Positions 1 through 34,021 of a stretch of DNA of 34,021 nt are shown here, in pieces; position 1 is the first letter of the stretch, and every line of letters begins with the position of its first letter. A model generated the notes under the pieces. That model saw only the letters and a list, made by a program, of their open reading frames with translations. It was not told where the DNA came from and did not search any database. The stretch comes from Holophagaceae bacterium (lineage in GTDB: Bacteria; Acidobacteriota; Holophagae; Holophagales; Holophagaceae): contig PLUC01000100.1 of assembly GCA_003165415.1 (NCBI GenBank), positions 1 to 34,021 of the forward strand. Reading direction: 5' to 3'. A program made the translations under genes and the position numbers.

Positions 1-47
1 GCCCTCTCACGGCGTTAACAGGGGTTCGATTCCCCTTGGGGCTACCA
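1..47 (+). tRNA. tRNA-Glu (anticodon CTC), 3' part only
   Basis: The window opens inside the anticodon arm. The loop CTCTCAC (4-10) places anticodon CTC at 6-8, which reads glutamate codon GAG. It is followed by the 3' anticodon stem (11-15), a four-base variable loop, a T-arm with stem AGGGG/CCCCT around TTCGATT (20-36), the 3' acceptor strand TGGGGCT (37-43), discriminator A (44) and an encoded CCA (45-47). The D-arm and 5' acceptor strand lie upstream of the window, so pairing of the acceptor stem cannot be checked here. Confidence 0.93.
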
Positions 48-60
48 GAAAACAAAGCGC

Positions 61-1440
61 TTAGGGTAGCGATTCCTCCGGCAGGGGACAGTCCTTGGTT
101 TCCGGAAGGAACGGCAGCACCACGATGCCCAGGAGCAGCACGAAGCTCACGTAGATGCCGCCGGTGCGGAAGCCCTCGATGTCGCCGCCCAGGTTCTTGG
201 TGATCTGGCCGATGGTGAAGGGCGCCGTGGCCGCCAGCAGCCGCCCGAAGTTGTAGCAGAAGCTGGTTCCGGTGCTGCGCAGGCTGGTAGGGAACAATTC
301 CGGGAGGTAGACCGCGAATACGCCGAACACAGAGTACTGGCCGAAGCCCATGATGGGAACCATCCAGTAGATCTGGTCGATGCTTCGCATGTACTTGAAC
401 ACCATGATCGTGGTCAGGAAGGACAGCAGCAGGGCGATGCCGAAGGCGATGCGCCGGCCCTTGACCTGCGCGAGCTTGGACAGGGCCAGCATCCCGAAGA
501 ACCCTCCGGTGGTCTGCAGCAGCAGACCGAAGGCGCCCCAGTAGGATTTCTGGCTTGCCACCGCTTCCGCGGACAGGCCCGACGTGGCCAGGTGGAAATC
601 GATAATGGAGCGCACGATCTTGGGCGTGAAGTTGCCAATCCCCCACAGACCGATGATGCCGGCGCTGCAGGCCAGCATGCCGAGCCAGGCGTTCCGGCGC
701 CACCTGGGGTTCCGGAGCAGGTTGGCGAAGGAACCGAACTTGATGCCCTTGATCGCGCCCTCGGCCTTGGCTTTGACCCACTTCTCGGGCTCCTTGATCT
801 GGCGCATGGCGGGTAGGATCACCAGGGCCGGGAAAGCGCCAACAATGAACAGCACCTGCCAGGACTGCAGGTGGAACGGCAGGAGGTGCATGATGGCGAA
901 GGTGCCGATCAACATTCCGATCAGGCCTGCGCCGATGTTGCCGAACGCCGACAGAGACTGCAGCATGCCCAGCGCTGGCGCGCGGGAACTGTCCGGCACC
1001 GAGTCGGCCACCAGCGCCACTGCCAGGCCGAACACCCCGCCGACCCCGACGCCGGTGATGAACCGGTAGGCGCAGAAATCCCAGAATCCGGTGGCGAGGG
1101 CACTGAGGCCCGTGCACAGGGCATACATCAGGATGGCCCATTTGAGCATGCGCAGGCGGCCATAGCGGTCCCCCATCGAGCCCAGGATCAGCCCGCCCAC
1201 CGCCCACCCGATCAGGAACATGGAGGTTGTGTAGGGGGCATATTCAATGGACAGCTGCTTGCCGACCAGGACTTCCATGGCCCCATCCCGGGCCATGTTG
1301 AAGATCTGCTGATCCATGCAGTCCACCAGCCAGGCCATGGACGCGACGAAGAACACCAGCCAGTGCAGGCGGTTGAAGGTGCGCCACCAGGGCAGGGGCG
1401 CCGGGACAGCCAATGGTCGCGCGGTTTGAGCAAGGTTCAT
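61..1440 (-). CDS. MFS transporter, probable sugar or organic-acid permease
   Basis: A 459-residue integral membrane protein with about twelve hydrophobic segments, the usual major facilitator length. The loop between helices 2 and 3 carries the family signature GDRYGRL. A second family motif, RFITGVGVGGVFG, lies in helix 4, and a basic loop follows around LRNPRWRRNAW. The start is ATG at 1440, preceded by AAGGAGGGG at good spacing. It is the distal gene of a three-gene minus-strand unit with two Gfo/Idh/MocA oxidoreductases, 34 bp after the first, with a LacI-type regulator diverging from the far end. By context it probably imports the sugar or sugar derivative that the oxidoreductases handle. 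The substrate cannot be read from sequence; the motif pattern resembles the sugar porter and anion:cation symporter branches. Confidence 0.9.
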   Translation of the reverse strand: MNLAQTARPLAVPAPLPWWRTFNRLHWLVFFVASMAWLVDCMDQQIFNMARDGAMEVLVGKQLSIEYAPYTTSMFLIGWAVGGLILGSMGDRYGRLRMLKWAILMYALCTGLSALATGFWDFCAYRFITGVGVGGVFGLAVALVADSVPDSSRAPALGMLQSLSAFGNIGAGLIGMLIGTFAIMHLLPFHLQSWQVLFIVGAFPALVILPAMRQIKEPEKWVKAKAEGAIKGIKFGSFANLLRNPRWRRNAWLGMLACSAGIIGLWGIGNFTPKIVRSIIDFHLATSGLSAEAVASQKSYWGAFGLLLQTTGGFFGMLALSKLAQVKGRRIAFGIALLLSFLTTIMVFKYMRSIDQIYWMVPIMGFGQYSVFGVFAVYLPELFPTSLRSTGTSFCYNFGRLLAATAPFTIGQITKNLGGDIEGFRTGGIYVSFVLLLGIVVLPFLPETKDCPLPEESLP

Positions 1441-1474
1441 GTTCCCCTCCTTCTGGAAAAAGCGGTGGAATGGA

Positions 1475-2521
1475 TCAAAGCCGCGCGGGCGAACCGCTTC
1501 GCGCGGACTGGTAGATGGCGCAGATCAGGGCGACGGCGTTGCGGGCTTCGTAGCCGCTCACCGTCAGCGGCCGGTTCCCCCGCAGCGCCTGCACAACCTC
1601 CTCGAGCTGCAGCTGGTGGCCGCGGTGGCTGATCTGGTCGGGCGCGCCGGCTCCGGACCCGCCGGTCCCGCCGGCGGCGGCCAGCAGGGCGGCGTCGCCC
1701 GGCTCGGCGTCCCGGAAGTCCCAGCGGATGATGCGGTCGTCTTCGATGGCGGCCGAGCCCAGCTCTCCGCAGATCTCGATGCGGCGCTCCCAGCCCGGAT
1801 AGGCCGCGGTGGTGGCCTCCAGCACGCCGAGCGCTCCGTGGGCGAACCTGAACGCGCAGCAGGCGGTGTCTTCCGCCTCGATCCCGGTATGGACGCGGCG
1901 GTCGGTCCAGGCGAACACCTCGGCGGGCATGCCCGCGAACCACTGCAGCAGGTCCACCGCGTGGATGGATTGGTTCATGACGGCGCCGCCGCCGTCCAGC
2001 GCCAGGGTGCCCTTCCAGCCCGTGTAGTATTCCCGGCTGCGGTGCCACTTCACATAGGCGCTGCAGAGCACGAGCCGGCCGAAGCGGCCGGCCGCCAGCG
2101 CCGTCTTGACCGCGCGCGCGCCAGCGCTGAAGCGGGCCTGGAAGATGGCCGCGACCATGACCCTGGCCCGCTCGGCGGCGGAGAGGATCCGGTCCACCCG
2201 CTCCACGGTGATCTCCAGGGGCTTTTCGATGACCACATGCTTGCCGGCTGCAATAGCCTGCAGGGCGGGCTCCAGGTGCGCGCCGCTGGGGGTGAGGACG
2301 CACACCACATGGATGTCGGGGCGGGCCAGCAGGGCCGCCGTGTCGCGGGTGTGGAACGGCACCCCGTGCCGGTGGGCGAAGGCCTCGGGCGCATCCGGGT
2401 CGGCCACGCCCGCCAGGCGCACGTTGTGCTCCACGCCCAGCGCCCGGATGGCGGCGGCGTGGACGTTGGCGATCATGCCGGTGCCGATGAGGCCGAAGCC
2501 GATGGTGTCAGTCGGGTTCAT
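1475..2521 (-). CDS. Gfo/Idh/MocA family NAD(P)-dependent oxidoreductase (first paralogue)
   Basis: A 348-residue two-domain dehydrogenase. The N-terminal Rossmann fold starts with GLIGTGMIANVHAAAI (residues 10-25), the dinucleotide-binding turn. The family EKP motif is at 99-101 (VIEKPLEI), where the lysine helps catalysis. The C-terminal domain carries GGGAVMNQSIHAVDLLQW (177-194), where His187 is the usual catalytic-site histidine. Length is typical. These enzymes oxidise or reduce hydroxyl groups of sugars, inositols and amino-sugars with NAD(P). Its start codon overlaps the stop of the upstream paralogue by four bases (ATGA), so the two are translationally coupled. Together with the MFS gene and the LacI regulator it forms a carbohydrate catabolic unit. 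Substrate unknown. Confidence 0.92.
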   Translation of the reverse strand: MNPTDTIGFGLIGTGMIANVHAAAIRALGVEHNVRLAGVADPDAPEAFAHRHGVPFHTRDTAALLARPDIHVVCVLTPSGAHLEPALQAIAAGKHVVIEKPLEITVERVDRILSAAERARVMVAAIFQARFSAGARAVKTALAAGRFGRLVLCSAYVKWHRSREYYTGWKGTLALDGGGAVMNQSIHAVDLLQWFAGMPAEVFAWTDRRVHTGIEAEDTACCAFRFAHGALGVLEATTAAYPGWERRIEICGELGSAAIEDDRIIRWDFRDAEPGDAALLAAAGGTGGSGAGAPDQISHRGHQLQLEEVVQALRGNRPLTVSGYEARNAVALICAIYQSARSGSPARL

Positions 2522-3549
2522 GGCTCCTCCCGGCGGATGACCTCGGCCTGGGCCTGGGCCTTCAGGGCCAGTTCGCAGACCTTGAAGCAGAGGGCCTGGG
2601 CGGACTCGTTGGTGTGGCGCTCGAAGATGTCCCGGACCAGGTCCGTGTAGTAGGGCAGGTCCGCGTCCGAACAGTCCAGGTACCGGGTGCCTTGTTCGTC
2701 CACCAGGAACAGGTGGTCCCGGCCGGGGCGGCCGGCGATGTCGATGTACTTCCGCAGCTCGATGTAGCCGTGGGTGCCGAGGATGGTCAGCCGGCCGTCG
2801 CCCCAGGCGTCCAGTCCGGAGGGCGTGAACCAGTCCACCCGGATATAGCCGCTGGCCTGGCCGTGGGCCAGGATGATCTCGCCGAAGTCCTGCAGGCCCG
2901 GATCCTCGGGATGCCCCAGGTTGCCATAGCGGGCAGCCACGATGCGGGCGTCGTCGGCCTGGGCGAAATGCAGGAACTGGTCGATCTGGTGCGAGGCGAC
3001 GTCCACCAGGATGCCGCCGTTGCGGTCAGGGTCGAAGAACCACGGCGGCCGCAGATGCCGGTTGAGCCGGTGCGGCCCCAGCCCGACGGTCTGCAGCACC
3101 TGGCCGATGGCCCCGGCCCGCACCAGTTCGGTAGCCCGGGTGACGGCGCGCACTTCGAAGCGTTCGGTGAAATTCACCGTGAAGATGCGCCCGGTCTCGC
3201 GCTGCGCCCGGCGGACCGCCTCCAGCTGCCCGGAACTGGTCACTCCGGGCTTGTCCACCATGAAGTGCTTGCCGCAGCCCATGGCCCGGATCCCGATTCC
3301 GGCACGCTCGCAGGGGACGGCGGCGCAGACGATGAGCTGGATGGACGGATCCTCCAGCAGCCGGTCCGGGTCGGCCACCCGAGGGATGGCCGGGAAGCGC
3401 TCGCTGAAGCCCTTCAGGGTGTTGGGCTCGCCTTCGGTGGCGAAGCCGGCGCACTGGGCGCCCAGGGCCAGCAGGCTGGTCACCTGGTCGTAGATGTGGC
3501 GGTGGTCGATGCCGACGACGCCGAAGCGCAGCGGCGGGTATCCGCTCAT
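2518..3549 (-). CDS. Gfo/Idh/MocA family oxidoreductase (second paralogue)
   Basis: 343 residues, first gene of the minus-strand sugar unit. The N-terminus reads LRFGVVGIDHRHIYDQV, a divergent nucleotide-binding turn (GVVGIDH rather than GxGxxG) seen in a subset of this superfamily. The EKP-equivalent motif is VDKPG at 98-102, with aspartate replacing glutamate and the lysine kept. The substrate domain has GGILVDVASHQIDQFLHF, with the expected histidine. The start at 3549 has a strong AGGAGG eight bases upstream. The gap to the divergent regulator is only 62 bp. The two oxidoreductases are clearly different paralogues and may act at successive steps on one substrate, as in 3-keto-sugar pathways. 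That role is inferred from pairing only. Confidence 0.9.
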   Translation of the reverse strand: MSGYPPLRFGVVGIDHRHIYDQVTSLLALGAQCAGFATEGEPNTLKGFSERFPAIPRVADPDRLLEDPSIQLIVCAAVPCERAGIGIRAMGCGKHFMVDKPGVTSSGQLEAVRRAQRETGRIFTVNFTERFEVRAVTRATELVRAGAIGQVLQTVGLGPHRLNRHLRPPWFFDPDRNGGILVDVASHQIDQFLHFAQADDARIVAARYGNLGHPEDPGLQDFGEIILAHGQASGYIRVDWFTPSGLDAWGDGRLTILGTHGYIELRKYIDIAGRPGRDHLFLVDEQGTRYLDCSDADLPYYTDLVRDIFERHTNESAQALCFKVCELALKAQAQAEVIRREEP

Positions 3550-3611
3550 GACTGGATCCTCCTGGTCTCGAAGGCGCTTAATATGGTCCGGAAGGCATCC
3601 GGAGCCGCTCC
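3550..3611. promoter_or_regulatory. Divergent promoter gap between sugar operon and lacI-type gene
   Basis: Only 62 bp separate the two start codons. An AT-rich TTAATAT block (3578-3584) gives a TAATAT -10-like hexamer for the rightward gene; no clear -35 is visible. No clean LacI-type palindrome is present in this gap, only the imperfect AAGGCGCTT at 3571-3579. Both transcripts must start here, so the regulator could control both directions. Confidence 0.35.
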
Positions 3612-4625
3612 ATGGCCAACATCACCATCCGCGACATCGCCGAGCGGGCCAGCGTGTCCGTCTCGACGGTGTCCCTGGTACTGCGGGACAGCCCGCTGGT
3701 CCGGGAGGAGACCCGGGAACGGGTGAAGAAGGCCGCAGCCGACATCGGCTATGTGTACAACCGCAGCGCGGCCTCCCTGCGCTCCCGGCAGACGGGCGTG
3801 GTCGGGCTCTGCGTCAACGACCTGACCAATCCCTATTTCGCGGAGATGGTGGCGGGCATCGAACGGGCACTGTACGCCCTGGGACGCACCGTGCTGATGA
3901 GCGACGCCCAGGAAGATCCGGCCCGACAGTTGGCCTTTGTTGAGAAGATGCGCGAGTACAGCGTGGACGGCCTGCTGGTCAGCCCGGCCCACACCATCCA
4001 GGCCCCGCGCCTGGCGGCCCTGGTGCGCACCTCCCGGATCCCCTGCGTGCTGGTGTCCCGGGACCTGCCGGGCAGCGGCCTGGACTACGCGGGCTACAAC
4101 CACCGCGACGGCATGCTGCTGGCGGTGGAGCACCTCATCGCCTCTGGGCACCGCCGCATCGCCCTGCTGGGCGGCTCCCGCGCCACCTGGGTGGGCAGCG
4201 AGCGGGTCAAGGGCTATCGTCTGGCCCTGGCCGGCGCGGGCCTGCCCCACGACCCCGCCCTGGAGATCGAAGGCCCGCTCACGCGCCAGGACGGCATGCG
4301 TATCATCGAGCGGGTGCTGGCCCTGGAGCATCCGCCCACCGCCGCTGCCTGCGCCAACGACGTGTTCGCCTTCGGGGTCATGCTGGGCCTGCGCCGCCGC
4401 GGCCTGGAGGCCGGACGCGACTTCGCCGTGACCGGCAACGACAACATCGCCGAGGCCGCCCTGTGGACGCCCTCCCTCACCACCGTGGACACCGATTTCC
4501 AGGTCATCGGCCGCGAGGCCGTGCGGATGCTGCTGGAGCGCATCAAGGACCCGTCCCTGCCCCCGCGGCACCTGGTGCTTCCCGTCCACCTGGAAGTGCG
4601 CAACTCCAGCATGGCCCGGAGCTGA
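3612..4625 (+). CDS. LacI/GalR-family transcriptional regulator
   Basis: A 337-residue repressor of standard length. The N-terminal helix-turn-helix is ITIRDIAERASVSVSTVSL (4-22), with the family pattern D-IA--A-VS-STVS. The hinge helix follows around RSAASLRSRQTGVVGL (51-66). The rest is a periplasmic-binding-protein-like effector domain with the usual NPYFAEMVAGIE and ITGND-like (AVTGNDNIAEA) motifs near the inducer and dimer surfaces. The start at 3612 has a weak ribosome site (CGGAG at 3599-3603). It diverges from the MFS/oxidoreductase unit and probably represses it in the absence of a sugar-derived inducer. A perfect 16-bp palindrome of LacI operator type lies 89 bp downstream of this gene rather than upstream of the operon. 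Confidence 0.95.
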   Translation: MANITIRDIAERASVSVSTVSLVLRDSPLVREETRERVKKAAADIGYVYNRSAASLRSRQTGVVGLCVNDLTNPYFAEMVAGIERALYALGRTVLMSDAQEDPARQLAFVEKMREYSVDGLLVSPAHTIQAPRLAALVRTSRIPCVLVSRDLPGSGLDYAGYNHRDGMLLAVEHLIASGHRRIALLGGSRATWVGSERVKGYRLALAGAGLPHDPALEIEGPLTRQDGMRIIERVLALEHPPTAAACANDVFAFGVMLGLRRRGLEAGRDFAVTGNDNIAEAALWTPSLTTVDTDFQVIGREAVRMLLERIKDPSLPPRHLVLPVHLEVRNSSMARS

Positions 4626-5191
4626 TCCGGCCCGCCGCGGGGCGCGTCCCTGGGGCATGACAACGCTGCTGTCCACGCTGCTCCTGCAAGCGAGAATTAG
4701 GGTGCCGCTGATTTTTAGAACGTTCTAAACCTAGGCTCAACCTACCTGTCCCTGATGTCAATGGAAATTCAGCCGGCACTGTCGAGAAGGTACGACGGAG
4801 GGATGGGAAGGCCCTCGCCACCTTCGTCAAGGCATGCTTCCGAGGCGTTGCTTGATTGCCGCTCGGGAGGGGGATCATTTACCTAGTGAAGCCCTGAGCA
4901 CGGGCAGGGTGAACACCGGAGCCATCCAGGAAGCGGCTGGGCGCCCCCCCACAGCACCTGCCTCAAAGAGAAGGACCGTCCATGCCATTTTGATCGCCAT
5001 CCTCAAGCTTCTGAATGAAAATTCAATGTAACTTGTTGATTCTTTTAGATTATAGAGGTTGGACTCAATTTTGCATCACCTTGGTACAGACCCTCAGCGG
5101 TCCCATCCACCGCTCCCCTGGCCCGATTTCTCTGCAACCAGCGAGGATCCAGGCACTCCCCTCAACTGCATTTGAACATCAAAGGATTCCC
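4626..5191. other. Gene-poor interval holding an orphan operator
   Basis: 566 bp without a convincing gene. The only clear element is the palindrome at 4714-4729. A ribosome-site-like ACGGAGGG (4794-4801) precedes an ATG at 4803, but the frame closes after 27 codons with no recognisable protein. From about 5015 to 5070 the sequence turns AT-rich, which may carry the promoter of the small gene that follows; no confident -35/-10 pair was found. Confidence 0.5.
4714..4729. promoter_or_regulatory. Perfect 16-bp palindrome, LacI-type operator
   Basis: TTTAGAACGTTCTAAA is its own reverse complement. A central CG flanked by an AT-rich half-site is the classical form of operators bound by LacI/GalR regulators. 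It lies 89 bp past the stop of the lacI-type gene. No sugar gene follows it; the next credible start codon is 460 bp away. It may be a secondary operator that loops to the divergent promoter, or the relic of a lost target gene. Confidence 0.6.
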
Positions 5192-5458
5192 ATGACCCAG
5201 AGCGAAACGCACGTGAAGGACATCTTGAAGCTGACCCCCGAAGAGGCGGAATCCCTGGGGGTGGAGTTGCCTGGAGAACCGGGCATGCTCCCGGAAGACC
5301 GGCGGGAGCACCCCCTGCACGAACAGGTCGTCGGGGAGTTGACCGAGGGCGACGTGGTTGAAGCCCTGGCCGGAGAGGTGACAGCCGAAAGTCGCGAAGA
5401 TATCGAAGACACCTTCGCCGACCTGCAGGAACGGGCGACGGAGAACGGGGAGGAATAG
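5192..5458 (+). CDS. Small acidic hypothetical protein (88 aa)
   Basis: An 88-residue, strongly acidic protein beginning MTQSETHVKDILKLTPEEAE. The frame is open upstream to 5015, but the ATG at 5192 is preferred because AAAGGA (5181-5186) sits at correct spacing and the upstream codons translate into unlikely sequence. The protein has no membrane segment or signal peptide and reads as mostly helical, with many Glu/Asp residues, especially in the second half (GELTEGDVVEAL, ESREDIEDTFADLQERA). I do not recognise the family. It stands alone on its strand between two gene-poor intervals. A weak hairpin (5529-5551, TCCCCGG/CCGGGGA) about 70 bp past the stop could end the transcript, but it lacks a T-run. 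Confidence 0.6.
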   Translation: MTQSETHVKDILKLTPEEAESLGVELPGEPGMLPEDRREHPLHEQVVGELTEGDVVEALAGEVTAESREDIEDTFADLQERATENGEE

Positions 5459-6073
5459 CTGTGGAATGGCTCCTTGCCCGGGCTGTCATCCAACCGGGAA
5501 AGGGAAGTGTGTCGGCTGTGGAACAGGGTCCCCGGCTTATCGGACCGGGGAAGAGCTTGTTGCACCGCCGCCGCTTTGTAATGAACAGGGGGGACGGTCC
5601 CTGGTGGACACCATTGCCGCGCTGCCACTACGCGGGGAGTAAATATCGGCTACCCCTGGGCACCCCTCTGGATGAGGAACTTGGTTTTTCTGCCCGCCGT
5701 ATTCCAAGTATATGCCGTATTTTCCTTGGTGGCACGTAAAAAAGTCATGCCAATGAACGGATGCGCGAGGCGTTCGTCTGTGGCATCTCACACAGCGGAA
5801 GATGGGCCGGTCCATGGGGTGCTGATGGATTCTACTGGCTGTGCCCGTGACGGGTGTGCCGGCTCGCCTGTTGGGGAGAGCAGAGATTTCAGGCACCCTT
5901 TGAAGAGGCTGAGCGACGTGCCGAACAGGGACCGCCATGGAACGAGGCTCGATCCAGGACTGCTGGGATGGGACACGGCTGGTAGCGGTGTCCATCATGG
6001 CTCAAGGCAGAAAGCAATCAAGCGACGCCACATGTTGCCATATTCCCGGACAAGCATCGCCCAGGGGGAGCCC
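5459..6073. other. Gene-poor interval upstream of padR-type gene
   Basis: About 615 bp with several open frames on both strands, none with a ribosome site plus a plausible protein. Apart from the weak 7-bp hairpin at 5529-5551 I see no repeat, RNA gene or recognisable gene remnant here. Confidence 0.45.
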
Positions 6074-6101
6074 TTGACAAACGCTCTGAGAGATATATCT
6101 T
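6074..6101 (+). promoter_or_regulatory. Sigma-70-type promoter of the padR-flavoprotein operon
   Basis: A consensus -35 TTGACA at 6074-6079 is followed after 16 bp by TATCTT (6096-6101) as -10. The start codon lies at 6124 behind AAGGA (6114-6118), so the leader would be short. The -10 lies inside the inverted repeat annotated next. Confidence 0.65.
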
Positions 6102-6110
6102 TTAGATATA
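6094..6110. promoter_or_regulatory. Inverted repeat over the -10: likely PadR autoregulatory operator
   Basis: TATATCT-TTT-AGATATA, seven-base arms around a three-base spacer, lies over the -10 and just before the ribosome site of the PadR-type gene. Bound protein here would block RNA polymerase, the usual autorepression layout of PadR regulators. That this PadR binds it is inferred. Confidence 0.6.
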
Positions 6111-6123
6111 AAAAAGGACGCCC

Positions 6124-6690
6124 ATGGCCCGCTCCAACCACTCCCGCTTTGTCATCCTCGGGTTCCTGGCCGATCAGCCCCGGTCCGGCTACGACATCCG
6201 GAAGGTGGTCGAAGCCAGCCTGGGGAATTTCTGGAACGAGAGCTTCGGCCAGATCTACCCTGCCCTGAAGGATCTGGAGGCGGAGGGACTGGTGCGCAAG
6301 GCCGAGGGCCCCCAGGCCGGCCGGGCCCAACGCCAGGCCTACGTCATCACCGGGCCGGGCCGGGAGGCCCTGGAAAAATGGGTGCGGACCCCAGCCGGCC
6401 CCCATGCCTACCGGGTGGAGACCCTGGTCAAGGTGTTCTTCGCGCCCCTGGTCGGCCCCAGGGAAGCCCGGGCCCATGTCGCGCGGTTCAGGGCAGAGCA
6501 CGGGGCGCTCCTGGAGAAGTACAGAACCATCGGAGCGCACCTGGACCAGGACTGCACGGGGCAACCGGGCCTACCCTACTGGAAGCTGACGGTCGCCTGT
6601 GGTCTGGCGGTGGGCAACGCCTACCTCGAATGGTGCGACGAGGCCGAGGCGGTCCTCGCCCGTCTTGAAGCGGGAGGAACCCATGCCTGA
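6124..6690 (+). CDS. PadR-family transcriptional regulator
   Basis: 188 residues. The N-terminal winged helix has the PadR pattern: FVILGFLADQPRSGYDIRKVVE (about 9-30), then GQIYPALKDLEAEGLVRK (about 44-61) as recognition helix and wing, then QRQAYVITGPGREALEKWV (about 70-88). The C-terminal helical domain (about 100-185) is the Vir_AT dimerisation type. The ATG at 6124 has AAAAAGGACG upstream. It overlaps the start of the next gene by eight bases, so the regulator and the flavoprotein are translationally coupled. PadR proteins usually repress a neighbouring gene in response to small aromatic or toxic molecules, which fits a redox flavoenzyme partner. The inverted repeat over its promoter supports autoregulation. 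Confidence 0.95.
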   Translation: MARSNHSRFVILGFLADQPRSGYDIRKVVEASLGNFWNESFGQIYPALKDLEAEGLVRKAEGPQAGRAQRQAYVITGPGREALEKWVRTPAGPHAYRVETLVKVFFAPLVGPREARAHVARFRAEHGALLEKYRTIGAHLDQDCTGQPGLPYWKLTVACGLAVGNAYLEWCDEAEAVLARLEAGGTHA

Positions 6691-8005
6691 GCGGGTGCTG
6701 GTCCTGGATGGCTCTCTCTTCGGAGGGTTGGATCTGGCGGGGCCGCGCGCCTGCCTCCAGGCGGCCCTTGAAGCCCGCGGGGCTATGGTGCGCACCGTGG
6801 TCCTGCGGGAGGAGGTTCTGGCCCCCTGCAGGGGATGTTTCGGCTGCTGGCTCTCGACCCCCGGCCTGTGCCGTTCCAAGGATCGCAGTGGTCCCCTCCT
6901 GGCGGCCATGCTGGATTGCGCCGCGGTGGTGGTGCTGACCCCGGTGACGGCTGGCGGCTACGGCTCGGCCCTGAAACTGTTCGTCGACCATTGGATCCAG
7001 ACCACCCTGCCGTTCTTTGTCCATAGGCAGGGCGAGACCCACCATCCCCAGCGCTACTCTGCCTTCCCGCGGATCGTGGCGGTCGGTGTCGCAGAACTGC
7101 CGGACCCCGAGGAGGAGCGCTTGTTCCAGGCCATCGTGGCCCGCAACGCGGTGAACTTCGCCGCGCCCTCCTGTTCGGCAGGAATCGTGCCCCGGGCAGA
7201 CCCGGCTCCTGGCGTCGCCCGCATCCTGGACACTGTCCTGCCCCCTGGGCTGGTCCAGGTGCCCTGGCCGGATCCCGCCCCCGGGCCATGGCGCGACGGC
7301 ATCCCCGGCCGCGCCCTGCTCCTGGTGGGCAGCCCGAAGGCAGGTTCCAAGGTCGGCTCCGGCAGCACCTCCGGGGTGCTGGGCGGAGAACTGCTGGTGG
7401 GTCTCCGCAGGCGCGGCTGGAGCACCGAAGCCCTGAACCTCGCCGGTGACCTGCGCGGCCAGGCCGGCCGGGAGCAGTTGGGGATGAGGGTGGACGCCGC
7501 CGACCTGGTGGTCCTCGCCTTCCCCCTGTACATCGACGCGCTGCCCTTCCTGTGTACCCTGGCCCTGGAAGTCCTTGCGGAGCGGAACCTGACCGGCAAG
7601 GCCCTGGCCGTGCTGGTCAACAACGGTTTCCCCGAAGCGCTCCAGAACAACCTGGCGCTGTCCATCTGCGCCCGGTTCGCCCGGGAAACCGGCATGGCCT
7701 GGGCCGGAGGCCTGGCCCTGGGTGGAGGCGAAGCCATCTCCGGAGGACTGCCCCTGGCCGGGAAGGAGCGCCGGGGACGGCCGCCGGCGGGCTATGTGGT
7801 CAAAGCCCTGGATGCAGCTGCTGGCGCCCTGGCCGCGGGACGGCCGGTCCCGGCAGGGGTCCAGGGCCAACTGGCGAAGTCCCCGTTCCCAGGCTTGCCC
7901 TTCGTGCTCTGGTGCTGGTTGTTCCGGATCATCGGCGAGCATCAGTGGCGCCGGGCCGCGAAGAGGAACGGTGCCGACCTGCGGGCGCGGCCCCTGGTTG
8001 TCTAG
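6683..8005 (+). CDS. Tandem flavodoxin-like protein (two NADPH-dependent FMN reductase-type domains)
   Basis: 440 residues made of two flavodoxin-like halves. The first (1 to about 190) begins RVLVLDGSLFGG, as in FMN reductases, and carries a four-cysteine motif C49-x2-C52-x2-C55-x7-C63 followed by D67, the pattern of iron-sulfur flavoprotein and multimeric flavodoxin families. The second half (from about 213) begins GRALLLVGSPKAGSKVGSGS, a second FMN phosphate-binding loop, and has AADLVVLAFPLYIDALP, matching the isoalloxazine-side loop. The start is ATG 6683 behind GGGAGGA, overlapping the padR stop. Single-domain proteins of this type are about 180-200 residues, so this is a fused or duplicated form. 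It probably transfers electrons from NAD(P)H to a quinone, nitro compound or metal; the substrate is unknown. Confidence 0.85.
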   Translation: MPERVLVLDGSLFGGLDLAGPRACLQAALEARGAMVRTVVLREEVLAPCRGCFGCWLSTPGLCRSKDRSGPLLAAMLDCAAVVVLTPVTAGGYGSALKLFVDHWIQTTLPFFVHRQGETHHPQRYSAFPRIVAVGVAELPDPEEERLFQAIVARNAVNFAAPSCSAGIVPRADPAPGVARILDTVLPPGLVQVPWPDPAPGPWRDGIPGRALLLVGSPKAGSKVGSGSTSGVLGGELLVGLRRRGWSTEALNLAGDLRGQAGREQLGMRVDAADLVVLAFPLYIDALPFLCTLALEVLAERNLTGKALAVLVNNGFPEALQNNLALSICARFARETGMAWAGGLALGGGEAISGGLPLAGKERRGRPPAGYVVKALDAAAGALAAGRPVPAGVQGQLAKSPFPGLPFVLWCWLFRIIGEHQWRRAAKRNGADLRARPLVV

Positions 8006-8054
8006 GGATCCCCACAGTTTCATTATGCATTAACACCTTTTTCGGCAGGTGCTC

Positions 8055-8310
8055 CTGGGTGATTCGGACGAAAACCCGTGCGTTCTCCACCTTCTCGACG
8101 ACGCCGCCGATCTTCCCGTCGTCGAACCAGATCGGCTCACCGGCATGGACGTCATCGAACACCTCTGGAATCGTGCAGCCGATCATGGCGGGGGTGAGGA
8201 TCATACCTCGGCTGTCATAGGTCGCCGGCCGGCCCGGCTTGAGGTCTCGGGTGAGAATCAGCAGGTCGCCCTGCCGCAGCGAGAGGGCATTTTCACTCGG
8301 CGGAATGCCG
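8055..8310 (-). pseudogene. Pyruvate kinase fragment (B-domain only)
   Basis: On the minus strand the translation contains SLRQGDLLILTRD, RPATYDSRG, TPAMIGCTIPEVFDDV, GEPIWFDDGKIGGVVEKVE and ARVFVRITQ in unbroken order. I recognise this as the beta-barrel B domain and following strand of pyruvate kinase, in which the D-D-G-K stretch is conserved. Only about 85 residues remain of a roughly 470-residue enzyme. Homology stops at about 8055, and upstream (8311-8366) the frame becomes unrelated before a stop at 8367. The A domain with the catalytic K/E/D residues and the C domain are absent, so it is a dead scrap. It lies in the same frame as the DUF3562 gene just upstream, probably by chance. Confidence 0.8.
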
Positions 8311-8366
8311 CCAACCTGCTCATCCGACGTGGTCCAGCATCTACAGGCAACGACCGGTTCACGATT

Positions 8367-8690
8367 TCAGGGCAATGGCGTATCGCTAAGCAGGACCGGA
8401 TGCCCGGCCTCCGGGTTGCCGTCCGGCTTGACTGGGGCCAGCTTTGTGACGTGGCGATTGAGTAGCATTTTGCGGACGTGGCGGAGGGCGAAAATCGAGA
8501 GAAAATTCTTGACGCGCGCACCTCTAGTCAACTTGGCTATTTCGTCCACATAAAGCTGTTCCACATCACCGACCGAGGAATGGGATTCCCGGGCAAGGGT
8601 TTCAACGGCCGGATGCTGACCGGAGCGCGTATGGCGCTCTATGCCTGTATTTAGCAGGTCGAGGATATTCTTTCGCTTGTAAAGGGCCAA
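8367..8690 (-). CDS. DUF3562 domain protein (107 aa)
   Basis: 107 residues starting at TTG (8690) behind AGAGGAG at good spacing; no ATG is available. The core ETLARESHSSVGDVEQLYVD then LTRGARVKNFLSIFALRHVRKMLL matches the DUF3562 family, small helical proteins of about 60-80 residues common in Proteobacteria and of unknown function. The N-terminal 28 and C-terminal 25 residues go beyond the usual core, and the tail (KPDGNPEAGHPVLLSD) may be translated non-homologous DNA. Base composition is less GC-rich than the neighbours. It sits between a pyruvate kinase scrap and an MFS scrap, so it is probably a transferred leftover. Whether it is still expressed is uncertain, though the frame and ribosome site are intact. 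Confidence 0.65.
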   Translation of the reverse strand: MALYKRKNILDLLNTGIERHTRSGQHPAVETLARESHSSVGDVEQLYVDEIAKLTRGARVKNFLSIFALRHVRKMLLNRHVTKLAPVKPDGNPEAGHPVLLSDTPLP

Positions 8691-8984
8691 TGGTAGCTCC
8701 TCTTCTCACTATGAGCCATCAGCGCAAGACCTATGCCGCGATCCTCCGGACGATCGGTCCAGTTGTGCGTGCGTTTGCAAGCATAGTCGTTGCAATCTTC
8801 TTGAGACATCCGGTGCCGATCCAACGGGATCTGTAAGGTTGTTGCGAAAACTTCCAGTCCGATCATAAGCAGCCCGTTTAATCGAAGTGAGGGAGTCAAC
8901 CAATCATTTTGAGTCTCCTTCGGCCGTGCCCACCGGAACGTGACCCGACAAAATGCGGATCGAAGGGGGTTACCTGTCTCGGCA
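8691..8984. other. Unassigned lower-GC segment in the gene graveyard
   Basis: Frames on both strands are open, but none gives a recognisable protein. A 41-codon plus-strand frame from about 8709 (MSHQRKTYAAILRTIGPVVR and on) has no ribosome site worth naming. Base composition is lower in GC than the flanks. It may be the decayed remainder of transferred DNA; no insertion-sequence ends could be identified. Confidence 0.4.
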
Positions 8985-9172
8985 CCAGCGCTCGGCTCGG
9001 CGACCTGATCAACGCGATCGGCAGCATCTCTGGATTCGTCGGGCCGACGTTCTATGGATTGATGAAGGACCTGACCGGCAGTTCCAATGGCGCGATGTAC
9101 TTGTTCGCGCTTCTGGGGGCTCTTGGCGGGTTCCTGGCGCTCCTGATCCCGGTTCAGCTGGTCAAAAGGTAG
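8985..9172 (+). pseudogene. MFS transporter C-terminal fragment
   Basis: The last 60 or so codons of a major facilitator permease: GDLINAIGSISGFVGPTFYG, LMKDLTGSSNGAMYLFALLG and ALGGFLALLIPVQLVKR, ending at TAG 9170-9172. The I-x-x-I-G-x-I-x-G-F-V-G-P-x-x-x-G-x-x-K-D-x-T-G-S pattern is helix 11 and the loop to helix 12 of the anion:cation symporter (tartrate/glucarate-type) branch. No upstream part of the gene exists; before 8985 the same frame reads unrelated sequence. It is not a piece of the intact transporter at 61-1440, whose C-terminus is different. Confidence 0.78.
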
Positions 9173-9232
9173 AGGGCCTGCACTTTCTATCCTCGATAGA
9201 CTCGAAAGCAAGGCGTCCCTTTGGAGTTCCCC

Positions 9233-9538
9233 ATGGACATCAAACTCCCCCTCGAAACCCAGAAGCGCCTTCACGAACGCATCCGGCGGTTCGTGGACGA
9301 ATCGTACGGCCAGAACCTGGGTGACATCGGCGCGCGGGAATTCCTGGATTTCTGCATGAAGGAGATCGGTCCCGCGGTTTACAACCAGGCCATTGCCGAC
9401 GCCCAGAACTGCATGCAGGAGCGGGTGTCCGACCTGGAAAACATCTGTTTCGCAACTGAAGCAAGCTACTGGGCGAAGGAAAAGGTGGCTCGACGCAAAC
9501 CTGAACCGCAATTGAGGTCTACAATGAAAAGCAGATGA
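9233..9538 (+). CDS. DUF2164 family protein (101 aa)
   Basis: 101 residues. The stretch FLDFCMKEIGPAVYNQAIAD then AQNCMQERVSDLE matches DUF2164, a small helical family of unknown function whose usual form has D-L--E-LLDF--EEIGP-VYN-A--DA. The N-terminus IKLPLETQKRLHERIRRFVD also fits. The ATG at 9233 lies behind GGAG (9223-9226). A TTG at 9221 is in frame but leaves no ribosome site. The last 25 residues (ATEASYWAKEKVARRKPEPQ) extend past the usual family end. Its stop overlaps the next start (ATGA at 9535-9538), so the two genes are coupled. Function unknown. Confidence 0.8.
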   Translation: MDIKLPLETQKRLHERIRRFVDESYGQNLGDIGAREFLDFCMKEIGPAVYNQAIADAQNCMQERVSDLENICFATEASYWAKEKVARRKPEPQLRSTMKSR

Positions 9539-9771
9539 TCGGCATCGGCCAGGACCGCCCGGATCATGACCTTGCGCAGGACCGCATCCGACGGCACGGC
9601 CAGCGCCGGACGACCGTCATGGTGTCCGTGGCGCCCAGTTTTGTGGATGACCTCCTGTGGTCTGAGTTCAACCAGTTCGCCGAGGCGCTTCGGGAATACC
9701 TGGACGCGGCCATGGAACGGATCATTCGCGAGGAAGTGCTCAAGGATTCCACTGAACCGGAGACGGCATAG
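9535..9771 (+). CDS. Small hypothetical protein (78 aa), coupled to DUF2164 gene
   Basis: 78 residues beginning MIGIGQDRPDHDLAQDRIRR, with ATG overlapping the previous stop by four bases. The second half, SFVDDLLWSEFNQFAEALRE then YLDAAMERIIREEVL, is clearly protein-like, with amphipathic helices and acidic residues. The first 27 residues are rich in Arg and His and less convincing, so an internal start such as ATG at the VMVSVAP segment (about 9619) is possible. No homologue is recognised. Overlap with the DUF2164 gene suggests a shared transcript and possibly a physical pair of small proteins. Confidence 0.55.
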   Translation: MIGIGQDRPDHDLAQDRIRRHGQRRTTVMVSVAPSFVDDLLWSEFNQFAEALREYLDAAMERIIREEVLKDSTEPETA

Positions 9772-9787
9772 CGGAGAAAAACCTGGT

Positions 9788-9799
9788 TACAGTGCTGTA
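9788..9799. promoter_or_regulatory. Inverted repeat TACAG-TG-CTGTA upstream of ytfJ-like gene
   Basis: A 5-bp inverted repeat with two-base spacer, 26 bp before the TTG start of the YtfJ-like gene. It could be an operator. It resembles in form the TGTAC-CA-GTACA repeat at 18781-18792. Short enough to arise by chance. Confidence 0.3.
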
Positions 9800-9824
9800 C
9801 GGTCGAACCGTCCCAGGAGGAAAC

Positions 9825-10433
9825 TTGAACAGCCCCGTACTCCATGTCGCCGCTTGCATCCTGTTCGCCTGGGCACCTTGTGGCGCACGGGTCGTGGTGG
9901 GCCAGAAGCTCCCCGGCGTGGCGGTGGCCGACCGGGGCGTGATGGTGCCGCACGTCAAGGTGGTGGACGCCCGGATGGTCCTGGACGGCCCGGACCTCGC
10001 CTACCGTCCCTGGACCCTCGCCGAAACCGCCGGCCGGGTCCGGACCATCTACCATCTGGCGGGCCGCATCGGCATTGAGGGCGTGAACAAGGATTTCATC
10101 GACGCCATCATCGCCGCCAAGCTGCCGGAGTACCTCCCCGACAGTCCCTACAAGACCATCACCATCCTCAACCTCTCGGACACGCTCTGGGGCACCCACG
10201 GCATCGCCTCGGGCAGGTTCGAGACCAGTCAGCGCGAATTCGCCCACGCGCTCTACGTGGCCGACGAGAAGGGGGTGGCCAGGGCGGCCTGGGATCTGCA
10301 GCCCAGACAGTCCGCGGTCATCATCCTGGACCGGGACGACACGGTACTGTTCTTCAAGGAAGGCAAGCTCTCGCCCGGGGAGATCCACGCGGCCATCAGC
10401 CTGATCAGGGGCAGGCTGGGGGTCGGTTTCTGA
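9825..10433 (+). CDS. YtfJ-like exported thioredoxin-fold protein
   Basis: 202 residues starting at TTG 9825, chosen because AGGAGG (9815-9820) is perfectly placed and the resulting N-terminus is a signal peptide: NSPVLHVAACILFAWAPCGA, then mature protein from about VVVGQKLPG. The body follows E. coli YtfJ: AVADRGVMV, YRPWTLAETAGRVRTIYHLA GR, I-AAKLPEYLPDS, YKTITILNLSDTLWGTHGIA, and the C-terminal SAVIILDRDDTVLFFKEGKL. The family has a thioredoxin-like fold but no CxxC, and none is seen here. Location is therefore periplasmic. The role is unknown in E. coli as well. The gene stands alone between a small-protein pair and a DinB-type gene. Confidence 0.82.
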   Translation: MNSPVLHVAACILFAWAPCGARVVVGQKLPGVAVADRGVMVPHVKVVDARMVLDGPDLAYRPWTLAETAGRVRTIYHLAGRIGIEGVNKDFIDAIIAAKLPEYLPDSPYKTITILNLSDTLWGTHGIASGRFETSQREFAHALYVADEKGVARAAWDLQPRQSAVIILDRDDTVLFFKEGKLSPGEIHAAISLIRGRLGVGF

Positions 10434-10590
10434 CTCCGCTGCCTCCCCCTCAGGGGTACCCAAGCTGGAGGAAGCTCGGCAGTCGCGGTTGCGCGCCGCG
10501 AATCCACGGGTCTCTCCCCTGGCATATGTTGAGAATGTCACCCATAATCCTTTAATCGAGACGGAAGGATCCGCCAGCGGAGGCTTGGTG

Positions 10591-11088
10591 ATGAACACGC
10601 TTCTGGACCGCCTTTTCAAACATCTGGCGTGGGCCGACCGGGAACTCCTGACCCGGCTGGAGCAGGCTAGCGAACCTCCGGTCGAACCCTTCAGGCTGTT
10701 GGCCCATGTGCTGGCCGCCGAGCACATCTGGCTGGCGCGCATCCACTCCCGGGACAGTTCCTCCTTCCCGGTATGGCCCAGACTGTTCGGGCCTGAATGC
10801 CGCAAGCTCTCCGAAAAAAACCACGCGGGCTATCGGGTCCTGCTGGAGTCCACCGCGGAGGCGGACTTGAAATCCCTGATCGCCTACCAGAACTCCAAAG
10901 GCATCGCGTTCCGGACCAGCCTCGGGGATCTTCTCCTGCACGTGGCTCTCCATGGCGCCCACCACCGCGGTCAGGTGGCGACCTTCATGCGCCTGGCTGG
11001 CCTCGAACCGGTGGATACCGAATTCATCACCTTCTGCCGGCGCAACCCGCAGGACAGCCCAAGGGATTCCGTCGGGACCTTGGGATGA
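10591..11088 (+). CDS. DinB-family putative metalloenzyme
   Basis: 165 residues, the usual length for DinB/DUF664 four-helix-bundle proteins. The metal triad is visible: His45 in LAAEHIWLARI, then His121 and His125 in HVALHGAHHRGQV, which matches the family HxxNHxxxHRGQ arrangement with the asparagine replaced by leucine. The N-terminus TLLDRLFKHLAWADRELL is the typical first helix. The ATG at 10591 lies behind CGGAGG (10578-10583). GTG at 10588 is a possible alternative start. Relatives use mycothiol, bacillithiol or other thiols or act as hydrolases; the actual reaction here is unknown. The name does not imply DNA polymerase IV. Confidence 0.88.
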   Translation: MNTLLDRLFKHLAWADRELLTRLEQASEPPVEPFRLLAHVLAAEHIWLARIHSRDSSSFPVWPRLFGPECRKLSEKNHAGYRVLLESTAEADLKSLIAYQNSKGIAFRTSLGDLLLHVALHGAHHRGQVATFMRLAGLEPVDTEFITFCRRNPQDSPRDSVGTLG

Positions 11089-11208
11089 ATTTCTGGAAGG
11101 TGCGATCTCCGCAGGTGCGCTATTGACGGATCCGGCAGCGCGTATAGGCTCTCCAGAAGAAGTCCTCCGCTCCCAACCCGGCAAAAGCCCACTCCCTTGA
11201 GGTTTCTC

Positions 11209-12330
11209 ATGATCGTGCGGGTCATTTTCATGTTGCTGGCCTGCCTGGTGATCGATCTTCTGTTGCGTCAGCATTTCCGACGCCTCCGGGACATGCGCGA
11301 ACGCCAGGATCTGGAGAAGCTCCAGGTCGCCCCGGTCCGGCTGGCCTTTTCCGACGATGCGCCGAGCCTCAGGCGGGTGGAGGTGGCCGGGCCCAAGGCG
11401 CGGATCCTTGCGGTGGATGACGAGAAGGTCGTCCTGGATTCCTACCGGCGCATCCTCGCGCCGGAAGGCTACAGCATCGACACGGTCGAGACCGGGCCGG
11501 AGGCCCTCAGCCTGCTGCGGCTGGATGCCTACGACTTCGTCATCACCGACCTCAAGATGCCCGACATGGACGGGGTGGAGGTGGTCAAGGCCGTCAAGGT
11601 CCTCCGGCCCGACGTGGACGTGGTGGTGATCACCGGCTACGGCACCATCGAGACCGCCGTGGAGACCATGGCGCGGGGCGCCTGCGAGTACCTGCGCAAG
11701 CCGTTCACCGCCGACGAGTTGGCAGGGCATGTGCAGAGGCTCCTGCTCCGGCGCCAGGCCAGGCTCCAGGCTGCCAAGGGGCACCGCGTCCGGGTCCTCC
11801 GGCCCAGCCAGGCGGGGGACGCCACCGCCCATGAAGACGCCGGCCAGGGCGGGGCCTTCCTCGCCAGCGGCCACACCTGGGTCTGGGTCGAGCCCGGCGG
11901 CCAGGTGCGGGTGGGCATCGACCACTGCTCCAGCCAGGCCATGGGCCCCATCGGCGAAGTGGTCCTGCCCGCCCCGGGGCTGGAAGTGCGGCGGGGCGAT
12001 CCCCTGTTCTCCTTCAGGCGCGGCGCCGAGCAACTGAGCTTCCCGGCCCCGGTGAGCGGCCGGGTGCAGGATCTCAACGGCAGCCTCGGGGCCGATCCCG
12101 CCCGGGTTTCCCGCAGCCCCTACCGGGACGGCTGGATCTGTCGGCTGGATCCCAGCGACCTGGCCGGAGAGCTGGGCCATCTGAGGATCGGCGGGCCGGC
12201 GCTGGCGTGGCTGGGCCAGGAGGCCGGCCGGCTCCAGGCCGCGTGGTCGGCCCGGCCCGATTCCGCCGAACCATTGTCCTGGGCAGCCCTGGCTCAGGAA
12301 CTCTTCGCCGGGGAGACCACCCGGGTCTGA
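11209..12330 (+). CDS. Membrane-anchored response regulator fused to a GcvH-like domain
   Basis: 373 residues from ATG 11209 (TGAGG six bases upstream). A single hydrophobic helix (VIFMLLACLVIDLLL, about 5-19) with a basic flank anchors it. A receiver domain follows (about 65-180) with acidic pair D70/D71, phosphoacceptor D114 (ITDLKMPDMDG), T142 and K164 (YLRKPF), all canonical. From about 220 the protein matches the glycine-cleavage H-protein fold: GHTWVWVEPGGQVRVGID, PGLEVRRGDPLFSFRRG, FPAPVSGRVQDLNGSLG and YRDGWICRL. The position of the lipoyl-lysine loop reads SFRRGAEQLSF, so the lysine is gone. No output DNA-binding domain is present. It is thus a signalling protein using a lipoyl-type fold as output, and the partner is unknown. 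It is convergent with the MreB homologue. Confidence 0.88.
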   Translation: MIVRVIFMLLACLVIDLLLRQHFRRLRDMRERQDLEKLQVAPVRLAFSDDAPSLRRVEVAGPKARILAVDDEKVVLDSYRRILAPEGYSIDTVETGPEALSLLRLDAYDFVITDLKMPDMDGVEVVKAVKVLRPDVDVVVITGYGTIETAVETMARGACEYLRKPFTADELAGHVQRLLLRRQARLQAAKGHRVRVLRPSQAGDATAHEDAGQGGAFLASGHTWVWVEPGGQVRVGIDHCSSQAMGPIGEVVLPAPGLEVRRGDPLFSFRRGAEQLSFPAPVSGRVQDLNGSLGADPARVSRSPYRDGWICRLDPSDLAGELGHLRIGGPALAWLGQEAGRLQAAWSARPDSAEPLSWAALAQELFAGETTRV

Positions 12331-12345
12331 ACCCGCGCCAATTGC

Positions 12346-12452
12346 TAAGCCGTTGTCTAGAATTAACCTGAACAGGCCGTTTCGGCCCCGGCATAAAGGG
12401 CCGTAGCAAAATAACCTGAAATGCACAGGTTATTTCGCAACGGCCCCTAATC
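12346..12452 (+). repeat. 107-bp palindromic repeat, long type, copy A
   Basis: One of three copies (12346, 20216, 33156). It runs from TAAGCCGTTGTCTAGAA to CGCAACGGCCCCTAATC. It folds as two hairpins: GGCCG-TTT-CGGCC in the first half, and a long one in the second half with outer stem GGGCCGT/ACGGCCC, an A.A mismatch, then a 10-bp inner stem AAATAACCTG/CAGGTTATTT around AAATGCA. The ends carry a short inverted repeat (GCCGTTG/CAACGGC) next to TAA on both sides, a possible 3-bp target duplication. It lies between convergent genes and covers the stop codon of the MreB gene. It may double as a transcription barrier. Confidence 0.9.
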
Positions 12453-13502
12453 CATGACCTGGATCCGTCTCAGGAAGGGGATGTCCTCAAGCAGCATGGC
12501 GGTGCCACGCACCACCGCGGTCTCGGGGTTTTCCGCCCGGTAGCATGGGAGGTGGGTCTCCTTGCTGAGGCGGATGTCCAGTCCCTGGATCTTGGAGCCG
12601 CCGCCGGTGAGGCAGATGCCCCGGTCGATGAGATCGGCGGCAAGCTGGGGGGGAGTCTCCTGGAGGGCCTTTCGAACCAGCTCGACGATGGCGTTGACGG
12701 GCTCAGCCATGGCCTCACGGATTTCCCCGTCGTTGAGGGTGAGGGTCTTGGGCAGCCCTTCGAACTGGTCCCGGCCGGAAATGGTCATGGTCCGGACCTT
12801 GTCGGAAGGGTACGCGGAGCCCAGCCCCCATTTCACCTCTTCCGCGGCCACTTCGGAAATGAGCACATTGTACTTTTCACGAATGTAGTTGAGGATCGCT
12901 TCGTCCATCTCGTCACCGGCAATGGTGATGGAATCGGCGAAAACTTTGCCATTGAATGAAATGACCGCCACATCGGTGGTGCCTCCGCCCACATCGACGA
13001 TCATGCAGCCACGTTTCTCGTTGGTGGCAAGACCCGCGCCCATGGCGGCCACCATGGTCTGGTCCACCAGGAAGACTTCCCCTGCCTTGGCGTCGTAGCA
13101 GACCTGCTTCATGGCTCGCCTGGCCACCTGGTGGGCTCGGGGGGGGACGCTCACCACGATCCGGGTCCGGGCGAAACTCCGTTTGGGCCTTGCCCTCTTG
13201 ATGAAGGCGGCCAGCATCTTCTCGGCGGCGTCCACTTCATAGATCATCCCGTCCTTCATGGGGCGAATGGTCTGGACCCCCTGGGGGGTTCGCCCCATGA
13301 GCTGCTTGGCCTCATCACCCACGGCTTCGACCTCATGGGTCCTCGTGTTGAGGGCAACTATTGATGGTTCATAGATCACAATGCGCCCGGCTTGCCGGGT
13401 GTGGACCAGGACTGAAGCGGTGCCCAAATCGATCGCCAGGTCGGAATTGGAAAGGTTGGACCAGAAGCTTCTTGTTAACAGGTTTGTCAACGATTTCTCC
13501 AA
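12447..13502 (-). CDS. mreB: MreB-family actin-like rod-shape protein, stand-alone
   Basis: 351 residues with all actin-fold ATP motifs: phosphate-1 DLAIDLGTASVLVH (21-34), connect/phosphate-2 IVDVGGGTTDVAVIS, and adenosine motif ICLTGGGSKIQGLD. MreB-typical MKDGMIYEVDAAEKML and VVRGTAMLLEDIPFLRR are present. It polymerises on ATP at the inner membrane and organises the elongasome. The normal mreC-mreD-mrdA neighbours are missing, so this may be a second copy. The start is TTG (13502) with no good ribosome site; the N-terminal 20 residues (MEKSLTNLLTRSFWSNLSNS) are longer than usual and could form the membrane-binding helix. The stop codon TAG lies inside the 107-bp repeat. Confidence 0.92.
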   Translation of the reverse strand: MEKSLTNLLTRSFWSNLSNSDLAIDLGTASVLVHTRQAGRIVIYEPSIVALNTRTHEVEAVGDEAKQLMGRTPQGVQTIRPMKDGMIYEVDAAEKMLAAFIKRARPKRSFARTRIVVSVPPRAHQVARRAMKQVCYDAKAGEVFLVDQTMVAAMGAGLATNEKRGCMIVDVGGGTTDVAVISFNGKVFADSITIAGDEMDEAILNYIREKYNVLISEVAAEEVKWGLGSAYPSDKVRTMTISGRDQFEGLPKTLTLNDGEIREAMAEPVNAIVELVRKALQETPPQLAADLIDRGICLTGGGSKIQGLDIRLSKETHLPCYRAENPETAVVRGTAMLLEDIPFLRRIQVMD

Positions 13503-13605
13503 TGAGCCATCATACCCTGCTGTGGGATTTGGCTTCAGGAATCGACCAGGCCCGCCCAGGCCAGGGGGCGGCCTCTCCGGTATAGGGTGGTTCCAATCCG
13601 CGGGC

Positions 13606-15222
13606 CTACCAGAGGCCCAGCACCTTCCACCAGGCGCCGCCGATCCCCACCCAGATCAGGATGTTCACGACGCTGACGATGAAGCCCAGCCGCCACCAGG
13701 TGCCGATGGGCACGAAGCCCTGGCCGAACAAGGCCGCGGCCGGCCCGGTTCCGTAGTGGGTCATGCTGGCGTGAAGGTTGGAGAAGAAGCACAGCACCAG
13801 GGCCGCCAGCATGGGCGGGGCGCCGCAGGCCAGGGAGACGCCCAGGAAGGCGGCATACATGGCGCCCACGTGGGCGGTCATGCTGGCGAAGAAATAGTGG
13901 GCGTAGAAATAGGTCAGGCTCAGCACCAGGAAGGCGACGATCCAGCTGTGGCCCGCCATGGAGGCCGCCATCACCCTGCTGAACCAGGGGATCATGCCCA
14001 TCTTGTTCAGGAAGCCCGCCATCATGATCAGGGTGCCGGTCCAGATCAGCACGTCCCAGGCGTTGGTCTCGGCCAGCACGTCCGACCACTGGAGCACGCC
14101 GGTGATGAGCAGCAGGCCCAGGCCCACCAGGGCGGCGGTGGTGCCGTTGATGCCGAAGTAGGTCTCGCCGAACACCCACATGAGCAGCACGATGGCGAAC
14201 ACGCCCACCATGAGCCATTCCGAGGAGGTGACGCTGCCCATCTCCCTCAGCTTGGCGTTGGCCATCTCCACCGCTTCGGGGGTCCGGGTGATCTCGGGGG
14301 GGTAGAGCAGGTAGAGGACCCAGGGGATCACGAACAGGCCCACCAGGCCGGGCACGATGGCGGCCATGAACCAGCTGCCCCAGGTGATCTTGATGCCGAA
14401 ATCGGCGGCGAACTTCTGGGCCATGGGGTTGGCGGCCATGGCCGTCAGGAACATGGCGCTGATGATGATGTCGATGTTGAAGGTGGCCATGGTGAGGTAG
14501 GCGCCGATCCTGCGGGAGGTGCCGTCCTCGGGGTTGCTGCCGTAGGCCCGGGCCAGGGAGCGCACGATGGGCATCATCACGCCGGCGGTGCGGGCGGTGT
14601 TGCTGGGCACCACCGGCCCCAGCACGAACTCGGTGGCGGCCAGGCCATAGGCCAGGCCCAGGGTGCGCTTGCCCAGCAGGCGGATGAAGAAGTAGGCGAT
14701 GCGGGTGCCCAGCCCGCTCTTGATGAAGCCCCGGGCGAACATGAAGGCCACGACGATGAGCCAGAGCGCCGTCTCGGAGTAGCCGCTGAGGCTTTCGGCG
14801 ATGGACAGGGTGCCGGTGATGGCGCAGGCCGCCGCTCCGGTGATGGCCACGGCGCCCATGGGCATGGGGCGGATGATGATCCCGAGGATGGTCGCCAGGA
14901 AGATGGCGAACATGTGCAGGCCCCGGACCCAGTCGGCCTGGCGCACCGTTTCGGCGGCCTTGGCGTCGGCGTCGGCCTTGGCCTGGGCCTGGGCATCGTC
15001 CGGCTTGGGTTCCGTAGGCTTGGCTTCGGCAGCCTTCTGACCCTTTTCCGCGGGCTTGGCCCCGGCCTTGGCCGTGACCGTGCCGGTGAAGATCCTGGCT
15101 TCCGGGACGGGCGCCACCTTCGGCAGCCCGACGTACAGGACCAGGCCGACGACGAGGGTTACGAGAAGGCGGATGGGTTTGGCGCCTTGCCACCAGCCTT
15201 GGCGGGGTATAGGGTTCGACAT
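13606..15222 (-). CDS. DASS (SLC13/CitT-type) anion transporter with charged insert
   Basis: 538 residues, about 12 hydrophobic segments. Both DASS substrate/sodium-site repeats are clear: PSNTARTAGVMMPIVRSLA in the first half and FFSNLHASMTHYGTGPAAAL in the second. LATILGIIIRPMPMGAVAITG and FGINGTTAALVGLGLLLITG are typical of the CitT/YbhI/plant 2-oxoglutarate-malate branch, so dicarboxylates or tricarboxylates are likely substrates. Between helix 1 and helix 2 lies an insert of about 50 residues (45-96) made mostly of Ala, Lys, Glu, Asp and Pro, not found in the usual family layout. The start at 15222 (MSNPIPRQGWW) has TGGGGA upstream; ATG at 15234 is an alternative. It is separated from mreB by 103 bp. 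Confidence 0.93.
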   Translation of the reverse strand: MSNPIPRQGWWQGAKPIRLLVTLVVGLVLYVGLPKVAPVPEARIFTGTVTAKAGAKPAEKGQKAAEAKPTEPKPDDAQAQAKADADAKAAETVRQADWVRGLHMFAIFLATILGIIIRPMPMGAVAITGAAACAITGTLSIAESLSGYSETALWLIVVAFMFARGFIKSGLGTRIAYFFIRLLGKRTLGLAYGLAATEFVLGPVVPSNTARTAGVMMPIVRSLARAYGSNPEDGTSRRIGAYLTMATFNIDIIISAMFLTAMAANPMAQKFAADFGIKITWGSWFMAAIVPGLVGLFVIPWVLYLLYPPEITRTPEAVEMANAKLREMGSVTSSEWLMVGVFAIVLLMWVFGETYFGINGTTAALVGLGLLLITGVLQWSDVLAETNAWDVLIWTGTLIMMAGFLNKMGMIPWFSRVMAASMAGHSWIVAFLVLSLTYFYAHYFFASMTAHVGAMYAAFLGVSLACGAPPMLAALVLCFFSNLHASMTHYGTGPAAALFGQGFVPIGTWWRLGFIVSVVNILIWVGIGGAWWKVLGLW

Positions 15223-15353
15223 GTTGGTCCCCATGGAAAAGGGCCGGTAGACCCGGCGCCGGAGTTGGAATGGAACCGCCCCGTGAGAAACGCCACGGAT
15301 CCCAGGTCGAAACTGTGGAGGTTCATAGCGCACGCTCGTGGAAGGGAATCACC

Positions 15354-15601
15354 CTATCCTGGGCCCACTGGCGGGGTCCGCGCAAGGCCTCCCAGCGCCC
15401 GCTGGCGGATGGCCTCGAAGTCGGCGGGACCGGGTGCAGGTCGAGCCTGCGGCCGGCCTTGACGATCTGGCTGGGGACCTCGTGGCCCAGCAGGGCTTCC
15501 ACCTGGTTGGGATAGGCCATGCCGGTGGTGTCGCAGAGGGTGAGGTGGTCCACGCCCATTTCCTCCATGAAGCGGGCGCCCCCGGCGCTGGGGAATGGCA
15601 A
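15354..15601 (-). pseudogene. HMG-CoA lyase-like gene, 3' remnant with frameshift
   Basis: The minus strand encodes RFMEEMGVDHLTLCDTTGMA then YPNQVEALLGHEVPSQIVKA GRRLDLHPVP. This is the C-terminal part of the HMGL-like (pyruvate carboxyltransferase) TIM barrel, where GxDxLxLCDTTGMAxPxQV is the metal-site strand. After HPVP the homologous frame ends, and a second frame continues as ADFEAIRQRALGGLARTPPV to TAG at 15354-15356, so a frameshift lies near 15424-15433. The first two thirds of the enzyme are missing: upstream of 15601 nothing matches. It lies just upstream of the DASS gene on the same strand and is dead. Confidence 0.7.
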
Positions 15602-15713
15602 ATTTCACCCTTGGTCAAATTGAATGGGCAGGTTAACCATTTTGAATCATCCGGTGCTGCCGGGAAACCCATGGATGCGCTGTAAGTAATTGAAAATAAT
15701 TATTTTTTTGGTG

Positions 15714-15729
15714 TGGCACAGAAGGTGCA
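15714..15729 (+). promoter_or_regulatory. Sigma-54 promoter of the GT2 beta-glycan synthase gene
   Basis: TGGCACAGAAGGTGCA fits the -24/-12 consensus TGGCAC-N5-TTGCA with one mismatch (first T of TTGC is G) and exact spacing: GG at 15715-15716, GC at 15727-15728. An AT tract (15687-15710, including AATAATTATTTTTTTGG) lies directly upstream, as often seen at IHF or activator-bound sites. The start codon of the glycosyltransferase is about 95 bp from the predicted transcription start. Confidence 0.65.
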
Positions 15730-15835
15730 CTTTGACCGGGCGCAACCGGTCGCAGGCATCGTGGAACAAACCGGGGGTTCGGTGGAAGGGAGTTCCAAGG
15801 AATCAAAGGGAAGGCAAGCCTCCGGGGAGCAGGTG

Positions 15836-17365
15836 ATGGAAGCCCTAAAAATTGTCCTACTGGTGACCTACTTTACGATCCTGACCATCCTGAGCATCTA
15901 TGGGGCTCACCGGCTTTGGATGCTCCTTCTTTATTTCCACAACAAGAAGCATCCGCCCGTCCCGGCCGGTGGCCCCGGCTTCCTGCCCATGGTCACCGTG
16001 CAGCTGGCCGTGTTCAACGAAGTGAACGTGGTGGAGCGGCTGCTGGACCACGTGGTGAAAATGGACTGGCCCAGGGACAAGCTGGAGATCCAGATGCTGG
16101 ACGACTCCACCGACGACACCGTGAAGGTGGCCCAGGCCGTCTGCGACAAGTACCGGAACCTGGGCTGGGACATCGCCTACCTGCACCGCGCTGACCGCAC
16201 CGGCTACAAGGCCGGGGCCCTGCAGAACGGGTTGAAAACCGCCAAGGGCGAGTTCGTGGCCATGTTCGACGCCGATTTCATCCCCACCGTGGACTTCCTG
16301 CGCCAGGCCGTGCCCCACTTCGGTGATCCCAGGATCGCCTTTGTCCAGGGCTGCTGGGACCACCTGAACCGCGACTTCTCCCTCCTGACCCAGGTGCAGG
16401 CCATCCTCCTGGACGGCCACTTCGTGTTCGAGCACACCGCAAGGCACCGCTCCCATGCCTTCTTCAACTTCTCCGGCACCGCCGGCATGTGGCGGGTGAG
16501 CGCCATCGCCGACGCCGGCGGCTGGCAGCACGACACCATCACCGAGGACGCCGACCTCAGCTACCGGGCCCAGCTCAAGGGCTGGCGCGGGGTCTACCTG
16601 AAGGACATGGTGGTCCCGGCCGAACTGCCGGTGGATGTGAACGCCTTCAAGAGCCAGCAGTACCGCTGGGCCAAGGGCAACGCCCAGGTCATCCGCAAGA
16701 TGATGAAGACCATCCTGTCCAGCAAGGAGAGCCTGCACACCAAGGCCGAATGCTGGTTCCATCTCACCGCCAACTGCAACTACATGCTCATGGTCGTTCT
16801 GGCCGTCATCATGGTGCCTTGCATGATCCTCCGGGCCGGCACCCCGGCCCACACCCTGCTGCTCACCGACGGCCCCTTCTTCCTGCTCAACGCCGTCAGC
16901 GTCGGCCTGTATTTCGGCCTGTCCCAGCGGGAGGTCTACAACAACAAGAACTGGCTCAGCCGCATGAAGTACATCCCCGGGCTCATGAGCCTGGGCATCG
17001 GCCTCTGCCTGAACCAGACCAAGGCCGTCCTGGAGGGCTTCTTCACCGACGACATCGAGTTCAAGCGCACCCCCAAGCTGGGCGTGGACGAGCACGGCAA
17101 CGGCCCCCGGAACCGCAACGCCTGCGCCTACACGGTGCCCAAGAGCATGCTGACGTTCCTGGAGCTGGCCTTCGCCCTCTACTACTTCGCCGCCGTGTTC
17201 ATCGCCATCTACGTGCGCAGATGGGCCTCGGTGCCGTTCCTCTGGCTGTTCTTCAGCGGCTTCGCCTACATCAGCGTCATGTCCATGGCCGACGTGAGGA
17301 TCTTCCGCCGGCTGGCCTTGAAGGAGCTGAAAGAAGAAATCCCCGTGATCCCCGCGGCCCAGTAA
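15836..17365 (+). CDS. Processive GT2 glycosyltransferase, cellulose-synthase-like/CslA-like
   Basis: 509 residues from ATG 15836 (GGGGAGC upstream; the frame is open to 15713 but the extra part looks non-coding). A helix (5-34) precedes a GT-A domain with the processive GT2 signature: VTVQLAVFNE (53-62), LDDSTDDT (88-95, first Asp pair), MFDADF (143-148, DxD), TEDADLS (236-242, catalytic TED) and QQYRWAKGN (274-282, Q-x-x-R-W acceptor-site motif). C-terminal membrane helices follow from about 315. This combination resembles bacterial and plant mannan/glucan synthases (CslA/CslC). It most likely makes and exports a beta-linked glycan at the inner membrane from UDP- or GDP-sugar. No BcsB-type or c-di-GMP-binding (PilZ) domain is seen. 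A sigma-54 promoter lies upstream. Confidence 0.92.
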   Translation: MEALKIVLLVTYFTILTILSIYGAHRLWMLLLYFHNKKHPPVPAGGPGFLPMVTVQLAVFNEVNVVERLLDHVVKMDWPRDKLEIQMLDDSTDDTVKVAQAVCDKYRNLGWDIAYLHRADRTGYKAGALQNGLKTAKGEFVAMFDADFIPTVDFLRQAVPHFGDPRIAFVQGCWDHLNRDFSLLTQVQAILLDGHFVFEHTARHRSHAFFNFSGTAGMWRVSAIADAGGWQHDTITEDADLSYRAQLKGWRGVYLKDMVVPAELPVDVNAFKSQQYRWAKGNAQVIRKMMKTILSSKESLHTKAECWFHLTANCNYMLMVVLAVIMVPCMILRAGTPAHTLLLTDGPFFLLNAVSVGLYFGLSQREVYNNKNWLSRMKYIPGLMSLGIGLCLNQTKAVLEGFFTDDIEFKRTPKLGVDEHGNGPRNRNACAYTVPKSMLTFLELAFALYYFAAVFIAIYVRRWASVPFLWLFFSGFAYISVMSMADVRIFRRLALKELKEEIPVIPAAQ

Positions 17366-17508
17366 GTCCCGGCGCGGACCTGCCCGACGCCGTGGGCAGC
17401 TCGGCGCCGGGGCTTGGCCTCAGCATCCAGGCGGAACTGCACACGGCGCCATTCCGCTTCGAGCGCAGCGAGTCCATGCTCTGCCTCAACGTCTGGCTCT
17501 GACAGCGA

Positions 17509-18564
17509 CTAGAACAGGCCTGCCACCCGCGCCACCTGGTCGGTCATTTCGTGGCTCAGGAGCCGCACGGCCCTCCGGCCCAGCCGCATGGTCTGGACGC
17601 TCTGGCGGGTTTCTTCCAGGCACCGGGTGTCGAGGGGGTCCAGGACCAGCCGGTGGATGCCGGAGACCACCCGGAGCAGGTGCAGGTCCATGTGCTCCGG
17701 GGCGTCGGGAACGGCGGGCAGGTGGTGGTCCCGGCAGAGCTCGGCCAGGTGGGCGGGAAGGCGCCAGAGCTGATGGAGAACGCAGCCGATCTCCACGTGC
17801 GTCCGCTCCAGCACCTCGTCCACCACCCGGACCGGGAGGTCCGGCGGGGCCTCGCCCGCGATGCTCAGCGCGGCCAGGGAACGCAGGGCCATGCACTTGC
17901 CGATGTCGTGGAACATGCCCCCCAGGAAGACCCGGTCCGCCCGGCCCACCTGCTGTTCGAAGGCGAACTGGCTGGCCCCGAAGGCCACGGCCATGGTGTC
18001 CAGGAACAGGTGGCGCCAGCGATCCTCGAAGACTTCATACTCCACTCGCAAGGACACGTCGAACAGGGAACGCGCGGCGACGCCCGCGGCGATTTCGCTC
18101 ACCCCGCGCAGGCCGATGACCATGACCGCGATGCGCATGTCCAGCACCTCGGTGCCGCGGCTGTACCAGGGGGAATTGGCAGCCCGGAGGATATGCAGGG
18201 AGACGGCGGGGTCGGGGGCGATGGCCTTGAGCACCCGCTTCAAGTCCACATCCGGATCGTTGAGCAGATCCATGATCTGCACGGCCAGGGCCGGGAACGA
18301 GGTCGGGGCGGGCCGGTTTCTGGAGAAGTGGCCAAGGACCAGGGGAGCCAGATGATCCACCAGGCCCTGGTGGTCCTGGGCAAGCTCTCCCGGCCCTCCG
18401 GCGACTTCACCGCTCAGGAGACGCCACGGTCCGTCGAAGGCGTCCGGCGGTTCCGGCGGGGCAGGGCTGCAGGATCCCTGCGGAGGATCTTCCGCGGGAC
18501 GCCCCGACCGGAATGCCGGTGGCGGCGCATTCCGGCGCAAAAATCGACGAAAGGGATTTTGCAC
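17509..18564 (-). CDS. HDOD domain signalling protein
   Basis: 351 residues starting at GTG 18564. After a Pro-rich N-terminal part (1-70) the HDOD domain begins near PTSFPALAVQIMDLLNDPDVDL and continues with KAIAPDPAVSLHILRAANS, DMRIAVMVIGLRGVSEIAAG and FLGGMFHDIGKCMALRSL. In HDOD proteins the HD residues are partly lost; here H-D-I-G-K is kept in FHDIGKC and a later CVLHQLW/RDHHLP also fits, so metal binding is possible. HDOD proteins act as non-enzymatic or phosphodiesterase-like regulators of motility, stress and biofilm. The gene is convergent with the GT2 gene, leaving 143 bp between stops. No ribosome site is strong. Start choice is uncertain because the first 60 residues are low complexity. 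Confidence 0.85.
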   Translation of the reverse strand: MQNPFRRFLRRNAPPPAFRSGRPAEDPPQGSCSPAPPEPPDAFDGPWRLLSGEVAGGPGELAQDHQGLVDHLAPLVLGHFSRNRPAPTSFPALAVQIMDLLNDPDVDLKRVLKAIAPDPAVSLHILRAANSPWYSRGTEVLDMRIAVMVIGLRGVSEIAAGVAARSLFDVSLRVEYEVFEDRWRHLFLDTMAVAFGASQFAFEQQVGRADRVFLGGMFHDIGKCMALRSLAALSIAGEAPPDLPVRVVDEVLERTHVEIGCVLHQLWRLPAHLAELCRDHHLPAVPDAPEHMDLHLLRVVSGIHRLVLDPLDTRCLEETRQSVQTMRLGRRAVRLLSHEMTDQVARVAGLF

Positions 18565-18855
18565 GAGTTCATTCTATCGGAATTCGTTGCGCATGGATGG
18601 GTCCCAATGGTTTTTTGGTTTCATGCTTTCAATCTAAGTATTTGTTAATATTTTTGAAATATTTTTTCATGGAAAATAATTTGTAAGTATTGAAAAAAAA
18701 GCAGTAGCTCACAATAAATGAATTCCCATCATCGCCCGTGGGATTATAAAAAACGCAAAAAAATCATGAAGATCTATACTTGTACCAGTACAGGGCGTAG
18801 GTTCAAGTTCTTGTAAATTAACCCTGTTCATAAATCGATTCATATCGGAGATCCC
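18565..18855. other. AT-rich divergent intergenic island
   Basis: A 291-bp stretch with long A and T runs, in strong contrast to the GC-rich flanks, between the minus-strand HDOD gene and the plus-strand small membrane gene. It holds two inverted repeats: AATATTT-TTG-AAATATT (18647-18663) and TGTAC-CA-GTACA (18781-18792). Both genes must be promoted from here. No confident -35/-10 pair was assigned. Such islands are typical binding regions for nucleoid proteins. Confidence 0.55.
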
Positions 18856-19149
18856 GTGATCACTCAGGAAGAACGCCAAATGAGTATTCGCAGTTTACCT
18901 ATTTACAAAGGATTGTCGATCCTTATCGGATTGGTCGCTGCCTCCGGTTTGATCCTCGCCGCGGATTTGTCCAACAGCGCCTCGGACGTGTTCGTTGGAA
19001 CGGGATTGGATTCACTCCTAGGGTTGCGGGTGAATGAAAAAGTGGCTCTCGCCACCCTGGTCCTGACTGCGGGAATTTCAGTATTAATTTTGTTCCTGCA
19101 GTCCTTGTACTCCGCTGCCAAATGGAAAAAGGCCATGTCCGCTCTCTAG
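18856..19149 (+). CDS. Small two-helix membrane protein (97 aa), unrecognised
   Basis: 97 residues from GTG 18856, preceded by GGAG (18847-18850); ATG 18880 with AGGAAG upstream is a plausible alternative that would give 89 residues. Two hydrophobic segments, ILIGLVAASGLILAA (about 22-36) and VALATLVLTAGISVLILFL (about 63-81), enclose an extracytoplasmic loop with DLSNSASDVFVGTGLDSLLG. The C-terminus SAAKWKKAMSAL is basic. No family recognised. It lies downstream of the AT-rich island, and a strong hairpin terminator follows immediately after the stop, so it is a monocistronic unit. Confidence 0.68.
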   Translation: MITQEERQMSIRSLPIYKGLSILIGLVAASGLILAADLSNSASDVFVGTGLDSLLGLRVNEKVALATLVLTAGISVLILFLQSLYSAAKWKKAMSAL

Positions 19150-19172
19150 ATTAGATAGGATCTAGCCCGCCT

Positions 19173-19214
19173 GGGGCGCCCGGCCTCCCCTTGGGGTGGG
19201 CCGGGTGCCCCTTT
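19173..19214 (+). terminator. Rho-independent terminator after the small membrane gene
   Basis: A 14-pair stem (19173-19186 with 19198-19211, including two G.U pairs in RNA), very GC-rich, around an 11-base loop and followed by TTT. It begins 24 bp after the stop at 19149. Confidence 0.75.
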
Positions 19215-19217
19215 GGG

Positions 19218-19415
19218 TTGGGTCGCCTTCTGGCCGGCGGTATCGATGACCGTCAGGGTGTAGGTGGTGGTGAGGTCGGGATTGACGGTCACGGGGATGG
19301 TGAGGGTGAAGGTGCTGGAGGTGGCGGACCCGATGTCCGAGGACACCACCGCCTGGAGGCCTCCCTGGTTCATGGAGGCCGGGTCGGGGTTGATGGACTT
19401 TGTCGCGACTCGGAC
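19218..19415 (-). pseudogene. Remnant of an Ig-like/surface-repeat protein
   Basis: On the minus strand the translation reads VRVATKSINPDPASMNQ, then GLQAVVSSDIGSATSSTFTL and TIPVTVNPDLTTTYTLTVID TAGQKATQ. The alternating Thr/Val beta pattern with TYTLTVIDTAGQ is typical of bacterial Ig-like or PKD-type repeats of secreted proteins. No start, signal peptide or other repeat is attached: upstream the frame loses similarity at about 19416, and downstream it runs into the terminator hairpin and stops at 19146. This is probably the last fragment of a lost surface protein gene. The assignment rests on sequence style rather than a specific family. Confidence 0.5.
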
Positions 19416-19522
19416 TTCTCTGCTGCTGGAACTCAGAGGATAAGCTTGTGGAGCATAGATCCGCCCGGCCGGCCGGGGAAGGGTCCAGGCGGGGAAATTC
19501 CAGCAGCCCGGAAAGGGAACCT

Positions 19523-20221
19523 ATGATGAGCATCGTCAATTCCGTCGCAGCCACTCCCGCCGAGGCGATCCGGTCCCGGCGCAGCGTGAGGGCCTTCCTT
19601 CCCACCCCGGTCCCTCGGGAGACGGTGGAGCGGATGCTCGACATTGCCAGGCACGCGCCGAATGGGTCGAACATCCAGCCCTGGCATGTCCAGGTGGTGG
19701 CGGGAACCCACCGGGACCGCCTGGTGGAGGCCATCCTCGCCGCCGATGCCGCCGATGCGCCGGGCTACGATGAGGAATACCGGTATTATCCCGATGAATG
19801 GGTGGAACCCTACCTCGGGCGCCGGCGCCAGCTGGGCAAGGCGCTCTACCAGCTGACCGGGGTGGCCAAGGGCGACACCGCGGCCATGAAACGGCAGGCA
19901 GCGCGCAACTACACGTTTTTTGACGCGCCGGTGGGCCTGTTCTTCACCCTGGACAGACGCCAGGGCTACGGCGCCTGGATCGACATGGGCGCCTTCCTGC
20001 AATCGGTGATGATCGCCGCCCGGGGCGAGGGCCTGCATACCTGCCCCCAGGCGGCCTTCTCCAAATACCACCGGCTGATCCGCCAGCACGTGCCGATCCC
20101 GGATGACCATGTGCTGGTCTGCGGCATGGCGCTGGGCTACGCCGACCCGGAGGCCGCGGTGAACCAGTTGGTGCCGGAACGGGCGCCGGTGAGCGAGTTT
20201 GCCACGTTCCTTTGGGATTAG
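19523..20221 (+). CDS. Nitroreductase-family FMN enzyme
   Basis: 232 residues from ATG 19523, with AAAGGGAA just upstream (a second ATG follows at 19526). FMN contacts are visible: IRSRRSVRAFLPTPVP (16-31) with the phosphate-binding arginines, and ARHAPNGSNIQPWHVQVV (42-59) with the Pro/Ser/Asn loop. The C-terminal part MALGYADPEAAVNQLVPERA fits the family GYPDP-x-P-x-N motif. The closest type is the NfnB/PnbA-like group that reduces nitroaromatics or quinones with NAD(P)H. The true substrate is unknown. Its stop codon is formed by the last bases of repeat copy B. There is no neighbouring regulator on the same strand. Confidence 0.88.
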   Translation: MMSIVNSVAATPAEAIRSRRSVRAFLPTPVPRETVERMLDIARHAPNGSNIQPWHVQVVAGTHRDRLVEAILAADAADAPGYDEEYRYYPDEWVEPYLGRRRQLGKALYQLTGVAKGDTAAMKRQAARNYTFFDAPVGLFFTLDRRQGYGAWIDMGAFLQSVMIAARGEGLHTCPQAAFSKYHRLIRQHVPIPDDHVLVCGMALGYADPEAAVNQLVPERAPVSEFATFLWD

Positions 20222-20356
20222 TGGCCGTTGTGAAATAACCTGTGCATTTCAGGTTATTTTGCTACGGCCCCTGGCGACGCATGCGTCGCCAGGGATCTAT
20301 GGAACTTATGCCGGGGCCGCAACGACCCGTTCAGATTGATTCTAGACAACGGCTTA
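20216..20356 (-). repeat. Palindromic repeat, long type, copy B (141 bp, with insert)
   Basis: This is in inverse orientation to copies A and C and matches them over both ends (GATTAG...GGCCGTTG at 20216 and CTAGACAACGGCTTA at 20342-20356). The inner hairpin is intact. The first-half hairpin GGTCG-TTG-CGGCC is kept with a wobble pair. Between the halves it carries about 35 extra bases that contain a 26-bp perfect palindrome (next entry). The element's end gives the TAG stop of the nitroreductase gene. It lies upstream of cstA. Confidence 0.88.
20269..20294. repeat. 26-bp perfect palindrome inserted in repeat copy B
   Basis: Each half reads CCCTGGCGACGCA outward-in, centred on GCATGC at 20279-20284. 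It is absent from copies A and C, which have only two bases at that point. GGCGACGCATGCGTCGCC-type palindromes are known as dispersed bacterial repeats, so this may be one repeat nested in another. Confidence 0.85.
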
Positions 20357-20443
20357 ACTGATAGATAAATCGGAATGCTTTTCCTGAAATCTGGACTAAC
20401 ATGCAGTCGGGAGCAAGAAACCTATGGATTTCAAGGAGGTTCC

Positions 20444-22297
20444 ATGAATACCTTCCCGGTACTCCTGAGCGCGCTATGCATCTACGTGATCGGCTACCGT
20501 TATTACAGCGCCTGGATCGCGGCCAAGGCCCTGGTCCTGGATGATGCCCGGAGGACGCCGGCCCATGTCTACGAGGACGGGCACAACTATGTGCCTTCGC
20601 CCAAATGGGTGCTGTTCGGGCACCATTTCGCGGCCATCGCCGGCGCCGGGCCCCTGGTGGGGCCCACCCTGGCCGCCCAGTTCGGGTTCGCCCCGGGGTT
20701 CTTCTGGATCGTGTTCGGTGCGGTCCTGGCGGGCTGCGTCCACGACTTCGTGGTGCTGGTGGCCTCCATGCGGCACAAGGGCAAGTCCCTGGCCGAAGTG
20801 GCCCGCACCGAGATCTCGCCGTTCGCCGGGTTCGTGACCATGGGCGCGGTCCTGCTGATCCTGCTGGTGACCCTGGCGGGCCTTGGCATCGTGGTGGTCA
20901 ACGCCCTCTCGGCCAGCCCCTGGGGGGTGTTCACCATCGGCTGCACGGTGCCCATCGCCCTGTTCATGGGCGTGGCCATGTTCAAGAGCGTCCCCGGCAA
21001 GGTCAACGTGTTGATGCCCAGCATCGCCGGCGTGGTCCTGCTGATCGCGGCGGTGATCGGCGGCCACTGGTTCGCCAGCACCGGCTATGCCTCCATGCTC
21101 ACCTTCACCCCGCACCAGATCACCCTGCTCATGGCCGCCTACGGCTTCATCGCCTCGGTGCTGCCGGTGTGGCTGCTGCTCGAGCCGAGGGACTACCTCT
21201 CCACCTATGTGAAGCTGGGGACCATCTTCCTGCTGGTCATCGGCGTGCTGATCGTGCACCCGAACATCCAGTTCCCGGCGTTCACCGCCTTCGTCCACGG
21301 CGGCGGGCCCATCATCAAGGGCAAGCTGTACCCCTTCCTGTTCGTGACCATCGCCTGCGGCTCCATTTCCGGGTTCCACGCCCTGGTGTCGTCGGGCACC
21401 ACCCCGAAGATGATCAACAAGGAGACCGACGCCCGGTTCATCGGCTATGGCGCCATGCTGTGCGAGAGCCTGGTGGCCGTCCTGGCCTTGATCGCCGCCT
21501 GTTCCCTCAGCCAGGGCGACTACTTCGCCATCAACACGGCGCCGGCGGTGTTCGCCAAGCTGGGGCTGCACACCACCAACCTCGACCTGTTCTCCAGGGA
21601 GGTGGGGGAACATCTGGCGGGCCGCAGCGGTGGCGCGGTGTCCCTGGCGGTGGGCATGGCCCAGATCTTCCGGGGCCTGCCCGGCATGCAGGCGCTCATG
21701 GGCTACTGGTACCACTACGCCATCATGTTCGAGGCCCTGTTCATCCTCACCACCATCGACACCGGCACTCGTGTGGCGCGCTACGTGATGCAGGAAGTGC
21801 TGGGACGGACCGTGCACAAGCGGTTCGCCGACTCGCATTGGGTGTGGGGCAACCTGCTGTGCACGGCGGTGGTGACCTTCGCCTGGGCCTACCTCATCTA
21901 CACCGGCAACATCTCCACCCTGTGGCCGCTGTTCGGCACGGGCAACCAGTTGCTGGCGACCATCGCCCTGGCGGTGTGCACCACCTTCCTGGTGAACATG
22001 GGCAAGGCGAGGTACGCCTTCATCACCGCCGTTCCCCTGGTGTTCGTGGGCACCATCACCCTGTCCGCCGGGGTGCTTTCCATCCAGAACATCTTCTGGC
22101 CCATGACCCGCGTTCCGGGCATGGTCTTCACGGGCTACCTGGACTCCACCCTGATGACCCTGTTCATCCTCGGGGTGATCCTGGTGGTGGCGGACGCGGC
22201 CCGGCGCTGCTGGAAGACCCTCCACGGCGAACCGGTGCCGGAGGAGGCGTTCGGGCCGCCGGTGATCAAGGACGGACCGCCTGCCAGGTGCTGCTAG
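20444..22297 (+). CDS. cstA: Carbon starvation protein A (pyruvate/peptide transporter)
   Basis: 617 residues from ATG 20444 behind AAGGAGG (20433-20439). The CstA hallmarks are all present: YRYYSAWIAAKALVLDD near the N-terminus, VFGHHFAAIAGAGPLVGPTL-like (VLFGHHFAAIAGAGPLVGP) and FGAVLAGCVHDFVVLVASMR, plus SGFHALVSSGTTPKMINKE and FEALFILTTIDTGTRVARY. About 16-18 hydrophobic segments are seen, a bit shorter than the roughly 700 residues of E. coli CstA. It imports pyruvate (and in some bacteria peptides) when carbon is limiting. The small DUF466 (YbdD) partner that often follows cstA is missing; instead a broken MFS gene begins 16 bp downstream. A repeat element occupies most of the leader region. 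Confidence 0.95.
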   Translation: MNTFPVLLSALCIYVIGYRYYSAWIAAKALVLDDARRTPAHVYEDGHNYVPSPKWVLFGHHFAAIAGAGPLVGPTLAAQFGFAPGFFWIVFGAVLAGCVHDFVVLVASMRHKGKSLAEVARTEISPFAGFVTMGAVLLILLVTLAGLGIVVVNALSASPWGVFTIGCTVPIALFMGVAMFKSVPGKVNVLMPSIAGVVLLIAAVIGGHWFASTGYASMLTFTPHQITLLMAAYGFIASVLPVWLLLEPRDYLSTYVKLGTIFLLVIGVLIVHPNIQFPAFTAFVHGGGPIIKGKLYPFLFVTIACGSISGFHALVSSGTTPKMINKETDARFIGYGAMLCESLVAVLALIAACSLSQGDYFAINTAPAVFAKLGLHTTNLDLFSREVGEHLAGRSGGAVSLAVGMAQIFRGLPGMQALMGYWYHYAIMFEALFILTTIDTGTRVARYVMQEVLGRTVHKRFADSHWVWGNLLCTAVVTFAWAYLIYTGNISTLWPLFGTGNQLLATIALAVCTTFLVNMGKARYAFITAVPLVFVGTITLSAGVLSIQNIFWPMTRVPGMVFTGYLDSTLMTLFILGVILVVADAARRCWKTLHGEPVPEEAFGPPVIKDGPPARCC

Positions 22298-22313
22298 CGT
22301 CAGGTTCCTGAAC

Positions 22314-23199
22314 ATGATTTGGAGCATGGCCGGAGTGCTGTACGAGCCGGCCTTCGCCGTGATCACGGCCGCCTGCGGCAAGAACGCCCCGCGCGGGATC
22401 ATCACCCTCACCCTGGTGGGCGGCTTCGCCAGCACGGTCTGCATGCCGGTGACCCAGTACCTGGTGTCGGCCCTGGGCTGGCGCCACGCCCTCTGGGTGC
22501 TGGCGGGCGCCAATCTGGCCATCTGCCTGCCGCTGCACGCGTGGTTCGTGCCCCGTCCGGCCGCGCCCGGGGTCTCCCCGGCCGCCGGGAAGGTCGCGGC
22601 GGCTTCGGTGTACGCCGCCATGGCGCGGGAGCGGGCGTTCTGGGGACTGGCCCTGTGGTTCACGGCCTACAACGCCATCGGCTCGGCCCTGGTCTTCCAG
22701 TTCATCCCGCTCATGCGGGAGTGGCGCCTGGGCACGGCGGCGATCCTCTCCTGCATGATGCGGCCCCATGCAGGTGGGGGGCCGGCTGGTGTGGATGCTC
22801 TTCCGGGCCAGGCTGGACGTGCGGACCATGGGCGTGGTGGCGCTGGCCTCGTTCCCGGCCACCCTGCTGGGCATGCTCCTGCTGCCGCACCGGGCGGTCT
22901 GGCTCGGGGCCGCCGTGGCCGTGTTCGGGCTGGGCAACGGGGTGATGACCATCGTCCGCGGCACGGCGGTCCCCGAACTCATCGGTCCCGCGAACTATGG
23001 GGCGATCAACGGCGCCCTGGCCTTCCCGATGATGATCGCCCGGACCTTCGCGCCGGTGGCGGCGGCGGCGATCTGGTTCCACGCGGGGAATCCCGGCTGG
23101 ATGCTGGGGGCCCTGCTGGGCTGCGCCCTGCTCGGCGGCTTCGGCTTCGCCCTGGCGGTGACCGGGCGCCCCGGTCCAGTCCGCTCAGCTTGTCCGTGA
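22314..23199 (+). pseudogene. MFS transporter pseudogene, 5'-truncated and frameshifted
   Basis: Frame 1 (22314-22760) reads GVLYEPAFAVITAACGKNAP, PRGIITLTLVGGFASTV and ALGWRHALWVLAGANLAI, the helix 4-5 part of an MFS permease. Frame 2 (22768-23199) continues MQVGGRLVWMLF, NGVMTIVRGTAVPELIGP and ANYGAINGALAFPMMIARTF to the end. Dropping one base at about 22760 joins them as MIGPMQVGGR, the normal G-P-x-Q-V-x-G-R motif of this MFS group, so a single-base insertion broke the gene. Helices 1-3 are also missing; sequence before 22314 is the end of cstA. Two independent lesions make it a pseudogene. The last codons overlap the convergent small gene. Confidence 0.85.
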
Positions 23200-23595
23200 T
23201 CCGCCCCCGGGGGGCGCTTCCGGTGAGGGTGACGGGCCCAGGGCGTCCAGCCGCTCATCGGCTTCCTGGACCGTGGCGGCGGTATCGCCCTCCAGGCCGG
23301 ACCGCTCGGCCGTGCGCTCCACCTGGAGACGCGTCAAAGGGATCTTCGCGATCCTGATCACGGAGCGGACGCCCTTGATCTTGATGGCCGCCTGGATGCG
23401 GAGCAGATCATTGAGGCCTTCGGTATCGGTCGGGTGAAGCTCGCTCACGTTGTTGACGAGGTCGAACCCGGGGCGGAGCTGGCCGATCGCCACCAGGATG
23501 GCCTTGCTGGCCGCCAACCGCTCGGCCGGCTCCAGGTGACCTTCGAGGGTCACGTACAGGCGGTTTTTTTCAGGATCGGCGGTTACCTGGAACAT
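23185..23595 (-). CDS. Conserved STAS-like small protein, unknown role
   Basis: 136 residues from ATG 23595. A TTG at 23643 would add 16 residues but the ribosome site is poor for both. The alpha/beta pattern MFQVTADPEKNRLYVTLEGH, LEPAERLAASKAILVAIGQL, RPGFDLVNNVSELHP, TEGLNDLLRIQAAIKIKGVR and SVIRIAKIPLTRLQVER looks like a SpoIIAA/STAS-like fold of the type that follows a strand-helix-strand order. I recall similar stand-alone proteins in environmental bacteria but no named function. The C-terminal tail (GPSPSPEAPPGG) is disordered. It overlaps the tail of the MFS pseudogene by 15 bp, convergent. Confidence 0.7.
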   Translation of the reverse strand: MFQVTADPEKNRLYVTLEGHLEPAERLAASKAILVAIGQLRPGFDLVNNVSELHPTDTEGLNDLLRIQAAIKIKGVRSVIRIAKIPLTRLQVERTAERSGLEGDTAATVQEADERLDALGPSPSPEAPPGGGSRTS

Positions 23596-23678
23596 GCGGT
23601 GGGCCCTGATGCCGGTGGGGTCGGATGGCTGCAAGCTACGCAACTCATTCTTGCATGATTATCCAATCAGGCAAGAAG

Positions 23679-26384
23679 TCAGCCCCGTCCGCGGGTTTCC
23701 AACTGCAGCCGCAGCTCCCTGATGCTGAATGGCTTGGACAGCAGGGTGACCATCGGGTAGGCCTGCACCAGGTCCAGCACGGTCTGGTCGGCCCGGCCCG
23801 TGGCCAGCAGCACGGGCAGGGCGGGCCGCAGGAGGCGGAGCCGGGGCAGGGTCCCGGCTCCGCCCAGCCCGGGCATGGTCATGTCCAGGAGGACGATGTC
23901 CGGCTCGAACCCGGCTTCCAGTCGCGCCAGGGCCTCCTCGCCGCTGGACACGGCGACGGTGGCGTGGCCCAGGACATCCAGCAGGGCATGGGTGGAACTC
24001 TGGATCAGCTCGTCGTCGTCCACCAGCAGGACGCTGAGGGGCCGGGGCTGGTCCCCGGACGGGGGCCGGGGATCGGGATCCGCGGGCCGGGGTGCCGGTG
24101 CGCTGGCGGGGAACCGCATCAGCACGGAGGTGCCCTGGCCCGGCTGGCTCTCCAGTTCCACGGTGCCTCCGTGGGCCTTGATCGTCCCGTAGACCCGGGC
24201 CAGGCCGAGGCCGGTGCCCTTGCCCACCGGTTTGGTGGTGAAGAAGGGCTCCATGGCCCGGGCCAGGACTTCGGGCGGCATCCCGCAGCCGGTGTCCGCC
24301 ACCGCCAGTTCGATGCCGCCGGCGGCCAGGGCCCGGGTCCGGAAGCTCAGGGCGCCGCCGTCGGGCATGGCGTCCAGGGCGTTGATCCCCAGGTTCATGA
24401 TGGTGCTGCCCAGGGCGGAGGCGTCCCCCAGGAACCTGGGCAGGGCAGGATCCAGGTCCAGGGTGAGCTGGACCTGGCGCAGCTTGGCGTGGCCCAGGAG
24501 TTCCGCCTCCTTGCGCACCAGCTCGTTCAGGTCGAACCACTGGGGCTCGTCCAGGCCCTTGCGGGCGAAGTCGGTGAGGCCTTTCACCAGGTCCCGGCCG
24601 CGGCTGCTGGCGTGCAGGATGCTGTCCAGGGGTCGCGTCTGGGGATCCTGGTCCGCGCAGGCGGAGCGCAGGGCCGAGGCCATGCCCATGATGGCCGCCA
24701 GGACGTTGTTCATGTCGTGGGCGATGCCGCCGGCCAGGCTGCCCAGGCTTTCCAGCTTCTCGGAGTGCTGCCGCTCCTCCTGCAGGCGCCGGCGCTCGAA
24801 CTCCGCCCGCACCTGTTCGGTGCGGTCGCGGTTGACCCCGATCATCCGGACGGGCCGGCCTTCGGCGTCGCGGATCACCAGGCCGTTGGAGCTGATGTGG
24901 CGGATCTCCCCGCCCGGGAGCATCACCCGGTAGGTGGTGCGGTAGGGCTTTTCGTCCTGGATGGCGGCGCGCATGGCCTCCTGGACCAGGGTGCGGTCTT
25001 CGGGGTGGATCAGGTGCTCCGCCCAGTATTCGCCGGAGGGCGCATGGAGCTCCCGGTCCAGGCCGAAGATCTCGTACATCCGGTCGTTCCATACCTGGGT
25101 CTGGTCCTGGAGGTTCCGGTCCCAGATGCCGAGGCGGCCGGACAGCACGGCCAGTTCCAGGCGCTGGTTGCTTTCCCGCAGGGCCTCTTCGATCCGGGTG
25201 CGCTCGGTGATGTCCTGGACCAGGCCGTCATAGGCCACCAGGGCGCCGGTGGCGTCGCAATGGGGCACGAAGGTGTTGCGCACCCAGCGCAGGGTCCCGT
25301 TCTGGTGCTTGATGCGGTGTTCCAGCGGCGGCGGGTCCTCGCCGGCCAGGATCCGCCGAACCTGTTCCTGGACCAGGGGGCGGTCCTCGTCCACCACCAT
25401 GCGGAACCACAGGAAGGGATCGCTGGCGAACGCCTCCGGCCGGTAGCCGGTGACGGCGAAGCAGCCCGGGCCGTGGGTGGTTTCCGCCCCGGGGCCGCCG
25501 GTCAGGCGCACGGTGTAGATGTAGTCGGTGATGGCCTCGGTGATCCGCTGGTAGCGTTCCTCGCTGGCGTGCAGGGCCTGCTCGGCCCGCTTGCGCTCGG
25601 TCATGTCGCGGACCATCACCAGGACCTGGGCCTTGGAGGAAGCGATGAAGCGGGCCTCCCAGAAGCGTGATTCCAGGCCGAACGGATGGCTGGTCTCCAG
25701 GCTGAACACCTCCGTGGGCGCGGCCAGGGCCTGCCGGAAGCGCTCCCGCACCTGGGCCGCCAGTTCCTGGGGCAGCAGCGCCTCGAGCCTGCCCAGGCTG
25801 GGGAGGAAGGCGTAGTCCACATCGTAGAGGCCAGAGTGGACCAGGGTCACGGTGCCGTCGGCGTCCATGGTGAAGATGGAATCGGGGTGCACCTGGAACA
25901 GGGTGCGCAGGGTCGTGGTGCTGTCCTGGAGGGCCTTGAAGGCCCGGTTGGCCTGCAGGACGTGGCGGATCCGGTAGGGCAGGTGCTTCCAGTGCAGCGG
26001 CTTGGCTAGGAAATCGTTGGCGCCGGCCTGGTACGCCGTCTGGATGGAGGCCAGGTCGTCCAGCCCGGTGACCATCACCACCGGAAGCTGTTCGGCGGAC
26101 CAGGTGCGGCGGATTTCCCGGCAGATGGTGAAGCCGTCCTCGCCGATCATGATGATGTCCAGCAGCACCAGGTCCGGCCGGTGTTCCCGGATCAGCTCCA
26201 GCCCCGCCGCCCCGGTGGTGGCCGTGCGGCAGTCGATGCCCTCGGCGCCGAGGGCCTTGGCGATCATGACCAGCATCGCGCGGTCATCATCGATGGCCAC
26301 CACCGAAAGGGCCGGACCGTGGAGGGGCAGGACCTCTCTGGCCGTCAGACGGCCCATGCTGGCGTCGGTAGGTTCCTGGCCCAT
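23679..26384 (-). CDS. Hybrid sensor histidine kinase REC-PAS-PAS-PAS-HisKA-HATPase-REC
   Basis: 901 residues, soluble. The N-terminal receiver (26-145) has phosphoacceptor D76 (LVLLDIIMIGEDG) and KP at 128-129. Three PAS/PAC units follow: about 155-262 (ending VRDMTERKRAE), 275-393 (ending VQDITERTRIEE) and 405-525 (PAS type-3, with WNDRMYEIFG and IHPEDR). The HisKA helix has His556 in AGGIAHDMNNVLAAIMG. The ATPase has N668 in MNLGINALDAM, DTGCGM (697-702), FFTTKPVGKGTGLGL (714-728). The C-terminal receiver (782-900) has D834 (DIVLLDMTMPG) and SKPFS. It lacks membrane segments, so it senses a cytoplasmic cue or gets a phosphate through the N-terminal REC. The partner regulator is not nearby. 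Confidence 0.95.
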   Translation of the reverse strand: MGQEPTDASMGRLTAREVLPLHGPALSVVAIDDDRAMLVMIAKALGAEGIDCRTATTGAAGLELIREHRPDLVLLDIIMIGEDGFTICREIRRTWSAEQLPVVMVTGLDDLASIQTAYQAGANDFLAKPLHWKHLPYRIRHVLQANRAFKALQDSTTTLRTLFQVHPDSIFTMDADGTVTLVHSGLYDVDYAFLPSLGRLEALLPQELAAQVRERFRQALAAPTEVFSLETSHPFGLESRFWEARFIASSKAQVLVMVRDMTERKRAEQALHASEERYQRITEAITDYIYTVRLTGGPGAETTHGPGCFAVTGYRPEAFASDPFLWFRMVVDEDRPLVQEQVRRILAGEDPPPLEHRIKHQNGTLRWVRNTFVPHCDATGALVAYDGLVQDITERTRIEEALRESNQRLELAVLSGRLGIWDRNLQDQTQVWNDRMYEIFGLDRELHAPSGEYWAEHLIHPEDRTLVQEAMRAAIQDEKPYRTTYRVMLPGGEIRHISSNGLVIRDAEGRPVRMIGVNRDRTEQVRAEFERRRLQEERQHSEKLESLGSLAGGIAHDMNNVLAAIMGMASALRSACADQDPQTRPLDSILHASSRGRDLVKGLTDFARKGLDEPQWFDLNELVRKEAELLGHAKLRQVQLTLDLDPALPRFLGDASALGSTIMNLGINALDAMPDGGALSFRTRALAAGGIELAVADTGCGMPPEVLARAMEPFFTTKPVGKGTGLGLARVYGTIKAHGGTVELESQPGQGTSVLMRFPASAPAPRPADPDPRPPSGDQPRPLSVLLVDDDELIQSSTHALLDVLGHATVAVSSGEEALARLEAGFEPDIVLLDMTMPGLGGAGTLPRLRLLRPALPVLLATGRADQTVLDLVQAYPMVTLLSKPFSIRELRLQLETRGRG

Positions 26385-26444
26385 GGTTCGACTCGGGGGG
26401 ATGATGGCTTTGGGTTTGAGTTTACGGAGGGTTGGGGGGATTTT

Positions 26445-26678
26445 CTAGTGACGGGGGGTCCAGAACCCCTTCAACTGGGCCCACCGCGCCTGGAAGGCCC
26501 AGCCCAGGCGCGAGGCCCGGGTCGTCTTCTTGCGCCTGTCCTCCTTGCGCCGGTCCAGCGGGTGGGGCAGGTCCTGCTTCCGGCGGTCGGAGACCCGTTT
26601 CTCATCCAAATGGATGGCGTGGAACACCAGGGCGAAAAAGACGATGATGATGAGGATGCAGCAGGTGCTTGTGCTCAT
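26445..26678 (-). CDS. Small single-helix membrane protein with basic tail (77 aa)
   Basis: 77 residues from ATG 26678 with GAGGAG eight bases upstream, a strong ribosome site. The N-terminal helix CCILIIIVFFALVFHAIHL (6-24) is followed by a very basic cytoplasmic part with repeated D-R-R-K (EKRVSDRRKQ, LDRRKEDRRKKTTR). The composition is like the small YtxH or DUF proteins that sit at the membrane, but no family is recognised. It lies 60 bp upstream of the hybrid kinase start on the same strand, so it may be the first gene of that transcript. It diverges from the retropepsin-like gene. Confidence 0.72.
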   Translation of the reverse strand: MSTSTCCILIIIVFFALVFHAIHLDEKRVSDRRKQDLPHPLDRRKEDRRKKTTRASRLGWAFQARWAQLKGFWTPRH

Positions 26679-26822
26679 GGGTGGGCTCCTCGCGGCCCTG
26701 TGCGGGTGATCGGCCTGGCTGAGTCCGAAGTTCAGGGTCCAGCATAACCGCATCGGGCATCGACCCGGGCAAGGGAAAGGCGGATGATGGAAGTCGCTCC
26801 CTGCCCTCGAAGGCCCCCTGCC

Positions 26823-27893
26823 ATGGCCCATTTCCCCCTCGGACCTCTCCGCTGCGCCGCCCTGGTCCTGGCGCCCGTTCTGCTGGCCGGCGCCGGAGAA
26901 CCGGTGGCGTTCCAGCCGCGCCTGGCGGCGGTGGAAACCGTCATGGAACGGTTCTACCGGGGCGAGAACCTGGAAGCCGGCCACCAGCGGGTCAACGCCC
27001 TGGTGGAGCGCTTCAACGCCCAGGTGGAGCAGCGGAACACGCAGCTGGAAGCGGCCCGGGCCGAGGCGGACCGGCAGCTGGCCCCCAGCAAGGAGCTGGC
27101 GGCCACCCTGGACGCCCAGGACCAGGCCCTGGGCTTGCCGCCGGCGGAAACCGACCTGCAGGCCATGCGCCGCTACAACGACCGGGTCAAGGCCCGCAAT
27201 GCGGTGGCCGAGCGCTACAACGGGTCCAGGGCCGCGGCCCAGCAGGCGGTGGACGCCTTCAACGCGTTGAGCCAGCGCCTCGATGCCGGGATCAAGCAGG
27301 CCCGCGCCCAGCTCGAAGGCGAGCAGCAGGCTCTCAAGGCCCGCACCGACGCCTACCAGGCCTTCCACGACCAGGAGCGGGACGTGGCCTTCTACACCGG
27401 GCTGAACCGGCTGCTGGCGGACCTGCGCGCCGCCTGCCGCAGCCATCCGGATCCGGGCCTGCTGGCGGCCCTGGACCGGGTGCGGGGCTACCGCCGGGAA
27501 CTGGCCCGCTGGGCCGCCGCCCGCCAGGAAACCGAGGACAACGGGCTGGTGCTGGTGGATGCCATGGTGGGGGACGAGCCCTGCTGCTTCATCGTGGATA
27601 CCGGCGCCCAGCTGGTCTGCCTCCCCGGCGAGATCATCAGCGCCCTGGGCCTGACCGGCAGCCTGGGGGAGGAGTCCACCCTGACCCTGGCCGGCGGCCA
27701 GAAGATCCGCGGCCGCTCCATTGTGCTGCCCCGGGTGGCGGTGGGGGGCCAGGAGGGCACCGACGTGGCCGGATCGGCCGTGCCGGCCTCCGAGGTCGGC
27801 ATCGACGGGCTGCTGGGGCAGAGCTTCCTCAAGCACTTCGTCTACACCGTCGACGAGCGCCGGCCCGGCAAGCTGATCCTGGTGCCGCGGTAG
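26823..27893 (+). CDS. Exported coiled-coil protein with retropepsin-like aspartic protease domain
   Basis: 356 residues from ATG 26823; ATG 26784 is also in frame with AAGG upstream and would add 13 residues. A signal peptide is seen (HFPLGPLRCAALVLAPVLLAGAG, 3-25). Residues 30-235 are helical, rich in Gln, Glu, Arg and Ala, with heptad-like stretches (VEQRNTQLEAARAEADRQ). The C-terminal domain (about 240-356) has VLVDAMVGDEPCCFIVDTGA with the D-T-G-A active-site triad at 259-262, then FLKHFVYTVD and IDGLLGQSFL, the retropepsin-like hallmarks (I-D-G-x-L-G-x-x-F). Only one DTG is seen, so a homodimer would be needed, as in retroviral and gag-asp-like proteases. It is followed after 17 bp by the PAS gene. 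Confidence 0.82.
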   Translation: MAHFPLGPLRCAALVLAPVLLAGAGEPVAFQPRLAAVETVMERFYRGENLEAGHQRVNALVERFNAQVEQRNTQLEAARAEADRQLAPSKELAATLDAQDQALGLPPAETDLQAMRRYNDRVKARNAVAERYNGSRAAAQQAVDAFNALSQRLDAGIKQARAQLEGEQQALKARTDAYQAFHDQERDVAFYTGLNRLLADLRAACRSHPDPGLLAALDRVRGYRRELARWAAARQETEDNGLVLVDAMVGDEPCCFIVDTGAQLVCLPGEIISALGLTGSLGEESTLTLAGGQKIRGRSIVLPRVAVGGQEGTDVAGSAVPASEVGIDGLLGQSFLKHFVYTVDERRPGKLILVPR

Positions 27894-27910
27894 GAAAGGA
27901 GGGATTGGCT

Positions 27911-28408
27911 TTGCGCTGCCTGTGCTCATGGTGCGGAAGAGAGCTTCCCGGGGGGCCGGATGAGGCCGGGAAGGTGGGTTTCGGGATCTGCCTTGCCTGC
28001 GCGGCCAAACTGGCGGGCGACGCCGGGATGTCGATCCAGAAGATCATCGATCGGTTCCCGTTCCCGGTGCTGGTGGTGGACGAGGACGTCACCGTATCGG
28101 TGGTGAACAAGCGGGGCCAGGAGATCCTGGGGGTCCTGCCCAGCCAGGCCCGCGGCAAGCGCGCCGGCGAGCTGTTCGGCTGCGTGAACTCGGGCCTGCC
28201 CGGGGGTTGCGGAAGATCCATCCATTGCTCCGGCTGCGCCCTGCGCCGGGCCATCATGGCCACCTACCACACGCGGGAACCCCAAGGGCATGTTCCGGCC
28301 ACTCTGAAACGGGGTGACCCGGATGATCCGTCCGCCGTCGCGATAACCCTTTCCACTTCCATGTGGGGCGATGCGGTGCTGGTGAAGATCGACCGGCTGG
28401 ACTGGTAG
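27911..28408 (+). CDS. Cys-rich PAS-domain sensor-type protein
   Basis: 165 residues from TTG 27911, placed eight bases after AAGGAGG (27896-27902); TTG 27905 is too close to it. The N-terminus has a zinc-ribbon-like pair C5-x2-C8 and C27-x2-C30 (SWCGREL, GICLACAAK). A PAS core follows: IIDRFPFPVLVVDEDVTVSV (45-64) and NKRGQEILG. The loop then carries C91, C100, C106 and C109 (GCVNSGLPGGCGRSIHCSGC), a pattern that could bind a metal or Fe-S cluster and is known in small PAS proteins of anaerobes and metal reducers. No output domain is attached. It probably senses redox or metal state and acts on a partner. It is on the same strand, 17 bp after the retropepsin-like gene. Confidence 0.83.
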   Translation: MRCLCSWCGRELPGGPDEAGKVGFGICLACAAKLAGDAGMSIQKIIDRFPFPVLVVDEDVTVSVVNKRGQEILGVLPSQARGKRAGELFGCVNSGLPGGCGRSIHCSGCALRRAIMATYHTREPQGHVPATLKRGDPDDPSAVAITLSTSMWGDAVLVKIDRLDW

Positions 28409-28439
28409 GGGCATCCAGGGCGAGGGGACTCCTCCAGCT

Positions 28440-30014
28440 TCAGGACCCGTAGCCGCCCGAGTCCTCCAGCAGCATCTGGTTCTGCCTGGAGCGGGTCTCG
28501 CCGATGCTGGTGACATAAACGGCGGGCCGGTCTCCGATGGGGCACTTGGCTTCGCAAATGCCGCAGCCGATGCACAGCTTCAGGTCCACGTGGGGCTGCT
28601 TCACGGTGACCGCCTGGCCGGCGCGGTCGCGCACCACCACCTCCTCGAACCAGATGGCCTTGGTGGGGGTCGGGCAGACTTCTTCGCAGACGATGCACGG
28701 GGTGGCGTGGGCGTGGGGCAGGCAGCGGCCCCGGTCGAACATGGCGGTGCCGATGCGCCACTGGGACTTGGCGGCCGGGGTCAGTTTCTGGATGGCCCCG
28801 GTGGGGCACACCTGGCCGCACAGGGTGCAGTTGAACTCGCAGTAGCCACGGGTGGGCACCAGCACGGGCGACCAGACGCCCTCCAGGCCCGCCTCCAGCA
28901 GGGTGGGCTGGAGGCCGTTGGTGGTGCAGACCTTCATGCACTCGCCGCACTTGACGCAACGGGCCAGGAAGTCCGGCTCGGCCCGGGCGCCGGGGGGGCG
29001 GAGCAGCCCGGGGTTGGCCCGCCGGTCGAAGGCCGGGGTAGCCCGGGAGACGGCCACGGCGGCGAGTCCGGTGCCTCCGGCCAGGAGCACCCGGCGCCGG
29101 CCCAGGTCCAGCGCCTCGGCCGGCTGGCGGGTGAAGCCGAAGCTCACGGCGTTCTTCGGGCAGGCGTCGTCGCACGCCATGCAGTAGAGGCATTCGGAGG
29201 AGATCCAGCCGGTCTCCCGGGAGGCCGGCAGCCCGCCCTGGCACTCCCGGTCGCAGACGCCGCAGGCGTTGCAGCCCTCGGCGACCTCGCGCTTCAGCAG
29301 GGCCCGGCGCCCCAGCAGCCCGAGCAGCGCCCCCAGCGGGCACAGGTAGCGGCACCAGAACCGGCGCTCGGAGAGGTTCAGCAGCAGGATGGCCAGGAGC
29401 AGGGCGGTGAGCAGGGAACCCTGGGCGAAGTGCGGCTGCTGGAAGGCCAGGACTGACTTCTTCAGCAGGGCGAACATGGCCTCGGCGACCAGGGTGAGCG
29501 CCTTCCGGTCCACCCGGTAGACAGCGTCCATGGCGCTGTTGGCCGCGTAGTTGAGGGCCGGGTAGGGCCCCAGGGCCAGGTGCCGCGCCAGCAGGGAAAG
29601 GGGGTCGAACAGGCCGGTGAGCTGCAGGCCCACGGCGCTGCCCGCAAGCAGGAAGACCAGGAGCAGGTACTTGGCCCGGAACCAGCCCCGCACCCGCTGC
29701 GGCCCCCGCCACCGGCGCAGGGCCCCCATCAGGTTGTGCAGGGTGCCCAGGGGACAGGCCCAGCCGCAGAACACCCGGCCGAGCACCACGGTCAGGCCGG
29801 CCAGGGCCAGGCTCAGGAGGAAGCCCGCGGCCAGGGCGTGGGCGGACAGGAGGGTGGCCAGGGCCAGAAGCGGATCGATGTCCAGGAACACCTTGACCGG
29901 GTAGCCCAGCTGGTCCGCGCCCTGCTGCTCGGTCTGCAGGAACAGCAGGATGAACACCAGCAGGAACAGGCCCTGGGTGATCCGCCGGGCCCAGATCAGC
30001 ATGCCGGACTTCAT
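28440..30014 (-). CDS. Membrane polyferredoxin, NapH-like domain fused to periplasmic 4Fe-4S domain
   Basis: 524 residues from ATG 30014 (CGGAG at good spacing). An N-terminal NapH/NosR-like membrane part (1-240) has the pair CGWACPLG (83-90) and CRYLCPLG (221-228). Then come cysteine clusters: CNACGVCDREC (248-258), CLYCMACDDACP (275-286), CVKCGECMKVC (353-363), CEFNCTLCGQVCP (392-404), CLPHAHATPCIVCEEVCP (431-448) and CIGCGICEAKCP (481-492), enough for about six Fe-S centres. Between, RRRVLLAGGTGLAAVAVSR (306-324) looks like a Tat-type or stop-transfer segment, so the C-terminal half is likely outside. The protein should pass electrons from quinol to a periplasmic acceptor. The Tat-exported DUF362 gene is upstream. 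Confidence 0.9.
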   Translation of the reverse strand: MKSGMLIWARRITQGLFLLVFILLFLQTEQQGADQLGYPVKVFLDIDPLLALATLLSAHALAAGFLLSLALAGLTVVLGRVFCGWACPLGTLHNLMGALRRWRGPQRVRGWFRAKYLLLVFLLAGSAVGLQLTGLFDPLSLLARHLALGPYPALNYAANSAMDAVYRVDRKALTLVAEAMFALLKKSVLAFQQPHFAQGSLLTALLLAILLLNLSERRFWCRYLCPLGALLGLLGRRALLKREVAEGCNACGVCDRECQGGLPASRETGWISSECLYCMACDDACPKNAVSFGFTRQPAEALDLGRRRVLLAGGTGLAAVAVSRATPAFDRRANPGLLRPPGARAEPDFLARCVKCGECMKVCTTNGLQPTLLEAGLEGVWSPVLVPTRGYCEFNCTLCGQVCPTGAIQKLTPAAKSQWRIGTAMFDRGRCLPHAHATPCIVCEEVCPTPTKAIWFEEVVVRDRAGQAVTVKQPHVDLKLCIGCGICEAKCPIGDRPAVYVTSIGETRSRQNQMLLEDSGGYGS

Positions 30015-30109
30015 GGCCGGGCTCCGCCCGGGCATGAAGTGGGGGTGCGGGGGGACGAAGAGCGAGCACTGTTAGATCCACCCGAGACGCAGCGGCCGTT
30101 CCGGGCACA

Positions 30110-30145
30110 AGCAACCGTAGCGGAGCAAGCTCCGCAACGGTTGCT
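30110..30145. repeat. Short REP-like hairpin, copy 1
   Basis: Two 16-base arms around CAAG: AGCAACCGTAGCGGAG (30110-30125) and CTCCGCAACGGTTGCT (30130-30145), fully paired except one A.A mismatch (30119 with 30136). The same fold recurs at 33961 with two compensatory pair changes. It lies in the 165-bp gap between the DUF362 and polyferredoxin genes. Confidence 0.88.
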
Positions 30146-30179
30146 AGCGTAGCGAGCGGGCGGTCCCCCTGCGTTCATA

Positions 30180-31073
30180 TCAGACCTCGAACTTGCGGAT
30201 GCTGAGCCGGCCCAGGTCCATCACCCCCAGGCCCCGGCGCGCGGCTTCCCGCACATAGCCGATGTCCGCGCCGGTCAGGCCGAACAGGGTCGTGCCGTAG
30301 GCGTCGATGGCCACTTGGTCGGTGCCGGCGATGACCGTGTCGAGGCGCTTCACGTCGGCCGGGTCGCCGCCCTGGGGGCCGTGGTTGGTGAGGATGCGCA
30401 CCGCGTCCAGCACGGTGAAGGTGGGCTTGATGACGGTGGAGATGTCCACCAGGGTGTCGTCCAGGCGCTGGTGGATGCGGCCGCGGTTCTCGCCCATGAC
30501 CCCCATCCAGTTCTTGTGGCACAGGGTGAGCCGGCACAAGCCGTGGTGTTTGGCGATGGGCGCGCTGATGACCTTGTCGGCCTCCAGCAGGTCGATGTAG
30601 AAGGGCCACGCCTTGATGGCCACGCCGCGGGGGATCTGCACTTCCCGGAAGCGGCGCTCGTCCACGAAGCTGACCTCGGCCCCGGCGGCCCGGGCCGCGG
30701 CTTCGATGCCGCTCTGCACGTAGCACCGGCGCGGATCGTTGCAGGTGCGGTCGAACACCTTCACCTTGCGCGCGCCGGCCTCGAAGCAGAGCTTCACCAG
30801 GGTGGCCACCACCTCGGGGTTGGTGGTGGCCGCCTGCTCGGGCCTGCGGTCCCAGCCGATGTTGGGCTTGACCACCACCACGTCGCCCTTGGCGATGAAG
30901 CGCCGGATCCCGCCCAGGGCGTCCACGGCCGCGCGCACGATCCGCTCCGGGGACGTGCCACGGACCACCGCCAGGTCCGGCCGAGCCGGAGGCCCGGCCT
31001 CCAGCAGGGGGGACAGGGCGGTGAGGGCGGCGAGGGTCCCCGCCGTGTCCTTCAGGAAATCCCGTCGGTCCAT
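30180..31073 (-). CDS. Tat-exported DUF362 protein
   Basis: 297 residues from ATG 31073 behind CGGAG. The N-terminus MDRRDFLKDTAGTLAALTAL is a Tat signal (RRDFLK), so the protein is exported folded, probably with a cofactor. The body has the DUF362 core: GDVVVVKPNIGWDRRPEQAA, TNPEVVATLVKLCFEAGARK, VKVFDRTCNDPRRCYVQSGI and KHHGLCRLTLCHKNWMGVMG, ending at IAGTDQVAIDAYGTTLFG. DUF362 proteins are often next to, or fused with, Fe-S proteins; the cysteines in FDRTCNDPRRC and GLCRLTLCHK are candidates for ligands. Function is unknown. It is first in a minus-strand unit with the polyferredoxin gene, with a REP hairpin in between, and probably is its electron partner. Confidence 0.9.
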   Translation of the reverse strand: MDRRDFLKDTAGTLAALTALSPLLEAGPPARPDLAVVRGTSPERIVRAAVDALGGIRRFIAKGDVVVVKPNIGWDRRPEQAATTNPEVVATLVKLCFEAGARKVKVFDRTCNDPRRCYVQSGIEAAARAAGAEVSFVDERRFREVQIPRGVAIKAWPFYIDLLEADKVISAPIAKHHGLCRLTLCHKNWMGVMGENRGRIHQRLDDTLVDISTVIKPTFTVLDAVRILTNHGPQGGDPADVKRLDTVIAGTDQVAIDAYGTTLFGLTGADIGYVREAARRGLGVMDLGRLSIRKFEV

Positions 31074-31113
31074 GGGCTGCTCCGAAGTAAAAAGTTATCG
31101 ATGGGATCAGCCT

Positions 31114-31136
31114 CCATCTTACAGCCGTAAAGATGG
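31114..31136. promoter_or_regulatory. Inverted repeat in the divergent DUF362/propeller gap
   Basis: CCATCTT (31114-31120) and AAGATGG (31130-31136) pair perfectly across a 9-base spacer. It is midway between the two divergent start codons and could be an operator. On the plus strand it is followed by CCTTTTATTT, so a hairpin with T-rich tail is another reading. Confidence 0.4.
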
Positions 31137-31161
31137 CCTTTTATTTATGATTTGTTAATAT

Positions 31162-31167
31162 TATACT
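31162..31167 (+). promoter_or_regulatory. Likely -10 of the secreted propeller-like gene
   Basis: TATACT, a one-mismatch -10, sits in an AT-rich run 28 bp before the ATG at 31195 and behind no good -35 (TTTTAT at 31139). It gives a leader of about 20 bases with AGGGGG as the ribosome site. Confidence 0.4.
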
Positions 31168-31194
31168 GGGGTGCTCCACCCAGGGGGTTGGTCC

Positions 31195-33138
31195 ATGCAA
31201 CATTCATTGACTTTGCGATCAAGGTGCGTCGGAATGGCAGTCTTCATCGCCGTGGCGGCTTTGGGCCTTCGGGTCCAGGCCCAGGTGACCCTTAGCGGCA
31301 GCCTGGTACCGCTCGAGCTTGAATCTTTCCAGACCTGCGTTTTCACCGCGGCTCATGCCGACGGGGCGCCCCAGGTCTGGGAATGGTCCGTCCGGGAGCC
31401 CGGCGGCGGCGGCTTCACGCGGAAGCGCCAGGGGCCAAGGAATCTTTACCGGGCTCCCCGGGTGACTGAAGAGCAGATTTTCCATATCCAAGTCCGGGTC
31501 AAGGACAGCCCGGAGCCGATGGCCGAATGTGCCATCCGGGTCCTGCCCTCGCCCATTCCGATCATCGCCGCCAAGGAGAGGCTGCGTTCCGGCGAGAGCT
31601 GCCGGCTCGGGGTGCTTCCCGGCGATGCTCGGCCCAGGGTCTTCACCTGGTCCGTCCAGGAGGCCGACGGGGGCACCTTCACGGACGTTGGGCTCAAGGG
31701 GGTCACCCGCTACCGGGCGCCCCGGGCCGTGGAGTCGCGGACCCTCCACATCTGCGCCACGGATCCCCTGAGTGGCGCTCGAAGCGTGCTCCCCATGAAG
31801 GTCGAGGCTGGCCATACGGGCCTGGAGGCCAGGGACAAGGTCTTCGGAGCGGGCCTGGTCGGCGCTGTGCACGGTCCCGGCTGGGTGGAGCCCTCCTCGG
31901 AGCTTACCCTTTTCAAGGAATTCCGGCCTATCGACTACCCAAGGGAAAGGCGCTCGAACTTCCGTTTTGGGAGCTATCCCGCCTCGCCCATTCTCGGCAT
32001 CCATTTCGTGGCCGATCCCGCCATGGGAGCGTTGGACGGAAGCTGGTTGATCAACGACGATGAGGGCCTCGTCACCGTCTCGCGGTCGGGCGAGATGACG
32101 CGGCTGCCGCTGCGAATGAAGAAAAGCCCCACCGATCCGGACTTCCAGTCGCTTCCACCCACGGCGTGCACGGCGGTGGCGGTCCGGCCCCCCGGGAGCC
32201 ACGGCCACAATCCCCGCCACGTGGTCGTCGCCCTGGCCCTGGACCCGGACCCCCATTACGGGCTGTTCGACCTGGCTCCCGATGGAACCCTGACGGCTTT
32301 GAAGATCACCCGCCACCGCGACTACTTCCCGGACTCCACGGATCCCCACCATTCGGTGGGCGCCCTTGTCCACAAGAGGGACGATGTCGATTGGAACTAC
32401 ACCATTGACGCCATGGCCATGGACACCACCGGCAACCTGTTCGTGGTGAAAGGCAACAGTTGGGTCGAACGGATCAGCCCCATGGGCGTCAAGTCCTTGG
32501 TGGCGGGACTGCCCACCGGCTTTTTCTTCCTGAACGACCTGGACCGGCATGGTCACGGCAGCCTATACTCGCCCGGCGCCAGGGACGGATTTGGCGTGAA
32601 GGCCGGGTTTGGCCGAATCCGCGGTCTGGCCGTGGATTCGGAACGACAGCAGCTCTACGTCACCGATGGCGACGCGCTCCGGCTCATCACCCACGCGGGG
32701 GAGGTCCGCACCCTCATCGGGAAAGCCGAGGAAGCAGGTTTCGCACCCGTTCCACCACCGGGGCCGGGCCTGCTACCGGGCCAGGCCTGCCTGAACGGGC
32801 CTGCGAGCCTGCTGTTGGACCGGGGCATCCTCTTCATCGCGGACCAGGGCAATCATGCCGTCCGGTCCTACAACCCCAGAACCGGCGAGCTTTGGACCGT
32901 CCTGGGAGATCCGGGCCAGGGGGTGACCCGGTTCGGCCCCGCCGCCTGTTTCGCGCCCGACAACCTTCCGGAGGAGTGCGCCGCCCTGATCGCGCCGAAT
33001 TCTGTCGGCCTGGCTCCCGGAGCCGATGGCGCCTGCACCTTGCTGGTGGTGCACCGGTACGGCCTCGCCTGCATGGACCTCCCCGGGGGCTGCTTCGGTT
33101 CGTCCCATCCTGAACCCAAGGAGGTCAAGCACCGGTGA
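31195..33138 (+). CDS. Secreted beta-propeller (NHL-like) protein with N-terminal Ig-like part
   Basis: 647 residues from ATG 31195 (AGGGGG seven bases upstream). A signal peptide is clear (RCVGMAVFIAVAALGLRVQAQ). Residues 25-215 are two similar beta-rich repeats: VWEWSVREPGGGGFTRKRQG with NLYRAPRVTEEQIFHIQVRV, and VFTWSVQEADGGTFTDVGLK with TRYRAPRAVESRTLHICATD, i.e. an internal duplication. The C-terminal part (from about 240) has propeller-like repeats: AMDTTGNLFVVKGNSWVERI, GIRGLAVDSERQQLYVTDGD-like (RIRGLAVDSERQQLYVTDGD), LLLDRGILFIADQGNHAVRS, typical NHL blades. It probably binds a ligand or surface outside the cell. No enzyme motif is seen. It diverges from the DUF362 gene. Confidence 0.83.
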   Translation: MQHSLTLRSRCVGMAVFIAVAALGLRVQAQVTLSGSLVPLELESFQTCVFTAAHADGAPQVWEWSVREPGGGGFTRKRQGPRNLYRAPRVTEEQIFHIQVRVKDSPEPMAECAIRVLPSPIPIIAAKERLRSGESCRLGVLPGDARPRVFTWSVQEADGGTFTDVGLKGVTRYRAPRAVESRTLHICATDPLSGARSVLPMKVEAGHTGLEARDKVFGAGLVGAVHGPGWVEPSSELTLFKEFRPIDYPRERRSNFRFGSYPASPILGIHFVADPAMGALDGSWLINDDEGLVTVSRSGEMTRLPLRMKKSPTDPDFQSLPPTACTAVAVRPPGSHGHNPRHVVVALALDPDPHYGLFDLAPDGTLTALKITRHRDYFPDSTDPHHSVGALVHKRDDVDWNYTIDAMAMDTTGNLFVVKGNSWVERISPMGVKSLVAGLPTGFFFLNDLDRHGHGSLYSPGARDGFGVKAGFGRIRGLAVDSERQQLYVTDGDALRLITHAGEVRTLIGKAEEAGFAPVPPPGPGLLPGQACLNGPASLLLDRGILFIADQGNHAVRSYNPRTGELWTVLGDPGQGVTRFGPAACFAPDNLPEECAALIAPNSVGLAPGADGACTLLVVHRYGLACMDLPGGCFGSSHPEPKEVKHR

Positions 33139-33155
33139 TTCCGGGAACTGGAGGA

Positions 33156-33262
33156 TAAGCCGTTGTCTAGAAATAACATGAGCAGGTCGTTGCGGCCCCG
33201 GCATAATGGGCCGTAGCAAAATAACCTGAAATGCACAGGTTATTTCGCAACGGCCCCTAATC
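33156..33262 (+). repeat. 107-bp palindromic repeat, long type, copy C
   Basis: Same orientation and exact length as copy A. The second half (from GGGCCGTAGC at 33208 to TAATC) is identical to copy A. The first half has several substitutions, among them a U.G wobble that keeps the small hairpin (GGTCG-TTG-CGGCC). It begins 17 bp after the stop of the propeller gene and ends 5 bp before the ATG of the next gene. Confidence 0.9.
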
Positions 33263-33267
33263 ACCCC

Positions 33268-33918
33268 ATGCAACCCTCCAGGCCCGCCCGCATCGTTTCC
33301 CTCTGGGACCTCGCCGCCCTGTTCGGGGTCCTGGCCCTGGCCGTTTTCTATTTCCAGGTCCTGCCCCTGCTGCCGGATCCCGTGCCGGTCCATTTCGACG
33401 CCCTGGGCCGGGCCAACGGCTGGGCCCCCAAGGCGCGGCTGGCCTGGGTGGTGTTCGGGACCCCGGTCTTCCTGTGGCTGGTGCTGTTCCTGGTGGAGGC
33501 CGGCGCCGCCGGCCTGGCCAGCGGGGCCGGCCGGTCCCAGGCCAGGGCCATCCATCCGCTCCGGGGGCTCATGGGGCTCGGGCTGTGCCTGCTCATGGCC
33601 GGCGTCCTGCTGGTGCCGCTCCAGGGCTCCACGGCGCTGTTCGCCGGGCTGCTGGCGCTGGTGGTCTGCATGCTCCTGGGGATCGTCTTCATGATCCGGG
33701 ACGCCTGGCAGGCCTTGCCCCAGGCTTCCCCTTCGGAGCACTACCGCGGCGGCGTCTTCTACGTGAATCCCCAGGATCCCCGCCTCTGGGTGCCCAAGCG
33801 GGTGGGTGTGGGCTGGACCCTCAACTACGGCCGCTCCGCGGCGTACTGGGTGAGCCTCCTGATCCTGGCCGCCATTCCGGCCCTGGTCCTGGCCGCCATC
33901 GCCCTGATCCGCAAATAG
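33268..33918 (+). CDS. DUF1648/DUF5808 membrane protein
   Basis: 216 residues. The N-terminal DUF1648 segment is clear: a helix (SLWDLAALFGVLALAVFYFQ) then LPLLPDPVPVHFDALGRANG with the family P-x-x-x-P-x-H-F-x-x-x-G-x-x-x-x-W pattern. Two to three more helices follow. The tail YRGGVFYVNPQDPRLWVPKR then VGVGWTLNYGRSAAYW is the DUF5808 module found after DUF1648 domains in integral membrane proteins of the SdpI-like type. Such proteins are related to SdpI immunity and signal proteins, but a role here is not established. The ATG has no Shine-Dalgarno because the repeat element ends right before it, and no other in-frame start is available near the family N-terminus. Translation may be weak or leaderless. 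Confidence 0.85.
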   Translation: MQPSRPARIVSLWDLAALFGVLALAVFYFQVLPLLPDPVPVHFDALGRANGWAPKARLAWVVFGTPVFLWLVLFLVEAGAAGLASGAGRSQARAIHPLRGLMGLGLCLLMAGVLLVPLQGSTALFAGLLALVVCMLLGIVFMIRDAWQALPQASPSEHYRGGVFYVNPQDPRLWVPKRVGVGWTLNYGRSAAYWVSLLILAAIPALVLAAIALIRK

Positions 33919-33960
33919 CACCGTTAAATTGCGTCTTGATTAAGCATGTGGCTTGGCACT

Positions 33961-33996
33961 AGCAGCCGTAACGGAGCAAGCTCCGTAACGGCTGCT
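33961..33996. repeat. Short REP-like hairpin, copy 2
   Basis: AGCAGCCGTAACGGAG (33961-33976), loop CAAG, CTCCGTAACGGCTGCT (33981-33996). It differs from copy 1 by one A-T to G-C pair change and one G-C to A-T pair change, both sides changed, with the A.A mismatch retained (33970 with 33987). It lies 42 bp after the stop of the DUF1648 gene. Confidence 0.88.
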
Positions 33997-34021
33997 AGCC
34001 TGCAGTTTGGACTTTTCGTCC

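Follow-up and report, generated by a model that had tools for sequence, protein, structure and literature searches.

The gene at positions 11209 to 12330 (+ strand) of the window, the whole 34,021-nucleotide stretch of DNA that was analysed, encodes a membrane-anchored receiver joined to an H-protein (GcvH) fold without the lipoyl lysine, and this architecture, hereafter REC-GcvH, defines a family whose members carry eight different phylum labels and are generally encoded beside a heme-motif sensor kinase, a 4Fe-4S protein and an NrfD protein. The window copy itself is, judging from its sequence, a diverged and operon-less duplicate, not a typical family member. The original prediction had recognised the unusual domain combination; what the family context adds is that it points to a heme-motif kinase and to an electron-transfer module of the Hmc/Hyb type as the putative setting in which such proteins act. 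We found no description of the REC-GcvH architecture in the open-access literature, and it may be described elsewhere.

The open reading frame, supported by Pfam and by the family alignment, is uninterrupted over 373 residues, with an ATG start and the sequence AGG about six bases upstream. Its N-terminal membrane helix (residues 2-20; 11212..11268) is a hydrophobic segment that is conserved among those long-form relatives covering the region, and residues 2-40 form a helix in the AlphaFold2 model of the window protein, which agrees with the membrane tether originally proposed. By the positive-inside rule this would be a single anchor, with the domains that follow it lying in the cytoplasm. 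The receiver (residues 66-175; 11404..11733) matches Response_reg at E 6e-27, above the gathering cut-off in Pfam, and had rightly been called complete: D70/D71, the phospho-acceptor D114 (11548-11550), T142 and K164 are all present, and are invariant in 50 aligned rows. Pfam, Foldseek and hhalign together place the H-protein-like domain at residues 215-320 (11851..12168), the Pfam match to GCV_H itself covering residues 221-319 (E 3e-15, again above the gathering cut-off). It is followed by a C-terminal helix (residues 329-347; 12193..12249), seen in both model and alignment, which is a family-specific extension with the consensus IGxPxxxWYxxEI. No DNA-binding domain is recognisable in the family protein with Pfam and NCBIfam profiles.

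That the output domain is an H-protein fold was also claimed at the outset, and the structural evidence is in accord. An AlphaFold2 model built from an input alignment of 50 related sequences has a mean pLDDT of 79.6, and about 81-94 over the H-like domain; its best Foldseek match is the solved H-protein 1onl (E 2.2e-11, TM(target) 0.88, rmsd 2.0 A), while the pTM of 0.46 means that the placement of the receiver relative to the H-like domain is not fixed by the model. Profile-profile comparison of the H-like domain with canonical GcvH by hhalign gives a probability of 99.4, and across the phyla the domain has acquired no insertions. The hairpin on which H-protein bears its lipoyl lysine corresponds to residues 268-278 (12010..12042), where the window protein reads SFRRGAEQLSF as first noted, and the lysine itself aligns to A273 (12025-12027), including when the reference is the same genome's own GcvH, which has the context ESVK. 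Family members share with GcvH (PF01597, TIGR00527) both fold and clear sequence homology, but differ in having no lipoyl lysine, in being fused behind a membrane-anchored receiver and in the additional C-terminal helix; the window protein scores 47.8 bits against the NCBIfam GcvH equivalog, far under its cut-off of 115.85. Recruitment of GcvH relatives into a redox pathway has a parallel in LbpA, the lipoate-binding proteins of sHdr sulfur oxidation, in which the lysine is kept in all 95 aligned members and the protein is a carrier (PMC6067878), whereas the REC-GcvH family has no conserved lipoyl lysine and is a signalling fusion.

The absence of the lysine is a family property. Across 50 aligned relatives, column 273 holds A, T, S, D, N, L, E or G, and none of the residues counted there is a lysine; a conserved lysine-less family had been named beforehand as the outcome that would support a new signalling domain, and this is what the alignment contains. 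One might still suppose that lipoylation does occur, at some lysine or different residue close to the hairpin, given that residue 270, three positions before the lipoyl column, is K or R in most rows and that the adjacent column 272 is lysine in five of the 50. Neither feature is family-wide, however: some rows have T, I, N, Q or E instead of K270, nothing is left of the E-S-x-K context, and arginines stand around residue 270 in the window copy. On the column counts over these 50 rows, lipoylation at a shifted lysine is rejected, and we regard lipoylation of the domain in any form as extremely improbable. Elsewhere in the window's genome, on C183, a protein that matches GCV_H weakly is biotinyl-carrier-like, is encoded next to a carboxylase subunit and is no relative, and a free-standing, lysine-less GcvH-like protein (LVAVNMTT) occurs in Cloacimonadota in tandem with a canonical gcvH (L125:1085-1474, on the same contig as L130).

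Relatives were found by a scan of genome contigs followed by extraction of open reading frames. Long-form relatives are labelled Acidobacteriota, Eiseniibacteriota, Pseudomonadota, Ignavibacteriota, Bacteroidota, Gemmatimonadota, Cloacimonadota and Spirochaetota, and since many of them are metagenome bins, single labels among these eight phyla may be wrong. Conservation on this scale excludes a chance origin of the architecture. The family gene is common in Holophagaceae (61/77 genomes) and sparse elsewhere; it occurs in 24 of 247 Acidobacteriota genomes, mostly Holophagaceae, and, within a single betaproteobacterial order, in 1 of 200 genomes, namely the genome on which the search was centred. 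The operon is also carried by cultured Geothrix isolates, which thus provide a defined test set.

The original prediction had further proposed a search for REC-GcvH fusions and their genomic neighbours, and it is this search that yields a conserved operon. The recurrent partners are a 4Fe-4S protein, an NrfD protein and a HAMP-HisKA-HATPase kinase, all three present in 49 of the 64 family loci fetched, and almost all of the remaining loci are truncated where the contig or the locus stops. A small multiheme cytochrome is also present in the group comprising Betaproteobacteria and Ignavibacteria. Gene order differs between clades, being Fe-S, NrfD, kinase, REC-GcvH in Holophagaceae and REC-GcvH, cytochrome, Fe-S, NrfD, kinase in Betaproteobacteria, with the kinase first in Gemmatimonadota, in Cloacimonadota and on contig C267 of the window's genome. 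That the set is kept together despite these clade-specific orders argues for a functional association and not merely an inherited neighbourhood.

By NCBIfam the Fe-S partner is nearest to HmcB/HybA and the NrfD partner to HmcC/HybB, both under the equivalog cut-offs. A twin-arginine signal is present on the Fe-S protein of the cytochrome-bearing group, and none is recognisable in Holophagaceae, Eiseniibacteriota, Gemmatimonadota or Cloacimonadota, which leaves the side of the membrane on which the protein lies unsure in these four lineages, although the C-terminal anchor and the positive charges that follow it point to a probable periplasmic position in both groups. The Fe-S genes of L010, L045, L051, L053 and L089 are HmcB-like, tail-anchored and without a recognisable Tat signal, and no exported partner for them was recognised among the annotated neighbours. 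Precedents come from the available part of an account of Fe-S/NrfD pairs, where tail-anchored pairs are known, one set of them without signal peptides, and where the Desulfovibrio Hmc operon includes rrf1/rrf2, regulators of hmc expression; REC-GcvH is not mentioned in that part (PMC10924467). The likeness to Desulfovibrio Hmc and to HybA/HybB lies in a tail-anchored HmcB/HmcC-like Fe-S protein with NrfD and in signalling genes within the same cluster. The family differs in that its regulator is a REC-GcvH with a heme-motif kinase, that its cytochrome, where present, is small and multiheme, and that its neighbours score below the Hmc equivalog cut-offs.

The kinase adjoins REC-GcvH in most family loci, and there is none beside the window copy. 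Its sensor region sits between two membrane helices, is predicted to adopt a WalK-like Cache fold, and carries a CxxCH and a CX4CH motif that are invariant in 47 sequences, from which attachment of heme to the sensor may be inferred. The combination of CxxCH with a Cache fold, fused to a signalling output, resembles the sCache_heme sensors (DUF3365/Tll0287), which are reported to bind NO (PMC12889525), but the second invariant motif, CX4CH, distinguishes the family kinase, and two kinases gave no match to the DUF3365 profile (Pfam, E 0.01). Many of the kinases, though not all, have a cysteine-rich, zinc-ribbon-like insertion in the ATPase region (e.g., L089:7008-8912).

A shorter form of REC-GcvH helps to define which elements of the system are constant. 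At five loci (L049, L051, L053, L059 and L063) a second, shorter gene lies beside the long one, and in the Nitrospirota loci seen only the short form occurs, likewise without the lipoyl lysine. The kinase next to the Nitrospirota gene belongs to the same sensor family and has both heme motifs, and other genes of the operon encode a receiver joined to a NuoE/HoxE-like subunit, followed by NuoF and a molybdopterin subunit. Because the short form thus accompanies another enzyme, the constant pair is the heme-motif kinase and REC-GcvH, while the electron-transfer enzyme varies. The fusion partner at L141:7836-8765 (equivalent to L076:7963-8892) is a thioredoxin-type 2Fe-2S subunit, and downstream of it DRTGG/HATPase genes accompany those for NuoF and the molybdopterin subunit.

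Response regulators are mostly known to act on DNA, on second messengers or in chemotaxis. We propose, with a probability of roughly 0.45, that REC-GcvH is a two-component response regulator that uses a lysine-less H-protein fold as its output and acts as a phospho-switch for an electron-transfer module of the quinone/cytochrome type. The operon kinase would sense, in the periplasm, either redox state or a heme ligand (NO, for example) and phosphorylate D114 of REC-GcvH; this switch would move the H-like domain, through which phosphorylation would presumably drive output. On the cytoplasmic side of the membrane the H-like domain may then offer a docking surface for proteins, and once docked could tune the electron-transfer module post-translationally. 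Direct action on redox proteins is, with moderate confidence, the most economical reading, because there is no recognised DNA-binding or enzymatic output, because the protein is anchored in the membrane and because a REC-NuoE fusion exists. More specifically, the family might constitute a class of phospho-controlled accessory subunits, in which the lysine-less H-fold, controlled by a two-heme Cache kinase, binds to a quinone/cytochrome or NADH-linked module and itself gates the flow of electrons; this we consider rather doubtful. In many phyla a carrier fold that has lost its cofactor site is encoded next to an electron-transfer module, which points to two-component control of respiration, with the H-like domain as a hitherto unrecognised output domain.

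The closeness of the genes would be compatible with roles in transcription or in a phosphorelay as well. The receiver could be a phosphate sink or relay step, with phosphate passed to or drained from other regulators that control transcription of the electron-transfer genes, while the H-like domain merely positions or dimerises the protein. Nitrospirota operons do have a single-domain receiver beside the short REC-GcvH, as well as a 466-aa receiver-bearing ORF of NtrC length, and the rrf1/rrf2 genes of the Desulfovibrio Hmc operon (PMC10924467) show that expression regulators can lie in such a cluster. Against this, the Holophagaceae operon offers a kinase and REC-GcvH with no DNA-binding regulator among its annotated neighbours, and the insertion-free H-like domain is conserved beyond what a passive spacer would need; we judge a relay, and a merely positioning H-like domain with it, to be unlikely. 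Less probable again is that the domain acts as a decoy of true H-protein, binding lipoylation or glycine-cleavage enzymes and so linking respiration signals to lipoate or one-carbon metabolism, a suggestion that draws on the fold itself and on the tail-to-tail position of a lipoyl synthase gene and the family gene at 62 Holophagaceae loci (some genomes counted twice). Yet lipA lies on the opposite strand and was not found alongside in the window's genus, in Eiseniibacteriota, in Pseudomonadota or in other phyla, and a canonical GcvH match is absent in the family hosts G082 and G083, which as drafts count only weakly. The arrangement is limited to part of Holophagaceae (e.g., L010:6121-7293) and, being lineage-restricted and convergent, is taken as synteny and not as a functional link to lipoyl synthase.

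The phospho-switch reading concerns the family, and the window copy requires separate consideration. Its genome holds a second copy within a C267 operon of kinase, REC-GcvH, Fe-S and NrfD; the two are 61% identical and are sisters in the tree (support 98/83, to be read with caution over long branches). Contamination as the source of two copies is disfavoured, though not fully excluded in an assembly 7.4% contaminated, by their position as sisters inside the genus clade. The window copy has a branch length of 1.13 vs 0.32 for its sister, has changed 22 of 125 near-invariant positions vs 4 of 125, and departs from the family motif D-D-F-x-x-K (residues 238-243; 11920..11937), reading D-H-C-S-S-Q: D239 and K243 are each conserved in 49 of 50 rows and F240 in 48, and the window copy has D239H, F240C and K243Q. 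Fe-S, NrfD and kinase partners have no convincing tblastn match within the window, the best being E 0.005 over 107 aa. This pattern is consistent with a paralogue on which selection has been relaxed or altered.

For the window copy alone, decay without function is a real possibility, though short of probable: its branch is 3.5 times that of its sister, otherwise near-invariant residues are lost, operon partners were not found nearby, and a second copy is absent from five relatives of the genus. What speaks for retention is that the frame is intact over 373 codons and that every receiver catalytic residue is kept, the receiver being the best-kept domain (77% identity to the C267 copy vs 61% in the H-like domain). 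Were the protein active, the simplest source of phosphate would be the C267 operon kinase; either its partner may have changed or its function may be in the course of being lost. A DinB-family gene lies on one side of the window copy and a convergent MreB gene on the other, and no synteny with a family gene was found from the DinB or MreB positions within the genus. A locus shared with other Holophagaceae was likewise rejected, the L010 DinB being no close relative of the window DinB. The MreB gene (12447-13502) has a second copy at G000:C99 (88%), and two copies are also present in two sister genomes.
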